Below are positions 1-64,000 of a stretch of DNA of 64,000 nt, piece by piece. This DNA is from Calothrix anomala FACHB-343 (GTDB lineage: Bacteria > Cyanobacteriota > Cyanobacteriia > Cyanobacteriales > Nostocaceae): NCBI RefSeq assembly GCF_014696435.1, contig NZ_JACJQG010000036.1, positions 24,760 through 88,759 of the forward strand, given 5' to 3'. Numbering within the stretch: position 1 is the first letter of the stretch; each line of letters starts with the position of its first letter. The notes below the pieces were generated by a model. That model was not told the DNA's origin and searched no databases. It worked only from the letters and a program-made list of their open reading frames with translations. Made by a program: the position numbers and the translations under genes.

Positions 1-1
1 T

Positions 2-628
2 GGTGCGGGTGAAGCTGAAGATGGTCATGGTTTTGAAGGTACACTCGACCACTCTCAATTGCTGACCGACCCCGATGAAGCTGTTAGCTTTGTAGAACAA
101 ACCCAAGTAGATGCTTTGGCTGTTGCTATCGGTACCAGCCACGGTGCTTATAAGTTTACCCGCAAGCCAACTGGCGAAATTTTGGCAATCAGCCGCATTG
201 AAGAAATTCACCGCCGCTTACCCAACACCCACTTGGTAATGCACGGTTCTTCTTCTGTACCTGAAGATTTGATTGCTTTAATTAACGAGTACGGCGGTGC
301 TATTCCTGAAACCTACGGCGTACCTGTAGAAGAAATTCAAAAAGGTATCAAGAGCGGTGTACGTAAGGTAAATATTGACACCGACAACCGTTTGGCTATT
401 ACTGCTGCGGTACGTGAAGCTTTAACCAAGAATCCTAAGGAATTTGACCCCCGTCACTTCCTCAAGCCTTCTATCACTTACATGCAGAAGGTTTGTGCAG
501 AACGCTATCAGCAATTTGGTACTGCTGGTAATGCTAGCAAGATTAAGCAAGTTTCCTTGGAAGATTTTGCTGCTAAGTACGCTAAAGGCGAACTCAAAGT
601 TGTTACCAAGTCTGCTGCTGCAGTTTAA
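2..628 (+). CDS. fbaA: Class II fructose-1,6-bisphosphate aldolase, 5' end outside the window
   Basis: Cleaves or condenses fructose-1,6-bisphosphate (and sedoheptulose bisphosphate in the Calvin cycle) in the cytosol using a catalytic metal. The frame is open from base 2, so only about the last 208 residues are seen; the family is about 350-360 residues. Visible class II motifs are GTSHGAYK, the HGSSS phosphate/metal region and NIDTDNRLA, which binds the dihydroxyacetone phosphate moiety. The C-terminal part with PSITYMQKV is typical of the cyanobacterial, CbbA-like form. It is followed by a strong hairpin terminator. The family call is very secure; the symbol (fbaA, fda or cbbA) depends on convention. 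Confidence 0.95.
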
Positions 629-691
629 TTTGGTTAGGTATTTAGGAGCATAGTACAGCTTTGCTCCTATCAGTCTGGAAATTGTGATTTT

Positions 692-727
692 AAAAAACCA
701 GGTAGCAATTGAGTTACCTGGTTTTTT
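692..727 (+). terminator. Rho-independent terminator after the aldolase gene
   Basis: A 13-bp stem, AAAAAACCAGGTA paired with TACCTGGTTTTTT, around a 10-nt loop and ending in a T run, 63 bases after the aldolase stop. The A run on the other side would let it act in both directions. Confidence 0.85.
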
Positions 728-730
728 GTT

Positions 731-780
731 ATTGGGCATTGGGCATGGGGCATTGGGCATGGGGCATTGGGCATGGGGCA
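731..780. repeat. GGGCATT/GGGCATG heptamer tandem repeat
   Basis: Seven-base units alternating between GGGCATT and GGGCATG follow the aldolase terminator. It belongs to the class of short tandemly repeated sequences of filamentous cyanobacteria. A related run occurs at 30812-30842. Confidence 0.85.
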
Positions 781-850
781 GAAAAAGTCAAAAGTCAAAA
801 ATATTTCTGAATACTTCGACAAGCTCAGTACAAGTTTTGAATTGATTTTG

Positions 851-922
851 TCCCCCTTCCCTTGTCCCCCTTGTCCTCCTTGTCCTCCTTATCCTCCTTG
901 TCCCCCTTTCCCTCCCTTCCCT
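851..922. repeat. Polypyrimidine tract with CCTTGTCC-like repeats
   Basis: Seventy-odd bases of almost pure C/T on the plus strand, built from imperfect CCTTGTCC and CCTCCTT units. It runs up to the hisD stop codon. No gene signal is seen in it. Confidence 0.7.
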
Positions 923-2207
923 ATTCTGCTGCTAATCGTATGGCTACGCTACCGCCGTGTGCGGGTAGTCCTTCGGCTGTGGCTAGGGTGACTGCTGCTT
1001 GACCGATTGTTTGTAATGCTTGTTGGTTGCATTCTAAGTAGGTGATGCGCTTTAAGAAGTCGTAGACGCTTAAGCCAGAAGCAAAACGGGCGGAACGGGA
1101 GGTAGGTAATACGTGATTTGGCCCGCCTAAATAATCGCCAATGGCTTCTGGGGTGTAGCGTCCTAAAAATAGGCTACCAGCGCATTTGATTTGATTGGCG
1201 AGTAATTGGGGGTTATCAATACACAATTCTATGTGTTCTGGTGCTAGCTGGTTTATTAGGGGAATACTTTCGGCTAAATCGTTGACAATTATTACCGCCC
1301 CATGCTTTTCCCAACTGGCGCTAGCTACTGCTTTGGTAGCGAGGTTATTTAAAACTTGCGCCACAGATGCGATCGCTTTTTCGGCAAATTCAGCTGAGTC
1401 GGTAATTAAAATAGATTGGGCGCTAGGATCGTGTTCGGCTTGTGATAGTAAATCCCAAGCAATCCATTCGGGATTATTTTGATTATCGGCAACTACGAGA
1501 ATTTCTGATGGCCCGGCAATACTATCAATTCCTACCGTACCAAATACTTGGCGTTTAGCTTCGGCAACATAAGCGTTACCAGGGCCGACGATTTTATCCA
1601 CAGGGGCGATAGTTTCTGTACCATAAGCTAAAGCTGCGATCGCTTGTGCCCCACCAATACCATATATTTCTGTGACACCAGCAATTTTAGCAGCTGCCAA
1701 CACTGCGGGATTAATCTCACCGCGAGGCATGGGTACTGTCATCACAATTCGTTCAACGCCAGCAATTTTGGCTGGTAAGGCGTTCATTAATACTGAACTC
1801 GGATAACTAGCGCGTCCCCCCGGTACATAAATCCCAACTTTCGACAGCGCTACCCAATTTAAGCCCAATTTTACGCCGACTGTATCGGTATAGCCGATAT
1901 CTTGGGGTAGTTGTTTTTCATGAAACGCCGCGATTCTTTGGGCGGCTAGTTCTAAAGCTGCTGTCACATCCGCCGGACATTTGGCAGCTAGTTCGGCAAT
2001 AAAGCGATCGCTTAAACGCAAAGACTGAGCATTATAATTGTCAAAGCGGCTGGTATATTCATTCACTGCCGCATCACCACGAGCTTTGACATCAGCCAGA
2101 ATCTCTCTTACTGTCCCGCTAACATCAACAGTTGCTTCCCGGCGATCGTTTACAAGTGCTTTGAATTGGGTAGAAAAATCTTTGTCGGTTGTGTGAAGTA
2201 GCTGCAT
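921..2207 (-). CDS. hisD: Histidinol dehydrogenase
   Basis: Catalyses the last two steps of histidine synthesis, L-histidinol to L-histidine, with two NAD+ and a zinc ion. The 428-residue length is normal for the family. Visible motifs are the GPGNAYVAEAKRQVFG nucleotide-binding segment, SQAEHDPSA, APEHIEL (catalytic Glu-His region) and GGPNHVLPT near the C terminus. The start MQLLHTTDKDF matches the usual short N terminus. It stands alone: no other his gene is in the window, as is common in cyanobacteria, where his genes are scattered. The 3' end abuts a polypyrimidine tract, and I see no clear terminator. Confidence 0.96.
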   Translation of the reverse strand: MQLLHTTDKDFSTQFKALVNDRREATVDVSGTVREILADVKARGDAAVNEYTSRFDNYNAQSLRLSDRFIAELAAKCPADVTAALELAAQRIAAFHEKQLPQDIGYTDTVGVKLGLNWVALSKVGIYVPGGRASYPSSVLMNALPAKIAGVERIVMTVPMPRGEINPAVLAAAKIAGVTEIYGIGGAQAIAALAYGTETIAPVDKIVGPGNAYVAEAKRQVFGTVGIDSIAGPSEILVVADNQNNPEWIAWDLLSQAEHDPSAQSILITDSAEFAEKAIASVAQVLNNLATKAVASASWEKHGAVIIVNDLAESIPLINQLAPEHIELCIDNPQLLANQIKCAGSLFLGRYTPEAIGDYLGGPNHVLPTSRSARFASGLSVYDFLKRITYLECNQQALQTIGQAAVTLATAEGLPAHGGSVAIRLAAE

Positions 2208-2371
2208 GGACAGTATCTTAAATGCGCTAAGGTCAATAATAAATCGGAGTACGATCTATAACATTTTACCCTAAATGTATGTCGAAAAACGCTGAATTTT
2301 GCGAGTATTATTTTGTCGTTTCACACATCTAGGTATAGCTTTCTCTTGAAAAATTATCTACATTTTTACTT

Positions 2372-3031
2372 TTAGTAAACAGATTTCCAACCTTCTACAG
2401 TTCCTTTACCGATTTGGCTATCAACAGCTTCCCCACTTTCTGATAAAAGTCTAATAGTGACATTTTTCGCAGGTGAATTTTTCAAAGCAGTTGCTAACTC
2501 ATCACTAACTTTAAATGTACCGTTGTTTCCTGCTAACCGAAAAACCTGTTCGCCAATTTTGATATACAGGTTATTAATCTTGAGGGTGTTGTGAGAAACT
2601 AAACATTCAGGTGCAGCTAGCAAAGTATGATAGTATGAACGATAAGCACAATTGCGAGAGCTATAAGCTAAAAGTACGCGAATAGAATTGCGACTCCACA
2701 GGCTAATTACTTCTACTCTGGCATTATTATTAACAAAGTTACTCCAGAAATAATTGCGGTCAAAAATACCCAAATAATTACCTTCAAAAGGGTCTTCAAT
2801 TTTCACCAGCTTTGACCAAGGTACATCCATATTTGCACCCAAAGCCGCAGATTTAACTACTGGTATTTCCCCAGATGTTTTAGCTAGTCTATTACTTGAC
2901 TGTGCAACAACTGGTTGGGAATGAATCATGCTTGTTGTTGCTAAATTTAGAGATACTAGACCTAATCCTACTATTGCCAGTCTAGCCAAACTCCAAATTC
3001 TGTGATTTTTATCCTTGGAGTGCATTAACAT
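2372..3031 (-). CDS. Secreted hypothetical protein
   Basis: A 219-residue protein I do not recognise. Residues about 12-45 form a positively charged, then hydrophobic segment ending near VVAQS, which looks like a Sec signal peptide, so a periplasmic or secreted location is likely. The mature part has two cysteines (NCAYRS and PECLVS) that could form a disulfide, and a C-terminal stretch with FRLAGNNGTFKVSDEL that resembles a small beta domain. It is monocistronic, separated from hisD by 164 bases. The start could be M1 or M3. Function unknown. Confidence 0.7.
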   Translation of the reverse strand: MLMHSKDKNHRIWSLARLAIVGLGLVSLNLATTSMIHSQPVVAQSSNRLAKTSGEIPVVKSAALGANMDVPWSKLVKIEDPFEGNYLGIFDRNYFWSNFVNNNARVEVISLWSRNSIRVLLAYSSRNCAYRSYYHTLLAAPECLVSHNTLKINNLYIKIGEQVFRLAGNNGTFKVSDELATALKNSPAKNVTIRLLSESGEAVDSQIGKGTVEGWKSVY

Positions 3032-3324
3032 AACTGAATCTAAAACTTAGCTATCAAATTTATCTGCAAATGAATCATGAGTATTTATCCTTGATGGTGC
3101 TCAACTTAATTAGCAGATAGGTATATTACAAATATAGCTACAATTTTTATCCGTGCCGATGCGATCGCAGAGTCTCAACTAAACTTTACTTAGTTAATAA
3201 AGTAGATAATTTTGCTATATAAAAAATCTCAGTTTATGCGTGAATAAATTCTTAAACCTGTATTTTATGCTTTAAAAGCTGATATTCATCCTGAGCGCCA
3301 AATTTATCTAAAGATTTCGTCTTA

Positions 3325-3449
3325 AGGGACTTCCAGAAAATAAATTATCGCATTTTCATAGTTGCAAATTATTTCTCCTCTGCTTCCTCTACCTCCTCTG
3401 CTTCCTCTGCATACACAGCGATGGAATATTTTTTTAGTTGGAAGTTCCT
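3325..3449. mobile_element. MITE-like element, copy 1 (AGGGACTTCC family)
   Basis: 125 bp with imperfect terminal inverted repeats of about 30 bp. The left end begins AGGGACTTCC; the right end, read in reverse complement, begins AGGAACTTCC. The core is a CCTCTGCTTC-type pyrimidine repeat. Copies 2 and 3 lie at 18251-18374 and 44049-44171. The right end provides the last two bases of the acylphosphatase stop codon. It fills most of the 416-base gap 3032-3447; the rest of that gap shows only a HIP1-like site and AT-rich DNA. Confidence 0.75.
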
Positions 3450-3744
3450 AACGCCTCACTTCAAAACCTCGCAAACCCTCCGGTTCTTCGTACTCCACCA
3501 CTACATTTTGTACCACAGCCGCCGGAGGGCCGCTATGACACCAGCGCACCATATCTTCTACGACTTCACGCGCACCTTCAAAAACTGCTTCCACGCGACT
3601 ATCACCGAGATTGCGCACCCAGCCAGTTAATCCCAACTGACTAGCTGTATCTACTGTAGCGTAGCGATAACCAACCCCTTGGACTCGTCCAGAAATCCAA
3701 ACATGGGCGCGAATTAGCTTTGGTATTGGTGTAGAATTCGGCAT
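3448..3744 (-). CDS. acyP: Acylphosphatase
   Basis: Hydrolyses the carboxyl-phosphate bond of acyl phosphates such as acetyl phosphate or carbamoyl phosphate. It is 98 residues, close to the family's usual 90-100. The signature HVWISGRVQGVGYRY holds the phosphate-binding loop and catalytic Arg, and GWVRNLGDSRVEAVFEG contains the catalytic Asn. The C terminus, GLRGFEVRR, is complete by comparison with the family. The TAG stop lies exactly on the border of a MITE (3325-3449), so the insertion set the present end of the gene. No operon partner is evident. Confidence 0.93.
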   Translation of the reverse strand: MPNSTPIPKLIRAHVWISGRVQGVGYRYATVDTASQLGLTGWVRNLGDSRVEAVFEGAREVVEDMVRWCHSGPPAAVVQNVVVEYEEPEGLRGFEVRR

Positions 3745-3979
3745 TGACTGGTATATGGTTGACGATTTCCAGTTTAGCGGGTTTTGCGACCGGGATTAAA
3801 TCATCCCGACATTTAGCTCTGTGAGTGGGTAATAGTGATAAATTGTTGGTCACTGAAATTGCGATCGCTCTTGAGGATGCTTGTCCACAATCGAGACTGG
3901 AGACTGTCAACCAGCAAATACATCCCAAAGTTGCAATTACCAATTACCCAACCTGTCAATTTCAACTTTTCACGTACTT

Positions 3980-4363
3980 ATGTCTAATTTGCCACCACTC
4001 ACTACAGAAACTATTTGGGCAATTCTCAACGAAACCATTGATGATGCAACAGTCAACCAATTGTTATGGTATCACTTAGGTTATCGCTACAATTCATCAA
4101 CAGAAGATTGGGACAATAGCCAAGTCGCACCAGAATGGCGAGACGAATACCCACAACCACCAGATTTTATTGACAGTCGTCCCGCCATAGTCAAATTAAC
4201 TCGTTCCATTCCCAAAGAAAACAAACAAATACTCAAAGAAAAGTTAGGTTTCAAAGGTTATAAAATTGGTGAATTCGGCCCAAGACAAACTCGCAGAGCA
4301 ACTGCCGCCAATTGGTTGTATAGTTACATGAATCCACCTAGCAGCAACCTCGAACCAGTTTAA
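3980..4363 (+). CDS. DUF1823-like conserved cyanobacterial protein
   Basis: A 127-residue protein starting at MSNLPPLTTETIWAILN. The frame is open further upstream, but residues before this Met look non-coding. It contains WYHLGYRYN, a Trp-rich segment and a C-terminal FGPRQTRRATAANWLYSYM block, which I associate with the DUF1823 family of cyanobacteria and plastid-bearing eukaryotes. No signal peptide or membrane segment is seen, so it is probably cytosolic. The biochemical role is unknown. It lies divergently from acyP, with 235 bases between the starts. Confidence 0.72.
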   Translation: MSNLPPLTTETIWAILNETIDDATVNQLLWYHLGYRYNSSTEDWDNSQVAPEWRDEYPQPPDFIDSRPAIVKLTRSIPKENKQILKEKLGFKGYKIGEFGPRQTRRATAANWLYSYMNPPSSNLEPV

Positions 4364-4553
4364 GAATAATCAAGTTCATTATTTAGGGTGTCCTATTACG
4401 CACCCTAAAATCTCAACATAATACCGTTTCTTTTTAAAACTGTGCCAAATTCTCCTCATCTCTAATTCTTGGCGTACTTGGCGTCTTCTCTGCGAGACGC
4501 TACGCGAAGGCGGTTAATTTTTTTCATATTTATTTAAGTCACACTAGTAGCTA

Positions 4554-4627
4554 GTAGGTTGGGTTGAACGAAGTGAAACCCAACATTTCCGGTGGCTTGT
4601 TGGGTTTCGTTCCTCAACCCAACCTAC
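4554..4627. repeat. GTAGGTTGGG palindromic repeat, copy 1
   Basis: A dispersed palindrome with arms GTAGGTTGGGTTGAACGAAG and the complementary CAACCCAACCTAC end. This is the uninterrupted form; related copies lie at 7939-8033 and 59111-59232. The surrounding gap 4364-4892 also has a small GAGACGCTACGCGAAGGCGG repeat at about 4493-4513 and a half copy of the ATACAGCAGATTG inverted repeat near 4718-4750. Confidence 0.8.
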
Positions 4628-4892
4628 AGTTTGTCTTTATTATCTCAAACAAAACACTTTATTGATGCATAAAGTATAGAAATAGTAAGGCTAAATTTTT
4701 TGAAATAAATAATTATTTGTACCTCACCAATTGGTAATCTGCTGTTAATTAAAACATAATATATAAGAAATTTAAAACTTATATCCCTAGATAGAGGAAC
4801 TCATCAGTTAATTATCTCCACAGGTCTATTGGCGAATGTAATCTGTGAATAAGAGAATAATCTTAACAAGATTTGCTACTCCAAATAATTAT

Positions 4893-6551
4893 ATGTCGAA
4901 GCCAATTGAATTTAATTTATTTGCTCCCTACAACAAAGGTGCAGTATTAATTGGGTCTTTTTCTGATTGGCAAGAAATACCCATGCAAAAAGGAGATGAT
5001 GGTTATTTCCGCACAACCGTAGATTTAGAAGATGGCGCTTATCAATATAAATTCCGCGTCCAAACAAACTCTTGGTTCTTTGAGGCAGAACAATGGGTAG
5101 ATGTCACAGATCCTTATGCAACTGACATAGACGAAATAGGGGGTAAAGATAATGGTGTAGTACGCATCAAAGATGGGGAAAGAATAGTTGATACCTATGT
5201 TTGGCACCATGATGATAAACATTTACCTGCAGATCATGAATTAGTAATTTATGAATTGCATGTTGCAGATTTTTCTGGTGGAGAAGACGATCCCTATGCA
5301 CGCGGAAAGTATAAACATGTAATTGAAAAATTAGATTATTTGTGTGAATTAGGAATTAACGCCATCGAATTAATGCCAGTTAAAGAATATCCGGGAGATT
5401 ATAGCTGGGGATACAATCCGCGTCACTTTTTTGCAACAGAATCTAGTTATGGTTCTACAGCAGAATTAAAAAATTTAATTGATGAATGTCATGCTAGAGG
5501 CATTCGCATTATCATGGATGGTATTTATAATCATTCAGAAGCTAGCGCACCTTTAACCCAAATCGATCACGATTATTGGTATCATCACGCGCCTCGCGAT
5601 CCTGATAATAGCTGGGGGCCTGAGTTTAACTACGAACATTACGATGAGAATTTAGAAACCTATCCCGCCAGAAAATTTATTGGTGATACTATTCGTTTTT
5701 GGATTGAAGAATATCATGTAGATGGTATTCGCTATGATGCGGCACGACAAATTGCCAACTACGATTTTATGCACTGGATTGTGCAAGAAGCAAAGAACAC
5801 TGCTGGTGCAAAACCTTTTTATAATATTGCCGAACATATTCCCGAAACTACCAGTATTACCAATGTAGACGGGCCGATGGATGGTTGCTGGCATGATAGT
5901 TTCCGTCATACAGTTACAGTACATATTTGTGGCGATACCTTTGATTTAGAAAGCCTAAAAGACGTAATTGATGCCAAACGTCAAGGTTTTTTGGGTGCGA
6001 CAAATGTGGTAAATTATCTCACAAACCATGACCACGATCGCCTCATGGTAGAATTAGGTAAGCGGGAAATTTTCGATGAAGAAGCTTTTAGACGAGCTAA
6101 ATTAGGAGCAGCAATTCTTTTTACTGCAGTTGGTGTACCTTTGGTCTGGATGGCGGAAGAATTTGGAGAATACAAACCAAAACAACAAGAATCAGCGAAA
6201 ATTGATTGGACAATATTAGCTAATGACCTCAATTCTAGCTTACTTGCATACTATAAAGGCTTAATTCACTTGCGTAAAAATAGCCATGCACTTTACACCG
6301 AGAATATAGACTTTATTCATGAAAATGCCGAAGCAAAAGTACTTGCTTATAGCCGTTGGAATGATGAAGGTTCTCGCGTTGTTGTAGTCGCCAATTTTTC
6401 TGAAAATTTCCTAGCTGGATATCATGTACCTAATTTTCCTTGTGGTGGTACCTGGCACGAGTGGACAGCCGATTATGATGTAGAAGCTGGTGATGATGGC
6501 ATCATCACTGATATCGGGCCTTATGAAGCTAAAGTATTTGTGTTGCAGTAA
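4893..6551 (+). CDS. GH13 alpha-amylase-family enzyme with N-terminal CBM48-like domain
   Basis: A glucan-acting enzyme of glycoside hydrolase family 13. From the chosen start (MSKPIEFNLFAPYNKG, 552 residues) an N-terminal beta-sandwich resembling CBM48 (about 1-95) precedes the barrel. The four GH13 regions are visible: DGIYNH (about 209), DGIRYDAAR with nucleophile Asp about 282, NIAEH with acid/base Glu about 314, and NHDHDR (about 378-383). No signal peptide is seen, so it likely acts on glycogen or maltodextrins in the cytosol. It could be a branching enzyme, a trehalohydrolase-like enzyme or an alpha-amylase; sequence reading alone does not decide. An upstream GTG at 4845 is possible but the added residues look non-coding. 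Confidence 0.88.
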   Translation: MSKPIEFNLFAPYNKGAVLIGSFSDWQEIPMQKGDDGYFRTTVDLEDGAYQYKFRVQTNSWFFEAEQWVDVTDPYATDIDEIGGKDNGVVRIKDGERIVDTYVWHHDDKHLPADHELVIYELHVADFSGGEDDPYARGKYKHVIEKLDYLCELGINAIELMPVKEYPGDYSWGYNPRHFFATESSYGSTAELKNLIDECHARGIRIIMDGIYNHSEASAPLTQIDHDYWYHHAPRDPDNSWGPEFNYEHYDENLETYPARKFIGDTIRFWIEEYHVDGIRYDAARQIANYDFMHWIVQEAKNTAGAKPFYNIAEHIPETTSITNVDGPMDGCWHDSFRHTVTVHICGDTFDLESLKDVIDAKRQGFLGATNVVNYLTNHDHDRLMVELGKREIFDEEAFRRAKLGAAILFTAVGVPLVWMAEEFGEYKPKQQESAKIDWTILANDLNSSLLAYYKGLIHLRKNSHALYTENIDFIHENAEAKVLAYSRWNDEGSRVVVVANFSENFLAGYHVPNFPCGGTWHEWTADYDVEAGDDGIITDIGPYEAKVFVLQ

Positions 6552-6587
6552 TTAATTACACTTGTACTTACGAATAGTTTAGGCAGC

Positions 6588-6618
6588 AAAAAAAGGGGGA
6601 AATATTGCCCCCTTTTAA
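6588..6618 (+). terminator. Rho-independent terminator after the GH13 gene
   Basis: AAAAAAAGGGGG and CCCCCTTTT arms around an 8-nt loop, starting 37 bases after the GH13 stop. The right arm ends in a short T run. Confidence 0.75.
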
Positions 6619-6815
6619 TTTAGAAGAATTTTGCAAGTAATAAAAACTCTTTTCTTGGTCTAATAAAATACAACTTTCTGTAGAGCGTTACAAACTATAT
6701 ATAAATATATAAAATTTAGTTTTCTCACAATTTTCTGATTTCTTTAAATTTGGCGTTCGTTTGGGCCTAGAAACTGTGTATAATTTTTAAGCCTCAGTAT
6801 AGTAGCATAAATCAC

Positions 6816-7871
6816 ATGATCTGCTCCATGCGCCACACATTGTTTGATGCCAACATTGAGAACTCTCACGTTTTATTAACTCCGAACGAAGTAAAATCAA
6901 AATTACCATTAACTAAATTAGCCGAAGAGACAGTTCTAAAATATAGGGAAGAACTAGAACAAATTCTCGATTTTCAAGACAGAAGAAAATTTATCGTTGT
7001 CGGCCCTTGCTCAATCCACGATCCAAAAGCCGCATTAGAATATTCACATAAACTCAAGGCTTTAGCAGAGCAAGTCAAAGATAAACTATTGTTAGTGATG
7101 CGAGTTTATTTTGAAAAACCCAGAACTACAGTAGGTTGGAAAGGATTAATCAACGATCCAGAAATGGATGATTCCTTCCATGTAGAAAATGGTTTATTAA
7201 TTGCACGGGAATTACTGTTACAAATTTCCGAATTAGGATTACCTACCGCAACAGAAGCACTTGACCCTATTGTACCTCAATACATTAGCGAACTAGTTGC
7301 TTGGTCAGCAATTGGCGCACGCACAACCGAATCACAAACCCATCGAGAAATGGCTAGTGGACTTTCCATGCCTGTGGGTTTTAAAAATGGTACAGATGGT
7401 AATATTCAAGTAGCCTTAAATGCTTTACAATCTGCGAGAACTCCCCATAATTTTCTCGGCATTAATCAAGACGGACAGGTTAGTGTATTTCAAACTAAAG
7501 GAAATCCTTACGGCCATGTGATTTTACGGGGTGGTTATCAACCTAACTTTGATGCAGATAGTGTCAAAGTAGTAGAAGAGAAATTGAAAGAGGCGAAATT
7601 ACCACCCAGAATTGTCATTGATTGTAGTCATGGTAATACCAATAAAGATTACAGATTGCAATCTGCCGTGTTAGAAAACGTCATTCAACAAGTAGTTAAT
7701 GGCAATACTTCGATTGTGGGTATGATGCTGGAATCAAACTTGTATGAAGGTAATCAACCAGTAAATTGTAAAAAAGAAGAATTAAAATATGGCGTTTCGG
7801 TGACCGATAAATGTATTAGTTGGGAGGAAACCGAAAGAATTATTTTGGCTGCATACGAAAAGCTAAAATAG
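6816..7871 (+). CDS. aroG: 3-deoxy-7-phosphoheptulonate (DAHP) synthase, class I
   Basis: Condenses phosphoenolpyruvate with erythrose 4-phosphate, the first step of the shikimate pathway. The 351-residue length and motifs VVGPCSIHDP, MRVYFEKPRTTVGWKG, GARTTESQTHREMASG, GFKNGTDG and VIDCSHGN are those of the AroF/G/H type. These include the phosphate-binding Lys/Arg residues and metal-ligand Cys and His. The start could be M1 or M5 (MRHTLFD). It is monocistronic; no other aro gene or leader peptide is visible. Which allosteric class it belongs to cannot be told here. Confidence 0.95.
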   Translation: MICSMRHTLFDANIENSHVLLTPNEVKSKLPLTKLAEETVLKYREELEQILDFQDRRKFIVVGPCSIHDPKAALEYSHKLKALAEQVKDKLLLVMRVYFEKPRTTVGWKGLINDPEMDDSFHVENGLLIARELLLQISELGLPTATEALDPIVPQYISELVAWSAIGARTTESQTHREMASGLSMPVGFKNGTDGNIQVALNALQSARTPHNFLGINQDGQVSVFQTKGNPYGHVILRGGYQPNFDADSVKVVEEKLKEAKLPPRIVIDCSHGNTNKDYRLQSAVLENVIQQVVNGNTSIVGMMLESNLYEGNQPVNCKKEELKYGVSVTDKCISWEETERIILAAYEKLK

Positions 7872-7938
7872 AGAGATTAGGGACTAGGGGCTAGCAATTT
7901 GTAGTGGACTGACACGACTAAAATGATGCAGAAAAATT

Positions 7939-8033
7939 GTAGGTTGGGTTGAGGAACGAAACCCAACATTTATCCGGGTGTTGGGTTACCCTGCGGTAAG
8001 GCTGCGCCTACGCAAAGTCTCAACCCAACCTAC
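7939..8033. repeat. GTAGGTTGGG palindromic repeat, copy 2, interrupted
   Basis: Same arms as copy 1, but the second arm is interrupted at 7987-8019 by a sequence starting TACCCTGCGGTAAGGC, which resembles the ~27-nt small repeat found in tRNA T-loops of this window. Confidence 0.75.
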
Positions 8034-8062
8034 ACCTAATGCAACTAGGGGCTAGCAATTTA

Positions 8063-8140
8063 TAAGGTGCGTTATGGTGTTTTACCTAACGCGCCTTATG
8101 AATTAATTAGTAATTCTTTTAATTAAGAATTACTAATTAA
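8063..8140. repeat. Two adjacent hairpins downstream of the SpoIIM gene
   Basis: First hairpin 8063-8098 has TAAGGTGCGTTA paired with TAACGCGCCTTA. Second, 8103-8140, is AT-only (TTAATTAGTAATTCTT paired with AAGAATTACTAATTAA). Read on the minus strand they lie just after the SpoIIM stop and may end or protect that transcript, but no T run follows. Confidence 0.5.
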
Positions 8141-8148
8141 GAATTATT

Positions 8149-9108
8149 TTAGGTTTTAGTTTTTTTCCGCCGACAATAATTCACTAAAAGCACAAATAAT
8201 CCCATACCAACAAGATACTTAAAAGCGTCTGGTACCCTGGGATTAGGAGAGAAAAAACCCTCGATTGTACCAGCAATAACTAACATCGGCACAATTCCAT
8301 ATACTAACTGCACCGCCTGATAACCATAAAATTTGATTGCATCGCGACGACGGTATTTACCAGGAAATAAAATCGCTTTCCCTAAGAGAAACCCAGCAGC
8401 GCCTGCGAAAAATATCGCTGGTAATTCTAGAGAACCATGTGGAAACACAAAAGCCCAAAAGGGATAGGCGAGATGATTTTGCCCGACTAGAGTACCAATA
8501 GCACCAATTAATAAACCATTAAATAACATTAAATATGCTGTATATGCTCCGGCTGTCATCCCACCAGCAACAGCGCCGAAGGAAACTGATAAATTATTCA
8601 CCATAATACTGCTGGATGCCCAAGGTTCAATACCCACAATCGAACCCATCCACAATTGGCGATCGTCGCGCACTTTAGAAATTAAATGTTCAGGTACAAT
8701 TAATGCCATAAAGCTGGGATCTTGCCAAGCGTACCACCAAGCAACTAACGCCGCCAATAAAAATAAGGATGTAGCAAATGCAATATATGCAAATGTTTGC
8801 TGCACTACTGCTGGTAATCCCCATTTGTAGAATTCCACTACAGCTTGCCATTCTTGTCGTCGCGAACCTTGATAAATCTGCGTATAGGCGCGAGTTGTTA
8901 AAGATTGTAAACTATGTATCAATGTGTTTCCGACTTTCTGAGTCCGGGCACGGGCGAGATCTGCCGCTACTGACCGATATAAACTTGCTAAGTCGCGAAT
9001 TTCACCATATTGCAGCGATTTTAGCCCTTTTTTTTCTACTTGCCGTAAAAGTTTGTCCAAACGCTGCCAATTTATTTCTCGTCGTGCAATCCAACGTTGA
9101 ATATTCAT
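8149..9108 (-). CDS. SpoIIM/DUF95-family integral membrane protein
   Basis: A 319-residue protein with a basic, helical N-terminal segment of about 100 residues followed by five or six hydrophobic segments. The SpoIIM-family region includes MTAGAYTAYLMLFNGLLIGAIGTLV and FVFPHGSLELPAIFFAGAAGFLLG, the most conserved part of the family. Such proteins are widespread outside spore formers and commonly sit beside RDD and DUF4129 genes. Here an RDD gene is 1 kb away and a DUF4129 gene is at 45080. It is divergent from the 9188 gene with 79 bases between the starts. Its molecular role is not established. Confidence 0.85.
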   Translation of the reverse strand: MNIQRWIARREINWQRLDKLLRQVEKKGLKSLQYGEIRDLASLYRSVAADLARARTQKVGNTLIHSLQSLTTRAYTQIYQGSRRQEWQAVVEFYKWGLPAVVQQTFAYIAFATSLFLLAALVAWWYAWQDPSFMALIVPEHLISKVRDDRQLWMGSIVGIEPWASSSIMVNNLSVSFGAVAGGMTAGAYTAYLMLFNGLLIGAIGTLVGQNHLAYPFWAFVFPHGSLELPAIFFAGAAGFLLGKAILFPGKYRRRDAIKFYGYQAVQLVYGIVPMLVIAGTIEGFFSPNPRVPDAFKYLVGMGLFVLLVNYCRRKKTKT

Positions 9109-9187
9109 AAATTTTAGAAGGATTCGCTTGCCTGTACTTTAAGATAGCGTCAATTCATTTCCGTACTAGCAAGGATAATTTAACATC

Positions 9188-10042
9188 ATGTCTGGTGATT
9201 TTGGTTCCCCTAGTCCTATGCAACCCCTTAGTGTGGGAAATGTCGTGAGTGCAGGAATACGATTATATCGTTCTCACCTAAAAGAATACTTTTTATTGGC
9301 TTTGAAGGCTTATATTTGGATATTAGTTCCAGTTTATGGCTGGGCAAAGTTTTATGCTTTGATAGCCTTGATTTCTCGCTTGGCTTTTGGGGATTTAGTC
9401 GATCAACCCGAAAGCATTAGTGCTGGCGAACGTTTTGTCAATTCCCGAATATGGCAGTTTTTAATGACTATGCTGCTAATGTCGATTGTCGGGATGGGAG
9501 TTGTTTTTGGGATTGTATTTGTATTTGTGTTAGTCGGTGCTTTAGCGGCTGTAGTAGTGGGCGGGATAGGGCAACAAACTAGTCCGGCTGCTGGTTTACT
9601 TGTGGCTTTAGTGGCGTTTGTTTTAGGTTTAGCCGCATTTGTAGCGATTTTATGGCTATTGACACGTTTTTATTTAGTAGATGTACCCCTTGCTGTTGAA
9701 GATAACGTTGATGCGACTTCAACTATTGGTCGTAGTTGGGAATTAACTCAAGGTCATGTTTGGCGGATTTTACTGATTGGATTTGTAGCTTTTTTGATTA
9801 CAATACCTATTCAAGTGTTGGTGCAAATCCTCACTACTATTATTCAGTTAATCTTTATGCCTTTGCTGCAACAGGGTTCTAATTTAGCAGCTTTGCTAAT
9901 GGTATTACTGATAGTGGCTTTAAGTTTTGTGAGTGGAGCGGTGATTGTACCATTTTGGCAAACTATCAAAGCTGTGATTTATTATGACTTGCGGAGTCGG
10001 CGTGAAGGCTTAGGCTTAAGGTTACGCGATCGCGATATTTAA
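9188..10042 (+). CDS. Multi-pass membrane protein, glycerophosphodiesterase-membrane-domain-like
   Basis: A 284-residue protein with about six hydrophobic stretches. The PLSVGNVVSAGIRLYRSHLKEYF start and a repeated 'Ser/Gly-x-x-Trp-xLeu-Thr' loop (TSTIGRSWELTQGHVWRIL) recall the family annotated as the membrane domain of glycerophosphoryl diester phosphodiesterase or DUF975-like proteins. No catalytic domain is attached. With the next gene (RDD, 63 bases downstream, same strand) it probably forms a two-gene transcript, and SpoIIM diverges from it. I infer a membrane-organising role only from context. Confidence 0.72.
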   Translation: MSGDFGSPSPMQPLSVGNVVSAGIRLYRSHLKEYFLLALKAYIWILVPVYGWAKFYALIALISRLAFGDLVDQPESISAGERFVNSRIWQFLMTMLLMSIVGMGVVFGIVFVFVLVGALAAVVVGGIGQQTSPAAGLLVALVAFVLGLAAFVAILWLLTRFYLVDVPLAVEDNVDATSTIGRSWELTQGHVWRILLIGFVAFLITIPIQVLVQILTTIIQLIFMPLLQQGSNLAALLMVLLIVALSFVSGAVIVPFWQTIKAVIYYDLRSRREGLGLRLRDRDI

Positions 10043-10105
10043 ATATTAATCATTAGTCATTGGTCATTTGTTCTTCTGCCATCTGCCTTTTCGTAAAATT
10101 TTAAA

Positions 10106-10891
10106 TTGCTTATGCACCTTTTTAATCGTGTTAAATTCCGCACTCCCGAAAGTGTAGAACTAGAATTTACCCTGGCGGGAATTGGTAATCGCGCGTGGGC
10201 TTTGATAATTGACTATCATATTTTGGCTTTTATTTTACTACTGTTATACATAATTTTCGCGGTAATTTTAGTCCAATTATCAGATTTTTGGGTCACAGCT
10301 TTAGGTTCTAATTTAGGTTTGTGGATGATAGCGATATTTTTCATCACCACTTTTGCTATTTATACAGGTTATTTCGTATTTTTTGAAACTTTATGGCAAG
10401 GACAAACCCTTGGTAAACGCTGGGCTAAAATTCGTGTAATCCGAGATGATGGTAGACCAATTGGATTACCACAAGCCGCTTTACGAGGCTTACTGCGTCC
10501 CTTAGATGAATTTTTATATATTGGTGCTTTTTTTATTATGTTGGGACGCAACGAAAAGCGCTTAGGAGATTTCGCTGCTGGTACAGTTGTCATTCAAGAC
10601 CAAATACCCACTGGTACAGCTACTTTAACTATTTCTGAACAGGCAAATTTAGTTTATGAGGAATTGAACCAAATTGCTGATTTTTCGGCATTATTACCAG
10701 ATGATTTTGCGGTAATTCGAGAATATTTACAAAGACGTAATGGCATGTCACCTAGAGCCAAATCTTCTCTGTCTTTGAAGTTGTCTCAACAAGTTCAAGC
10801 TATTATTAATTTAGAGCAAATACCTATAGGTGTAGCACCTGATGTATTTTTAGAAGCGATTTATCTTGCTTATAAACAAACAGAATATTAA
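10106..10891 (+). CDS. RDD-family membrane protein
   Basis: A 261-residue protein. The N terminus FRTPESVELEFTLAGIGNRAWALIIDY carries the Arg and Asp-Asp-like signature of RDD proteins, followed by three or four transmembrane segments and the conserved GQTLGKRWAKIRVIRDDG loop. The last ~90 residues are soluble and helical. Members have been linked to ion exchange and to membrane-associated assemblies with SpoIIM, DUF58 and DUF4129 proteins. It lies 63 bases after the previous membrane gene. Confidence 0.88.
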   Translation: MLMHLFNRVKFRTPESVELEFTLAGIGNRAWALIIDYHILAFILLLLYIIFAVILVQLSDFWVTALGSNLGLWMIAIFFITTFAIYTGYFVFFETLWQGQTLGKRWAKIRVIRDDGRPIGLPQAALRGLLRPLDEFLYIGAFFIMLGRNEKRLGDFAAGTVVIQDQIPTGTATLTISEQANLVYEELNQIADFSALLPDDFAVIREYLQRRNGMSPRAKSSLSLKLSQQVQAIINLEQIPIGVAPDVFLEAIYLAYKQTEY

Positions 10892-11040
10892 ATATAAAAT
10901 CTAGAATTAATAAAATGTTTAATACTCAATTATATAGGATTAGAATTAATACCAACCGAAATCTGAATATATTGTAAATTGCCTAGCCTACATATAAAGA
11001 AAAATTTTCAGGCATACAATTGGATTTCTATATTTTGTAG

Positions 11041-11147
11041 ATACAGCATATTTCAGGTACATGAGGTACGCGCTTCGGGGCATGGCAGTGCCAGTGCCCC
11101 TACAATCAACGATTATCTGTACCTCACTAACTGGCAATCTGCTGTAT
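11041..11147. mobile_element. MITE-like palindromic element with ATACAGCA ends
   Basis: 107 bp with imperfect ~29-bp terminal inverted repeats: left ATACAGCATATTTCAGG, right reverse complement ATACAGCAGATTGCCAG. An inner hairpin (GGGGCATGGCAGTGCC) sits at 11077-11100. Half copies of the end occur near 4718-4750 and 41370-41383, and the inner hairpin recurs near 58888. Confidence 0.6.
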
Positions 11148-11169
11148 GTAGATATAATTTATCGAAAAC

Positions 11170-11525
11170 TTGGGTCTACAACCCCGTCCTAGAAGGACGG
11201 CTTTTGATAAAATAAGTACAACCGGAAAATCAGATGTGTAGTCGTGGCACGCGAACTGACCGTTGGATAAAAGCTAGTGTCACCAGCCCTCAAGGGTTGC
11301 CCCAATACCTCACTGCCCTCTAAAAATATGGCATAGGTGGGAGATTAAAGAAATTAAATACCCTGGGACACAGGGAAATTTACGCTTGGGGAGTAGTCCA
11401 TTAGAGCGCTTGCCGCAAGGTGTAGTCGGACTAAACATGAGACTGTAAGACCAAGATTAGCATCGCGCTTTGGAGGCAAGATTCAGCCCAAGAATCACCG
11501 CACTTTTAGAGCGGTGAGTGTCAAC
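11170..11525 (+). mobile_element. tnpB-less IS200/IS605-type derivative with omega-RNA-like right end
   Basis: The left part has an end-like hairpin, CCGTCCT/AGGACGG, at 11184-11200. The right end has AAGAATCACCGC, then a hairpin TCACCGC/GCGGTGA at 11494-11516, then GTGTCAA. This layout matches right ends of cyanobacterial IS200/IS605 elements, where the 3' end of tnpB and its guide RNA lie. No transposase or TnpB reading frame fits between them. I infer an internally deleted, non-autonomous element. Ends are approximate. Confidence 0.55.
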
Positions 11526-11526
11526 C

Positions 11527-11601
11527 TCAGTCAATAGTCAAAAGTACAGAAGCTAACGACTAATGACTATTGACCATTGACTAATGACTATTGACTAATG
11601 A
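11527..11601. repeat. Short TGACTAT/TGACTAA repeats
   Basis: Irregular seven-base units (GACTAAT, GACTATT, GACCATT) that run into the 3' end of the next minus-strand gene. The gap 10892-11587 otherwise holds only the two mobile elements described above. Confidence 0.65.
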
Positions 11602-12385
11602 CTAAACTTGGCCAATCTGGCTGACGCTGATAGCTTGTCATATCCTCAAATTTTCTCATTTCCACACGATCTATGAAAAAGTCTGGTGAATTTAACGGCC
11701 ATTGTTGATTCAATTCAGATAGCTTTGTACTCAAAGCTGTACGGTCTAATTCAGGTGAAATTTCGCCAAAATAACCTAATGTAATATGGGCAGTGAAGTG
11801 ATAATGTTGTTCAATGCCCAACGCCATTAATTGAGAAGTTTGATAAACAGTGCGGCGAAATTTAATCACCTGTTCGTAACAATTTTCATCCTGTGGTACT
11901 AGACAAACTCCTATTGCTCTTGGCATGACCATTAGTCCTAGTACTTGCCAATATATTGGTTGACTATCGGCGGTAAGAGATTTTTTATAGTCCTCAAATA
12001 TATTAGCGATACAAGAACTTAAGTCTTGTTCAAATTGTGGGTTTTCCTCCAAAGCATGACGGTAGGCACTATCCCAAATTAAGTCTGCTAAAGTCAAATG
12101 AAAGCTAGTAGAAGGTACAGGTACAATCAAATTACTGTCAGCAGACAATTGTAATAATTGTTGCTGATAACTTTGCAATTGGGCATAGAAAGCAGAGTTT
12201 TCTGTTGCTTCTACTGCTGGTGGGGTAATTAGTGTGTAGCCAGGAAATGGTACGGCTTTTCTCGATCCAGTAGCATCTGGCTGGAATTTAGAAGATTCCT
12301 GGATACGCTGAACTTGGGATCTGTAGGCTTCTGGTAGCGTCATTCTGGCTACCCGATTTAGGTAAGTTTGATAATTGTCGTCCAA
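11588..12385 (-). CDS. DUF1868-like 2H phosphoesterase-fold protein
   Basis: A 265-residue protein. Two His-x-Thr motifs, FHLTLADL (about 95) and HFTAHITLGYF (about 199), are the hallmark of the 2H phosphoesterase superfamily, which acts on 2'-5' or cyclic phosphate bonds in RNA or nucleotides. The arrangement and length fit the DUF1868 family. No signal peptide is seen, so it is likely cytosolic. It lies downstream of the tRNA array on the same strand, about 210 bases after the last tRNA; whether read-through occurs is unknown. Its substrate is unknown; a link to tRNA processing would be speculation from position. Confidence 0.78.
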   Translation of the reverse strand: MDDNYQTYLNRVARMTLPEAYRSQVQRIQESSKFQPDATGSRKAVPFPGYTLITPPAVEATENSAFYAQLQSYQQQLLQLSADSNLIVPVPSTSFHLTLADLIWDSAYRHALEENPQFEQDLSSCIANIFEDYKKSLTADSQPIYWQVLGLMVMPRAIGVCLVPQDENCYEQVIKFRRTVYQTSQLMALGIEQHYHFTAHITLGYFGEISPELDRTALSTKLSELNQQWPLNSPDFFIDRVEMRKFEDMTSYQRQPDWPSLVISQ

Positions 12386-12598
12386 TCTCGTTGGCCTCGC
12401 GCGCTCACTTGATAGATTTTAGCTGAATAGGCAGTAAGCGCTGCAATCTAACTGTAATGTAATACCTTTGCTCAATTATAATGAAGGCGATTGTAGTTTT
12501 TCTGAGTTGGATTTGATGATAATCCACCAGGAAGGTACTGCCCCTTCTGTATCTGTGTTATCAGCACAGCGCCTCACTTTTCGGCTTCTGGTGGAAGG

Positions 12599-12681
12599 CG
12601 GAAGATGGAGGAATCGAACCCCTAGGTGTTACCCTACCCCGGTTTTCAAGACCGGTTGCCGACCATTTAGCGGCATCTTCC
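12599..12681 (-). tRNA. trnS-UGA: tRNA-Ser(TGA)
   Basis: Class II tRNA, last of the array. Acceptor GGAAGAT/ATCTTCC, anticodon loop CTTGAAA, long variable arm, T-loop TTCGATT. The 3' CCA is not encoded. Confidence 0.93.
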
Positions 12682-12686
12682 ATTTA

Positions 12687-12762
12687 GGGTATCTGACGGG
12701 GCTTGAACCCGTTATGACTGGTTCCACAAACCAGCGCCGCGACCGCTTTGGCTTCAGATACC
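12687..12762 (-). tRNA. trnH-GUG: tRNA-His(GTG)
   Basis: Acceptor GGTATCT/AGATACC with discriminator C73 and anticodon loop TTGTGGA. The base before G1 is T, so the usual extra G(-1) of histidine tRNA is not encoded. No CCA. Confidence 0.9.
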
Positions 12763-12766
12763 ACAG

Positions 12767-12840
12767 TGGAATCAAGGGGATTTGAACCCCTAACCTTCCG
12801 CTTGCAAGGCGGATGCTCTAGCCAGTTGAGCTATGACCCC
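12767..12840 (-). tRNA. trnA-UGC: tRNA-Ala(TGC)
   Basis: Anticodon stem TCCGC/GCGGA with loop CTTGCAA; T-arm AGGGG-TTCAAAT-CCCCT. Acceptor GGGGTCA/TGATTCC has two G-U pairs. It lacks the G3-U70-only pattern check: position 3-70 is indeed G-U. No CCA. Confidence 0.92.
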
Positions 12841-12846
12841 ATACAG

Positions 12847-12944
12847 CAGGAGTGGTAGGACTCGTAGACGCGGAGCGGCTTCCCGCAGGGTACCTACATC
12901 GCTCGATTTAGAAGATCGATGCCCATCCATTAGGCGACACTCCC
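12847..12944 (-). tRNA. trnR-UCU: tRNA-Arg(TCT) with T-loop insertion
   Basis: Acceptor GGGAGTG/CACTCCT and anticodon loop CTTCTAA in stem TCGAT/ATCGA. The T-stem GTAGG/CCTAC is intact, but the T-loop contains a 28-base segment (12865-12892) where two bases are expected, giving 98 nt. Functionality is uncertain. Confidence 0.85.
12865..12892 (-). repeat. Small dispersed repeat inside tRNA-Arg T-loop
   Basis: Read on the minus strand it begins TACCCTGCGGGAAGCC and ends GTCTA. It can fold as GCGG-GAAG-CCGC. The same element lies in tRNA-Val, tRNA-Gln(CTG), at 30267-30294 and inside GTAGGTTGGG palindromes. Confidence 0.85.
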
Positions 12945-12953
12945 ATGAATTAG

Positions 12954-13049
12954 TAGCCCTGACAGGATTTGTAGACACGGAGCATAAGGCAGGGTACCTG
13001 CGACTTCCTCTTTGTCAGAGAAGCACTCTCCCCACTGAGCTACAGGGCT
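12954..13049 (-). tRNA. trnV-GAC: tRNA-Val(GAC) with T-loop insertion
   Basis: Acceptor AGCCCTG/CAGGGCT, A73, anticodon loop CTGACAA. The T-stem GCAGG/CCTGT is split by a 25-base insert at 12972-12996, at the same T-loop position as in tRNA-Arg(TCT) and tRNA-Gln(CTG). Length 96 nt. Functionality uncertain. Confidence 0.85.
12972..12996 (-). repeat. Small dispersed repeat inside tRNA-Val T-loop
   Basis: A shorter, diverged copy: minus-strand ends TACCCTGC and CCGTGTCTA are kept, but the middle has lost the GGGAAGCC hairpin. Confidence 0.8.
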
Positions 13050-13054
13050 ACGAG

Positions 13055-13125
13055 AGCGGACGACGAGATTTGAACTCGTATCTGAAGCTTGGCATACTTC
13101 GGTGTTGCCCTTACACCACATCCGC
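13055..13125 (-). tRNA. trnG-GCC: tRNA-Gly(GCC)
   Basis: Acceptor GCGGATG/CGTCCGC, anticodon loop ATGCCAA, T-arm ACGAG-TTCAAAT-CTCGT, discriminator T. No CCA. Confidence 0.92.
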
Positions 13126-13133
13126 GTTATTGG

Positions 13134-13204
13134 AGCGATCGCCGAGAATCGAACTCGTACCGTGAGTTTGGAAGACTCTGATGCTACCTTTACAGTGCGA
13201 TCGC
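13134..13204 (-). tRNA. trnG-UCC: tRNA-Gly(TCC)
   Basis: Anticodon loop CTTCCAA; T-arm ACGAG-TTCGATT-CTCGG. Both acceptor strands read GCGATCGC-like HIP1 sequence (GCGATCG pairs with CGATCGC). CCA is encoded at 13131-13133. Confidence 0.9.
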
Positions 13205-13211
13205 ATTCTGG

Positions 13212-13285
13212 AGCTGGTGACAGGAATTGAACCTGCAACCTACTGATTACAAATCAGTTGCTCTGCCAGATTGAGCTACACCAGC
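13212..13285 (-). tRNA. trnT-UGU: tRNA-Thr(TGT)
   Basis: Acceptor GCTGGTG/CACCAGC, anticodon stem ACTGA/TCAGT with loop TTTGTAA, CCA encoded. A short hairpin (GTAGTCGC/GCGACTAC, 13311-13334) lies between it and the preceding tRNA-Leu(TAA). Confidence 0.93.
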
Positions 13286-13351
13286 ATTTCTGGATCTGAA
13301 AGTAGAAATTGTAGTCGCCCAAAAGAGCGACTACCCGCTCCATCTCAGCCA

Positions 13352-13425
13352 TACCCCTGACTGGATTTGAACCAGCATCTTCCAAATTTTAAGTTTGGCA
13401 CCTCTTCCAATTGGGTTACAGGGGC
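13352..13425 (-). tRNA. trnL-UAA: tRNA-Leu(TAA), class I body
   Basis: Acceptor GCCCCTG/CAGGGGT, A73, anticodon stem CCAAA/TTTGG with loop CTTAAAA. The variable region is only 5 nt (AAGAT) instead of the long arm usual in leucine tRNAs, and no group I intron is present, unlike many cyanobacterial trnL-UAA genes. No CCA. Confidence 0.82.
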
Positions 13426-13434
13426 ATAATTTGG

Positions 13435-13506
13435 TGGGTCGCCCAGGGGTTGAACCTGGATAAGTCTACTTAAAAGGTAGCTGCATATCCGCTCTGCCAA
13501 CGACCC
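13435..13506 (-). tRNA. trnK-UUU: tRNA-Lys(TTT)
   Basis: Acceptor GGGTCGT/GCGACCC, A73, CCA encoded; anticodon loop CTTTTAA; T-arm CCAGG-TTCAACC-CCTGG. The anticodon stem has one mismatch at its base. Confidence 0.9.
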
Positions 13507-13513
13507 AATTTGG

Positions 13514-13591
13514 TACTCCCGACAGGATTTGAACCTGTAACAAGAAACTCAGCGCTCAACTGAGTGCGTCTACCTATTCCGCCACGGGAGC
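13514..13591 (-). tRNA. trnL-GAG: tRNA-Leu(GAG)
   Basis: Acceptor GCTCCCG/CGGGAGT, A73, CCA encoded; anticodon stem CTCAG/CTGAG with loop TTGAGCG. The variable region is shortened to about 9 nt. Confidence 0.88.
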
Positions 13592-13596
13592 ATCAG

Positions 13597-13670
13597 TACC
13601 CCTGACAGGAGTCGAACCTGCAAAACACTCGGTCTAAACGAGCGACGGTTTCCAATTACGTCACAGGGGC
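13597..13670 (-). tRNA. trnL-UAG: tRNA-Leu(TAG), class I body
   Basis: Acceptor GCCCCTG/CAGGGGT, A73, anticodon loop TTTAGAC in stem GCTCG/CGAGT, T-arm GCAGG-TTCGACT-CCTGT. The variable region is 5 nt, as in tRNA-Leu(TAA) of this array. No CCA. Confidence 0.82.
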
Positions 13671-13676
13671 AAATGG

Positions 13677-13750
13677 TCGGGATGGTAGGATTTGAACCTA
13701 CGACTCCTTGTCCCCAAAACAAGGCTTCTAGACCACTGAATTACATCCCG
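13677..13750 (-). tRNA. trnP-UGG: tRNA-Pro(TGG)
   Basis: Acceptor CGGGATG/CATCCCG, A73, CCA encoded; anticodon stem CTTGT/ACAAG with loop TTTGGGG. Confidence 0.94.
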
Positions 13751-13758
13751 ATATCTGG

Positions 13759-13836
13759 TACTCCTGACGGGAGTTGAACCCGTACAAAATAGACTGTTTT
13801 TGAGACAGCCGCCTCTTCCAATTGGGCTACAGGAGC
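13759..13836 (-). tRNA. trnL-CAA: tRNA-Leu(CAA)
   Basis: Acceptor GCTCCTG/CAGGAGT, A73, CCA encoded; anticodon stem GCTGT/ACAGT with loop CTCAAAA; variable region about 9 nt. Confidence 0.88.
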
Positions 13837-13863
13837 ATAATTTTTCTGCTTTGATAAGCAGAA

Positions 13864-13938
13864 CTGGGAAGGCAGGAATCGAACCCGCGAGATCCTGAGC
13901 CAAAATCAGGTGGCTTTGCCAACGTCGCCTACTTCCCA
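13864..13938 (-). tRNA. trnQ-UUG: tRNA-Gln(TTG)
   Basis: Acceptor TGGGAAG/CTTCCCA, G73, anticodon stem CCTGA/TCAGG with loop TTTTGGC. No CCA. Confidence 0.93.
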
Positions 13939-13946
13939 ATAATTGG

Positions 13947-14046
13947 TTGCCGAGGTTGGGGTCGTAGACACGAAGTGGCTTCCCGAAGGGTACCAACTTC
14001 TCTGTGATTCAGAGTCACAGCGACTTTCCAAGTCGTCCACTCGGCA
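13947..14046 (-). tRNA. trnQ-CUG: tRNA-Gln(CTG) with T-loop insertion
   Basis: Acceptor TGCCGAG/CTCGGCA, A73, CCA encoded; anticodon loop CTCTGAA. The T-stem GTTGG/CCAAC is intact, but a 28-base repeat (13965-13992) sits in the T-loop, giving 100 nt. Functionality uncertain. Confidence 0.82.
13965..13992 (-). repeat. Small dispersed repeat inside tRNA-Gln(CTG) T-loop
   Basis: Minus strand begins TACCCTTCGGGAAGCC and ends GTGTCTA; folds as CTTC-GG-GAAG. Same position and orientation as in the Arg and Val genes. Confidence 0.85.
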
Positions 14047-14051
14047 ATGAA

Positions 14052-14126
<75 letters not shown>

Positions 14127-14135
14127 ATGTGCCAG

Positions 14136-14210
14136 TCCCCCAGATCCGGATTGAACGGATGACCTCCTGTTCTTCAAACAGGCGCTACTACCAACTGAGC
14201 TACCAGGGGA
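14136..14210 (-). tRNA. trnF-GAA: tRNA-Phe(GAA)
   Basis: Anticodon stem CCTGT/ACAGG with loop TTGAAGA; T-arm ATCCG-TTCAATC-CGGAT. The acceptor TCCCCTG/CTGGGGG has a T-G end pair and one T-T mismatch. No CCA. Confidence 0.88.
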
Positions 14211-14215
14211 TAAGG

Positions 14216-14289
14216 CGAGAACGGAGGGACTTGAACCCCCAACCTTCAGGTTCGTAATCTGAGATGCAATCCAGTTACACCACGTTCTC
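14216..14289 (-). tRNA. trnR-ACG: tRNA-Arg(ACG)
   Basis: Acceptor GAGAACG/CGTTCTC, G73, anticodon loop TTACGAA, which would need A34-to-inosine editing. One mismatch in the anticodon stem. No CCA. Confidence 0.9.
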
Positions 14290-14295
14290 ATCAGG

Positions 14296-14380
14296 CGGAG
14301 AGAGAGGGAGTTGAACCCACAGTGGACTTACATCCACGACTGTTTAGCAAACAGCTTGCCCTGCCGATAGCAATCTCTCC
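14296..14380 (-). tRNA. trnS-GCU: tRNA-Ser(GCT)
   Basis: Class II tRNA with long variable arm (GTGGA/TCCAC). Acceptor GGAGAGA/TCTCTCC, G73, anticodon loop TTGCTAA. No CCA. Confidence 0.93.
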
Positions 14381-14384
14381 ATAA

Positions 14385-14469
14385 TGGGTCGGGTAGGATT
14401 TGAACCTACGAGGCTCATAGGCATCCGTTTTACAGACGGCTTCCTTCAACCGGACTTGGATACCGACCC
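14385..14469 (-). tRNA. trnY-GUA: tRNA-Tyr(GTA)
   Basis: Class II tRNA. Acceptor GGGTCGG/CCGACCC, A73, anticodon loop CTGTAAA, T-arm GTAGG-TTCAAAT-CCTAC. No CCA. Confidence 0.93.
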
Positions 14470-14479
14470 ATCAATTTGG

Positions 14480-14553
14480 TAGTGCAGACGGGACTCGAAC
14501 CCGCTAATTACACGCTTGAAAGACGTGCCGCTCGGCCACTTCGCTTCTGCACC
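14480..14553 (-). tRNA. trnE-UUC: tRNA-Glu(TTC)
   Basis: Acceptor GGTGCAG/CTGCACT, A73, CCA encoded; anticodon stem CACGT/GCGTG with loop CTTTCAA. The D-arm (AGTGGCCGAGCGG) is unusual for Glu and looks serine-like, so identity rests on the anticodon. Confidence 0.78.
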
Positions 14554-14611
14554 AAGAGTGAAATTTCTACCACATGCAAGTTTGAGAAGCTGTTTTTTCA
14601 GCCCCCTGGTT

Positions 14612-14690
14612 TGGTGGAGGCTGTAGGATTTGAACCTACTCTGATTGAGATAATCAGATGACCAGTTTGTAAGCTTCTGATGTTGGGGCA
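14612..14690 (-). pseudogene. Degenerate tRNA remnant, 3' half only
   Basis: The T-arm GTAGG-TTCAAAT-CCTAC, the acceptor 3' strand AGCCTCC, A73 and CCA are clear, and a hairpin TCTGATT/AATCAGA precedes them. No matching 5' acceptor strand (GGAGGCT expected), D-arm or anticodon arm can be found before the tRNA-Trp gene. It is a 28th array member that has decayed. Confidence 0.6.
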
Positions 14691-14700
14691 CGTGGTAGAA

Positions 14701-14771
14701 CGCACAGACAAGGATTTGAACCCTGACCAAAGGTTTTGGAGACCCTGGTGCTGCCGTTACACCATCTGTGC
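14701..14771 (-). tRNA. trnW-CCA: tRNA-Trp(CCA)
   Basis: Acceptor GCACAGA/TCTGTGC, G73, anticodon loop CTCCAAA in stem AGGGT/ACCTT. The 3' CCA is not encoded. Confidence 0.93.
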
Positions 14772-14776
14772 ATTGG

Positions 14777-14848
14777 TCGCAGTGGTGGGAATTGAACCCA
14801 CATATCCTCGATTATGAGCCGAGTACCTTGCCGTTAGGTTACACTGCA
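14777..14848 (-). tRNA. tRNA with CAT anticodon (elongator Met or Ile2)
   Basis: Acceptor TGCAGTG/CACTGCG with a T-G first pair, A73, CCA encoded; anticodon stem CTCGG/TCGAG with loop CTCATAA. It lacks the three G-C pairs typical of initiator tRNA. No other isoleucine tRNA is in the array, so the Ile2 (lysidine) form is possible. Confidence 0.85.
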
Positions 14849-14856
14849 ACGTTTGG

Positions 14857-14927
14857 AGTCCAGGGCGAGAATTGAACTCGCACAGTCGGTTTTGCAGACC
14901 AATACCCTACCATTAGGCGACCTGGAC
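14857..14927 (-). tRNA. trnC-GCA: tRNA-Cys(GCA)
   Basis: Acceptor GTCCAGG/CCTGGAC, T73 (normal for Cys), CCA encoded; anticodon loop CTGCAAA. Confidence 0.94.
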
Positions 14928-14934
14928 ATTTTTG

Positions 14935-15008
14935 AAGCCTCGACGGGAGTTGCACCCGCTTCTCTCTGACTGAGAATCAGAGCGACTTTTCTATTCGTCC
15001 ACAAGGCT
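14935..15008 (-). tRNA. trnE-CUC: tRNA-Glu(CTC)
   Basis: Acceptor AGCCTTG/CGAGGCT; anticodon stem of six pairs CTCTGA/TCAGAG with loop TTCTCAG. The T-loop reads TGCAACT, so T55 of the near-universal TTC is replaced by G. No CCA. Confidence 0.82.
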
Positions 15009-15014
15009 ACAAGG

Positions 15015-15089
15015 CGGGGATGACGAGACTTGAACTCGCGACTTCCTATTCGACAGATAGGCACTCTTAACCGACTGAGTTACACCCCC
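15015..15089 (-). tRNA. trnD-GUC: tRNA-Asp(GTC)
   Basis: First gene of the array in transcription order. Acceptor GGGGGTG/CATCCCC, G73, anticodon stem CCTAT/ATAGG with loop CTGTCGA. Confidence 0.94.
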
Positions 15090-15175
15090 ACGTTGGGTGG
15101 CAATTATTTAGTTTTCATGGTTCAGAGGTGTGAGCGCTGTGCCTTTTGCTGAGGCTCTTTTGCTTCACTACATAT

Positions 15176-15204
15176 ATACTACATATATACTACAAAGCTG
15201 TCAA
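15176..15204 (-). promoter_or_regulatory. Sigma70-type promoter of the tRNA array
   Basis: On the minus strand TTGACA (15199-15204) is followed after 17 bases by TAGTAT (15176-15181), about 85 bases before tRNA-Asp. The spacer and -10 overlap repeated ACTACATATAT units (15167-15192), which could be an operator. Confidence 0.7.
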
Positions 15205-15293
15205 GGGTATACTACAAATTTTTTTTGAGAAATGAGAGGGCGGTGTTATTTAATGGCTGTATTGCCCTCTCTGACTGGGTTTAGGGGAGTGAA

Positions 15294-15842
15294 TTACTCA
15301 TTCTCAGTTAGGCGTTGTGCGTTCCAGAACTGTTCGGCAAATGCAACGGCTGGGTGAATTGGCGCTTTGGGTTTGGTTTTGAGTACCATTCCTGCTTCAT
15401 GGGGAAGGCGATCGCTTTTTGTCGAGTTACAACGTTCACAAGCTGTGACAACGTTGTCCCAGGTATGCTGTCCACCTTTGGAACGAGGTATTACATGGTC
15501 GAGGGTGAGACGCTTAGTACTACCGCAATATTGACAGCTATGGCTATCACGCTTGAGGACTTCACGGCGATTGACAGGTGGTACTTTCCAATGACGTTCG
15601 GGGTTACCGACAGTCAAACGAATGTGTTCGGGAACTTGTAGTACGATGCTAGGCGATCGCACTTCCCAAAGCGTTGAACTGCCAAACTCTAAGGATTCAG
15701 CCTGTCCGCTAACTAGCAAGACAATAGCGCGTTTGATATTAATCCTGGCCAATGGTAGGTAGTTCTTAGAGAACACCACTACCGAGTTTTGTAATACGTT
15801 TGCTTTCTGAGTCTGTGGTTGAGGTTCCATAGGTGAATTCAC
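15294..15842 (-). CDS. HNH endonuclease-family protein
   Basis: A 182-residue protein. The HNH/zinc-ribbon core is clear: CQYCG, then RLTLDHVIPRSKGG with the catalytic His, the central Asn in WDNVV, and CERCNSTK as the second zinc knuckle. The N-terminal ~80 residues (VVFSKNYLPLARINIKRAIVLLVSG) form the conserved partner domain of a family common across cyanobacteria. No secretion signal. It lies 204 bases upstream of tRNA-Asp on the same strand, but the array has its own promoter in between. Role unknown: DNA repair, restriction or mobile-element origin are all possible. Confidence 0.9.
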   Translation of the reverse strand: MNSPMEPQPQTQKANVLQNSVVVFSKNYLPLARINIKRAIVLLVSGQAESLEFGSSTLWEVRSPSIVLQVPEHIRLTVGNPERHWKVPPVNRREVLKRDSHSCQYCGSTKRLTLDHVIPRSKGGQHTWDNVVTACERCNSTKSDRLPHEAGMVLKTKPKAPIHPAVAFAEQFWNAQRLTENE

Positions 15843-15845
15843 TCC

Positions 15846-15888
15846 GAAAAAAATAACCCCCGTTTCTTGGCATCAGAAGCGGGGGTTA
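15846..15888 (-). terminator. Rho-independent terminator upstream of the HNH gene
   Basis: On the minus strand AACCCCCGCTTC pairs with GAAACGGGGGTT and is followed by a run of T (ATTTTTTT). It directly follows the stop of the small frame 15886-16128, so something transcribed on the minus strand ends here. Confidence 0.85.
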
Positions 15889-16128
15889 AGTAGTTAACAC
15901 TTTTTTCCTTATCTGCGGTACAAGAATGCACTTGCACCTCCCGCTATCTATCAGCCGGTCTGGATTTAGCCAGGCGACTAGCACTTCAATAATCCCGTCC
16001 ATTGCAGATTTACTGCTGGAACATTGATATGTACCCTCAAAACCAAATAGGGCGTTGTTTTTGCCCAAACCCTTGCGGGGTCGGTCATGTCTTGCTCTAT
16101 CTATATTTGAGGCAAAGTTGTGGATCAT
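15886..16128 (-). CDS. Short ORF or small RNA ending at a strong terminator
   Basis: An 80-residue frame starting MIHNFASNID, with two cysteine-containing segments, that ends exactly at a terminator. I do not recognise the protein and see no good ribosome-binding site. The sequence contains several local hairpins (for example GGGC-loop-GCCC and CCCCGCAAGGG), so the region could equally be a non-coding RNA of about 200-300 nt. The terminator supports a real minus-strand transcript; the coding status is open. The rest of the gap up to 16485 shows nothing recognisable. Confidence 0.35.
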   Translation of the reverse strand: MIHNFASNIDRARHDRPRKGLGKNNALFGFEGTYQCSSSKSAMDGIIEVLVAWLNPDRLIDSGRCKCILVPQIRKKVLTT

Positions 16129-16485
16129 CGAATTTCTGTAGTATTTGTAATGAAGGAATAACTTATTTTCATATTACATTTGTAGTATGAAATTGTCTAC
16201 CGTACAATTTTGAAGAATGAGTGTGGCGCTTGCACATCGAAGCCAGCATCTTTAAGTTAATGCGATCGGTCAGTTCTCTAGAGCGATTGAGCATAACTAT
16301 ATGAAGAAGGGTAAAGGGAAAGGAAGAAATATTTACCCGATAATATATAGATTAACGCAAAGCATGATTGCTGTAATCTTGCTCTAAACTCCGAAAAACC
16401 CCATACTCAAGATGTATATCTAGCTAAAATTCAAACATCCGCCATTTTAGCCTTGCTTTTGGGCTACTGTGGTTGAAACTTCATA

Positions 16486-18087
16486 ATGAGTAACCAAAAT
16501 TACATTCGGAAAATTTTACTGTTATCTGCAAATCCTAGAGGAAGCAGTCCGTTGCGTTTGGGTGAAGAGATGCGCGAAATTAAGGAGGGGTTGAAAAGGT
16601 CAAAAAATCGTGAGCAATATTCTATTGATACAGTAGAAACTGTCCGCTACAGGGATATACACAGAGCTATTTTGGAATACGAACCGCAAATTATTCACTT
16701 TTCGGGACATGGGGTGGGTGAAGAAGGCTTAGTATTTGAAGATGAATCCGGTCAAATTAAGTTAGTTGATGCGGAAGCTTTAGCTGGGCTATTTCAATTA
16801 TTTGCTAATCAAGTAGAATGTGTAATTCTCAATGCTTGTTACTCTAAATACCAAGCTCAGGAGATAGCAAAACATATTAATTATGTTGTGGGGATGAGTC
16901 AAGCAATTGGCGATCGCGCAGCTATTGAATTTGCAGTAGGTTTTTATGATGCACTTGGTGCAGATAAAGATTATGAGTTTGCTTATAAATTAGGTTGTAG
17001 TTCGATGCTTGTAGCTGGGATAGCAGAAAATCTGACACCTAAATTAATCATGAAATCAGATATATTATTATCCAATTCTTCAGCAGAGGCGACGACAATA
17101 TATGTAGAAAGACCGCCAATTGAGGCGAAATGTTATGCAGCAATTTTACAAGCTGGGGCGCTAATTCGCATTAGGTCGCCGCAGAGAATGGGTAAAACGT
17201 TACTTTTGGAGAAAGTGCTAAATTCTGCCAGAGAGCAGGGTTATCAAACAGCAAAATTAGATTTAAAACTTGCTGATAGTGATATTTTGGCTGACACCAA
17301 AACATTTTTACAATGGTTATGTGTTAATGTTTCCGATAGCCTAGATATAGAACCACAATTAGATAAATACTGGCAAGATGTTTTTGGGGTAAATAAAAAT
17401 TGTACTCGATATTTTCAAAAATATTTATTAGGAGTTAATGATAGTCCTCTAGTTTTAGCTATAGATAACTTTGAGCGACTGTTTCCATATCCAGAGATTT
17501 TTCCCCAATTCTGCTTATTATTGCGGGGATGGTATGAAGCAGCAAAACAAGGAGATAAAATTGGTAATCTCTGGAAGAAACTACGATTAGTGGTAGTTCA
17601 TTCCACAGAATCATATCCTACTTTAGATACTAATCATTCACCATTTAATGTAGGAATTGCCATTGAGTTACCGGAATTTAACCTGCAACAAGTAGAATCT
17701 CTTACCCAGCAGTATGAATTAGCAGATAAATTGGGACAACAAGATTTGAGTAAATTGATGGAGTTAATAGGAGGACATCCCGATTTAATACAGCAAGCAG
17801 TTAGTTATCTGAAAAATCCCCAAGCTAGTATGGAAGAACTTTTGCAACTTGCGCCAACAGAACAGGGAATTTTTAGCGATCATTTGCGACAGCAATTGTG
17901 GCATTTACAACATAATTCTCAGCTTGAGTTAGGGTATAAAAAGGTGGTAATGGCGAATGCGCCTGTACGCTTAGATACTGAGGTTGCATTCAAGTTACAT
18001 AGTTTAGGATTGGTTAAACTTTCAGGTAATGATTGCGTTCCCAGTTGTGAATTATATCGTCAGTATTTCTCCGTGCGCTTGGGGTAA
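16486..18087 (+). CDS. CHAT-like cysteine protease domain fused to AAA-like ATPase
   Basis: A 533-residue two-domain protein. Residues about 8-190 resemble the CHAT/caspase-like fold: HFSGHG with the candidate catalytic His about 75, and LNACYS with Cys about 118. Residues about 200-530 look like the AAA-like (AAA_35 type) ATPase: a modified P-loop SPQRMGKT (about 231-238) and Walker B LVLAIDNFERLF. There is no signal peptide. Such protease-NTPase fusions are common in cyanobacteria and are often suspected to act in stress signalling or biological conflict. It precedes another AAA-like gene on the same strand, 336 bases away, but a MITE and a tandem repeat lie between. Confidence 0.82.
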   Translation: MSNQNYIRKILLLSANPRGSSPLRLGEEMREIKEGLKRSKNREQYSIDTVETVRYRDIHRAILEYEPQIIHFSGHGVGEEGLVFEDESGQIKLVDAEALAGLFQLFANQVECVILNACYSKYQAQEIAKHINYVVGMSQAIGDRAAIEFAVGFYDALGADKDYEFAYKLGCSSMLVAGIAENLTPKLIMKSDILLSNSSAEATTIYVERPPIEAKCYAAILQAGALIRIRSPQRMGKTLLLEKVLNSAREQGYQTAKLDLKLADSDILADTKTFLQWLCVNVSDSLDIEPQLDKYWQDVFGVNKNCTRYFQKYLLGVNDSPLVLAIDNFERLFPYPEIFPQFCLLLRGWYEAAKQGDKIGNLWKKLRLVVVHSTESYPTLDTNHSPFNVGIAIELPEFNLQQVESLTQQYELADKLGQQDLSKLMELIGGHPDLIQQAVSYLKNPQASMEELLQLAPTEQGIFSDHLRQQLWHLQHNSQLELGYKKVVMANAPVRLDTEVAFKLHSLGLVKLSGNDCVPSCELYRQYFSVRLG

Positions 18088-18250
18088 TAGGGTGAGTTAT
18101 AGTAATAAATATTTTCTGTGAAGCTGCACATTAACGCCCTCAGGCTGGAAGCCTGGGGCTAAACAAACAAAGCCTGCCTGCGCAGGCTAAATTATATGTA
18201 TCTTCTGATTGAATTGGTCTTAGGACTAAAATCCATAACGCACCCTACTA

Positions 18251-18374
18251 AGGGACTTACAAAAAATAAATTACCCATATTCCGTAGTGCGAGCATCTTG
18301 CTCGCGGTTGTTCAAAAGCGAGCAAGATGCTCGCACTACAAATTGATTGGGTATTTAAAAAATTGGATGTCCCT
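18251..18374. mobile_element. MITE-like element, copy 2 (AGGGACTTCC family)
   Basis: 124 bp; left end AGGGACTTACAAAAAATAAA, right end reverse complement AGGGACATCCAATTT. The core is a 22-bp-arm palindrome GTAGTGCGAGCATCTTGCTC at 18284-18339, different from the cores of the other two copies. Confidence 0.75.
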
Positions 18375-18376
18375 AA

Positions 18377-18433
18377 GACAAATGACAAATGACAAATGAC
18401 AAATGACAAATGACAAATGACAAATGACAAATG
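18377..18433. repeat. (TGACAAA)n heptamer array overlapping a start codon
   Basis: About eight TGACAAA units between the MITE and the next gene. Each unit contains ATG; within the array every ATG reads Met-Thr-Asn-Asp-Lys-stop. The last units supply the ATG of the 18424 gene. Confidence 0.85.
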
Positions 18434-21400
18434 ACCAATATATATTCTCTGGAAGTCTACCGGAAAATGCTAGCACTTACGTCACACGCCAAGCTGACGG
18501 TGATTTGTATGCGGGATTAAAAGCGGGAAAGTTTTGTTATGTTTTGAACTCCCGACAAAGCGGAAAGTCTAGCTTGCGTGTGCGAACCATGCAAAGACTT
18601 AGAGAAGAAGGTGTACAATGTGCAGCAATTGACCTTTCGGCTGGGGGTGTTCAAAATGTACCGCCGGAACAGTGGTATGCGGATTTAATTGATAATTTAA
18701 TTGAAAATTTTGATTTAGATGTAGATTTTGGTGATTGGTGGGAAGCTAATCAATTAAATTCGCTGGTAACGAGATTTCGCAAGTTTTTAGAAGAGATATT
18801 ACTGGTTGAAGTTAAAGAGAATATCGTTATTTTTATTGATGAAATTGATAGCGTACTTAGCCTAAAATTTCCTACAGATGATTTTTTTGCACTAATTCGC
18901 GCCTGTTATAATAAGCGGGTTGATAATCCTGAATATAATCGCCTGACTTTTTGTTTGTTGGGAGTCACATCACCTAGCAATTTGATTGAGGATAAACAAC
19001 GGACTCCGTTTAATATTGGTCAAGCTATCTCTTTGACTGGTTTTCAATTACATGAAGTTGAGCCATTAGCTAAGGGGATGTCGGAGAGATTTTCTCATTC
19101 TCAAGCAGTCATGGAGGAAATTTTATATTGGACAGGAGGACAACCATTTTTGACACAAAAATTGTGTCAGTTGATGATTGAAGAATCTTTGCAAGACAAT
19201 TCTCGCACTGTTGAGCAGGTAGTAAAATCGCGGATTATTGAAAACTGGGAATCGCAAGATGAGCCTGAGCATTTACGCACGATTCAAGCCAGAATTTTGC
19301 GTGATGAACAACGGGCGGGATATTTATTAGAACTGTATCAGCAAATTAGATTGAGGGATGAACAATCTGAGATTAAAGCCGATGATACTTTAGAGCAAAG
19401 TGAGTTACAGCTTTCAGGTTTGGTTTTTAGGCAGCAAAATAATTTAAGAGTTTATAATCGCATATACCAAGAGGTTTTTAATCGAGATTGGATAGATAAG
19501 CAATTAAAAAATCTGCGTCCATATTCCGAGAACTTTCGCTTTTGGGTGGCTTCTGAGGGGAAGGATACATCAAGATTATTGCGGGGAAAGGCTTTAGAAG
19601 AAGCGGAAGTATGGGCAAAGGATAAAAGTTTAAGTTATCAAGATAGGCAGTTTTTAGCAGCTAGTAAAGAGCAAGAAATTCAAGAAGAGATTGCTGCTAA
19701 AGAAAAAGAAGCTGCTTTAGAGAGAGAAAGAAAAGATAAGGAAGCAGCCGAGTCAAGAAATGAACTACTAAGTGAAGCTAATAGGAAATCTCAAAAGCAA
19801 ATTCGTAACGGGGCTGCTATTTTATTTGTGGCTGTATTTATTGCTGTAATTTTAGGAGTATTTGCAGCAAGAGAAGGAAATAAAGCATTACAAGCACAAA
19901 AAAGGTTTGAAGATGCTAACACAAAAGCTCAACAAGCTAATACAAAAACTCAAGAAGCAGAACAAAAAGTTATAGCCTTACAGCAGCAGGCTCAACAAGT
20001 GCAAAAAATTGCTGATGGTGCTAAACAAGAAGCACAAAAAGCGACAGAAAAAGCTAAAGAAGAACAAAAAAAAGCTGACGATGCTAATCAAAAAGCGACA
20101 GCAGCAAGAGAAGAAGCTAAAAATGCACAAATAAAGGCTGATGAAGCTAACAAACAAGCTAAAGTTGAACAACAAAATGCTGAAGAAGCACAAAAAAATG
20201 CTGCTGAAGCTAACCAACAAGCTACAAAAGCCAAAGAACAAGCTAAAGTTGAACAGCGTAAAGCTGAAGAAGCACAAAAAAATGCTGATGACGCTAAACG
20301 ACAAGCGCAAGTAGCCAAAAAAGAAGCAGAAAATTTACAAGCTAAACTGGCTGATGCAAAGAAAGATGTTGAAAATGTGCAAAAACTGTCTGAATTAGCT
20401 GGAGAGTTACGCAATGCAAATCTTACATCTGAATCAGATGAAGCCTTAAGATTAGCAGGTTTATCATTCAACGTTAAAGACTATAACCTTAAGCAAGCTC
20501 TACTACTTGCTTCTAGTTCACAAGCATATCAGCATTTAAAAAAGTGGGATGAAGCAGAAAAAGAAATTCAAGAAAGCAATATTTTTTTAGCACAAGCAGA
20601 TAAAAGTATTAACTCTAGCGAAGGGTTACAAATTCAAGTTTTAGTTAATAAAGTTAAAGGTAATTTGATATCAGAAAAAAAAGAAATAAATCAAGCTATA
20701 GAATTTTATGAATCTGCATTTAAAATTCTTAGTAATTACCAGGAGCAAACAAGTCCATTTATAAAAAGTAACCAATTGCTTGCAGCAGAAGATGTTGAAT
20801 CTGTTCATCGCAATTTACTTAAACTACTCTCAACTAACACCTCAGCAGCAGAATTGAGAGTAAGGGTAGAACAATTTCTAAGAGACCATTTATATGCTCA
20901 ACTTGAATACTCTTTGAAAGCTCAAAATTGGCAAGCAGCCGATTACCAAACATACCAACTCATGCTCAATATTGCTAAAAGAGAAGAACAAAGATATCTA
21001 AATTTGGATGATATTAATAATTTTTCTTGTCCAGACTTAAAAACAATAGACCAGCTTTGGGTCAATAATTCAGACAAACGTTTTGGCTTTAGTGTGCAAA
21101 AGGAAATATGGATTAGCATGGGACATCGGCTGGGTATAAAACCAGAAGAGTGGAATGCCAAAGATCATGAAAATTTTCTTCGGATTGCCAAGGTCGTTGG
21201 ATGGTATGTTGATAAAAAAACAAGGGAAGAAGAAACAGGCAGCAGAGACGGCTACTGGGTGAGCTACAACGAACATCTAATGCGTATAAAAAATGACATG
21301 AGTTATAGTTATGGCAGGGGAAGCCTACCGTGGATCGTGTCGCGTTCCATAATTATTACAAAAACCAGTTCGTCGTCTGGTGGGGTGGGTTTTGCGATTC

Positions 21401-21450
21401 CAGGAGAACCCACGATCTTCTTGTCTCGCGTTGCGACTTGTAAAGTGTAA
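18424..21450 (+). CDS. AAA-like ATPase, membrane segment, coiled coil and GUN4 fusion
   Basis: A 1008-residue protein. Residues about 5-330 are an AAA_35-type ATPase: SGSLPENASTYVTRQAD, P-loop NSRQSGKSS, Walker B VIFIDEIDS and the TGGQPFLTQKLCQL sensor region. A single membrane segment follows at about 462-482 (GAAILFVAVFIAVILGVFAA), then an Ala/Lys/Glu/Gln-rich coiled coil (about 485-670) with 11-12-residue repeats, and a helical TPR-like part. Residues about 820-970 match GUN4: AADYQTYQLML, REEQRYLNLDDINNF, CPDLKTIDQLWV and RFGFSVQKEIW. GUN4 proteins bind porphyrins and activate Mg-chelatase. I infer a membrane-anchored sensor whose GUN4 end could read a tetrapyrrole. The ATG lies in a heptamer repeat and has no clear ribosome-binding site. 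Confidence 0.88.
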   Translation: MTNDQYIFSGSLPENASTYVTRQADGDLYAGLKAGKFCYVLNSRQSGKSSLRVRTMQRLREEGVQCAAIDLSAGGVQNVPPEQWYADLIDNLIENFDLDVDFGDWWEANQLNSLVTRFRKFLEEILLVEVKENIVIFIDEIDSVLSLKFPTDDFFALIRACYNKRVDNPEYNRLTFCLLGVTSPSNLIEDKQRTPFNIGQAISLTGFQLHEVEPLAKGMSERFSHSQAVMEEILYWTGGQPFLTQKLCQLMIEESLQDNSRTVEQVVKSRIIENWESQDEPEHLRTIQARILRDEQRAGYLLELYQQIRLRDEQSEIKADDTLEQSELQLSGLVFRQQNNLRVYNRIYQEVFNRDWIDKQLKNLRPYSENFRFWVASEGKDTSRLLRGKALEEAEVWAKDKSLSYQDRQFLAASKEQEIQEEIAAKEKEAALERERKDKEAAESRNELLSEANRKSQKQIRNGAAILFVAVFIAVILGVFAAREGNKALQAQKRFEDANTKAQQANTKTQEAEQKVIALQQQAQQVQKIADGAKQEAQKATEKAKEEQKKADDANQKATAAREEAKNAQIKADEANKQAKVEQQNAEEAQKNAAEANQQATKAKEQAKVEQRKAEEAQKNADDAKRQAQVAKKEAENLQAKLADAKKDVENVQKLSELAGELRNANLTSESDEALRLAGLSFNVKDYNLKQALLLASSSQAYQHLKKWDEAEKEIQESNIFLAQADKSINSSEGLQIQVLVNKVKGNLISEKKEINQAIEFYESAFKILSNYQEQTSPFIKSNQLLAAEDVESVHRNLLKLLSTNTSAAELRVRVEQFLRDHLYAQLEYSLKAQNWQAADYQTYQLMLNIAKREEQRYLNLDDINNFSCPDLKTIDQLWVNNSDKRFGFSVQKEIWISMGHRLGIKPEEWNAKDHENFLRIAKVVGWYVDKKTREEETGSRDGYWVSYNEHLMRIKNDMSYSYGRGSLPWIVSRSIIITKTSSSSGGVGFAIPGEPTIFLSRVATCKV

Positions 21451-21740
21451 CATTTAGTGTGATTCGTTGGCTAGGAAGTATTACCAGCAGTAAATAGGAG
21501 GATTAGCCGCTAGGGAAAGGGAAAATATCCCAATTACCTTGATAACTGCATAATAATATAGGTGAGGTATTAGAAGCCAAGTCCTATCCCGTAGGCGGAA
21601 TAGTGACAGCATATCGCCCAGCAGTGATGTGATAACAAAATCCTAGTTGAAGGTTATGTGAGGGACGAGACATTGTCAAGAGTAAAACCGATCACATCGG
21701 GTGACAATGCCATTGTATAGAATTACACTGCCATTACATC

Positions 21741-21971
21741 AACTTGCATTGCGATCGCATCGACTCAGATTGCAATCAGATCAACTTTGACGACAATCAG
21801 ATCAAGTTTGATTGCAATCAGATCAACTTTGACGACAATCGGATCAAGTTTGATTGCAATCAGATCAACTTTGACGACAATCAAATCAAGTTTGACGACA
21901 ATCAGATCGACTTTGATTGCAATCAGATCAAGTTTGACGACAATCAAAACGACTTTGATTGCGATCGCATC
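21741..21971. repeat. Array of eleven 21-bp repeats bounded by HIP1 sites
   Basis: Eleven contiguous units of exactly 21 bp. Most alternate between a type with AACTTTGACGACAATC and a type with AAGTTTGATTGCAATC, each ending CAGATC or similar. The first and last units carry GCGATCGC where inner units have GCAATCAG. A twelfth, weaker unit may precede it (21720-21740). Two plus-strand frames stay open because 21 is a multiple of three. The rest of the gap 21451-22106 shows no gene. Confidence 0.9.
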
Positions 21972-22106
21972 GGCTGAAAAAGCTCAGACAGAGGCTATTT
22001 CTAGCTTAAGTTAACACCAATGGGCAATGCCATGCGCCTACGATTTGTCGAATTATTTTTTTAATTGGTATAATTTTTATCTAAAAATTACTGATTACTT
22101 AAATTT

Positions 22107-22652
22107 ATGTTAAGAGAAATTTCCTTAGCGATCGCAACTGCGACTATATCTTTAACCGGCTTTATTCAAAGTCCTGTAGATGCTAATATTCCGGCTAAAT
22201 ATCAAATTGCCCAAAATCCTCATCAAGTCAAAGGAATCACTATCGAACGCCTGGGAATTGGTGGTGTAAAACTTGATATGTCGGAAGCACAGGTAAGAAA
22301 AATTTTAGGTAAGCCTGTAAAAGTAGAAAATCAATTTATGCCTGCTATTGGTAAAGTACGCACGCTGAAATATCGGGGTATTTCTATTGATTTAGCGGAA
22401 GATTTTCCGGAAAATAAATTCACTGTTTATCAAATAAAAGCAACTAGTAATAAATATGCAACTCTAGATGGTGTCAAAGTTGGTGATAGTCCATCGAAAA
22501 TTACTAGAACCTATGGTAACACTGATGCTTATAAAGAAGGTAATCTCACTCGCTTAAGTTACTCAATTGAAAATCCCAGTCCTGCAGGTTTAAATTTCAC
22601 TCTGGAAAAAGGAAAGATTACAGAAATTCTCTGCTTTTATCTGATGAATTAA
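22107..22652 (+). CDS. Secreted hypothetical protein with SmpA/OmlA-like repeats
   Basis: A 181-residue protein. Residues 1-27 form a signal peptide (MLREISLAIATATISLTGFIQSPVDA). The mature part has two similar blocks: VKLDMSEAQVRKILGKPVKV and VKVGDSPSKITRTYGNTD. This 'Met-Ser-x-x-Gln-Val-x-x-x-Leu-Gly-x-Pro' pattern recurs in small beta domains such as SmpA/BamE and beta-lactamase-inhibitor-like folds. A periplasmic role is likely but the function is unknown. It is 21 bases upstream of the Kelch gene and probably cotranscribed. Confidence 0.75.
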   Translation: MLREISLAIATATISLTGFIQSPVDANIPAKYQIAQNPHQVKGITIERLGIGGVKLDMSEAQVRKILGKPVKVENQFMPAIGKVRTLKYRGISIDLAEDFPENKFTVYQIKATSNKYATLDGVKVGDSPSKITRTYGNTDAYKEGNLTRLSYSIENPSPAGLNFTLEKGKITEILCFYLMN

Positions 22653-22673
22653 GCCTTTTTTATCAAAATAACT

Positions 22674-23792
22674 ATGTCATTACATACCCCTCGCTTCATT
22701 TGGCGAAAACGCCAAATCCAGGGACAACCTCCCTCACCTAGATATGGACATTCTGCAATTTTGTATGAAAATTCCATGATTGTATTTGGTGGAGAAAGTA
22801 ACGATACTGGCGATACCCTCAACGATGTTCACGTGCTAGATTTAGAAACTTGGACTTGGAAGCAACCTGAGATTTTTGGCAATATTCCTGATAGTAGAGG
22901 CTTTCATACTGCGGTTTTATATCAAGATAAAATGCTGGTTTGGGGAGGATATAAAGAAGCAAAAGACGGCGGATATATTTTTACAGATATTGATTTGCAT
23001 ATTCTCAATCTTACAACCTGGGAATGGTCGCAAGTTATCCCTAATGGTACAGCACCAGCACCTCGTTCTCATCACAGCGCAGCTTTATATCAAGATAAGT
23101 TATTTATTGATGGTGGTTCTTTTGATATTTACGCAGCCTATGAAGATATTCATCTATTAGATATCACACAAATGTGCTGGATTGATATCCAAGTTGATAA
23201 CTGTGTTGATGCTGCTTTAGCCGGATTAAAAGTACGTGGTAATACATTAATTAAGTTTCTGGGTGATGCGGCTTACGGCGGATTCTGCGAAGATATTTTT
23301 ACTTTAGAATTGGGTAATTTAGATTCGCAAAGTCAAATTAAATTAGAATGGCAGAAAGCTGAATTTAGCGGTATAGAGAATTATTCATATCAAATTATTC
23401 TGCCGGATGATGATGAGGAAGGATACTCTGATGAGTTTGATGATGATAGGGGAATTCCCTATCGTACTATTCACGGCTATGGAGAATTTGGCGATAATTT
23501 AGTTTTATTTGCAGGTATGGCTCCAGGTAATGGTGTGAGCCATGTGACTATTGGCGATTTGGTATTATTAAATCTGCCTGCCATTGGCGATAGTAATAGC
23601 GGAACTTATAGGGCGATTTTTCCTGAAGTGGAAGGTAAATTTCCACCGCCGAGATTTGGTCATTCGACAATTCAGTTTAAGCAGCAAATGATTATTTATG
23701 GAGGTTTATGGATTGATACTCAAGTTGGTAATAATAGCTATGATAATGATGTTTATATTTTAGCAGGTTTAGGTTATACCAATTTAGGATGA
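22674..23792 (+). CDS. Kelch-repeat beta-propeller protein
   Basis: A 372-residue protein made of Kelch-type blades. Repeats of 'PxxRxxHSAxLYxxxMxVFGG' are visible at about 15-45, 70-95, 118-145 and 318-350 (for example RYGHSAILYENSMIVFGG and RFGHSTIQFKQQMIIYGG). No signal peptide, so probably cytosolic. Kelch propellers are protein-interaction or glycan-binding platforms; no catalytic domain is attached. It follows the secreted-protein gene by 21 bases. Its TGA stop lies inside the first unit of a tandem repeat (23786-23965). Confidence 0.88.
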   Translation: MSLHTPRFIWRKRQIQGQPPSPRYGHSAILYENSMIVFGGESNDTGDTLNDVHVLDLETWTWKQPEIFGNIPDSRGFHTAVLYQDKMLVWGGYKEAKDGGYIFTDIDLHILNLTTWEWSQVIPNGTAPAPRSHHSAALYQDKLFIDGGSFDIYAAYEDIHLLDITQMCWIDIQVDNCVDAALAGLKVRGNTLIKFLGDAAYGGFCEDIFTLELGNLDSQSQIKLEWQKAEFSGIENYSYQIILPDDDEEGYSDEFDDDRGIPYRTIHGYGEFGDNLVLFAGMAPGNGVSHVTIGDLVLLNLPAIGDSNSGTYRAIFPEVEGKFPPPRFGHSTIQFKQQMIIYGGLWIDTQVGNNSYDNDVYILAGLGYTNLG

Positions 23793-23965
23793 AGTTGCAT
23801 AAAAGTATAGTTTATTTTTAACGCAAAGGTACACTAAGGTTTACGCATAGGTACGCAGAGTTTTTTCAGTTACTAGGATGAAGTTGCATAAAAGTGTACT
23901 TTATTTTTAACGCAGAGGTACGCTAAGGTTTACGCAAAGGTACGCAGAGTTTTTTAAGTTACATT
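23786..23965. repeat. 89-bp tandem duplication starting at the Kelch stop codon
   Basis: Two units starting AGGATGAAGTTGCATAAAAG at 23786 and 23875, each with several ACGCAAAGGTACGC-type motifs. A third diverged copy lies at 54817-54889. No gene is seen between here and 24083. Confidence 0.85.
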
Positions 23966-24083
23966 TTGGTTATTGGGAAGGGTTTCAAGCATGTTTACAT
24001 TAGTTACTTATCTATTTTTGCTTGTTTTGGTGAAATAAATTGTCGATGTGGGAATACTAAGCCCGGTAGTTAAGGTTGATGCT

Positions 24084-27000
24084 ATGCTGAATATTTCCGG
24101 ATACAAGATTGCTAAAGAAATCTACAATGGCTCAAGAACATTGGTTTATCGGGCTATTCGCGAGACTGACGCATTACCTGTTGTGATTAAACTGCTGAAA
24201 AATCCCTATCCTAGCTTTAGCGAACTCTTATCTTTTTGCAATCAGTACAGCATTGCCAAAAATCTCAACTCACCTCTAATTATTCAAATCTATAGCCTCG
24301 AACCATACCAAAATGGTTACGCCCTCATTATGGAAGACTTTGGGGGAATTTCTCTGCTGGAATGGCAAGCTAATAGTAGGGGAAGCTTTCTGCGAGAGTT
24401 TTTAGAAATTGCGATCGCACTTTGCAAAGCGTTAGATATATTATACCACGAGCGCATAATTCATAAAGATATTAAACCCAGCAATATATTAATTAATCCG
24501 GAAACTCAACAAGTTAAATTAATTGATTTTAGTATTGCTTCTTTATTACCGCGAGAAACGCCAGCGATAGTTAATCCTAATGTGTTGGAAGGAACACTGG
24601 CTTATATTTCTCCAGAACAGACGGGGAGAATGAATCGCCCAATTGATTACCGGACTGATTTTTATTCTTTGGGTGTGACTTTCTATGAATTACTCACAGG
24701 TGAATTACCATTTCCCGCCAATGATGCGATGGAATTGGTACATTCACATATTGCGAAAAAGCCGCCTAGCCTAGAAGGCAGGAGGCAGGAGGCAGGAGGC
24801 AGAAGGGAAGAAATTCCCCTGGTGATTTCTGATATTGTGATGAAATTGATGGCAAAAAATGCTGAAGATAGATATCAAAGTGCTTTGGGATTAAAATATG
24901 ATTTAGAAAAATGTTTGTCTCAACTTGCAGAAACTGGTAATATCAAAAGCTTTGCCATTGGAGAACGAGATATTAGCGATCGCTTTATTATCCCCGATCA
25001 ACTTTATGGTAGAGAAGCGGAAGTATCTACCCTACTGCAAGCATTTGAGCGCGTGAGCCTTGGTGCTACAGAAATGATGCTGGTGGCTGGGTTATCTGGA
25101 ATTGGTAAAACAGCAGTTGTCAATGAGGTTCATAAACCAATTCTCAGACAACGCGGTTATTTTATCAAGGGTAAATACGACCAATTTCAACGGAATATTC
25201 CTTTTTCAGCGTTTGTGCAAGCATTCCGCGATTTTATTGGTCAAATATTAACTGAAAGCGATACACAAATTCAACAATGGAAACATAAAATTTTAGAAGC
25301 GGTGGGAGAAAATGGCGGGGTAATTATTGAAGTTATTCCCGAATTGGAAATCATTATTGGCGCACAGCCTCCGGCGATAGAATTATCAGGTACAGCAGCA
25401 CAAAATAGATTTAATTTATTATTTAATAAATTTACGCAAGTATTTACCAGTGTTGAACATCCATTAGTCATATTTTTAGATGATTTGCAATGGGCAGATT
25501 CAGCATCATTAAACTTGATTCAGCTTTTGATGTCTGATACCAGTTATCTTTTCTTAATTGGGGCATACCGCGATAACGAAGTCAAACCAGCAGATCCGTT
25601 AATGTTGACTTTGCAGGAAATTCAAAAAAACCAATCAATAATTAATACTATTACCTTAACGCCACTGAATCAAGTAGAAGTAAATCAGTTAGTGGCTGAT
25701 ACCCTGAAATGCTCAGAAAATTTAGCATGGAATCTTTCTGTATCAATTTATCAAAAAACTCAGGGTAATCCGTTTTTTACTACACAGTTTCTCAAATCAT
25801 TATATCAAGAAAATTTTATTCAATTTGATTTTGCACTAGGTTGTTGGCAATGCGATATTACCCAGATAAATCAGCTAGTGCTTACAGATGATGTTGTGGC
25901 TTTTATGGCATGGCAATTACAAAAAATGCCACAATTAACGCAAAATATTTTACAATTAGCTGCTTGTATTGGCAATTCTTTTGATTTAGCAACTTTGGCA
26001 ATTGTTTCCCAACAGTCAGAAATAGAAACGGCTGCTGATTTGTGGAAAGCATTGCAAGAAGGATTGATTTTACCAATTAGTGAAGTTTATAAATTTTATC
26101 AGGCAAATGAGAGCGAACGCTTAGAAAAATTGAGTCTAGAAAAAGGACATCATAAGCAATTAGCAAAATATAAATTCTTACATGACAGGGTACAGCAAGC
26201 CGCCTATTCCCTGATTCCCCAAGAGCGAAAACAAGCCACCCATCTGCAAATTGGACAATTACTCCAGCAAAATCTTTCGCCAATCCAACAAGAAGAAAAA
26301 TTGTTTGATATTGTTGGGCATTTGAATAAAGGTATTAAGTTAATTGTTGAACCGTGTGAACAAGAAAAATTAGCTCAACTAAACTTAAAAGCCGGAGCTA
26401 AGGCGAGAAATTCTACAGCATATTCAGCAGCTAGAACATATTTTCAAATCGGACTGGAACTCCTAACAGAAAATTGCTGGATGCATCAATATGAATTGGC
26501 TTTAAATCTGCATATTGCGGCGGCTGAAGCGAGTTATTTAAATAGTGACTTTGAAAGTATGGAACAGATAGCAACCATAGTCTTGCTATCAGCGCGAACA
26601 ATTTTAGATCGAGTGAAAATTTATGAAATTCAAATTGCCGCCCAAGTTTTACAAAGTAATGTATTAGGAGCGATCGCGGTTGGTAGAAAAGCATTAGCAC
26701 AATTAGGGGTGGAACTGCCAACAGAACCTAACCCAGACTTGATTGGCGCAATGCTACAACAGCTTACCACCCAACTTGCAGGTAGACAAATTGCCGACTT
26801 GATAAATCTCCCCTTAATGACAGATACCACCACAGAAGCGGCTATGGAACTGTTGGGTATGTTGTTTTCACCAATTATCCAAGGAATGCCCGGTTTATTA
26901 CCCTGGTTGAGTTCGATGATGGTAAGTTTATCTCTACAATCGGGTAATACTGCGGCATCCACAACCGGATATGGTATTCACGGTATGGTATTGTGTGGAT

Positions 27001-29912
27001 TCTTGGAAGATCCTGCCACAGGCTATGCTTTTGGTCAATTGGCGCTGAATTTACTGGAAAAATTACATATTAAACCGAATAAATCCGGAGTACTTTCTCT
27101 GTTTGGCTGCTTTATTCAACATTACCAAGAGCGATTAGATGCCACAATTCCACTTTTGTTAACAGCCTACCAAACTGGCATCGAAACCGGAGATTTTTTA
27201 CATGCTGGTTTTGCTCTGGGTGGTCATAGTGATGGTAGGTTTTTCAGTGGTGAAGAACTGAATAGTTTTGTTCAAGTCATGGCTGATTATAGTTTGGCAT
27301 TGGCTCAGGTGAAACAATATTCGGCTCAAATATATCTAAATTTGGGAAAACAAGCCGCAGAAAATTTCATAGAACCAGTCAGCCAACCAGATTACTTGAT
27401 TGGCAATACCTACAATGAAACCTTGATGTTAACCAAGCATCACCAGGATCATGACTTGATTGCGATCGCGCAAGCTTATATCTATAAACTGCTACTTGCT
27501 TGCTATTTTGCTAATTATACAGATGCACGGGACTATATCGCCCAAGCCCAGCCTTGTTTAATGGCCGTTTCCGGCACGATTTTTGTGCCCATTTTCCATT
27601 TTTATGCGGCGCTAACTTATCTCGGACTTGTCCCCACCCAGCCAGAATCACAGCAAGCAGAACTGCTAACTGCTGCTAGCAACCATCAAACAATTCTGCA
27701 CCAGTGGGCGCAATATGCACCCATGAACCACTTGCATAAATGGTATTTAGTGGAAGCGGAACGTCATCGAGTTTTAGGTGAAAAATTTGCTGCTAGCGAA
27801 TGTTACGATCGAGCAATAAATTTGGCTCAAGAACATCAATTTATCAACGAAGAAGCCCTCGCCAACGAGTTAGCAGCCAAATTTTATCTGCAATGGGATA
27901 AACAGCGCCTTGCTGAAGAATACACAATCAAAGCCTACTATAACTATGCTCGTTGGGGTGCAAAAGCCAAAGTTAACGACTTGGAAAGGCGTTACCCGCA
28001 ACTTTTGACTGCTATTTTACAGTCAACTCGCCCTCACCTCTCAATCAAAGAAACCCTCTTGGCAAGGGAAACCTTCACCTCAGCTAGTTCTTCTGCTCAC
28101 AGTATCTCTAATTCCCTGGACTTAGCTGCAATTCTCAAAGCTACTCATGCTATCTCTGGGGAAATTGAACTAGAAAAACTGCTTTCCTTGTTGCTTTCGA
28201 TTGTGATTGAAAATGTGGGGGCTGATAAATGTGTGTTCATGATGCTGCGAGACGAACGCCTGTTAATCAAAGGGTTAGTTACCGTAGGAACCGAACCTGT
28301 GATTTTGCCCCGTATTCCCATTGAGGAGAGCCAAGATATTCCCCTGAAGCTCATCTACAAAGTCAAGCACAATCAACAGACTGTTGTGTTATTGGATGCA
28401 ACTGCCGATTTGACTTTAGCAAATGACCCATATATTATGCGTCAACAGCCAAAAAGTATCTTGTGCAGTCCAATTTTACGTCAAGGTCAATTGCTAGGTA
28501 TTTTGTATCTAGAGAATAACTTAGCCACAGGAGCCTTTACCAGCGAACGAGTGGAACTGCTGAACTTAATTTGCACTCAAGCAGCAATTTCTCTAGAAAA
28601 TGCCCGACTTTATCAAAAGTCTCAAGAATCTCTCGTAAAATTGCAGGCTAGCGAAACCCGCTTCCAAAATTTGGCAAATAATATTCCGGGGATGGTGTAT
28701 CAATTCCGTCTAGCTGCTGACGGTTCAACTTCTACACCTTATGTGAGTTCTGGCTGTTTTGACTTGTATGAATTACAGCCAGAATTAGTCATGGCTGGTG
28801 TACATAGCCTGAGTGCTATGCATCATCCTGATGATGATCTGAATATAATCCAAGCAACGATGGAATCTGCCCAAAATTTAACACCGTTTGAGCATGAATG
28901 GCGGATTGTTTTGCCTTCAGGAAGCGTAAAATGGGTACGTTCTGCTGCTAGGCCAGAACGACAAGCCGATAATGCAATTTTATGGGATGGGGTGCTAATT
29001 GATATTAGCGATGGTAAAAAAGCCGAACTGGCTTTGCAACAACAATCACTTGACTTAGAACAAGCCCTAACAGATCTCCGAAACGCCCATTTACAAATTG
29101 TACAAAGTGAAAAAATGTCTGCATTGGGTAACTTAGTTGCTGGTGTCGCTCACGAAATGAATAATCCGTTGGGCTTTATTTTTGCTACTCTTCAACAGAG
29201 TAAACCAAATTTTGCCGATATCGCTGAACACTTGCAACTCTATCAAGAAATAGTCGCAAATCCCGGCGATGAAATTCAAGAACACGCCGCAGAAATTGAT
29301 TTAGATTATCTCTTAGAAGACTTACCCAAAACCATCGATGCAATGGTGATGGCGTGCGACAGACTGAAAAATATTAGTACCAGTCTGCGGACATTTTCCC
29401 GCGCCGATAAAGATTACAAAGTGCCATTTAATATTCATCAAGGTATTGATAGCACGATTCTTATTCTTAAACATCGTCTCAAAGCTAACGATCAACGCCC
29501 AGCAATTGAAGTCATCACTCAGTATGGAGATATACCCCAAATTGAATGTTTTCCCGGACAATTAAATCAAGTATTTATGAATATTCTGGCTAATGCGATT
29601 GATGCTTTAGAAGAAGCAAATATTGGTAAGAGCTTTAAAGAAATTCAAGCCCAGCCTAACTGCATTACAATTACAACTGCATTAGTAAATAAAGTGGTGA
29701 AAATTGTCATTAATGATAATGGTAAAGGGATGAATGCAGAAATTCAACAAAAAATATTCGCTCATTTATTTACAACTAAAGCCGTGGGCAAAGGAACGGG
29801 ATTAGGATTAGCGATCGCGCGCCAAATTGTAGAAGAAACTCATGGCGGTAAATTAAGTTGCAATTCTGTTTTAGGGGCAGGTACAGAGTTTATTATTGAA
29901 ATTCCCGTCTGA
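24084..29912 (+). CDS. Hybrid Ser/Thr kinase, AAA ATPase, GAF, PAS and histidine kinase
   Basis: A 1942-residue signalling protein from the ATG at 24084 (an upstream GTG at 24048 is weaker). Order: Ser/Thr kinase about 1-280 (HKDIKPSN with catalytic Asp about 129, DFS instead of DFG, and YISPEQTGRMNRPIDYRTDFYSLG); AAA_16/STAND ATPase from about 310 (P-loop GLSGIGKT about 335, Walker B LVIFLDDLQWAD); a long helical TPR-like region; GAF about 1375-1530; PAS about 1555-1665; histidine kinase with H-box VAHEMNNPLG (His about 1690) and ATPase motifs NDNGKGM and GTGLGLAIARQI. This architecture matches the dual-kinase family of filamentous cyanobacteria. No membrane segment or receiver domain; the partner regulator is not nearby. 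Confidence 0.93.
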   Translation: MLNISGYKIAKEIYNGSRTLVYRAIRETDALPVVIKLLKNPYPSFSELLSFCNQYSIAKNLNSPLIIQIYSLEPYQNGYALIMEDFGGISLLEWQANSRGSFLREFLEIAIALCKALDILYHERIIHKDIKPSNILINPETQQVKLIDFSIASLLPRETPAIVNPNVLEGTLAYISPEQTGRMNRPIDYRTDFYSLGVTFYELLTGELPFPANDAMELVHSHIAKKPPSLEGRRQEAGGRREEIPLVISDIVMKLMAKNAEDRYQSALGLKYDLEKCLSQLAETGNIKSFAIGERDISDRFIIPDQLYGREAEVSTLLQAFERVSLGATEMMLVAGLSGIGKTAVVNEVHKPILRQRGYFIKGKYDQFQRNIPFSAFVQAFRDFIGQILTESDTQIQQWKHKILEAVGENGGVIIEVIPELEIIIGAQPPAIELSGTAAQNRFNLLFNKFTQVFTSVEHPLVIFLDDLQWADSASLNLIQLLMSDTSYLFLIGAYRDNEVKPADPLMLTLQEIQKNQSIINTITLTPLNQVEVNQLVADTLKCSENLAWNLSVSIYQKTQGNPFFTTQFLKSLYQENFIQFDFALGCWQCDITQINQLVLTDDVVAFMAWQLQKMPQLTQNILQLAACIGNSFDLATLAIVSQQSEIETAADLWKALQEGLILPISEVYKFYQANESERLEKLSLEKGHHKQLAKYKFLHDRVQQAAYSLIPQERKQATHLQIGQLLQQNLSPIQQEEKLFDIVGHLNKGIKLIVEPCEQEKLAQLNLKAGAKARNSTAYSAARTYFQIGLELLTENCWMHQYELALNLHIAAAEASYLNSDFESMEQIATIVLLSARTILDRVKIYEIQIAAQVLQSNVLGAIAVGRKALAQLGVELPTEPNPDLIGAMLQQLTTQLAGRQIADLINLPLMTDTTTEAAMELLGMLFSPIIQGMPGLLPWLSSMMVSLSLQSGNTAASTTGYGIHGMVLCGFLEDPATGYAFGQLALNLLEKLHIKPNKSGVLSLFGCFIQHYQERLDATIPLLLTAYQTGIETGDFLHAGFALGGHSDGRFFSGEELNSFVQVMADYSLALAQVKQYSAQIYLNLGKQAAENFIEPVSQPDYLIGNTYNETLMLTKHHQDHDLIAIAQAYIYKLLLACYFANYTDARDYIAQAQPCLMAVSGTIFVPIFHFYAALTYLGLVPTQPESQQAELLTAASNHQTILHQWAQYAPMNHLHKWYLVEAERHRVLGEKFAASECYDRAINLAQEHQFINEEALANELAAKFYLQWDKQRLAEEYTIKAYYNYARWGAKAKVNDLERRYPQLLTAILQSTRPHLSIKETLLARETFTSASSSAHSISNSLDLAAILKATHAISGEIELEKLLSLLLSIVIENVGADKCVFMMLRDERLLIKGLVTVGTEPVILPRIPIEESQDIPLKLIYKVKHNQQTVVLLDATADLTLANDPYIMRQQPKSILCSPILRQGQLLGILYLENNLATGAFTSERVELLNLICTQAAISLENARLYQKSQESLVKLQASETRFQNLANNIPGMVYQFRLAADGSTSTPYVSSGCFDLYELQPELVMAGVHSLSAMHHPDDDLNIIQATMESAQNLTPFEHEWRIVLPSGSVKWVRSAARPERQADNAILWDGVLIDISDGKKAELALQQQSLDLEQALTDLRNAHLQIVQSEKMSALGNLVAGVAHEMNNPLGFIFATLQQSKPNFADIAEHLQLYQEIVANPGDEIQEHAAEIDLDYLLEDLPKTIDAMVMACDRLKNISTSLRTFSRADKDYKVPFNIHQGIDSTILILKHRLKANDQRPAIEVITQYGDIPQIECFPGQLNQVFMNILANAIDALEEANIGKSFKEIQAQPNCITITTALVNKVVKIVINDNGKGMNAEIQQKIFAHLFTTKAVGKGTGLGLAIARQIVEETHGGKLSCNSVLGAGTEFIIEIPV
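24776..24806 (+). repeat. GGCAGGA heptamer run inside the kinase gene
   Basis: Four or so GGCAGGA units lie in frame in the kinase domain and encode RRQEAGGRREE between KKPPSLEG and IPLVIS. Such runs are normally intergenic in these genomes. Confidence 0.75.
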
Positions 29913-29955
29913 GAGGATGTTTTAAAAGTCCTGTCGTTGGTAGCAAAAAGTTTTA

Positions 29956-30076
29956 GATCCCCCTAAATCCCCCTTAAAAAGGGGAGCCACTGCGTTGGGC
30001 GGGTTCCCCGACTTGTAGCAAGTGGCGTGGACTTTGATTGTATTTCCCCCCTTTTTTAAGGGGGGTAGGGGGGATC
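29956..30076. mobile_element. MITE-like palindrome with GATCCCCCTAAATCCCCC ends
   Basis: 121 bp whose ends form an imperfect inverted repeat: GATCCCCCTAAATCCCCC on the left and GATCCCCCCTACCCCCC on the right in reverse complement. It lies 43 bases after the large kinase gene. No coding capacity. Confidence 0.7.
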
Positions 30077-30966
30077 AATAAGTATCTAAAGGCACAGCCA
30101 AAAACTTTTCAAACAACCTCTGAGCATCCCCCGCAGGTGTATAGGCGAACCCGCCAGACATCAAGATTCCAGCAGCAAACCCTACGCTTCCCGGAGTCCG
30201 ATTTAAACTAACTGCGGTGATTGATATCTTGCACCTACAGCCTATCAGGGTGAGGCTATACAAACATAGACGCGAAGCGGCTTCCCACAGGGTAGCCTGC
30301 GTAGGCAGGCTCATAAACTTATTTTTGCGGTTTATTGCTAAAATACAATGTTTATTAAAAGCTTATTAATTCAGTATAAATACCATGATGCAAGATGTAA
30401 GATGATTTTTGTCTCATATCAATTATTTCCCTACCCCATAAATACAACAACACCCAAGCTGCGACTTGCTTAGTGATTTCCTCTGTTTACTCAGGACACA
30501 CGGGGCTACAATTACTAATTACATTCTCGCTATGTAATTGCGTTTACTTGTATTACCCCCTCTTTACCACATTGAGGAAATATTAGCTTTCGAGTTGGGT
30601 GTTGTTGTTTGTTGACGAGACAGACTATGTAACAGCGTTTTTTACCTCTTAACTAGCGTGGACTTTGTCTACTTGGCTGTTGTATCTGCCAGGGAAGCTT
30701 TGTAGCTTCAATTATTAAAATAGCACTATTAATTTATGGTGTCTCATTTTGAAAGCAAACTTTACTGATATGCAAATATACACTCATTTTGTGTAACGGT
30801 TTATTAAATGTAGGGCATGGGGCATGGGGCATGGGGCATGGGATATTTATTAAACGTAATAGTGTTTATCTGGAAAAAAGCGATCGCTGTTTGTAGTCGA
30901 AAATTAAAGAACAAATGTTCTAATTATAATTAGCACTTTTATTTAAAGTTGTGATGGAGTGGGGGG
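30077..30966. other. Gene-poor gap with small repeats
   Basis: About 890 bases with no convincing gene. It holds a small dispersed repeat at 30267-30294 (same element as in tRNA T-loops), a GGGGCAT heptamer run at 30812-30842, and a 79-residue minus-strand frame (30075-30314) whose tail, GFAAGILMSGGFAYTPAGD, looks protein-like but is not recognised and may be a gene remnant. Confidence 0.6.
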
Positions 30967-32016
30967 ATGGAGTCATTAAGTCAAAAGCTAATTGTGGGGA
31001 TATGTCTGACAGCATCTTGGATAACTCCAGCATTGGCGCAGCAAGATTTACTTACCCGTGCAGAAGTTTACAAGTTGCAAAATCAAGTGCAATTGTTATT
31101 GAAAGATAAACCACCACGGGCTGCGAAAAAGGCTGATGTTTTGGTTCCTTTAGATGCACTACAAACAAAAACGCGATCGCGGGCTGAATTATTATTTAAC
31201 GAAGGTGCGCTAGCTAGGATTGGTTCTAGTGCGACTTTTCTATTTAAGCCGGGACTACGGCGCTATGAAATTACTAACGGCGTTTACAAAGCAGAAACTA
31301 TTTTTCAATTGCAAAATGGTACAGCTGTAATCGCCAGTGCAGCTGGTAGTACAGGAACGACAATTGAAACACCTCAAAGTCGGATTAATATTATTGCAGC
31401 CGCACCACCACCAGGTTCAGATATATTACCCCCAAATGTTACTAGTGGGGCTGTAGCTGTAACTCATAACGGTGCTACTAATACTACTCAAGTTTTTAAT
31501 TTAACTAATTTACCTGTTACAGTTACCAATCTTAACGGAACTCAAACCCAAACTTTACAAGCTGGTCAAACAGTTACCGTTAACAATGGGGTAATTAGTC
31601 CAGTACAAAACTTTGACTTGCAGAAATTTTATCAAACCAGCCAATTAGCTACGGGATTAGGGCCGGGACAAGAAGCTTTAGTTGCTCAAGAATCTCCGAA
31701 TGTGCAGGTAATTCTGAATAAAGTGAGAAAAGAAACTTTAGCCGGATTAGAGACTCAAAAAGTCTGGATTGAAGGTTTATGTAATGTCAATTCTCGTGGT
31801 GGAGCTAGTACGCTCTCTACGAATTGTATCACCACTAACGATGACCCACTGCGGAAATTTGAAGACGATCGCAATCCTGTGACTCCCCAACCACCAAGAA
31901 CAGACCAAGATAATCCAACCGTAGGGGATACTGGCGGTCAAACTGGCGGTCAAACTGGAAGGGATACGGGTGTGCAAACTGGCGGTCAAACTGGTGGTCA
32001 AAGACAAATACCTTAA
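30967..32016 (+). CDS. FecR-domain secreted protein with Gly-Gly-Gln-Thr tail
   Basis: A 349-residue protein. It has a signal peptide (about 1-25, ending PALAQQ). Then comes a FecR-type domain: LVPLDALQTKTRSRAELLFNEGALARIGSSATFLF and the following beta strands. The middle is Thr/Asn-rich. The C-terminal ~40 residues contain TGGQTGGQT repeats encoded by a short DNA repeat at 31930-32005. A good ribosome-binding site (GGAGTGGGGGG) precedes the ATG. It is 52 bases from the next gene, a beta-barrel-like protein, and the pair is probably one transcript acting at the cell envelope. Confidence 0.87.
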   Translation: MESLSQKLIVGICLTASWITPALAQQDLLTRAEVYKLQNQVQLLLKDKPPRAAKKADVLVPLDALQTKTRSRAELLFNEGALARIGSSATFLFKPGLRRYEITNGVYKAETIFQLQNGTAVIASAAGSTGTTIETPQSRINIIAAAPPPGSDILPPNVTSGAVAVTHNGATNTTQVFNLTNLPVTVTNLNGTQTQTLQAGQTVTVNNGVISPVQNFDLQKFYQTSQLATGLGPGQEALVAQESPNVQVILNKVRKETLAGLETQKVWIEGLCNVNSRGGASTLSTNCITTNDDPLRKFEDDRNPVTPQPPRTDQDNPTVGDTGGQTGGQTGRDTGVQTGGQTGGQRQIP

Positions 32017-32068
32017 AATGCGATCGCACAATCAAGCAAACTGAATTTATTTTAAATTTTAAATAACC

Positions 32069-33040
32069 ATGCGTACTTATAAGATTGCGCTTTGTTCGTT
32101 AGCTACCTTACTAACTTGGGACATTCATTCTAGTATCGCCGCAGATTCTCCGCAACCATCACCAGAAGATACAATTGTCGTCCAACTACCTGTAGTTCCT
32201 GGCGATCCCAATAATCCCGCAGATTTTCCTGTCAATGACACCAATCAAACAATAGATCCAGAAGATGTAAAAGATGAATTAGGCGAGATTGAAATCATTA
32301 CTCCTCGTCAACAACAACCACCCCAACGTCGCCAACCTGATGTGCAACTATTACTGCGTTCCTCAGCTTTTACCAGTTCTAATATTACAGGTTTTGAAGC
32401 ATTTCAACCGAGCGATACAGTATTTATTAATAGCGCCACCTTACTAGCAACACCTAAACTAGGAGAAGAAACCCGGTTAGTAGCGGCTGCTAGTGGTGGT
32501 TTGGTGAGATATGCTGACCAAGGAGACTTTAATTACAACTATCTCAACTTTAATGTAGGGATACAGCAAAGAATTGCTAGGGGAATGTATGGTCAACTAG
32601 GATGGGTGCAGGAGAGACTATATAGAGATGGAAATGGCGATCGCTTATTATTAGATGATTCAGTTCGCTTAAGTATAGGACGACAAGACCAATTAAGCGA
32701 TCGCCTGAGATTAGATTCATTTTACGAACTCCGCGCCAGCTTTGCCACACCTAGCGAGCAAAATCGCGTTGCTAACAGCTTAGGGGCGCGTTTGCGCTAT
32801 GATATTACACCCCAACTTCAAGGTGCATTAGATTATCGCTTAAGTTTAAGAGACTTCACTCAACAAGAGAGATTTGATACGCAAAATCAAATCGGGTTAG
32901 AAGCAATTTACAGTATTAATCCTGATTTGTTTATTAGTGGTTCAGCATCCTACCTTTTCGGTGCTTCATCCGATCCAAATGTGGATTTAGATAATTTTTC
33001 TGTAGGGATAAGTATCGGGTTAAATGTGCCTTTATTCTAA
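32069..33040 (+). CDS. Secreted beta-barrel-like protein
   Basis: A 323-residue protein with a signal peptide (about 1-24, ending SSIAAD). A Pro/Asp-rich linker follows (about 25-95). From about 95 to the end, alternating polar and hydrophobic strands (LDSFYELRASF, LGARLRYDITPQLQGALDYRLSLRDF) end in VGISIGLNVPLF. The final residue is Phe, as in outer-membrane barrels. It follows the FecR gene. An outer-membrane barrel is inferred from pattern; the function is unknown. Confidence 0.75.
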   Translation: MRTYKIALCSLATLLTWDIHSSIAADSPQPSPEDTIVVQLPVVPGDPNNPADFPVNDTNQTIDPEDVKDELGEIEIITPRQQQPPQRRQPDVQLLLRSSAFTSSNITGFEAFQPSDTVFINSATLLATPKLGEETRLVAAASGGLVRYADQGDFNYNYLNFNVGIQQRIARGMYGQLGWVQERLYRDGNGDRLLLDDSVRLSIGRQDQLSDRLRLDSFYELRASFATPSEQNRVANSLGARLRYDITPQLQGALDYRLSLRDFTQQERFDTQNQIGLEAIYSINPDLFISGSASYLFGASSDPNVDLDNFSVGISIGLNVPLF

Positions 33041-33133
33041 ATAAATATTAAATCCATCATTCCAGCAAATTGTTATTAACTTTTATCGCCTAGTTTTGAA
33101 ATTATCTCGTGATTATTTAACTTAAAAAATCTG

Positions 33134-33475
33134 TTTTTCTCTCTGCGCTCTCTGCGCCCTCTGCGGTTTAAAATTCATTTATTGAACCACAGAGACACAG
33201 AGAACACAGAGATAAGAGTAATACCATTTCGCTATGATGCAGGGAATATTTATTTAATGAACCGCCTTCGCGAAGCGTCTCGCAGAGAAGACGCCAAAAA
33301 CGCCAAGAGAAAGAAAGTAATTATCAAGTGCAAGTTTACAGAGAATTTGGTATGACTCAATAAATCTGTTTTCTCTCTGCGCTCTCTGTCTTGAAAAGTT
33401 GTTCATGGGGGAAACCCCCAAGACCACACTTTTCGCTGCGCTCTCTGCGGTTTTCAATTCATTTGTTGAACTACA
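33134..33475. repeat. CTCTCTGCG repeats with a nested hairpin insert
   Basis: The gap 33041-33453 is built of repeats. At 33134-33213 CTCTCTGCG-type repeats face the inverted copy ACCACAGAGACACAGAGA. At 33259-33300 is a CGCGAAGCGTCTCGCAGAG element. At 33371-33475 a second CTCTCTGCG copy is split by a segment with GAAAAGT/ACTTTTC arms around GGGGGAAACCCCC. It reaches into the 3' end of the RND gene. Confidence 0.65.
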
Positions 33476-36400
33476 GAGGGAATAGGGGCATCTTGCGATT
33501 TTGATTTTTTACCCCGCCACACCTTATAATATAAAATTGGCACAGCCGACCGCGATAATATCAAAGATGCCACTTCCCCAGCCATTAAGGAAATTGCTAA
33601 TCCCTGAAAAATTGGGTCAGTCAAAATAATTGCCGAACCAACTATTACTGCTGCGGCTGTTAATAGCATCGGACGGAATCGCACTGCACCAGCATCAATT
33701 ACCGCTTCTTCTAAAGGTATTCCCTCTTTCAATCGCAATTCAATAAAATCTACCAAAATGATTGAATTTCGCACCACAATTCCAGCCCCCGCAATAAAGC
33801 CAATCATGGAGGTAGCGCTGAAAAATGCTCCCATTAACCAATGTGCTGGCATAATTCCTACTAAAGAAAAGGGAATAGCTGCCATAATTACTAAGGGAGT
33901 AATAAACGATTGAAACCAACCGACAACAAGGGCATAAATTAACACCAACACCACAGCAAAAGCAATTCCTAAATCGCGGAATACTTCAAATGTAACGTGC
34001 CATTCACCATCCCATTTAATACCAAATTTTTCTGTAGTTGGCGGTTGTTCGGTAAAGTAGGTGGCAATGTTATAGCCTTTAGTATGGGAGAGTTTATCGA
34101 TTTGAGATTGCACGTTGAGCATGGCATAAACTGCACTTTCAACTTTGCCGGCGACATCAGCAGTTACATAAACAACAGGCTGTAAGTTTTTGTGATAAAT
34201 ACTGTGATCTGCTGTGGTGGTTTCGGTTTTAATTAAGTCGCTGACGGCTACTAAATGACCGTTTACTCCTTTGATTTTTAATGATTTCAGGTCTGCTAAA
34301 CTGGTACGATTTGCCTGATTTAAGCGTAAATTAATCGCTACATCTTCGCGGGAATTAGCATCATGTAGTAAACCCGCATTTTGACCAGATAGAGCAATTT
34401 GTAAAACTTGGGAAATTTGCGCCGGACTAATACCATTAAGGGCAGCTTTTTCTCTGTCAATTATCAAATTATATTCTGTTTGTGGTGATTCCATGTACCA
34501 ATCCACATCGACAATATCGGCGGTATTATGATAAATTTGCCGGATTTGTCGCGCTAGTTCAATTTGTTTTTCGTAATCTGCACCGTAGACTTCAGTGACC
34601 AAAGTTTGCAATACTGGTGGCCCTGGGGGTATTTCTGCTACTTGTACGCGGGCGTTATACTGATCGGCAATTTGCTTTAATTGCGGGCGGATAGCTTTAG
34701 CAATATCATGGCTTTGTCTGTTGCGATCGCCTTTTGGTAAAAAATTCACCTGCATATCTGCGATATTCGCACCAGAACGCAAAAAGTAATGTCGCACTAA
34801 GCCATTAAAGTTGTAAGGTGAAGCAGTGCCGATATAGCTTTGGTAATTAGTGACTTCTGGGACTGTGGTTAAATATTGTCCCATTTCCCGCGTTACCCTC
34901 GCCGTTTGTTCTAGGGTTGTCCCTTCTGGCATATTTAAAACAATCTGCAATTCGCTTTTGTTGTCGTAGGGTAGCATTTTCAGAATTACTAACCGAAATC
35001 CCGCTAATCCTAAAGCTGCTATTAATAAGGCTAGTGTTCCCGCAATAAAGGCGTTTCCCCATTGACGACGCGCAATTAATGGACTCATGAAACGGCGATA
35101 CAATCGGCTGAGAAAGTCTTCCTCCTCATGTCCATGATTATGAGTGTTATAATTCCTAAAAAATCGCATCGTCGCCCAAGGGACAACAATAAACGCCACT
35201 AAAGCTGAGAATATCATGGCGGCGGAGGCTCCTAAAGGAATTGGGCGCATATATGGCCCCATTAAGCCGCCTACAAACGCCATTGGTAAAATCGCCGCAA
35301 TTACGGTTAATGTCGCCAAAATCGTCGGATTTCCCACCTCGTCTACAGCTTCGAGGACAATTTTTTGTAGCGTCTTTTGGCGGTTCCGCGATAATTGCAT
35401 TCGGGTTTTGTTTTCGGGAAGCTGCAAATGACGACCAACATTTTCTACCACCACGATCGCATCATCAACTAAAATCCCAATGGAGAAGATTAGCGCAAAA
35501 AATGTTACCCGGTTTAAGGTAAAGCCGTAAAATACAAAACTAGCCAGAGTTAGCGCTAAGGTTACAGGGATGGATACAGCCACCACCATCGCCTCTTTTT
35601 TACCCAGTGCAAACCACATCAGGAGAGTTACAGAAATTACTGCAATCCCCATGTGGACTAACAACTCGTTAGAACGTTCGGCGGCGGTTTCGCCATAATC
35701 CCGCGTGACTGTTAGCTGTACATAGTTGGGGATGTAATTGTGCTGAATTTCCTTTAATTTATGCAATACATGGTGGGAAACTTGAATTGCATTTGCACCC
35801 TGACGTTTTGCGATCGCAATTGTCACCGCATCCGCTTCACCCTGAGTTGCTTTTTTACCCTGTCCAAAAAATACATAACTAGCTGGTTCTTCTGCACCAT
35901 CGGTAATATTAGCTACATCACGCAAATATACAGGTTGATTATTCGCTACACTCACAACTAAATTTTGTGCATCTGATGCCGAGCGAATAAAGCTTTGAGT
36001 TCTAATTAATAAAGATTGATTATTTTGACTTAAAGCACCACTTGCTAGTTCGGTATTTTGTAACTGTAATGCTTGAGAAATATCTAAGGGAGTTAAGCCA
36101 AAGGCATTTAATCTCACCGGGTCAAGTTCGATGCGTAACTGTCGTTTTTGTCCGCCAATAATTGTAGTTTCTGAAACATCTGGTACTTGCTTAATCTGCT
36201 CATCTAACTGCGCCGCTATTTGGCGTAAGTCGGTAGCGTTGGCTTGATTACTCCACAAAGTAAGCGTAAGAATTGGGACATCATCAATGGCGCGAGATTT
36301 AATTAAAGGTTGAGAAACACCAGCAGGAATTTTATCGAAGTTAGCATAGAGTTTGTTGTACAATTGGACAATAGCATCTTCGGTTTTTTGACCAACATAA

Positions 36401-36720
36401 AACCGGACAATGGCAACAGATGAACCAGGGCGAGAAGTAGAATAAACATACTCAACACCGGGTAATTCTTTAATTAACTTCTCCATTGGGAAGGTAACAC
36501 GCTGTTCTACCTCCTTGGCTGTAGCACCGGGCATTTGCACAAATACATCTGCCATTGGCACTGTAATTTGCGGTTCTTCTTCACGGGGGAGAATTATCGT
36601 TGCGCCAATGCCTAATAATAATGAAACTAAAATAATTAGGGGAGTTAATTTAGAGGCTATAAATTTTTTGGCTAGATTGCCAACAAAACCAAGTTTAGGT
36701 TGTGAACTTTTACCGTTCAT
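33454..36720 (-). CDS. RND-family efflux pump inner-membrane protein
   Basis: A 1088-residue proton-driven RND transporter of the AcrB/HAE1 type, spanning the inner membrane with large periplasmic loops. One N-terminal helix precedes the first porter loop; the central helix with [18 protein letters not shown] holds the Asp-Asp proton-relay pair, and the second half repeats the fold ([16 protein letters not shown]). Length is normal. Its adaptor is encoded 135 bases upstream on the same strand, and rhodanese, SCP2, ArsR and SQR-like genes precede that. The outer-membrane channel is not in the window. Substrate unknown. The last residues are encoded within a repeat, but no domain is missing. 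Confidence 0.95.
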
Positions 36721-36855
36721 AAGATATGCAGTTTTGTAAGATTTGGAAAAAACGAACCGCGAAGTACACGAAGTACACGAAGTAAAGAGAGTAGAAGATA
36801 GTTCATGATTCGTTGCACCTTTGCGCCTTTGCGCCTCTGCGTGAGATAAAACCCT

Positions 36856-38289
36856 TTATTTATTAGTAACAACCTGCTGTCCATCATGCAGTTCTTCAAT
36901 ATTACTAATAATAATGCGATCGCCTGTTTCTAACCCGGAAACAATTTCTACTTTGTTATCTTGCGCTTTGCCAGTTTTTACCCAGCGTAATTGAGCAATA
37001 TTATTCGCTGTAATTACATAAACACCTTCTAATTGACCGCGCTGAAAAACAGCATTTTTCGGAATCATCATCACTGTGCGCGTTTCACGAGGTAATTCTA
37101 AGCGCCCAAACATTCCTGGCATTAATTGATAGGAGTTATCTAAAGCAACTTTTACCGTGAAACTACGGGAAGTTAAGTTAGCAGAAGGTACAATTTGCCG
37201 CACACGACCACTGACGGAACGGTTAACAGTATCTAACTGTACTGTCACTTCGTCCCCTAATTTAACTAGAGAAATCAATGATTCTGGGACTGCGACAGTT
37301 AAACGTAGGCGATTGGTGCTTTCTAATGTCACTATAGGCTGTCCTGGCCCCGCGATCGCACCCACTTCTGTATGCTTTTTGGTAATCACGCCGGTAAAGG
37401 GGGCGGTGACAGTGCCATAGTTTAAGTTAGCCAGGGTTTGCTGTTGTCCGGCTTTGGCTTGCTGAACTTGAGAACGTGCTTGTTCTACACCGGCTTTGGC
37501 TTGCTGGACTTGGGAACCGGCTTGTTGTACGCCGGCTTTGGCGCGATCGATACCCCGTTTGGCTTGATCGATACCGGCTTTGGCTTGTTTAATTCTGGCT
37601 TGGATTAATGCGACTTGTGTATTTGCTTGATCTAACTGTGACTGACTCACAGCGCCATCTTTTTGTAACATCGCCATGCGGCGTTGATTTAATTGGGCAT
37701 CAGCTAGCTGTGCTTCTGCTTCCTGTAGTTGGGCTTCGGCTTCACGTTGAGCTGCTTCCGCTTGATTTAACTGTGCTTCAGCTTGAGATTTACTAGCTAT
37801 TGCTTGAGTTTCTGCGGCTGAAGCGACTGTAACGCCAGCTTGCGCTTGAGCAATGGCGGCTAATGCTTGATTACCTTGGGCTTGGATATCTTTAACATCA
37901 ATAATGGCGAGGACTTGACCGGCTTTAACTTTGTCACCTTCTGCTACAGGTAAACTTTGAATTTGTCCTTGAATGCGGCTGGTTGTCGTGACGGTTTCTA
38001 CAGATTCGATAGTACCAGTGAGACTGCTGCCACCAGCAATAGATTCTGGGGCGGCTGTTGTCGTTTCCACTTCTAGGGGTTCGAGATGCGCCATTATCGT
38101 TTCCGTTGATTCTGAAGGATGACGCAATAACCACAACCAAGCCACACCCCCAAAAGCGATTGCAAAAACGCTAATTAAAGCGATCGTCCGCAGCCGCTTG
38201 GGTTTTTTGGGTTGTAGTTCTGGGGCTGGTTCTGTGGTAATTTCTGTATGAGTAGCTTCCAAGTGAACGGACGATTGATCGTTAAACAT
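36856..38289 (-). CDS. RND efflux periplasmic adaptor (membrane fusion protein)
   Basis: A 477-residue adaptor linking an RND pump to an outer-membrane channel. A basic cytosolic start and one membrane helix (about 35-52, IALISVFAIAFGGVAWLWLL) are followed by a lipoyl-like half (VAEGDKVKAGQVLAIIDVKD). A long Gln/Ala coiled coil (about 135-290) has repeated QAKAGIDQAKRG blocks. The second lipoyl half and barrel domain follow (GTVTAPFTGVITKKHTEVGAIAGPGQPI). The coiled coil is longer than in typical adaptors because of near-perfect 7- and 14-residue repeats. It starts 14 bases from the rhodanese stop and is probably cotranscribed. Confidence 0.94.
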   Translation of the reverse strand: MFNDQSSVHLEATHTEITTEPAPELQPKKPKRLRTIALISVFAIAFGGVAWLWLLRHPSESTETIMAHLEPLEVETTTAAPESIAGGSSLTGTIESVETVTTTSRIQGQIQSLPVAEGDKVKAGQVLAIIDVKDIQAQGNQALAAIAQAQAGVTVASAAETQAIASKSQAEAQLNQAEAAQREAEAQLQEAEAQLADAQLNQRRMAMLQKDGAVSQSQLDQANTQVALIQARIKQAKAGIDQAKRGIDRAKAGVQQAGSQVQQAKAGVEQARSQVQQAKAGQQQTLANLNYGTVTAPFTGVITKKHTEVGAIAGPGQPIVTLESTNRLRLTVAVPESLISLVKLGDEVTVQLDTVNRSVSGRVRQIVPSANLTSRSFTVKVALDNSYQLMPGMFGRLELPRETRTVMMIPKNAVFQRGQLEGVYVITANNIAQLRWVKTGKAQDNKVEIVSGLETGDRIIISNIEELHDGQQVVTNK

Positions 38290-38302
38290 AAGTTTTATCT
38301 AG

Positions 38303-38650
38303 CTAGGGATTGTTTCCGCGTTGCAGAGGATAGCCCAACTGTTGCCATGTCATAATGCCGCCTTGCAAGTTGTAAACTTTAAAGTAGCCTTGCTCCACTA
38401 ACCAACGGGCTGTAGCTAAACTGCGGTGTCCTGACAGACAAGTAACAACTATTAATTCGTCTTTGGGAATTTCCTCTAAGATACTGCTTTGGCTGAGGTA
38501 ACGCGCTCCGGGAATATGCCCAAGAAGGTACTCCATCCAACTGCGAGCATCGATAATTGTGAATTGTGCTTGACGCGATCGCAGTTGTCTAGCATTTAAG
38601 TCAAAAGGTTGGGCTTGATTTTGTTGGTTATCTTTGAGAGTACGTTTCAT
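38303..38650 (-). CDS. Single-domain rhodanese-like protein
   Basis: A 115-residue protein from MKRTLKDNQQ; the frame is open 33 codons further up, but those residues look like intergenic repeat. The rhodanese core is clear: FTIIDARSWMEYLLGHIPGARYL and the active loop VVTCLSGHRS with catalytic Cys about 72. It would transfer sulfane sulfur from persulfide donors. It lies 14 bases before the RND adaptor and 169 bases after the SCP2 gene. Sulfur handling fits the neighbouring SQR-like gene. Confidence 0.9.
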   Translation of the reverse strand: MKRTLKDNQQNQAQPFDLNARQLRSRQAQFTIIDARSWMEYLLGHIPGARYLSQSSILEEIPKDELIVVTCLSGHRSLATARWLVEQGYFKVYNLQGGIMTWQQLGYPLQRGNNP

Positions 38651-38775
38651 CAGGATTTTGGATTTTGGATTGGGGTAATTCTCTTGCGCCTGTTTCACGC
38701 GCAGAGGCGTAGAGGCGCAGAGAGAGTGTGATTTTAATTCAATATTCAAGCCCTGAATTTATTAGGTGGGGTCTT

Positions 38776-38810
38776 TAATTTTGAATTTTGAATTTTGAAT
38801 TTTGAATTCC
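38776..38810. repeat. (TTTTGAA)n heptamer repeat
   Basis: About four TTTTGAA units between the SCP2 and rhodanese genes. The same heptamer forms a longer array at 45004-45055. Confidence 0.8.
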
Positions 38811-38819
38811 CTAAAAGGG

Positions 38820-39215
38820 CTAAACTTTACCCATAACGGAAAAGGATTTGATAAATGGCCCTGCCATGCGTGGATCTTTAATCATGGCAAGATAATCTCC
38901 GACACGGAATTGCAGTTTACGTGACATATAGGCCATGCTTAATCCCATCATGTTTAAGCCCTTAGTTACCCACTGTTGCCAATGATCCTTGTCGGCGCGT
39001 AAGTCCCAATTGAGTGTTTGCCCATTGTAGGTCTCTGCATGGATGGCTTTTCCATCGATAATAGTGAGTACACCTCTTGGTTCTGGCTCATCTTCAAACC
39101 CATAACCAATTACGGAACTGAAATGAATTTGTTTGAGTGCATCTGCTAACTCAGGCTCTTGATTCCATTTTTCTGCGTAAGCTTGCATCCATTCTGAGGA
39201 AAATAATTCTGTCAT
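38820..39215 (-). CDS. SCP2 sterol-carrier-domain protein
   Basis: A 131-residue single-domain protein. The pattern fits the SCP-2 lipid-binding fold: an N-terminal helical part (SSEWMQAYAEKWNQ), beta strands (GVLTIIDGKAIHAETYNG), DKDHWQQWVTKGL, and a C-terminal LQFRVGDYLAMIKDPRMAGPFIKSF. Bacterial members bind hydrophobic ligands; none is fixed here. It lies between the ArsR-type regulator and the rhodanese on the same strand. A link to sulfide or redox stress is inferred only from context. Confidence 0.83.
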   Translation of the reverse strand: MTELFSSEWMQAYAEKWNQEPELADALKQIHFSSVIGYGFEDEPEPRGVLTIIDGKAIHAETYNGQTLNWDLRADKDHWQQWVTKGLNMMGLSMAYMSRKLQFRVGDYLAMIKDPRMAGPFIKSFSVMGKV

Positions 39216-39365
39216 GTTTTTACTCCATTTAGGGACTAGGGATTAGGGGCTAGGGAGAGATACCAAATGACTAACAAACTACTGATTCCCCCAAATCAGT
39301 AGAGCTAAACTGCCAAGTAGTAATAGCCAAGAAAAAATTCGTCGGATGTGGCAAGGTATCATAAT

Positions 39366-39659
39366 TCACCTCGTAACGTTGCGGAAAACATGTTTGCACA
39401 TAGATAAAAGTTCTGTGTCGATGACGCGATAGTAGCGCCAAGAACCCTCACGGCGACAGGTTAAAACTCCTGCGTCTTTCATTAGTTGCAAGTGTCTAGA
39501 GACGTTGCCTTGTTTTAGCCCAGTGCGATCGCATATTTCCTGCACAGTCTGTTCTTGATTGCATAATGCTCCTAAAATTTGCAATCTTGTCGGTTCTGCT
39601 AAAACTTTAAAGCGGCGTGCTAGTAATTCTAATTCGTTCGGGTTTAGCGCAATTTCCAT
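39366..39659 (-). CDS. ArsR/SmtB-family transcriptional regulator, possibly sulfide-responsive
   Basis: A 97-residue winged-helix repressor. FKVLAEPTRLQILGAL, the recognition helix QGNVSRHLQLMKDAGVL and the wing CRREGSWRYYRV are typical. The ELCVCD metal site of arsenic and cadmium sensors is absent. Cysteines are at 33, 43, 68 and 88; the pair 43/88 sits roughly where BigR/SqrR persulfide sensors have their dithiol. With an SQR-like gene upstream and persulfide dioxygenase nearby, sulfide or persulfide sensing is a reasonable inference. An imperfect palindrome AATAACGATTATT (39668-39680) lies 9 bases before its start. Confidence 0.9.
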   Translation of the reverse strand: MEIALNPNELELLARRFKVLAEPTRLQILGALCNQEQTVQEICDRTGLKQGNVSRHLQLMKDAGVLTCRREGSWRYYRVIDTELLSMCKHVFRNVTR

Positions 39660-39811
39660 ACATCTTTAATAACGATTATTCCCATAAATTCAGTTTTCAA
39701 ATAACCAGATTTAGTACGAAACTTTGATTTCTGGGCGGTGCGTTGCGCTACGCGACAACACACCCTACATTTTCTACAAATGACAAATGACCAATGACCA
39801 ATGACAAATGA

Positions 39812-41116
39812 CTATTTCATTTCCACAGGTTGAGGATTTTGTGATAAATCCAATTCCTCAATTGGTTTTACTAGGGTTAAACCCATAAGATTTAATCCCC
39901 AATGCTCGAACCAAGGAACTGCTAAACCCCAGCGCATTTTAGCTAAGAAAAATTGCTCAAAAGCAGTCTTCGCCCAGCTTACCCAAAGTCCTTCTTTAGC
40001 TATAGCTCGTCGCCTTTGTTGAGTAATTGGATCTGGTAAAACTTGGTCTGCTAAAAATGCAATTCCTGTATCGCCAAAATCGGCTAAACAAAGTGCTTCT
40101 AAAGTTGGTGTTACCAAGGGTGCAGAAATTGCTTTCAGTTGGACAGCAATGTTATGAGCTACAGCCATTCCCATTGCTTCTGTCATTTGTCCGGTTTTGG
40201 GTACACCGATGGGAATTGGTGTTTGTTCTGGTGGTTTGAGTTGGGTAATTACTCCTACGCTATATATGGAGGAAAATTGAGGATGTTGGTAAGTTGGTAG
40301 TACAGGTAAAAATCCTTTTTGATCGGTTAAACCAGGCGCTTCTCGTAAGAAACGCGGCCCGCGAAATGGCGGAAGTAACATACTAAAACTAAAGGGTAGA
40401 GAACGCCCATTTGCTAAATAAATTGTGTCTGTCCCAACATAGCTAATAGAAGTATTTTCTAGTACTTTAATTTCTTTTTCTTGCAGTAATTTAGTTACTA
40501 ACTCCGCAGAATTTGCCATTCCCCCAATTCCCAAATGTCCAACATAGGGTTCTGGGGTGACGAAGGTAATGGAAGCGCGATCGCGTAATCCATATTTTCG
40601 CAATAGCCAATCTGTTAGTAATGCAAACTCGTAAGCGGGGCCAAAACAACTAGCACCGGGTACGGCTCCCACAACTATTGGCCCTGGCTGTTGGAGAAAT
40701 TTTTTCCAACATTCGGCAGCTTGGAGTGCATGATGTGGATTACACACCGATTGCACATATCCTCGATCCAATCCAGGGATTGCGTCTAATGCTAATTCTG
40801 CACCCGTCGCAATCACTATGTAGTCATAAGCAATTACAGTATCGTTGACAACGATTTGCTGTAATTCTGGTTGAATTTGGCTAACTCCTCCTAATATCCA
40901 ATCTATCCCGCGATTTACTAGCAAATCTTTTACATCTAATTGAATACTCTCAAGTTCTCTCAGATTCAACCCTACCCAAGGTAGAGAAGGAATAAAAGTG
41001 AACTTAGGGGTATTGGAAATGAGTGTAATTTGATGCTGTTTTGGTAGTAGTCGTCGCAGTTCGTAGGTAACGGGTAATCCGCCGATTCCCGCACCAATCA
41101 CCACAATTCGAGCCAT
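39812..41116 (-). CDS. sqr: Sulfide:quinone oxidoreductase-like FAD protein
   Basis: A 434-residue flavoprotein. The N-terminal VVIGAGIGGLPVTYEL binds FAD, YDYIVIATGAE is the conserved ATG motif, and SIYSVGVI with a downstream region is the second FAD motif. Two cysteines, in SVCNPHH (about 124) and GASCFGPAYEF (about 157), fit the redox pair of SQR enzymes, which oxidise sulfide to polysulfide and pass electrons to quinone at the membrane. The C-terminal region (AKTAFEQFFLAKMRWG) is amphipathic, as expected for membrane attachment. It is the first gene of the minus-strand group and has ACTATATAGT 145 bases upstream. Confidence 0.87.
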   Translation of the reverse strand: MARIVVIGAGIGGLPVTYELRRLLPKQHQITLISNTPKFTFIPSLPWVGLNLRELESIQLDVKDLLVNRGIDWILGGVSQIQPELQQIVVNDTVIAYDYIVIATGAELALDAIPGLDRGYVQSVCNPHHALQAAECWKKFLQQPGPIVVGAVPGASCFGPAYEFALLTDWLLRKYGLRDRASITFVTPEPYVGHLGIGGMANSAELVTKLLQEKEIKVLENTSISYVGTDTIYLANGRSLPFSFSMLLPPFRGPRFLREAPGLTDQKGFLPVLPTYQHPQFSSIYSVGVITQLKPPEQTPIPIGVPKTGQMTEAMGMAVAHNIAVQLKAISAPLVTPTLEALCLADFGDTGIAFLADQVLPDPITQQRRRAIAKEGLWVSWAKTAFEQFFLAKMRWGLAVPWFEHWGLNLMGLTLVKPIEELDLSQNPQPVEMK

Positions 41117-41260
41117 AAAATTCCCCCCGGTAACTATTTAATCAAGCTAGAGTCAACCAGCTCTCACTAGTTACAAGGTTTGCTCACTGATACCGTCTCG
41201 TGGCGTCTGCAACTGACTTACTCCAGCAGTTTTACCTTATAACTACTATCTTATGATATA

Positions 41261-41270
41261 ACTATATAGT
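41261..41270. promoter_or_regulatory. ACTATATAGT palindrome upstream of the SQR-like gene
   Basis: A perfect 10-bp palindrome in AT-rich DNA, followed by AATA. The same ten bases occur at 41834-41843 before the persulfide dioxygenase. A candidate operator for the ArsR-type regulator. Confidence 0.55.
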
Positions 41271-41421
41271 AATAAAAGCTGTTGGTAAATTAAAATCATA
41301 AAAATCTTTACATTCAATTTCAGGTTTTTACGCTATGGCAGTTTTTGAGGAATAGAGTATGAGGAAGAAATACAGCAGATTGTGACTTCTGCTTACTTCA
41401 TTTCCCTGAAAAATGACAACT

Positions 41422-41483
41422 GTAGGGGCGGGTTCACCGATATCCTCATTGATTAACAAAGTTCCAAATAAACCCGCCCCTAC
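41422..41483. repeat. GTAGGGGCGGGTT inverted repeat
   Basis: Arms GTAGGGGCGGGTT and AACCCGCCCCTAC enclose about 36 bases. A dispersed-type palindrome between the SQR-like gene and a small membrane gene. A half MITE end (ATACAGCAGATTG) lies near 41371. Confidence 0.7.
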
Positions 41484-41536
41484 GGACTCAAGACTGTTGA
41501 CCCTTGACTATTGACTCTTTCACAAGGTGCATTTCT

Positions 41537-41767
41537 ATGTATACATCCTCGCTTCTAGCATTTAGTATTGCACTGGTCGCCATGTTTCTCCGATTCTACT
41601 TCCATCGTGAAGAAATAGTAGTAGTTTTAACCAGCACGATTGCCGTAGTCAGTCTATTTATTAGTTTTGTTTTCAGTCCTATTGTCTTCAAGATTGTGAT
41701 TTTAGTTACTTCTCTATGGGGCTTACGGTATTACTGCCGTCGCCGTTCCTGTGATGACATAGAGTAG
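41537..41767 (+). CDS. Small membrane protein, unknown
   Basis: A 76-residue protein from the ATG at 41537, preceded by AAGGTG eight bases upstream. Two or three hydrophobic segments (SLLAFSIALVAMFLRFYF and IVVVLTSTIAVVSLFISFVF) end in a basic, cysteine-containing tail, YYCRRRSCDD. I do not recognise the family. It lies just before the persulfide dioxygenase gene on the same strand, but that gene has its own promoter and operator in between. Confidence 0.6.
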   Translation: MYTSSLLAFSIALVAMFLRFYFHREEIVVVLTSTIAVVSLFISFVFSPIVFKIVILVTSLWGLRYYCRRRSCDDIE

Positions 41768-41813
41768 AAAGGCTTACTAATCATGAATTTCAATTATCTT
41801 TTTGCAAAATATC

Positions 41814-41843
41814 TAGACAATTTTCACTATATTACTATATAGT
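41814..41843 (+). promoter_or_regulatory. Promoter with overlapping ACTATATAGT operator
   Basis: TAGACA (41814-41819) and TATATA (41836-41841) with a 16-base spacer. The palindrome ACTATATAGT (41834-41843) covers the -10 box, which suits repression. It lies about 50 bases before the dioxygenase ATG. Confidence 0.6.
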
Positions 41844-41891
41844 AGTATTATGAAATAAGATGAGTAGCAAGAAAGATTATCGGAGTCAGTC

Positions 41892-42587
41892 ATGATGTTA
41901 TTTAGACAACTATTTGACCCAGAAACAAGTACATATACGTATTTAATTGCCGATCGCGCAACTAAATTTGCGGTCTTAGTCGATCCGGTATTAGAGCAAG
42001 TAGAACGGGATATCAAATTGCTCAATGAACTAGGACTAACTCTCAAATACTGTCTAGAAACTCATATTCACGCCGACCATATTACAGGTACAGCAAAACT
42101 GCGAGAGTTAACAGGTTGTCAAGGAATCGTACCAGAGAATGCGCAAGTTGCTTGTGCAGACCGCTTAATGAAAGATAGCGAAATCTTAGAATTAGGGACT
42201 GTGAAAATAGAAGCGATCGCCACTCCCGGTCATACCGACAGCCATAATGCATATCTGGTTAATGGTACTCACTTGTTAACTGGAGACGCGCTACTGATTC
42301 GTGGTTGCGGACGAACTGACTTCCAAAGCGGGAATGCAGAAGTTATGTATGACGGGATCACTCAGAGATTATTTACCTTACCCGATGAAACCTTAGTTTA
42401 TCCCGGTCACGATTATCGCGGACAGACAGTTTCTACTATTGGTGAAGAGAAACAATGGAACCCACGATTAACCGGACGTAGCCGCAGCGAATTTGTCCAA
42501 CTGATGGCAAATCTCAACCTACCCCAACCCAACAAAATTCAACAAGCCGTTCCAGCAAATCAGCGTTGCGGTAGCGCCGCCGCTTAG
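41892..42587 (+). CDS. ETHE1-like persulfide dioxygenase (metallo-beta-lactamase fold)
   Basis: A 231-residue protein. THIHADHITG gives the metal ligands, ATPGHTDSH the next His, GDALLIRGCGRTDFQ the Asp and the ETHE1-type Arg-Thr-Asp signature, and VYPGHDYRGQ the last His. ETHE1-type enzymes oxidise glutathione persulfide to sulfite using one iron. It heads a plus-strand group with rhodanese-DUF2892 and TauE genes, giving a path from sulfide through persulfide to sulfite and export. The promoter carries a palindrome shared with the SQR-like gene. Confidence 0.92.
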   Translation: MMLFRQLFDPETSTYTYLIADRATKFAVLVDPVLEQVERDIKLLNELGLTLKYCLETHIHADHITGTAKLRELTGCQGIVPENAQVACADRLMKDSEILELGTVKIEAIATPGHTDSHNAYLVNGTHLLTGDALLIRGCGRTDFQSGNAEVMYDGITQRLFTLPDETLVYPGHDYRGQTVSTIGEEKQWNPRLTGRSRSEFVQLMANLNLPQPNKIQQAVPANQRCGSAAA

Positions 42588-42674
42588 TTGAATATACAGC
42601 CAAAAAAATATACTTCAAAAGCTCTTTACTTCTGCCGTCTGCCCTCTGCCTTTTCATTGCAAGGATACAATTCG

Positions 42675-43214
42675 ATGACTACTTCTGGTGTGAACAAATT
42701 ACAAACTGTAAGTGCCCAAACTCTCAAACAGCTAGTAGAACAAAAAGCTGTGACACTGATTGATGTGCGCGAACCAGCTGAGTATGCAGGGGAACATATC
42801 CCAGGCGCAACATTAGTTTCTCTCTCCAACTTTGACCCGCGCAAGATTCCTCAAGATGGTAGCATCGTTCTCTACTGTCGCTCTGGTAATCGCTCGGCAA
42901 TGGCAGCCCAAAAGCTATTTAGTGCTGGGTTTGCAACCGTTACTCATTTAAACGGTGGGATTGGTGCATGGAAAGAGGCTGGTTATCCTACCAACATTAA
43001 CCGCAAAACCCCAATTAGCTTACTGCGCCAAGTTCAAATTATTACAGGCTCATCAGTATTAATCGGTACATTGCTAGGAGTTGTTATTTCTCCTTGGTTT
43101 CTAATTCTTAGCGGCGTAATGGGAGTCGGCTTAATCTATTCAGGTATAACAGACACTTGTATATTGGGGATGATGCTGGCGAAACTTCCCTATAACAAGC
43201 GGAGTATTGTATGA
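42675..43214 (+). CDS. Rhodanese domain with DUF2892 membrane tail
   Basis: A 179-residue protein from MTTSGVNKLQ (AAGGA lies upstream; the frame opens earlier but into repeat-like sequence). The rhodanese core has LIDVREPAEYAGEHIPGA and the active loop IVLYCRSGNRS (Cys about 79). The C-terminal 65 residues have two membrane segments and end GITDTCILGMMLAKLPYN, the DUF2892 pattern also found in YgaP-type rhodaneses. It would transfer sulfane sulfur at the inner membrane. Its stop overlaps the next start by four bases, indicating translational coupling. Confidence 0.92.
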   Translation: MTTSGVNKLQTVSAQTLKQLVEQKAVTLIDVREPAEYAGEHIPGATLVSLSNFDPRKIPQDGSIVLYCRSGNRSAMAAQKLFSAGFATVTHLNGGIGAWKEAGYPTNINRKTPISLLRQVQIITGSSVLIGTLLGVVISPWFLILSGVMGVGLIYSGITDTCILGMMLAKLPYNKRSIV

Positions 43215-44122
43215 CACTGTGGATTGTCGGACATATACTAGCTGCTTGTATTGGCTTAAGCTTGGGCTTAATTGGCGGTGGTGGTTCGGTGCTGGCGTTG
43301 CCCATCTTAGTTTACGTCATGGGTGTACCGCCAAAATCTGCGATCGCTATGACTCTGGTAATTGTCGGTACAGTTAGTTTACTGGGAGTAATTCCCCATT
43401 GGCGAGCCAAAAATGTCAGCTTGAAGACAGCAATGATATTTGGTTCCGCCACAATGTTGGGTGCATTTATCGGGGCGAAAATTGCCACACTCCCCATCAT
43501 CACCGAAAGCTTGCAAATGATGCTGTTTGCCATCATGATGTTGTTAGCAGCAGTATTTATGATTCGCCGGAGTTCTCAGCCTAGCACCCCAGATCCACAG
43601 TTAGCATTTTATCCCCGACCTGTATGTAAATATTGCTGGTTGTGGTTAATGACTGAAGGCTTAGGCGTGGGGATATTAACTGGATTGGTGGGTGTTGGTG
43701 GTGGATTTGCGATCGTCCCAGCTTTGGTACTATTAGGAAATGTACCGATGAAAAAGGCGATCGGCACATCACTGCTAATTATTGTCTTCAATTCAGTTAC
43801 AGGCTTTTTGGGTTATCTGGGGCAAGTCTCACTTAACTGGAATCTGATGCTATCCTTTATCGTTGCTGCCAGTTTAGGCACAATTCCCGGTGCATATTTA
43901 GCGCAGTTTGTCCCCGCGCAGAAACTTCAGAAAACCTTTGGCTATTTTCTGCTTGCAGTTGCAGCATTAGTATTGGTGCAAAATCGCCATCATCCCCAAT
44001 CATCTCAGATTCCAAAACACAGCCCTGTAAAAATCACACAGAAGAATTTGGGACTTCCAATTAAAAAAATAACCAATCGCTATGCAGGCAGAGGGGCAGG
44101 GGGCAGGGAGCAGGGGGAGTAA
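43211..44122 (+). CDS. TauE/SafE-family sulfite or organosulfonate exporter
   Basis: A 303-residue membrane protein with about eight hydrophobic segments. The duplicated signature is clear: LGLIGGGGSVLALPILVYVMGVPPKSAIA near the N terminus and GLVGVGGGFAIVPALVLLGNVPMKKAIG in the second half. Family members export sulfite or sulfonates. It overlaps the rhodanese gene by ATGA. From about residue 280 on, the sequence is encoded by a MITE (44049-44171), including AGRGAGGREQGE from a purine-rich repeat, so the natural C terminus has been replaced. Confidence 0.9.
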   Translation: MTLWIVGHILAACIGLSLGLIGGGGSVLALPILVYVMGVPPKSAIAMTLVIVGTVSLLGVIPHWRAKNVSLKTAMIFGSATMLGAFIGAKIATLPIITESLQMMLFAIMMLLAAVFMIRRSSQPSTPDPQLAFYPRPVCKYCWLWLMTEGLGVGILTGLVGVGGGFAIVPALVLLGNVPMKKAIGTSLLIIVFNSVTGFLGYLGQVSLNWNLMLSFIVAASLGTIPGAYLAQFVPAQKLQKTFGYFLLAVAALVLVQNRHHPQSSQIPKHSPVKITQKNLGLPIKKITNRYAGRGAGGREQGE

Positions 44123-44171
44123 AGAAAAATCTGCTTAAATAAATTGAGTAATTTATTCTCTGGAAGTCCCT
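44049..44171. mobile_element. MITE-like element, copy 3 (AGGGACTTCC family)
   Basis: About 123 bp: left end TGGGACTTCCAATTAAA, right end reverse complement AGGGACTTCCAGAGAAT. The core is a GGGCAGGGAGCAGG purine repeat. It overlaps the last 74 bases of the TauE/SafE gene. The remaining gap to 44461 shows no gene. Confidence 0.72.
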
Positions 44172-44461
44172 TTCCGAGGCTACTACAGTCACCGTTCATA
44201 AATGGTAGATAAAACTCAGTGTTAATACTTAGGACTAAGAACGGCTAATTGCGATCGCATCAAAAGGAAATTTTTACATAACTACATATTTTCTAGTAAT
44301 TGAACTACATTTATCGTCAAAACAATCTGCGCTACATTGTGGTATATATAGGAAAATAAGTGTTTGATTATACTTGATATAATAAACATATTATTTTTGT
44401 ATTTCCCTGTCTAAACTCGCCGCATTCAATATTAGTGATAGCGCGACTGGAAAAAAATGAT

Positions 44462-44887
44462 ATGAAAGTAGTTAAAAAACTTTTGGCAATATGTTTTCTA
44501 TTATTTGGTATACCATTTTCTACAATGGCGGTTGTAGATATTCTCAATCCGCAAACTACCCCTAAAGATAAAAGCGATGCTATAGCTGCTTTAACTATTC
44601 TTACTCTGCCGTCAACCGCTATAGGCGGCTGGTTAATTTGGTCTTTAGCACAGCAAAAGCGCAAGGAACAAGCATTAATTTTAGAAGCAGAACAAAAGCG
44701 TATTAGCTTAATATTCTTAGAATTAGTTGATAATAACGCTGGTAGTATAACTGTGTTTCAACTAGCGAGAAATGCGGAAATATCAATCAAGGATGCTAAA
44801 CAATATTTAGATGACAAAGCTAAAGAACCCAATGCTACCTTTGAAGTCAACGAAGAGGGAAATATGTTATATCGATTCTCACTTTAG
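44462..44887 (+). CDS. Membrane-anchored protein with winged-helix-like tail
   Basis: A 141-residue protein from MKVVKKLLAICFLLFG. Two hydrophobic segments (about 5-25 and 45-63) precede a soluble part with LIFLELVDNNAGSITVFQLARNAEISIKDAKQYLDDKAKE, which resembles a small helix-turn-helix or winged-helix module as found in similar cyanobacterial proteins. I do not know its function. It stands alone on the plus strand, 192 bases from the next gene. Confidence 0.65.
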   Translation: MKVVKKLLAICFLLFGIPFSTMAVVDILNPQTTPKDKSDAIAALTILTLPSTAIGGWLIWSLAQQKRKEQALILEAEQKRISLIFLELVDNNAGSITVFQLARNAEISIKDAKQYLDDKAKEPNATFEVNEEGNMLYRFSL

Positions 44888-45003
44888 CTCGGTAAAAATC
44901 TGTTTTCCTCCTTCCCCTTGTTATCGTAAATAAAAGGGTTTAAGACCCATACGCCTATACGTAGTATAATTTTCAGACTGGGTTTAAATCTCCGTCTGAA
45001 ATT

Positions 45004-45055
45004 GTTTTGAATTTTGAATTTTGAATTTTGAATTTTGAATTTTGAATTTTGAATT
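45004..45055. repeat. (TTTTGAA)n heptamer array
   Basis: About seven TTTTGAA units just before the DUF4129 gene, ending 24 bases before its ATG. Confidence 0.88.
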
Positions 45056-45079
45056 GTTAACCCCCTTTCCCAATTTCCT

Positions 45080-45688
45080 ATGCCAACAGATTCTTTTGAA
45101 AAAACAAGCTGGGATTGGCAGCTTTCTCAGTTACGCCAACAAGTGAGTGAATGGATAGAATATGAATTTTCCCGATTTCAATCGGCGCTACCAGAATGGC
45201 CTCAACAATGGGCTATTAGTCCTTGGTTAGCGAAGGTACTCTATTTTTTGTTTTGGTTGGTTGTTGGCGGATTGTTGATTTGGTTGGCTTGGCGATTGTG
45301 GAGAGAATTCCGCCCCTATATCTATGCTTGGTTAAGGAGTAGAGGTAATAATTTTGCAAATAACCCAGCAACCGCATCTAATGAATTATCTATTGGTTTA
45401 TTGTTAGAGCGATCGCAACAATTTTATCGTCAGGGTAATTACCGAGAAGCTTGTCGTTCATTATATCTCGCTTTATTGCAGCAATTGCACGATCGCAGCG
45501 TCATTCGCCATCAACCCAGCCGCACTGATGGCGAATATTTGCAATTGCTACGTTCCTCTGTCACCCCCATCCAACCCTATGAAACTTTAATTACCACTCA
45601 CGAACAATTGTGTTTTAGCAATGCCGAAATTTTGCCAGAAAATTATGAGCATTGCCAACAAGCGTATCGAGAGATAGCAGGGGAGTGA
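45080..45688 (+). CDS. DUF4129-domain membrane protein
   Basis: A 202-residue protein. A membrane helix at about 56-76 (YFLFWLVVGGLLIWLAWRLW) is followed by a soluble C-terminal domain with LLERSQQFYRQGNYREACRSLYLALLQQL and TDGEYLQLL, the DUF4129 pattern. In many bacteria such proteins are encoded with DUF58, MoxR, SpoIIM and RDD genes. Here the SpoIIM and RDD genes are 35 kb away. It may continue an operon only with genes outside this stretch; the next gene is convergent. Function unknown. Confidence 0.85.
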   Translation: MPTDSFEKTSWDWQLSQLRQQVSEWIEYEFSRFQSALPEWPQQWAISPWLAKVLYFLFWLVVGGLLIWLAWRLWREFRPYIYAWLRSRGNNFANNPATASNELSIGLLLERSQQFYRQGNYREACRSLYLALLQQLHDRSVIRHQPSRTDGEYLQLLRSSVTPIQPYETLITTHEQLCFSNAEILPENYEHCQQAYREIAGE

Positions 45689-45709
45689 ACAGTTAGAGAC
45701 GCGATTAAT

Positions 45710-45733
45710 CAGAGACGCGATGAATCGCGTCTG
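45710..45733. repeat. Short palindrome AGACGCGAT/ATCGCGTCT
   Basis: Hairpin between the convergent DUF4129 and beta-helix genes, with a direct repeat of AGACGCGAT just before it. No T run; it may still act as a weak two-way stop. Confidence 0.5.
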
Positions 45734-45770
45734 TACAATTATCATTTGTCCTCCTTCCCTTCCTTAGCCC

Positions 45771-47918
45771 CTAATTCAACACTTGAATCATCGCTCTTAA
45801 ACCATTGGTGTTGAGCATATTCACTACCCCTTCAGCGTTTGAGCGATTGCTAAATACGCCCGCTTGCATGAAGTTGCGTCCTTGGGAAACAGTGGAGAAA
45901 GAACCAGGAACAAGATATCTGACTACTTCTTGATCCCTTTCGCTGGCGACTTCCACTAATACGCGGAAACGTACACCCATTGGTGCAAACCCTGTTGTGT
46001 ATGATGGGGGATTGCTACCCATTGGCGCTACTGCATTGGGTAAGGAATCTGGATTGATGGGTGTTGTATTGTTGTAGGAAGTTGGACTATTACCCATCGG
46101 CGTCATAGCACTATCGGGTATGGGACTGTTACCTATGGGCGCTACTGCATTGGGTAAGGAATCTGGATTTATGGGTGCGCTATTAGGTGCGATATTATTT
46201 GGTGTAGCTACGCCATAATTCCCAGTTGGATAACTGTCCGGTACGGGGACTCGGCGCATATTCCGAGTATTACCCATCGGGATATTGGAACTAGGAACAG
46301 GCAAAATATTAGAACCCGTAGATGCAACAGGTCGCCTTTGTGACGACTGTTTTTTACCTCTAGCTCTGGATGCTGGCTTAACTACAGAGTTGCTGGGCGG
46401 TTGGGGTGGGGTAAACTCGATTGCGCTAGGATTAATTTGTACGTAATTTAACTGAGGTACATTGCCCGAATTAGTTACAGGAGGTACATTTGCTACTGGT
46501 GTTTGTCCGCCTACCAAGCTGCTGGGAACAGGAAAGCCAGGAACTGATGAGTTAACTGTTGGGGTAGGTGTAGTAACGACTGGATTCGGTTTAGGAAGGT
46601 TGCGTGATGTATTGGCTGGATGCAGTGGTAATAGTTGGGGATTCAATCTGCCAATATTTAGGTTATTAGGCGAATTACTGTTATTAGCTGGGATGTTTAC
46701 TTGGCTAGGAGTTTCCGCCATTCCCGGCGCAGAGAAGATAATCTCACCTGTATTTGGTACTTCTTGCTGTGCGCTAGATGCGGGAGGGGTATTACTAGCG
46801 ATGAGTGTTCTAGGAACTTGAAGATTAACTCTACCAGCAATGCGATCGCTTGCGAGATTATTCCCGACAGCAGTAATTACCTGTTTGGCGGCATTGGCGT
46901 TAATGTCGTAACGGGCATTATTGCGAAATTGATTACCACCAGGTTCAGCACTATTACCTAAATCTGGCATAGCTTGCGCGATCGCTACCATGCCATCTTC
47001 TTTACTACCTTCAATAATATTATTGCGTAAGACTGGGCGAGCGTTAGCTTGAACGACTATACCAGATCTGTTTTGTAGAATTTGATTATTTAAAATAATC
47101 GGAGTCGCATTTTGAGCAATATTAATTCCATAGCCAGTTTCTTGAAACACATTCTCTCTTACCTGAGCTTGAGAAGTACCCGCAAGGGTAATCCCATTAG
47201 CGCCATTGCGATAAAAGGTATTCTGGCTAATAGTGGGTGTCGCAGTTCCCGTTACAAATACCCCATCCTGAGTATTTCCAGTAAATGTGTTCTGTGAAAC
47301 TACTGAATTACTAGACTCAATCCATACACCATAACCCCTGGGATTGGGATTAGTTACAGTTAGCCCAGTTAAACCTGCTTGGTTTGCGCCGACAATTGCT
47401 ACATTTTGACCGCCATAACTGCGGCTGAGGTATTCACCGCCACCCTGAATTGTAATCCCTTGACCTTGATTACTAGGGTTACCTTGAAGAGAAACGCCTT
47501 GTCTGAGGATTAAAGGAAACGACTCACCAGTTTCACTGCTATAAGTACCTGGACTCAGGGTAATTACGGTGTTAGGCGTAGCTTTCTGTAATGCTTGGGT
47601 AATAGTTTTAAAAGGATTGCTTTCCCCACCATTACCTTCTTTATCTTCGCCAGTCGCCGGGTTGACAAACAGCTCGTTTACCTGAGAAATTTGCTTTTCT
47701 CCCACAGGCGGCACTTGTCCGAAAGCACCACCAACACCGCTTCCCAGGAAAGTCAACAGAGCTAAACTGATACCAACACTCAAAGATAATACGGAGACGC
47801 GATTAACTGGATTCAGTCTCAAATTTGCGGTAGAAAATGGGCGATCGCTCTTAGCAACTACCGTTGCTGGCAGAATTTCAGACCTACGATCTCTAGGAAA
47901 CACAATAGGGGAAATCAC
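45771..47918 (-). CDS. DUF1565-type parallel beta-helix protein with SPOR-like C terminus
   Basis: A 715-residue exported protein. A long N-terminal region holds a hydrophobic segment at about 38-62. Residues about 85-370 start with LFVNPATGEDKEGNGGESNPFKTITQAL (DUF1565) and go on with beta-helix coils rich in NTITLSPGTYS, VVSQNTF and ARPVLRNNIIEGS. A Pro/Asn/Ser-rich linker follows with repeats of PINPDSLPNAVAPIGNSP. The last ~65 residues (FRVLVEVASERDQ to FMQAGVFSNRSNAEGVVNML) resemble a SPOR peptidoglycan-binding domain. I infer an envelope protein; no enzyme activity can be assigned. Confidence 0.83.
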   Translation of the reverse strand: MISPIVFPRDRRSEILPATVVAKSDRPFSTANLRLNPVNRVSVLSLSVGISLALLTFLGSGVGGAFGQVPPVGEKQISQVNELFVNPATGEDKEGNGGESNPFKTITQALQKATPNTVITLSPGTYSSETGESFPLILRQGVSLQGNPSNQGQGITIQGGGEYLSRSYGGQNVAIVGANQAGLTGLTVTNPNPRGYGVWIESSNSVVSQNTFTGNTQDGVFVTGTATPTISQNTFYRNGANGITLAGTSQAQVRENVFQETGYGINIAQNATPIILNNQILQNRSGIVVQANARPVLRNNIIEGSKEDGMVAIAQAMPDLGNSAEPGGNQFRNNARYDINANAAKQVITAVGNNLASDRIAGRVNLQVPRTLIASNTPPASSAQQEVPNTGEIIFSAPGMAETPSQVNIPANNSNSPNNLNIGRLNPQLLPLHPANTSRNLPKPNPVVTTPTPTVNSSVPGFPVPSSLVGGQTPVANVPPVTNSGNVPQLNYVQINPSAIEFTPPQPPSNSVVKPASRARGKKQSSQRRPVASTGSNILPVPSSNIPMGNTRNMRRVPVPDSYPTGNYGVATPNNIAPNSAPINPDSLPNAVAPIGNSPIPDSAMTPMGNSPTSYNNTTPINPDSLPNAVAPMGSNPPSYTTGFAPMGVRFRVLVEVASERDQEVVRYLVPGSFSTVSQGRNFMQAGVFSNRSNAEGVVNMLNTNGLRAMIQVLN

Positions 47919-48278
47919 CGTGACAGCACTCCTGTGAAGATAGAATAAATTTTTATACTCTGAATTAATAGTATGTCGATTATGTTACTCAACATATTCA
48001 CCAATTGCCTATTGGGATATACACAGTCATGAGTTCAAAAAACTGGTTTTTGCTCAAATAAATATTAAGTATTATGAAGCCGTGGGAGATAACACCTAAT
48101 ATACTAAGAGTTCAGACTTGTAAAAGCCTGAAAGCGCCATAAAAAATACACCCTGTAGCTAAAGCGCTCATTGTTGATGAAAACCTGTTAAATTCAGTAG
48201 ATTTAACATTGTTTAAATATATTAACCATATTTATGGTATATGTCCTGCAAATATGGCAGAAGATTTACAGATGGGGT
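47919..48278. other. AT-rich gap, nothing recognised
   Basis: About 360 bases upstream of the beta-helix gene. No gene, tRNA or clear repeat seen. It is followed by a heptamer array. Confidence 0.5.
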
Positions 48279-48345
48279 TGATGGTTGACGGTTGACGGTT
48301 GACGGTTGACGGTTGACGGTTGACGGTTGACGGTTGACGGTTGAC
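48279..48345. repeat. (TTGACGG)n heptamer array
   Basis: About nine perfect GGTTGAC units. A mixed TTGACGG/TGACAAA array occurs at 56032-56115. Confidence 0.9.
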
Positions 48346-48387
48346 AAAAAAACAGATAAACATCGTCGCCCGTAGATGTTTATCTGT
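48346..48387 (-). terminator. Rho-independent terminator of the glycosyltransferase gene
   Basis: On the minus strand ACAGATAAACATC pairs with GATGTTTATCTGT, followed by seven T. It lies 67 bases after the stop at 48454. Confidence 0.85.
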
Positions 48388-48453
48388 ATGTGTCTAGAGA
48401 GAAGTTTTGCTTGTGTTTTCTAGCTAATAAAAAGGTGAACTAGAAAAGTCCAC

Positions 48454-49542
48454 CTAAATGCTGCTTGCGCCTAAACCGACTAGGCTATGAGAACGACCAT
48501 TTTCGGCAAATCGCTTTTGCAAAATTTGGCGATACACGGCTTCATAACTGTCTGTCATCTTTTGCAAGCTAAAGCGGTTTTCTACATGCTGTCTGCAGGC
48601 GTAGCGATTTAAATCTGCAACTTTAGCGATCGCACTGACAAACTCATCAGTATTTTCGCAGAGAAAGCCTGTTTTACCATCATCAATGACTTCCACTGTC
48701 GAGCCGAGTTTCATGGCAATTACTGGTGTTCCCGCAGCCATAGATTCCACCATGACTAACCCAAATGGTTCGCGCCAAGTAATAGGAAATAAGGTAGCTA
48801 CAGCACCTCCCATCAGAGCATTTTTTTGCTCGTGGTTGGCTTCACCTAAATATTCTATTTGCTTACCATCAATTAAGGGTTTAACTTCTTTCTCGTAATA
48901 TTCCACATCAACAACATCTACTTTCCCAGCAATTTTTAAATGCCAACCAGATTGTTTAGCAACTTGTATCGCTAAATGGGTTCCTTTCTCTGGCGATATC
49001 CTACCTAAAAATGCTAGATAAGGGGGATCGTTGGGTTGAGCGTGAAATTGATAACTGCTAACATCAATTCCGTTATATGCAGTAGCTACATAATTCAACC
49101 CTAATTTAGTTTCGCGTTGCGCCTCAGAAATGCTGATATAAGGTTGATTTTTGGCAAATTGAAACATCTTTTCGTTGTCAGGGGTAAAAATACCATGCAA
49201 CGTATGAACTGTAGGAGTTTTTACGAGATTCGCGTAGGGTAATGCTGCACAACCCATGTGAGAATGAATGATATCAAATTCGTCGGCTTGCTCGTAGACT
49301 GAACCCAATTGCAACATCTCATAAATACCATATTCCTTGACATAGGGATCGAGTCTCAAAGCACGAGGGTGAACCGATCGCAGCTCTGCCAAACTGATAG
49401 AATCTCCCGACGCAAATAATGTCACTTCATGTCCGCGTCGCACCAGTTCATCAGTTAGCAACCCCACTACTAACTCTATACCTCCATAAGCGGGAGGTGG
49501 GACTCTCTCCCATAGTGGGGCTATTTGAGCAATTCGCATCAC
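48454..49542 (-). CDS. Glycosyltransferase family 4 protein
   Basis: A 362-residue GT-B enzyme. The N-terminal domain has IAQIAPLWERVPPPAYGGIELVVGLLTDELVRRGHEVTLFA and FDIIHSHMG. The C-terminal domain has YLAFLGRISPEKGTHLAIQVAK and PITWREPFGLVMVESMAAGTPVIA, with the E-x7-E type nucleotide-sugar motif. No membrane segment; it likely works at the cytosolic face in exopolysaccharide or glycolipid synthesis. Acceptor and donor are unknown. It is monocistronic with its own terminator. Confidence 0.93.
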   Translation of the reverse strand: MMRIAQIAPLWERVPPPAYGGIELVVGLLTDELVRRGHEVTLFASGDSISLAELRSVHPRALRLDPYVKEYGIYEMLQLGSVYEQADEFDIIHSHMGCAALPYANLVKTPTVHTLHGIFTPDNEKMFQFAKNQPYISISEAQRETKLGLNYVATAYNGIDVSSYQFHAQPNDPPYLAFLGRISPEKGTHLAIQVAKQSGWHLKIAGKVDVVDVEYYEKEVKPLIDGKQIEYLGEANHEQKNALMGGAVATLFPITWREPFGLVMVESMAAGTPVIAMKLGSTVEVIDDGKTGFLCENTDEFVSAIAKVADLNRYACRQHVENRFSLQKMTDSYEAVYRQILQKRFAENGRSHSLVGLGASSI

Positions 49543-50063
49543 AAACCTCCTAAAAATTTAGTCTTGGCTGAGATATTTCTGCTTTGCAAGTTGCATGGTT
49601 AATGAATAATTTTCAGCAATGCAACCTAAGCTCAAAGCACCCTGTGAACGCCAAGCGTATTCTGAATTACTAGAGAATAGTAAAATTTTAGTTTAAGTCT
49701 TTTCTTCTATCTTTATAGGGAATTTATCTGATACTTCAGAGGTAAAAAAATGCTTTTTGAGCCAATATATAAGACTTCTCTATATTTATGCTCCGCTACA
49801 AATAATTGTGCAATTGATTGATTTAGCAATCAAATCATCTGTTTCCAGATGCTTAAGTCTTGCTGCTACAGTCAACTCTCAATTATTTGCGAATACCTTC
49901 TTTGTGTTCCTTTTGGCAAAGGGAAAAATTCTGTTTTCTTGACTTCTGCCTTCTGCCCTCTGCCCTCTGCCTTTGTTCGATCGCGTGTAACTACTTATCT
50001 TGACTGCTAAACATAGTCAGAATATAATTATTGGCTGATTAAAATTTATCTAACCACCTTAAC
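49543..50063. other. Intergenic gap between divergent genes
   Basis: 521 bases holding the promoter regions of the glycosyltransferase and potC genes. A small CTGCCCTCTGCC pyrimidine repeat lies at about 49945-49972. No other gene is supported. Confidence 0.5.
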
Positions 50064-50864
50064 GTGAATATCTCTTCCTCCTCAAAAAAACCGCGTGTCG
50101 TTTGGCAGGCGGTTTTATCAGTAATTATATTTATCTTTATGTACCTGCCTATACTGGTACTATCTTTTTATAGCTTCAACAAATCGCCTTACAGTGCCAG
50201 TTGGCAAGGATTTACTCTCGATTGGTATCGGCAATTATTCAGCGATGAGCGTATTGCTTCAGCTTTGCAGAATAGTTTAATCGTTGCCTTTAGCGCAGTA
50301 GCAATTTCCGCAGTCTTAGGAACATTAATGGCTGTAGGTTTAGCGCGTTATCAGTTTCCCCTGAAGAAATTGTATCAGGGGATAGCTTATTTACCGTTGA
50401 TTATTCCCGATATTGCGATCGCAGTCGCCACCCTCGTCTTTTTAGCCGCATTTGCCATTCCCTTAAGTTTGTGGACAATTATTGCCGCCCATGTAGTATT
50501 TTGCCTCGCCTACGTCGGCTTAGTCGTTTCTTCCCGCTTGGCGCACTTAAACCCTCACCTGGAAGAAGCAGCTTTAGATTTAGGCGCAACACCAGTACAG
50601 GCTTTTATCAAAGTATTATTACCTCAATTAATGCCTGGTATTATTGCGGGTTGTCTATTAGCTTTTGTCTTGAGTTTAGATGACTTCCTGATTGCCAGTT
50701 TTACCGCAGGTAGTGGTTATAACACCTTACCAATGGAAATTTTTAGTCGCATTAGAACCGGAGTAAAACCAGATATTAATGCTTTGAGCGTCATCTTAAT
50801 TTTAATTTCTGCCTTCGTCGCTTTTGTAGCCGAATTAATTCGCGCTTACGGAGATGAAAATTAA
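50064..50864 (+). CDS. potC: ABC transporter permease, spermidine/putrescine PotC type
   Basis: A 266-residue inner-membrane permease with six hydrophobic segments. The EAA loop EEAALDLGATPVQAFIKVLLPQLMPG contacts the ATPase. The pattern SLDDFLIASFTAGSGYNTLPMEIFSRIRTGVKPDINALS is characteristic of PotC. The start is a GTG. The ATPase, the second permease and the binding protein expected for a polyamine importer are not beside it: the upstream gene is divergent and the next plus-strand gene is a kinase. It must pair with subunits encoded elsewhere or be a remnant of a split operon. Confidence 0.92.
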   Translation: MNISSSSKKPRVVWQAVLSVIIFIFMYLPILVLSFYSFNKSPYSASWQGFTLDWYRQLFSDERIASALQNSLIVAFSAVAISAVLGTLMAVGLARYQFPLKKLYQGIAYLPLIIPDIAIAVATLVFLAAFAIPLSLWTIIAAHVVFCLAYVGLVVSSRLAHLNPHLEEAALDLGATPVQAFIKVLLPQLMPGIIAGCLLAFVLSLDDFLIASFTAGSGYNTLPMEIFSRIRTGVKPDINALSVILILISAFVAFVAELIRAYGDEN

Positions 50865-51218
50865 AAATTAGCGGTTAATTAACAGTCAAAACCTTTAAGC
50901 AAGCCGCTTTGAATTTCGCTACAGCAATTAATAAATTTACTAATTAGTTGTATTTGGTAATACAACTCTAATTCTGTTGACAAATATAGGAAATTACTAT
51001 TATTATTCTTATGTAATAAAAATAATTGCTCTTATATTTACACCTATTTAAAAAGTTACAAACAGAGTTCAACAAATAAATCAAATGGCTCCATCTTAAT
51101 TGCATCATTTAATTATCTACACAGATTTAATCTGTGCATATTTATTTGTCTGTTAATCTGTTTTTACTTTAGATAATATTGGGGCTAACTTTGGACAAGA
51201 TGCTACCTACCCTACATT
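50865..51218. other. AT-rich gap, nothing recognised
   Basis: 354 bases between potC and the kinase-FGE gene. No repeat family, terminator or gene is evident. Confidence 0.5.
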
Positions 51219-53063
51219 ATGCAAATCTGCCAAAATCCCAATTGCTCAAATCCCTTCAATCATGACGGCAATGTATTTTGTATAAGTTGCGGACAAAGCA
51301 ACTTTGGCAAAATGTTGCGCAACCGCTACCGTGTTTTAAGACTATTAGGTGAAGGCGGTTTTAGTAGAACTTATGCAGCCGAAGACGCAGATAGACTAGA
51401 TGCGCCTTGCGTCATCAAGCAATTTTTTCCTCAAGTTCAAGGTACAGGACAACGTCAGAAAGCCGCAGAATTCTTTAAAGAAGAAGCATTTCGGCTGTAT
51501 GAATTAGGAGAAAATCACACCCAAATTCCCCGATTATTAGCTTACTTTGAACAAGGTTCTAGTTTATATCTAGTCCAAGAATTTATTCAAGGTAGAACCC
51601 TGTTACAAGAAGTTCAAAAACAATGCTTTACGGAAAATGAAATTCGGCAATTATTAACTGATATATTGCCAGTTCTCGATTTTATTCATTCACGCAATGT
51701 AATTCATCGCGATATTAAACCAGAAAATATTATTCGCCGCGATAGCGATGGGAAACCAGTATTAATTGATTTTGGTGGCGCGAAACAAGTAACCCAAACC
51801 AGTTTAGCGAAACAAGCTACAGTCATTTATACAATTGGTTATGCGCCTACAGAACAAATGGCTGGTTTTGCTTGTCATGCTAGCGATTTATATGCTTTAG
51901 GCGTAACTTGTATTCGCCTATTAACTCAATGTTTGCCCTTACAAAACGGTGATGGCAACATTAAAGATAATCTGTATGATGCCATGAATGCTCAATGGTT
52001 ATGGCCAGAGAAATTACAAGAACATGGCATTACCATTAGTGATGGTTTAGCGAAAATACTAGATAAACTGCTGCAACATTTACCGAAAGATAGATATCAA
52101 ACCGCCAACGAAGTTTTGAATGATTTAAAATCTACCACCACATCAACTCTAGAAGCAGAGATTTTCGCGATTTCCCAGCGACTATTACTAACGGGAACAC
52201 CAAAGACAAAACAACAAAAACCCATCAAACCCCTACCTTCCTTACAAAACTTTGAATTTGATGTCGTCACCGTAGACACAGGTGGTAGAGAAGTAAACCG
52301 CGATCGCATGTATAGTAAATACTTTACCGAAGAATTGGGAAAAGCGATCGCCCTAGAAATGGTTTCAATTCCTGGCGGTACTTTCATGATGGGTTCCCCA
52401 GAATGTGAAGGTGATGCTGATGAACGTCCCCAACATCTAGTTACAGTCGCACCCTTTTTCATGGGGAAATACCCGATTACCCAAGCACAGTGGAAAGTTG
52501 TCTCTACATTACCAAAAATTAAACAATCATTAAATCCCAACCCCTCCAAAAATAAAGGCCCCAATCGTCCAGTCGAGAATGTATCTTGGCATGAAGCTGT
52601 GGAATTTTGTGCCAGATTAGCCGAAAAAACCGGACGCGAATATCGTTTACCTAGCGAAGCTGAATGGGAATATGCTTGTCGTGCTGGAACTAAGACATCC
52701 TTTCATTTTGGGGAAACCATTACCCCAGAATTAGTCAGTTGTAGTTACAGCGATACCAAATACCGCAAAGAAACCACCAACGTTGGTAGTTTTGAAGTTG
52801 CCAACGCCTTTGGATTGTACGACATGCACGGGCTAGTGTGGGAATGGTGCGCCGATCCTTGGCACAATAATTATCAAGGCGCACCCGCAGACGCTAGAGT
52901 TTGGGAAGAAGGTGGTGATATTCATCGTCGCGTACTCCGTGGTGGTTCCTGGAGTTTTGGCGCAGAACTTTGTCGCAGCGCTAGTCGCAGTTGGAATGAG
53001 TCAGACGGTGGATTGAGAATTTGTGGCTTTCGGATAGTTTTTTCTGTGGAAGGAAATAGTTAA
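51219..53063 (+). CDS. Ser/Thr protein kinase fused to formylglycine-generating-enzyme-like domain
   Basis: A 614-residue protein. The N terminus (CQNPNCSNPFNHDGNVFCISCG) is a zinc ribbon. Residues about 33-300 are a Ser/Thr kinase (LLGEGGFSRTYAAED, VIKQFF with the catalytic Lys, HRDIKPENII, LIDFGGAK). Residues about 375-612 form an FGE-sulfatase/SUMF1-like domain (MVSIPGGTFMMGSPECEGDADERPQHLVTV, RPVENVSWHEAVEFC, YRLPSEAEWEYACRAG, VLRGGSWSF). This is a known cyanobacterial architecture. The FGE-like part may bind rather than oxidise its target: the Cys pair of aerobic FGE was not identified with certainty. Confidence 0.93.
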   Translation: MQICQNPNCSNPFNHDGNVFCISCGQSNFGKMLRNRYRVLRLLGEGGFSRTYAAEDADRLDAPCVIKQFFPQVQGTGQRQKAAEFFKEEAFRLYELGENHTQIPRLLAYFEQGSSLYLVQEFIQGRTLLQEVQKQCFTENEIRQLLTDILPVLDFIHSRNVIHRDIKPENIIRRDSDGKPVLIDFGGAKQVTQTSLAKQATVIYTIGYAPTEQMAGFACHASDLYALGVTCIRLLTQCLPLQNGDGNIKDNLYDAMNAQWLWPEKLQEHGITISDGLAKILDKLLQHLPKDRYQTANEVLNDLKSTTTSTLEAEIFAISQRLLLTGTPKTKQQKPIKPLPSLQNFEFDVVTVDTGGREVNRDRMYSKYFTEELGKAIALEMVSIPGGTFMMGSPECEGDADERPQHLVTVAPFFMGKYPITQAQWKVVSTLPKIKQSLNPNPSKNKGPNRPVENVSWHEAVEFCARLAEKTGREYRLPSEAEWEYACRAGTKTSFHFGETITPELVSCSYSDTKYRKETTNVGSFEVANAFGLYDMHGLVWEWCADPWHNNYQGAPADARVWEEGGDIHRRVLRGGSWSFGAELCRSASRSWNESDGGLRICGFRIVFSVEGNS

Positions 53064-53262
53064 ATTTAGGTTTTTTAACTCATCAACCTGTTATAAACAC
53101 CCATAAATTATGCGTGTTTATTTGTTGTTTATTCAACTTGAATCTACATTTCAAATTGTGTTAAAAATCTTGTAGGGTGTGTTGTCGCCTAGCGCAACGC
53201 ACCTTGAAGAATACCAAAATTTAATTGTTATATCAAAAGACATTAAAAAAGGAGTTAATTAA

Positions 53263-53799
53263 ATGTCTGATTTACTGCCAATTATTCAAATAGGCAATCC
53301 TATCCTACGCCAGCAATCAACCTCAATTGATAATATCCACAACCCAGAAATCCAAAAACTCATTGACGATTTAATTGAAACAGTTGCTCAAGCTAATGGC
53401 GTAGGTATTGCTGCACCACAAATTGCCGAATCTCATCGTTTATTTATTGTCGCATCGCGTCCTAATCCCAGATATCCCCATGCGCCAGAAATGGCACCAA
53501 CTGCAATGATTAATCCAAAAATTATTGCTCATTCTAACGAAGTAGTAAAAGGTTGGGAAGGTTGTTTGAGCGTTCCTGGAATTAGAGGATTTGTGCCAAG
53601 ATATCAAAAAATTACAGTTGAATATACAGACCGTTATGGCAATTTACAAACACAAGAATTAACTGATTTTGTCGCGCGAATCTTTCAACATGAATATGAC
53701 CATCTTGAAGGTATCCTGTTTGTAGATAGATTAGAGAGCATAGAGGATATGATAACAGAAGAAGAATATCAAGAACGTATTGTTAATCAGACTAAGTGA
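53263..53799 (+). CDS. def: Peptide deformylase
   Basis: Removes the N-formyl group from nascent proteins with a metal ion. It is 178 residues long. The three family motifs are GVGIAAPQ (G-x-G-x-A-A-P-Q), EGCLSVPG with the metal-ligand Cys, and HEYDHLEG with the two His ligands and catalytic Glu. A good ribosome-binding site (AAAGGAG) precedes the ATG. It is monocistronic. A hairpin at 53817-53838 follows 18 bases after the stop. Confidence 0.95.
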   Translation: MSDLLPIIQIGNPILRQQSTSIDNIHNPEIQKLIDDLIETVAQANGVGIAAPQIAESHRLFIVASRPNPRYPHAPEMAPTAMINPKIIAHSNEVVKGWEGCLSVPGIRGFVPRYQKITVEYTDRYGNLQTQELTDFVARIFQHEYDHLEGILFVDRLESIEDMITEEEYQERIVNQTK

Positions 53800-53816
53800 A
53801 AATATCGACATTATGA

Positions 53817-53838
53817 GGGTTTAGCACTGCTAAACCCC
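53817..53838. repeat. GGGTTTAGCA hairpin after the deformylase gene
   Basis: GGGTTTAGCA pairs with TGCTAAACCC; no T run follows, so it is either a weak terminator or a dispersed palindrome. Confidence 0.5.
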
Positions 53839-54094
53839 TACAATAAATATGTGATTTTAAATTGTTAATTTCTAAATATTCTTTTTTTAAAGTGCAAGTT
53901 TACAGAGAATTGGTATAAGTCCTAATTTATTAATTATAATAACTATCTTTGAAGATGCGCCTGCCTTAGAAAGTACCAGAGGTTAACATGCTTTTTGCTG
54001 ATTCTATTTTTTAATCGCTAGGTTACAAACAAATATTTCAAAAAACTGATAGCCGAGAAACATTGAAATTAGAGAACATTCAGAAAAATCTCAG

Positions 54095-54727
54095 TTACCG
54101 CTTTTTCGCAGAACATAACCGGAGATTTCCCCGACTAGCAAAACTCCCATCAGAAATCCAACCTTCTTTCGGAGACGCGATCGCAATCCAATTTTTCCCA
54201 TCCACTTCTACAATAGAGGCTGGGTAACTATCTAATCTAACAGTCTTCCCATGAGCCACTGTTCCCAAGCTGCGGGAATTCTGTCTAGGTTCCTCCCTAA
54301 TTACCAAACCTTGTTTATTGTAAGTATCAACCCGCAGACAATTCACATTCTGCAAACTCGTTTTAATTGCAGTGCTGCTGTATGTATGCAAAAAACGTCC
54401 GCTAACCCAACAGCCAGATTCTACCTGTCCTGTACCAATTCGCTGAAGTGAATTACTCAATCTAAACCAATATGTAATTTTCTTAGATCCCCCATCAGTT
54501 TTACAAGCATTCTCAAAATCTAAATATCCCCCTAACTCTAAATTAGAAAAACCCGAATTAAAATCAGCCTTAGAAGCTTGTGCTTTTGGTCGCCATAAAC
54601 TCCATCCTGCTTGTGGTTCATTGCGAGAGCCGTTAGGATTATCCGATTTTGCTTGCACAGCCAGTGGTGATAATAAACATACACCAACTAGCCAACTTAA
54701 AAAATAGTTAGGTAAAAATTTGTTCAT
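54095..54727 (-). CDS. Secreted SH3-domain protein
   Basis: A 210-residue protein with a signal peptide (about 1-26, ending AVQAKS). The middle part has SNLELGGYLDFENACKTDGGSKKITYWFRLSN and two further cysteines. The C-terminal ~75 residues are a bacterial SH3-like domain: LVIREEPRQNSRSLGTVAHGKTVRLD and NWIAIASPKEGWISDG. Such domains bind cell-wall peptides. It is monocistronic. A periplasmic or wall-associated role is inferred. Confidence 0.82.
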   Translation of the reverse strand: MNKFLPNYFLSWLVGVCLLSPLAVQAKSDNPNGSRNEPQAGWSLWRPKAQASKADFNSGFSNLELGGYLDFENACKTDGGSKKITYWFRLSNSLQRIGTGQVESGCWVSGRFLHTYSSTAIKTSLQNVNCLRVDTYNKQGLVIREEPRQNSRSLGTVAHGKTVRLDSYPASIVEVDGKNWIAIASPKEGWISDGSFASRGNLRLCSAKKR

Positions 54728-54816
54728 GTTTGGTATATTACTCCTATTTAATTTGTAAACTGAAACTTGGAGATAGGGGCATTATGCAACGCCAATTTTA
54801 TATGATTTATTTGCGT

Positions 54817-54889
54817 AGGTGCATAAAAGTATAGTTTTTTTAACGCAAAGGTACGCGAAGGTTAACGCAAAGGTACGCGGAGTTTTTTT
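54817..54889. repeat. Third copy of the Kelch-downstream repeat
   Basis: AGGTGCATAAAAGTATAG followed by ACGCAAAGGTACGCG motifs, matching the tandem unit at 23786-23965. It lies between divergent genes. Confidence 0.75.
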
Positions 54890-54998
54890 GGAGGTTTATA
54901 TCTCACAAAATCATGGGGTGTAGCTTTATATGAAATTGGTGTTAATGTGTTCCGTTTAAGGGAAATTTTCTACATAATTATTTAGCAATCAATGAAAT

Positions 54999-56030
54999 AT
55001 GACTCAATTACCACAATCTACAATTACAGGTATCTACGAAGTATGTATTGGGATTACAGACCCAATTTATGCAATTCAATATTGGGAACAATTTGGTTAT
55101 CGGATTGGTAAAGTCGGGGAATTATCTGTAGATGTCGCCAAGCAATTATATGGTGTGAATTCAGCTTTACGTTCAATTCGCCTTTACCACCAAGATGCGG
55201 ATCATGGATTAATTCGCTTAATGATTTGGCAAAATCCCATCAATCGGGGATTAGGAACAGCTTCCATGAAAATTAAGGGAAATCGTTGGGCGACAGCCTT
55301 AACTGCTGATATCTTAACTATTTTAAATCATGCCGATGAAGCAAAAGCTGCTGGTTGGGATATTCGCTATACACATCCTTATTGGGAAATAATTTATAAC
55401 AAAGATAGAAAAAGCCAACCTTTTACTGAACCTGCGGTTGGGGTAAGAGAAATATTGTTATTACAACCGTTATCAAGACAAGTTTTCTTCCAAAGATTTG
55501 GTTATACAATGCCCCATTATGGACAAATTAACTCTAATGCAGCATTTAAGACTAGCCAGTTTACCCACATGGGTTTAATTGTTCAAGATGACAGCAAAGA
55601 AACCTTGAATTTTTACGAAGATGTTTTAGGTTTGTTGCGTGTACGCGATGATGTGGAAACTACCTATGAAGCTTCCCCCGCAGGGCGTGATATTTTTGAC
55701 CTTAATCCTGGGGAAAAATTTATTGTTACCGCCTTTGACGATCCGCGTTCTTCTGTTTATGACTTCATGGCTGCTCGCAGTGGTAGACTTTACATCGTTC
55801 GCTTCCCCGAAAGCATCAATTTAGAGTCCCGCTTTGAATCCGCACAACCCGGTAGCTTGGGAATGTCATTATATACCTACAGAGTGCGGGGGATTGAAAA
55901 ATATTGCGATCGCATTCACAACAGTTCAGCCCAAAATATCACTAATATAGTCACTAACGAATTTGGCGAGACAAGTTTCTCCTTCCGTTCACCCGATGGC
56001 TATTTCTGGAATTTGGTAGAAAATTGTTGA
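54999..56030 (+). CDS. VOC (glyoxalase/bleomycin-resistance) superfamily protein
   Basis: A 343-residue cytosolic protein with two vicinal-oxygen-chelate halves. The N-terminal half has GIYEVCIGITDPIYAIQYWEQFGYRIGKVGEL. The C-terminal half has FTHMGLIVQDDSKETLNFYEDVLGLLRVRDD and ends SFRSPDGYFWNLVE. Potential metal ligands are His in FTHMG and Glu near the end. Enzymes of this fold include dioxygenases, glyoxalases and isomerases; no specific reaction can be assigned. It is followed by a heptamer array that supplies the next gene's start. Confidence 0.85.
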   Translation: MTQLPQSTITGIYEVCIGITDPIYAIQYWEQFGYRIGKVGELSVDVAKQLYGVNSALRSIRLYHQDADHGLIRLMIWQNPINRGLGTASMKIKGNRWATALTADILTILNHADEAKAAGWDIRYTHPYWEIIYNKDRKSQPFTEPAVGVREILLLQPLSRQVFFQRFGYTMPHYGQINSNAAFKTSQFTHMGLIVQDDSKETLNFYEDVLGLLRVRDDVETTYEASPAGRDIFDLNPGEKFIVTAFDDPRSSVYDFMAARSGRLYIVRFPESINLESRFESAQPGSLGMSLYTYRVRGIEKYCDRIHNSSAQNITNIVTNEFGETSFSFRSPDGYFWNLVENC

Positions 56031-56031
56031 T

Positions 56032-56115
56032 GGTTAACTGTTGACTGTTGACGGTTGACTGTTGACGGTTGACAAATGACAAATGACAAATGACAAATGA
56101 CAAATGACCAATGAC
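56032..56115. repeat. Mixed TTGACGG and TGACAAA heptamer array
   Basis: The first part has TTGACTG/TTGACGG units, the second TGACAAA units. It runs from the VOC stop codon across the ATG of the YdcF-like gene. Confidence 0.88.
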
Positions 56116-56703
56116 AAAAAACGATGGCTGATACTAATTTTACTAGCTTTTATATCTGCCTTATTGTTAGCAATTACATCTACAGCCATCAGTATTTATT
56201 TGTACGGTAACAAAACCTATACGGCTAAAGCAGAAGCAGCTATTGTTTTAGGTGCAGCCGTTTGGGGAGAAGAACCATCTCCCGTATTTCGTGAAAGAAT
56301 AAATCACGCGATTAATTTGTATCAAAATCAGCAGATTAACAAAATAATTTTTACTGGAGGAGTTGGCGAACCTAATGAAGCTGCGGAAGCAATAATTGGC
56401 AAAAATTATGCTTTAGCTAGACAAGTAAAATTAAATGATATTCTCACTGAAACCGAATCGCGCACGACTTATCAAAATCTCAAAAATGCTCGTTCTGTAG
56501 CAGATAATTCCAAATTAAATAAATTTCTCATTGTCAGCGATCCATTGCATATGAAACGCGCCGTACTGATGGCTAGAAACTTAGATATGGATGCATATCC
56601 ATCACCTACACCTACTACTCGTTATAGTAGTTTACGCAGCCAGATAGAGTTTCTGATACGAGAAACTTTTTTTTACTTTGTCTACCTCGTGTTTCAAATT
56701 TAG
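56104..56703 (+). CDS. YdcF/SanA-like (DUF218) membrane protein
   Basis: A 199-residue protein. One membrane helix at about 8-33 is followed by a DUF218 domain: AIVLGAAVWGEEPSPVFRERINHAINLYQ, KIIFTGGVGEPNEAAEA and FLIVSDPLHMKRAVLMARNL. SanA/ElyC/YdcF relatives act in envelope integrity in enterobacteria; the reaction is not settled. A second hydrophobic stretch is at the C terminus. The start MTNDKK comes from a heptamer repeat, as for the GUN4 fusion, and no ribosome-binding site is visible. Confidence 0.87.
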   Translation: MTNDKKRWLILILLAFISALLLAITSTAISIYLYGNKTYTAKAEAAIVLGAAVWGEEPSPVFRERINHAINLYQNQQINKIIFTGGVGEPNEAAEAIIGKNYALARQVKLNDILTETESRTTYQNLKNARSVADNSKLNKFLIVSDPLHMKRAVLMARNLDMDAYPSPTPTTRYSSLRSQIEFLIRETFFYFVYLVFQI

Positions 56704-56823
56704 CTATTAGCTGAATTTAGTATATTTTTCCATAAAAATAATTCTGTTTAATTGCGAGTAACCTCAACCGGAGGATAGGTAAAAAGGTGAGAAATAAATA
56801 TAAAAAGAGCCGAAGAAAAAACT

Positions 56824-57360
56824 ATGTTGATGAGAATTTGGGCTGTTACCGTTTTAGTAACTTATTCTTGGTTAATGGCTGAAGTCGTAGCTGCTGAACC
56901 AATCCAAGTTGTCGCAGCTTCTCCCCAAAGCGATGCTCAACCCATTATTGTCAATAAAGCTGAATTTGGCGTACAACGAGTTGGTTCCCAAGGTAAAACC
57001 ACCTTTATTCCTACCTTTAGAGTCCCGCTACAAGAAGGAACTAAATATGGCTGGCAAATTCAACTCAAAAATTACAAGGGTGCAGTGACATGGAGAGAAA
57101 TTCTCAGATTACCAAAACGTCCAGAAACCTGGGGTGTAGATAGCGGACAAGACTTGAACATCTCCCCAGATGGTAAAGAAGCGGTAACGAAGCGCACACA
57201 AAATACCACAGATGGCGTGATTAAGAATTTTTGGACGATCGCACCTGGCGATCCCGATGGTAAACATAGAATTCAAGTCTATATTGACGATCGCCTAATT
57301 GCTGTGTTCGAGTTTGAAATTGTTCCTCTCAAAAAGCCGAAAGCCGAAGGGAGAATTTAG
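56824..57360 (+). CDS. Secreted protein, DUF3859-like
   Basis: A 178-residue protein with a signal peptide (about 1-24, ending VVAAEP). The rest is one beta-rich domain: KAEFGVQRVGSQGKTTFIPTFRVPLQEGTKYGWQIQL and GDPDGKHRIQVYIDDRLIAVFEFEI. The pattern of a 'T-x-x-I-P' strand and a final 'G-x-W/H-x-x-x-V-Y-x-D/G-x-x-L-A-x-F-x-F' strand recalls DUF3859. Periplasmic; function unknown. It follows the YdcF-like gene by 120 bases. Confidence 0.65.
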   Translation: MLMRIWAVTVLVTYSWLMAEVVAAEPIQVVAASPQSDAQPIIVNKAEFGVQRVGSQGKTTFIPTFRVPLQEGTKYGWQIQLKNYKGAVTWREILRLPKRPETWGVDSGQDLNISPDGKEAVTKRTQNTTDGVIKNFWTIAPGDPDGKHRIQVYIDDRLIAVFEFEIVPLKKPKAEGRI

Positions 57361-57434
57361 AGCGATCGCATGTAGGGGTGGGATCTCCCCACCCTCAACT
57401 TAACGAGCCATTCATAACAGCTAGTTATTAACCG

Positions 57435-57821
57435 CTACACCTCAATTTTATAATTCAGTTCGTGTTCATCACCTGGTAATCCGCGAAAACCCCAATTATG
57501 CTTGGGGTTCTCAAAAATTGTAATCTCTAAATCTTGCGCTGTAATCCCTACAGAAAGCGATCGCTCAAACAACAGCTTAATCAATTGTTTTTTCGCGGTG
57601 ACACTCCGCCCTTCAATCATACTCAACTCGATGATGGTATAACACTCAGTACGCCCAGCAGGGTAATAAAAGTCTGACTTATCCAATGGGAAAAAACGAT
57701 GCGATCGCTTATTGGCTGGAAACTGTAATGCATCCATCACGCAACTATGAATCACATCTGAAAGTTGCTGCTTGATTGGGTTTAAATAATCCCTAATACC
57801 GTAAATTTTGACTTGAACCAT
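57435..57821 (-). CDS. Tautomerase-superfamily protein
   Basis: A 128-residue small protein. HRFFPLDKSDFYYPAGRTECYTIIELSMIEGRSVTAKKQLIKLLFERSL and ENPKHNWGFRGLPGDE match tautomerase-like proteins of the cis-CaaD/MSAD-related groups. The residue after the start Met is Val, not the catalytic Pro-1 of classic members, so normal tautomerase chemistry may be lost or changed. The ribosome-binding site and start look normal, and no in-frame Met-Pro is nearby. A GGGTGGG/CCCACCC palindrome at 57376-57394 lies beyond its 3' end. Confidence 0.85.
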   Translation of the reverse strand: MVQVKIYGIRDYLNPIKQQLSDVIHSCVMDALQFPANKRSHRFFPLDKSDFYYPAGRTECYTIIELSMIEGRSVTAKKQLIKLLFERSLSVGITAQDLEITIFENPKHNWGFRGLPGDEHELNYKIEV

Positions 57822-58084
57822 AAATTATTCCTCTAATTACTTGTGACAATTAATCTTGTGAGTACAAGTATTTCTTTTGATAGTTGTTTTTAAAGTAAAA
57901 ATATGTAATTAGCTGAGTATCAATATTACCATTAAAACTAATAACAGTGATATTTCTACTTATAGAAAAACATAAATACACACCTGTTGACTAGAGCGAT
58001 TAGCAAAATAATTATGATCGGTCTTCATTAGCTCCAAACTAGGCAGTATCTTAAAAATAGAGAGTTGATACTGTTTGAGAAACA

Positions 58085-58387
58085 ATGGTAAACTTAACCG
58101 AATTTCAGCAGTTAATCGAAACACAGCAATTATCCCTGGGAACTCTGCCAAAAGCTCTACAAGCACTGTTTTATGACAAAAAGGGTAATTGGAACCAAGC
58201 TCATGAAATAGTGCAAAATGCCAGTGATGCTGACAGCGCTTGGGTTCATGCTTATTTGCACCGCAAAGAAGGGGATTTGAGTAATGCTCGTTACTGGTAT
58301 CGACGTAGCAATCAGCTAGAATTCTCCGGGGAACTCAACCAGGAATGGGAAGCGATTACTTCTTATTTATTGAAAAAGGTGAAATAA
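58085..58387 (+). CDS. Small conserved helical repeat protein
   Basis: A 100-residue protein with SLGTLPKALQALFYDKKGNWNQAHEIVQNASDADSAWVHAYLHRKEGDLSNARYWYRR. This is a TPR/SEL1-like pair of helices seen in small conserved bacterial proteins of unknown function. No signal peptide. The stop is 2 bases before the pentapeptide-repeat gene, so the two are surely cotranscribed. Confidence 0.8.
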   Translation: MVNLTEFQQLIETQQLSLGTLPKALQALFYDKKGNWNQAHEIVQNASDADSAWVHAYLHRKEGDLSNARYWYRRSNQLEFSGELNQEWEAITSYLLKKVK

Positions 58388-58389
58388 GC

Positions 58390-58758
58390 ATGGACGCAGC
58401 AGAATTAATCCGCCGTTATGCGGGAGGAGAAAGATATTTTCCCGCCGCACATTTAATTAAAGTCAAATTAATTGCAGCTAACTTACCAGGAATCAATTTA
58501 TGGGGAGCAGATTTGAGCGGAGCTAACTTAGCGAAAGCTAAATTATGGGGAGCAGATTTGAGTAGAACTAACCTAGCACAAGCCAACTTAACCAGAGCAA
58601 ATTTAAGTGGTGTCAAGCTCAATGAAGCAAATCTTCGGGGAGCAAAGCTGAACTATGCTAAGTTGTATGGAGCCGATTTAACTGGTGCTTATTACGATGA
58701 AAGCACGCGATTTAGTATAGGTTTTGATCCAGTTAGTAGAAATATGCGCAAGTTTTAA
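58390..58758 (+). CDS. Pentapeptide-repeat protein
   Basis: A 122-residue protein from MDAAELIRRYAGGERYF. Residues about 33-105 hold roughly fourteen A(D/N)LXX pentapeptides (LWGADLSGANLAKAKLWGADL), which fold as a right-handed square beta-helix. No signal peptide or membrane segment, so it is cytosolic. The start immediately follows the previous gene's stop. Many such proteins exist in cyanobacteria and functions are mostly unknown. Confidence 0.92.
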   Translation: MDAAELIRRYAGGERYFPAAHLIKVKLIAANLPGINLWGADLSGANLAKAKLWGADLSRTNLAQANLTRANLSGVKLNEANLRGAKLNYAKLYGADLTGAYYDESTRFSIGFDPVSRNMRKF

Positions 58759-58987
58759 AAGCTGGTTTACCTCTAATCAAAAATTTACTTTCTTAGCGAT
58801 TACTCAAGGATGCATCTCTGTTTTTTCTTTAAATCCTCTTGAAACTAATTTAAATAGCTTTTGCGACACATCAATATATTTTAGAGGGCATGGCACTGCC
58901 ATGCCCCTACCATCTGTCGCATTGTTTTTTCAAATTGTCATGACACATTTTTTCTCGAACTGGCTTATTTTTAAAATTTGACTAATT
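58759..58987. other. Gap with GGGCATGGCA hairpin
   Basis: It contains the dispersed palindrome GGGCATGGCACTGCCATGCC near 58888-58907, related to one at 11077-11100. A plus-strand frame across it looks spurious. Confidence 0.5.
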
Positions 58988-59020
58988 AACACCCCGTTAA
59001 ATTCACTTTAACGGGGTGTT
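58988..59020. terminator. Strong hairpin, possible terminator
   Basis: AACACCCCGTTAAA pairs with TTTAACGGGGTGTT around 5 bases, followed by ATTAAT. It lies 230 bases after the pentapeptide gene, so it may serve that transcript or be a dispersed palindrome. Confidence 0.55.
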
Positions 59021-59110
59021 ATTAATGTTGGATTATTTCGTAGTCAGCCACTCACGAGAAAATCTCAAGCCCAAACATTAAAATTCAATACGGTTCAGTT
59101 AAGGATAATC

Positions 59111-59232
59111 GTAGGTTGGGTTGAACGAAGTGAAACCCAACAAAACCTCGGAAATGTTGGGTTACCCTGCGGGAAGCCCCTAGCCTTCGGCAACGCTCCG
59201 CGAACGGGTCTACGTTCCTCAACCCAACCTAC
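59111..59232. repeat. GTAGGTTGGG palindromic repeat, copy 3, interrupted
   Basis: Arms as in copy 1. The second arm is interrupted at 59163-59212 by a 50-base segment that begins TACCCTGCGGGAAGCC and ends GGTCTA, an enlarged form of the small repeat found in tRNA T-loops. Confidence 0.8.
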
Positions 59233-59313
59233 ACAGTTTAAGGTTTTCAAGGCTAACTGAACTGTATTGCATTAAAATCTGTCTTTCCAATGCCCAATGC
59301 CCATTTTCAATAA

Positions 59314-59709
59314 TTAAAAGTTAGAGACAGTTACCTTAATTCCTGAATCGAGAGGCGGTACTTTTAAATATTCAATTGGTTCAGAAAGTTGAGCAGTTGT
59401 TTTCTTAGTTGGCTGCTCGCAAGGCGTAAATAAAATATTGGGGTTTTTAATAATATCAAACGGATTCAGCTTACCGCATTCTCTGCTTTGCTCTAACGTA
59501 ATTGAATTGGCATTTGGAGAAACATTATTCTCTTCATTGAGACTATAACCCCACCGCCCAAGGAATGTGACTGGTTTGGTGGCTAAAACCGCAGCCTGAC
59601 TATCTTGAGTTTTTGCAGTAGTCGGAACTTTTTTTTGGTTAGCGTATGCACTTTGGCTAATAGTAAGCGCACCAACGATCGCAGCTAAGGCTAGGGCGGT
59701 AGATTTCAT
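59314..59709 (-). CDS. Secreted hypothetical protein
   Basis: A 131-residue protein with a clear signal peptide (about 1-23, ending SAYANQ). The mature part has two cysteines (RECGKLNPFD and TPCEQPTKK) and a C-terminal VPPLDSGIKVTVSNF that suggests a beta strand. I do not recognise the family. It is on the same strand as, and downstream of, the hydrolase gene, with 42 bases between. Confidence 0.7.
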   Translation of the reverse strand: MKSTALALAAIVGALTISQSAYANQKKVPTTAKTQDSQAAVLATKPVTFLGRWGYSLNEENNVSPNANSITLEQSRECGKLNPFDIIKNPNILFTPCEQPTKKTTAQLSEPIEYLKVPPLDSGIKVTVSNF

Positions 59710-59751
59710 AAATACTAGGTTTAGCTTTTAATGTATATTGCTGTAGTTTGA

Positions 59752-60570
59752 CTACATCAAAGGCTTCCTAGTTTTCGGAAGTTGAGAGAAAAACTTGAGC
59801 ATCGCTGAAGTCACAGCTTCTGGTGTCTCAATCAAGAAACCATGTCCACCACCTTCCAGAACTACGAGTTCAGCATTGGGTATACCTTGCGCTAATTCCT
59901 GAGAAAATTTTATCGGTGTGAGAATATCTTGTTTTCCTAGTAAAATTAGCGTCGGACAGTGAATATCCTTAAGGCGTTGGCTAGTATCAGCAGCTAAAAT
60001 AGCGCGACTTTGATGATAAAGTCCATGAGGCGTGACAGAAAATGGGTAATTAATCGCCAGATTAACTATCATCTCAATCATCCCAGGAATTGAGTAGAAC
60101 TCATCAGTAAATATCCAAGGTAATATCACTTGTTGGTAAAGTTTGAGGTCGAGTTTATCGGCGAGTTCGCCCCAAGTAGAAATTATATTTTTAAATAAAG
60201 TATCACCCTTAGCCAAAGATGAAAGAAGTATGAGACTTTCTACTTTTTCTGGGTGAGCTAAAGCTAATTCTTGAGCAATATGACCACCCATTGAATGGCC
60301 TGCTAAATGTACCTTTTCTATAGCAATATGTTCTAGCAGTGCGGCTGTATCACTTGCCATCTGCTGAATGCTGTAGGGACTATCGGGTGCAGAACTTTGC
60401 CCAAAACCGCGATTATCTAAGCGAATTACCTGATAATTTTTCACCAGTGCAGACATCTGCAATGACCAGTAGGTATGATCGCAAAAGAAGCCGGGAATTA
60501 ATAATAAAGGCTCTCCTGTTCCTTTAATATCATAAAATAAATCAATTCCATTAACGTGAATTTTAGGCAT
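59752..60570 (-). CDS. Alpha/beta hydrolase
   Basis: A 272-residue enzyme from MPKIHVNGIDLFYDIKG; an upstream Met inside the MFS gene is less likely. Catalytic features are the oxyanion region LLIPGFFCDHTYW, nucleophile elbow GHSMGGH (Ser about 94), Asp in LGKQDILTP and His in GGGHGFLIE. It may be an esterase, lactonase or C-C hydrolase. The start overlaps the end of the MFS gene by 8 bases, so translation is coupled, and the TetR regulator heads the operon. Confidence 0.92.
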   Translation of the reverse strand: MPKIHVNGIDLFYDIKGTGEPLLLIPGFFCDHTYWSLQMSALVKNYQVIRLDNRGFGQSSAPDSPYSIQQMASDTAALLEHIAIEKVHLAGHSMGGHIAQELALAHPEKVESLILLSSLAKGDTLFKNIISTWGELADKLDLKLYQQVILPWIFTDEFYSIPGMIEMIVNLAINYPFSVTPHGLYHQSRAILAADTSQRLKDIHCPTLILLGKQDILTPIKFSQELAQGIPNAELVVLEGGGHGFLIETPEAVTSAMLKFFSQLPKTRKPLM

Positions 60571-61741
60571 GATGGCTCCTACCTTGTTGTACCAGCCAAA
60601 GAGCAAGTAAAGCGATCGCAATTCCTGTCATCAAAAAACAAGGAACATAGCTATAATTATCGACAATTCTGCCCAAGGCTGCTGCACCAATTCCTTGACC
60701 GATAAATAAGTTAAAGGCGAATAGGGACACCGCAGTTCCTCTTGCTTCTGGTGCAAGTTCTGTGGCTTGGGTTTGCAATGTGCTATGCATCATATAAAAG
60801 CCTAATCCCATGAGAATATTGCAGGGGATAAATAGCACCCAATTTTGCAATAATGCGATCGCTAAAAAAGAAATACACATAAACGCCCCACCACATCCCA
60901 TCAGCCCCCTTTCTCCCAATCTCCCCACCAACCACCTGACAAAACGGCTATAAATCAGTCCACCTAAGCCAAAAGCACTAATAATAAAACCAATTGTCAC
61001 GTAAGGTAAGTTATATCTATCTCTGAGGAATGCACCCGCATAAGCAAATCCCCCAAATAAACAAAAGCCTTCGATAAATACGCCAATCATTACAGTTCGG
61101 GCAGTTGGTTGGGTTATTAATTGAAAATAAGGCCGGAATGTTGCCCAACCAAAAGGTACTTGGGAATCTTGCTCATTGTTTAGTTTGCCAATCTTCCGCC
61201 ACAATTCTATAGAAATCATCAGGGATACAACCCCAAAGACTAAAAATATCTCTCGCCAGCTGAGATATTCGCCAAAAATACCGCCTAAACTCCCGCCGAG
61301 AATTTGCCCTAATACTAGCGCGCTCAAGTATTTACCGATAGCAGCTTGGCGTTGTTCGTAGGGGAAATTATCGCCAATGTAAGCCAGGGTAACGGGGATA
61401 ATTCCCGCAGCTACCATCCCTGTGAGGAAGCGCAATAAAGTTAAAAGAATAATATTTGGCACAAAAGCACAAGCCGCAGTTCCTACAGCAAAGGCTGTGA
61501 GTGCGCCTGTAATTACCTTGAGTTTGCCAATGCGATCGCCTAATGGCCCGTAGACTAATTGAAATAGTCCGTAGGGAATTGTGTAGGCACTAACAATAAT
61601 TGCCGCACTACCCACACCAACTTTAAACTCGTCAGCAATGATATGCAAAAGTGGGTCAATTACCCGCACATCAGCGATTACCATAAAGGCAGCTGCACCC
61701 AACAGCCCTAATGAGACAGGTGTTTTACCTGTGTTGTTCAT
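60563..61741 (-). CDS. MFS transporter
   Basis: A 392-residue protein with about 12 membrane segments. The loop motif YGPLGDRIGKLKVITGA (between helices 2 and 3) and VTLAYIGDNFPYEQRQAAIGKYLSA are typical of drug:proton antiporters of the DHA1 type. It probably exports small hydrophobic molecules; the substrate is unknown. It lies 14 bases after the TetR gene and overlaps the hydrolase gene, giving a TetR-MFS-hydrolase operon. Confidence 0.92.
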   Translation of the reverse strand: MNNTGKTPVSLGLLGAAAFMVIADVRVIDPLLHIIADEFKVGVGSAAIIVSAYTIPYGLFQLVYGPLGDRIGKLKVITGALTAFAVGTAACAFVPNIILLTLLRFLTGMVAAGIIPVTLAYIGDNFPYEQRQAAIGKYLSALVLGQILGGSLGGIFGEYLSWREIFLVFGVVSLMISIELWRKIGKLNNEQDSQVPFGWATFRPYFQLITQPTARTVMIGVFIEGFCLFGGFAYAGAFLRDRYNLPYVTIGFIISAFGLGGLIYSRFVRWLVGRLGERGLMGCGGAFMCISFLAIALLQNWVLFIPCNILMGLGFYMMHSTLQTQATELAPEARGTAVSLFAFNLFIGQGIGAAALGRIVDNYSYVPCFLMTGIAIALLALWLVQQGRSHHA

Positions 61742-61755
61742 AAATTGAGAACAGT

Positions 61756-62409
61756 TTAAAGTCCAGAAAACCTATTATCCGGCAAGTCAGCTGACAGTGG
61801 TTCGAGAACTTTAAATGCGATCGCTTCAGCATCAGCCACGCCTAAAGTTTTGAGAATAATTTTAGCGATTTGTTCGGGGTAATCTGACGCTGTATGTCCT
61901 GCCAAAATACTACGCATTGCCATCAATCCTGTCCCCAAAATCAAATCAATTGTGGCTTGTAGGCTATCTACCTGAAAACGGTTAATTCTTATACCTGCTT
62001 CCAAATCAGTCATTACACCCCTTTCTATAGTTTCGCTCAATGGTGCTGCGACTAATCCTACCCGTACAATTACCCATCCCCACGTAGAATCATGTCTGGC
62101 TTGATGCAGAAATTGCCGGAGTGCGATCGCCATTCTTTCCGCCGGATCTTCAATCGCCACAGAATGCGCCCAAATCTTTTGATTCATCTCATCGCTCAGG
62201 GATGCTGCAACTGCTTTCAGCACATCCTCTCGAGTCTGGAAATAGTTATAGAAAGTTCCCCTAGCCACACCTGCTTCGGCAATGATGTCGTCAATAGTCA
62301 CAGCATCTGCTTCTTTGCTAGCAAATACCCGATAGGCGGCCTCAATTAAACGCGATCGTGTCCGTTCTCGTTTTTCTAAACCTATAGATGCTCGACGCGA
62401 TGACTTCAT
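61756..62409 (-). CDS. TetR/AcrR-family transcriptional regulator
   Basis: A 217-residue protein from MKSSRRASIGLEKRERTRSRL (a Met 11 codons earlier is possible). The helix-turn-helix is TIDDIIAEAGVARGTFYNYFQTREDVLKAV. The C-terminal ligand domain is typical in length. It heads the operon with the MFS and hydrolase genes and is divergent from the 62547 glycosyltransferase. Two palindromes at 62470-62500 in the shared region are likely its operators, so it may repress both directions. Confidence 0.93.
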   Translation of the reverse strand: MKSSRRASIGLEKRERTRSRLIEAAYRVFASKEADAVTIDDIIAEAGVARGTFYNYFQTREDVLKAVAASLSDEMNQKIWAHSVAIEDPAERMAIALRQFLHQARHDSTWGWVIVRVGLVAAPLSETIERGVMTDLEAGIRINRFQVDSLQATIDLILGTGLMAMRSILAGHTASDYPEQIAKIILKTLGVADAEAIAFKVLEPLSADLPDNRFSGL

Positions 62410-62469
62410 ATCGGGGCAGAAAAATAGCAATGAATTTAGCATACCTTAGCGTTGACGCCATCATCGAAA

Positions 62470-62500
62470 TGACGCTATCGTCAATATGACATAACTGTCA
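62470..62500. promoter_or_regulatory. Pair of TetR-type operator palindromes
   Basis: TGACGCTATCGTCA (62470-62483) and TGACATAACTGTCA (62487-62500) are both perfect 5-4-5 palindromes, centres 17 bp apart, between the divergent tetR and glycosyltransferase genes. Confidence 0.72.
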
Positions 62501-62546
62501 TTTATTTGCTAATGATCGCTAATCATGTGCAACAGGAGCGCCAATT

Positions 62547-63818
62547 ATGCGGATCGCTATCATTGCTTTGGGAAGTCAAGGGGATGTTCAACCTTACGTT
62601 GCTTTAGGAACAGGCTTAAAAGCAGCAGGTCACATTGTACGTCTATTGAGTCATGAAAACTTTGCTGGGCTAGTGAGTTCCCATGATTTAGAGTTTTGTC
62701 CAATGCAGGGTAATGTGCAAGAAATTATCGAAACTCAGGAAATGCGAGATCTTTTGGATAAAGGAAATTTTCTGGCGATTACCACCCGCACAGCAAAAGA
62801 AACCCAACGTGCAGCTATCAATTGGGCGCAAGCAGGTTTAGCAGCTTGTCAAGACATGGATTTATTGGTTGCAGGAGTTGGGGGACTATACCTTGGTATT
62901 TCACTAGCCGAAAAATTGGACATTCCCTTGCTACAAGCCTACGTCTTCCCCTTTACCCCAACACAAACATTTCCTGGTGTTCTTTTTCCCCAGTCCCTAA
63001 GTAGATTTGGTGGTACTGTCAATTGGCTATCCCATCATTTGATTAGACAAATCATGTGGCAAGGATCTCGTACAGGCGATACATTAGCCCGAAAGCAAGT
63101 GCTAAACCTACCCACAGCAGCATTTTTCGGCCCCTACAAGTCCAGCCATCTCCATCGCTATCCAATTCTCTATGGTTTCAGCCCATCTGTAATTCCTCAA
63201 CCATCAGATTGGCAAAATACAGTAGTTACAGGCTACTGGTTTTTAGACCCTGCACCTAATTGGACTCCACCCTCAGCCCTCATGGAATTTCTGGAAAAGG
63301 GGCCGCCCCCTGTATATATTGGCTTTGGCAGTATGGGTAACCGCAATCCAGAAGAAACAGCCAATCTTGTCTTACAAGCCCTAGCCAAAACTCAACAACG
63401 AGCTATTATCTACTCTGGCTGGAGTGGTATGCGGACAGAAAATTTGCCAGATAGCGTTTATCTTGTAGACTCCATACCTCATTCATGGCTCTTCCCTCGT
63501 GTCGCAGCAGTCGTACATCACGGTGGTGCTGGAACCACAGCCGCAGGTTTACGGGCGGGAATTCCGACAATTATTATTCCCTTCTTCGGAGATCAGGACT
63601 TTTGGGGACAACGTATAGCACAATTAAGCGTTGGTACAGAACCAATTCCACGGAAACAACTGACAGCTGAACGACTTGCACAAGCGATTCAAAAAGCAGT
63701 GACCGATAAAACAATGCGTCAACGAGCAGCTAACTTAGGGGCAAAAATCCAAGCAGAAAATGGCATTGCAAATGCAGTTTCAGTCATACAGCAAATCGAA
63801 AATCTCAAGGTTGCCTAA
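62547..63818 (+). CDS. Glycosyltransferase family 1 (UGT/MGT type)
   Basis: A 423-residue GT-B enzyme. The N terminus MRIAIIALGSQGDVQPYVALGTGLKAAGH is the sterol/macrolide glucosyltransferase signature. The donor-binding part has VYIGFGSMGNRNPEE, HSWLFPRVAAVVHHGGAGTTAAGLRAGIPTIIIPFFGDQDFWGQ, with the His and Gly-Gly of the NDP-sugar site. It transfers a sugar to a lipid, sterol or natural product; the acceptor is unknown. A ribosome-binding site (CAGGAG) precedes the ATG. Divergence from tetR across the operators suggests joint control with the efflux operon. Confidence 0.93.
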   Translation: MRIAIIALGSQGDVQPYVALGTGLKAAGHIVRLLSHENFAGLVSSHDLEFCPMQGNVQEIIETQEMRDLLDKGNFLAITTRTAKETQRAAINWAQAGLAACQDMDLLVAGVGGLYLGISLAEKLDIPLLQAYVFPFTPTQTFPGVLFPQSLSRFGGTVNWLSHHLIRQIMWQGSRTGDTLARKQVLNLPTAAFFGPYKSSHLHRYPILYGFSPSVIPQPSDWQNTVVTGYWFLDPAPNWTPPSALMEFLEKGPPPVYIGFGSMGNRNPEETANLVLQALAKTQQRAIIYSGWSGMRTENLPDSVYLVDSIPHSWLFPRVAAVVHHGGAGTTAAGLRAGIPTIIIPFFGDQDFWGQRIAQLSVGTEPIPRKQLTAERLAQAIQKAVTDKTMRQRAANLGAKIQAENGIANAVSVIQQIENLKVA

Positions 63819-63843
63819 TATAGGCCTGCTTTACCCACTAAGC

Positions 63844-63881
63844 AAAAAGCCGCTTCTACTCTTGTGTAGAAGCGGCTTTTT
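63844..63881. terminator. Bidirectional terminator between glycosyltransferase and 5S rRNA
   Basis: AAAAAGCCGCTTCTAC pairs perfectly with GTAGAAGCGGCTTTTT around 6 bases. It serves the plus-strand gene and the minus-strand rRNA operon. Confidence 0.92.
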
Positions 63882-63890
63882 GTGAAAAAT

Positions 63891-64000
63891 AGACCTGGCA
63901 TCGAGCTATTGTAGCAGGAGGCAACCCTCAAACTATCGTCGCCGCAGCAGCGTTTCACCTCTGAGTTCGGGAAGGGGTCAGAGTGGTTCCACCGCGCAAT
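63891..64000 (-). rRNA. rrf: 5S ribosomal RNA, 5' end outside the window
   Basis: Reverse complement reads GGAACCACTCTGACCCCTTC then CCGAACTCAGAGGTGAAACG and ends ATGCCAGGTCT, the 5S core and 3' end. About 110 of roughly 118-120 bases are seen. The rRNA operon should continue to the right on the minus strand. Confidence 0.95.

Follow-up and report, generated by a model that had tools for sequence, protein, structure and literature searches.

Small hairpin-forming repeats interrupt the T-loops of tRNA genes in redundant cyanobacterial tRNA arrays, probably by insertion at TT|YR

The tRNA array of the window

The DNA analyzed here is a stretch of 64,000 nucleotides from Calothrix anomala FACHB-343, hereafter referred to as the window. 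It holds a tRNA array on its minus strand (12597..15089), composed of 23 genes called by ARAGORN, three interrupted genes and others, and recognized with Rfam as well. Upstream of the array, on the same strand, lies an open reading frame for an HNH endonuclease of 182 aa (15294..15842; PF14279, PF01844), and a motif search located three TGTAGTAT boxes, resembling the TrcR box, between this gene and the array (15176..15216, minus strand). The window holds six matches to the TGTAGTAT box, three of them in this interval, compared with 2.1 expected. According to the excerpts available of a report on Anabaena PCC 7120 (PMC10272220), the trn promoter of that organism has a TrcR-like box of the TGTAGTAT type, the TrcR regulon includes the HNH gene all8564, and rtcB and the trn operon share the TrcR repressor. 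Because its boxes and its HNH gene parallel this regulon, the array of the window is, by analogy, probably repressed and stress-induced. Both systems are long redundant tRNA arrays; they differ in that the same excerpts make no mention of inserts in tRNA genes (PMC10272220). An HNH endonuclease gene is annotated beside the array match, as in the window, in nine of the 15 best plasmid matches. Within the array, a tRNA-like gene at 14613-14697, with a T-arm GTAGG/CCTAC and ending in GCCTCCACCA, is called in the window by neither ARAGORN nor the Rfam tRNA model; it is conserved in orthologs (L059, L061, L063-L066).

Three genes of the array carry an insert in the T-loop: tRNA-Arg(TCT) (12847..12944), tRNA-Val(GAC) (12954..13049) and tRNA-Gln(CTG) (13947..14046), all on the minus strand. 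ARAGORN misses the three of them in the unmodified window and calls each one once TT replaces the insert, confirming the hosts named in the original prediction, which was made from the sequence alone. For Arg and Gln the ends of the gene were read from the sequence, and ARAGORN calls them only in this restored form; the Val gene is also covered by the Rfam tRNA model, insert included, at 48.6 bits. The predicted insert positions hold to the base: a 28-nt element, TACCCTGCGGGAAGCCGCTCCGCGTCTA, at 12865..12892, replacing TT54-55 of tRNA-Arg; a 25-nt variant, TACCCTGCCTTATGCTCCGTGTCTA, at 12972..12996 in tRNA-Val; and a 28-nt element, TACCCTTCGGGAAGCCACTTCGTGTCTA, at 13965..13992 in tRNA-Gln. All three were identified by sequence, ARAGORN restoration and directed scan, and those of Arg and Gln by pattern search as well. 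On the minus strand they read TA...TA, and in these three genes an insert of 25-28 nt takes the place of two T-loop Ts, GG-TT-CRA becoming GG-[TA...TA]-CRA. The pattern search, which does not catch the shorter Val variant, gave three matches in the window (Arg, Gln and a copy at 30267..30294) compared with none in 100 shuffles. Based on this shuffled-window control and on the controls of the model-free scan described below, a chance origin of the T-loop inserts was rejected.

Of the 70 tRNAs that Rfam identifies genome-wide, 22 share the contig of the array. ARAGORN scans of the loci of the other 48, on other contigs, called Arg(TCT) and Val(GAC) in intact form and, for glutamine, Gln(TTG) alone; because of these genes off the array's contig, the interrupted genes of the window look redundant. 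The same genome has an intact tRNA gene with a CTA anticodon (L259, labeled Pyl by ARAGORN), and two array genes with this anticodon carry T-loop inserts (L072 and L074). Judging from the anticodon, tRNAs of this kind are possible candidate amber readers.

Distribution of T-loop inserts in related arrays

The relatives in our study belong to the family of the window, with the exception of G043, from another family of the same order. Among 388 genomes of the order, 11 carry the T-loop pattern, at 18 places in all; the control gave one match. Of these places, 15 become ARAGORN tRNAs after TT is swapped in. The three others are a non-tRNA hairpin (L041) and two sites in tandem tRNA-like/YrlA-like clusters (L054 and L055); the YrlA scores of the units in clusters of this type fall below the Rfam cut-off. 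Six loci (L121, L122, L233, L246, L249 and L270) show tandem clusters in which tRNA-like units stand together with YrlA-like (Y RNA) ones, again below the cut-off and with T-loop-type inserts within or adjoining them. A looser pattern is present in 88 of 218 genomes of the family, with none in the control. Among the matches listed, we checked 45 in 30 loci of 30 genomes, several of them sampled before: the 32 inside arrays all lie in a T-arm and 28 of them are restorable, and of the 13 outside arrays two lie in a T-arm and none is restorable to a tRNA. L233, which lies outside a recognized array among YrlA-like matches, gives a weak tRNA call upon restoration.

Our array sample consists of 74 regions plus the array of the window, chosen as those most similar to it; 72 of these 75 hold at least four tRNAs. 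A directed scan of the 72 arrays found 131 T-loop inserts (139 minus eight that overlap ARAGORN-called genes) in 48 arrays, representing 82 sequences and 37 isotype-anticodon labels, alongside 1436 intact tRNAs, which means that ARAGORN overlooks about one in 12 array genes of the sample. The directed detector demands T[AT][CTG]...[TA]A, CRA and four of five T-stem pairs, and the end letters of these inserts are partly imposed by it. Some arrays (L064, L068, L089 and L115-L120, with 18 inserts) had a pattern match beforehand; leaving them and the window out reduces the count to 110 inserts in 38 arrays. Two further scans were unrestricted as to end letters, and it is to the first of them, not to the directed scan, that the shuffled and reversed controls belong. 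This model-free scan, in which TT was substituted for 14-61 nt across 420 gaps, restored 192 tRNAs versus four in reversed and none in shuffled sequence. The insert lies at T-loop distance in 144 of them, some spurious since this sorting shifts matches onto a T[AT]...[TA]A-type junction, and elsewhere in 48, which include anticodon inserts and trivial removals. The second, a deletion-only scan of 219 gaps, resolved 97, of which 79 are cut within the T-loop region.

Independent insertions at an empty TT site

Inserts are present in 70 of 239 tRNA clusters: 50 of the 70 have a majority of intact genes and 15 consist of inserted genes only. Different elements occur in 32 of the 34 clusters with at least two inserts, and in all there are 120 cluster-by-element combinations; in the Glu(TTC) cluster, for example, nine of 33 genes are interrupted, by eight elements. 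For 38 of the 131 inserts, including those of Arg and Gln in the window, restoring TT yields a tRNA body that is identical, apart from at most two terminal bases, to an intact tRNA in another array. The ortholog comparison covers 98 inserts (the other 33 fall outside it) whose nearest intact ortholog is at most 4 nt away; the site could be located in 78, every one of which reads TT, and 20 have differing flanks. Exact site and recurrence are thus observed directly, and the comparison with arrays lacking the insert, suggested in the original prediction, rejects an ancestral conserved T-loop segment, with the intact form in the majority in 50 of the 70 clusters and TT at 78 of 78 located sites. 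Because intact counterparts with TT exist in 38 of 131 cases, and because of the wide variety of elements and arrays, the sequences indicate that the T-loop inserts are many separate, mostly young insertions.

Two alternatives bear on this point. First, recombination or gene conversion within the arrays could have spread a single old insert, and the scattered distribution of the arrays does suggest that they move and recombine. Nevertheless, the three inserts of the window differ from one another, the sample holds 82 distinct inserts, and intact sister genes have identical bodies, making this highly improbable. Second, template switching during replication could copy the element at hairpins, using a one-base microhomology with entry at T and exit at C. 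The common end letters T...A, the flanking C and the replaced TT agree with it, and loops are known sites of replication pausing; against it, ad hoc slippage should scatter, whereas 79 of the 97 gaps resolved without any element model are cut within the T-loop region, and the intact orthologs read exactly TT. We regard template switching as unlikely.

Structure of the elements and similarity to known repeats

The 131 inserts comprise 75 of 21-27 nt, 44 of 28-29 nt and 12 longer ones; because each insert takes the place of TT, the 119 short ones add a net 19-27 nt. The two-hairpin build is apparent in the 70 distinct short inserts: hairpin 1 stands at the 5' end in 63 and hairpin 2 behind it in 52, versus 8.9 and 2.2 with shuffled insides, and the stems interchange with compensation (CCC/GGG, CTC/GAG, TCTCC/GGAGA). 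The elements also nest, 10 of the 12 long inserts being one element inside the loop TT of another, seven at CCC|TT|CGG and three at CGC|TT|CGC.

Elements of the 28-mer family have 53 copies in the genome of 9.24 Mb at up to two mismatches, versus none for the reversed pattern. The copy at 30267..30294 (minus strand), found by pattern searches, has CAGGC as its left flank and TG as its right. An element of the same kind sits at the tip of a palindrome at 59163..59212 (plus strand). The original prediction of an element splitting this palindrome at 59163 was correct as to its existence; however, reading of the sequence and the nesting rule suggest a 28-mer-type element with a second one nested in the loop of hairpin 2. 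The uninterrupted palindrome it had described, GGGTTTCGTTCC, also exists, and 864 kb of sequence hold 21 occurrences of its 16-mer seed. A k-mer survey of these 864 kb did not find the T-loop elements among the top repeats; the stretch contains 13 copies. Tandem AATTACG heptamers and CGCAAAGG repeats carry copies of the element as well.

In 2008, Elhai et al. reportedly described the small dispersed repeats (SDR) of Nostoc as about 21-27 nt long and forming hairpins with compensatory changes; these are also said to be nested in their own copies and present in heptamer repeats and minitransposons. The T-loop inserts share three features with this description: length and dispersal (75 of 131 within the range, 53 copies of one family), a common hairpin build with compensatory changes, and nesting in their own copies (10 of the 12 long inserts). 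They therefore fit the SDR type of very small, non-coding mobile DNA, but differ in the TT|YR rule, mostly in hairpin loops, and in the mass interruption of tRNA T-loops, neither of which the 2008 description is known to include. SDR5 likewise inserts into HIP1 at a fixed point (PMC4390886).

Target rule and landing sites

The original prediction took the inserts to be very small mobile repeats that hit tRNA genes repeatedly, with the same orientation and position in the T-loop. These aspects stand; the proposed target, GGTTC or GGTTTC, turned out to be too narrow, given that the TT before YR is what is replaced and that GG is dispensable outside T-arms. Among 21 non-T-arm context clusters, 20 keep TT|CG, TT|CA or TT|TG, and the palindromes and AATTACG heptamers also obey TT replacement.

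Searching element cores on both strands of the array regions returned 112 called T-loop copies and 38 others, with nine more outside. Reading these 38 by eye assigned 28 to T-loops, one to a nested position, two to anticodon loops, two to the stem end of Arg(ACG) and four to Gly(TCC), leaving one unclear. The 150 array-region copies are thus 140 in T-loops, eight at other tRNA sites, none in spacers, one nested and one unclear. TTC[AG] sites are by no means confined to T-loops, which hold 1336 of them, beside 1004 in other parts of tRNAs and 1165 in spacers, about a third; some 84 of the spacer sites resemble T-arms of uncalled tRNAs, and the contrast persists without them. Site occupancy is 140/1476 for T-loops, 8/1012 for other tRNA sites and 0/1165 for spacers (Fisher p 3e-37 and 9e-24 on these counts), a T-loop bias that selection alone does not explain, because an insertion in a spacer should do no harm and one elsewhere in a gene no more harm than one in the T-loop.

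It could be argued that the target is purely a matter of sequence, with TT|YR or GTTCRA read in double-stranded DNA and T-loops merely carrying the motif. The conservation of TT|CG, TT|CA or TT|TG in 20 of 21 non-T-arm clusters is in line with this, as are the contexts in which no hairpin is apparent. The empty spacer sites (0/1165) and the few occupied sites elsewhere in tRNAs (8/1012, compared with 140/1476 in T-loops) oppose it, and nested inserts sit in hairpin loops. A test restricted to GTTCRA, setting the loop against this longer motif, is weaker, with 0 of 63 comparison sites (p 0.003). A pure sequence target thus seems improbable to us, and we infer that it is the loop, rather than a longer motif, that is targeted. 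The target is TT|YR, mostly in hairpin loops. Outside tRNAs the bias toward loops is only suggestive: four of the 21 non-T-arm clusters have a strict stem of at least 5 bp (19% versus 8% background), one of the four being really a T-arm, and the AATTACG heptamers, the CGCAAAGG repeats and the Gly(TCC) and Arg(ACG) sites do not plainly fit hairpin loops. Because this genome-wide test on 21 contexts is no more than suggestive, loop targeting rests mainly on the arrays, the nesting and the palindrome tips.

All T-loop copies have sense orientation. In anticodon loops the Glu copy is sense and the Phe copy lies on the opposite strand, as does a copy in the D-loop of Ser genes (L242, L244, L245); both the Phe and the Ser D-loop copies are at TT|CA. 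The host of the anticodon-loop insert reads Phe(GAA) under the TT rule and Asn(GTT) under plain deletion, and the hairpin of its element shows a compensated difference in L094. The same opposite-strand anticodon-loop element was observed in arrays of several genera (L065, L070, L078, L083, L090 and L097, with variants in L094, L108 and L125), which would reflect common inheritance or array transfer. Two exceptions to the loop rule, both opposite-strand, were found: an element in the Gly(TCC) acceptor stem, at one site common to four arrays (L070, L076, L078, L092), and elements at the end of the Arg(ACG) anticodon stem in two arrays (L067, L130). A position of these last inserts within the anticodon loop was considered and rejected. 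Because of the opposite-strand copies in tRNA loops, and because both strands of the gene can fold, the target would be a folded single strand of DNA.

Fate of the interrupted tRNAs

Regarding the host genes, the original prediction left two outcomes: dead tRNAs, or tRNAs that tolerate or process the insert. The former is favored, with inactivation mostly recent. Processing by contiguous excision to TTCRA is impossible for 127 of the 131 inserts, because just four start with TT, and so the precise excision expected of a tRNA intron is not found. Archaeal tRNA introns that lie outside the anticodon loop resemble these inserts in lying off the anticodon; in contrast, the inserts described here are sporadic, with many different sequences, and 127 of 131 have no precise excision product.

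Comparisons with intact genes gave weak and partly conflicting signals of decay. The score difference between insert-bearing and intact tRNAs is -0.46 (n 122, sd 4.4); 118 of 135 insert-bearing genes are restorable versus 1326 of 1424 intact ones (p 0.02); body divergence is 0.181 versus 0.179; and an identical relative is present for 38 of 131 versus 131 of 300 (p 0.005), a slight difference in the direction of decay. As decay is slight overall, some interrupted tRNAs may therefore still be active. A Ser-type insert at 14 loci of genus g7, taken as old and common by descent, is restorable in eight of the 14 (p 0.0002 versus all intact T-arms, isotypes unmatched).

These results bear on a further alternative, that the inserts are T-loop introns, removed or tolerated, perhaps with the participation of the RNA ligase RtcB. 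In its favor, insert-bearing bodies are kept nearly as well as intact ones, the insert has a single position, the Rfam tRNA model still covers the Val gene, and rtcB and the trn operon are both under TrcR in Anabaena, according to the excerpts mentioned above (PMC10272220). On the other hand, 127 of 131 inserts have no contiguous excision to TTCRA, the majority of orthologs lack inserts, the same elements occur in non-tRNA palindromes, the common Ser insert shows decay, and Ser genes already interrupted have received second inserts in the D-loop (L242, L244, L245). Introns are very unlikely in our assessment, and it is with moderate confidence that we consider most inserts young and their host tRNAs inactive.

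Proposed mechanism and significance

The explanation that we consider probable as a whole is that SDR-type elements enter TT|YR sites, usually within hairpin loops, and persist in redundant arrays. The elements would be 21-29 nt long, with two tandem mini-hairpins and ends T(A/T)...(T/A)A, and their ends would replace the TT of a TT|YR step that in most cases belongs to a hairpin loop. tRNA genes would constitute standing targets, because every T-arm presents GG-TTCRA in its loop. Insertions in housekeeping tRNA genes would be purged by selection, and the survivors would be found in redundant, probably repressed and stress-induced arrays, their tRNAs most likely inactive. The target would best be understood as one folded strand of DNA and not as the tRNA transcript alone.

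As to the agent of this movement, a Y1 (HUH) transposase of the IS200/IS605 or RAYT type, moving the elements as single strands, is conceivable but rather doubtful. The two small hairpins, the lack of target duplication, the single-strand targets and the fixed orientation fit what is known of that family, and REPIN/RAYT and IS200/IS605 elements are similarly small, hairpin-built and believed to move single-stranded (for REPINs, see PMC3116915). The known enzymes of these types, however, use target letters that lie entirely 5' of the element, with no base replaced. In the T-loop elements, by contrast, the letters flanking the site are fixed on either side, TT being replaced and YR kept 3'. Alongside the insertion of SDR-type elements, we tentatively propose, at somewhat less than even confidence, that an undescribed activity recognizes TT|YR in a single-strand DNA hairpin loop and swaps TT for a two-hairpin module of 21-29 nt, the tRNA arrays serving as refuge and natural recorder.

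A literature search, conducted without the founding SDR paper, turned up no description of small repeats within tRNA genes of cyanobacteria; this lends weak support to the novelty of the finding. In Tolypothrix PCC 7712, a tRNA-Glu gene is reported to be interrupted by IS701 (PMC9679502). What looks new is the targeting of loops and the interruption of tRNAs on a large scale; the elements themselves resemble the known small dispersed repeats of Nostoc.

The way in which repeats of this size move has, to our knowledge, been an open question since their first description. The T-loops make the mechanism testable, because the sequence of the empty site is known to the base, about 120 cluster-by-element combinations are available and the target is structural, advantages that dispersed sites rarely offer. 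The finding also means that elements shorter than 30 nt are interrupting redundant tRNA arrays, and that the loops of tRNA genes, of Y-RNA-like clusters, of palindromes and of the elements themselves may form one class of landing sites.
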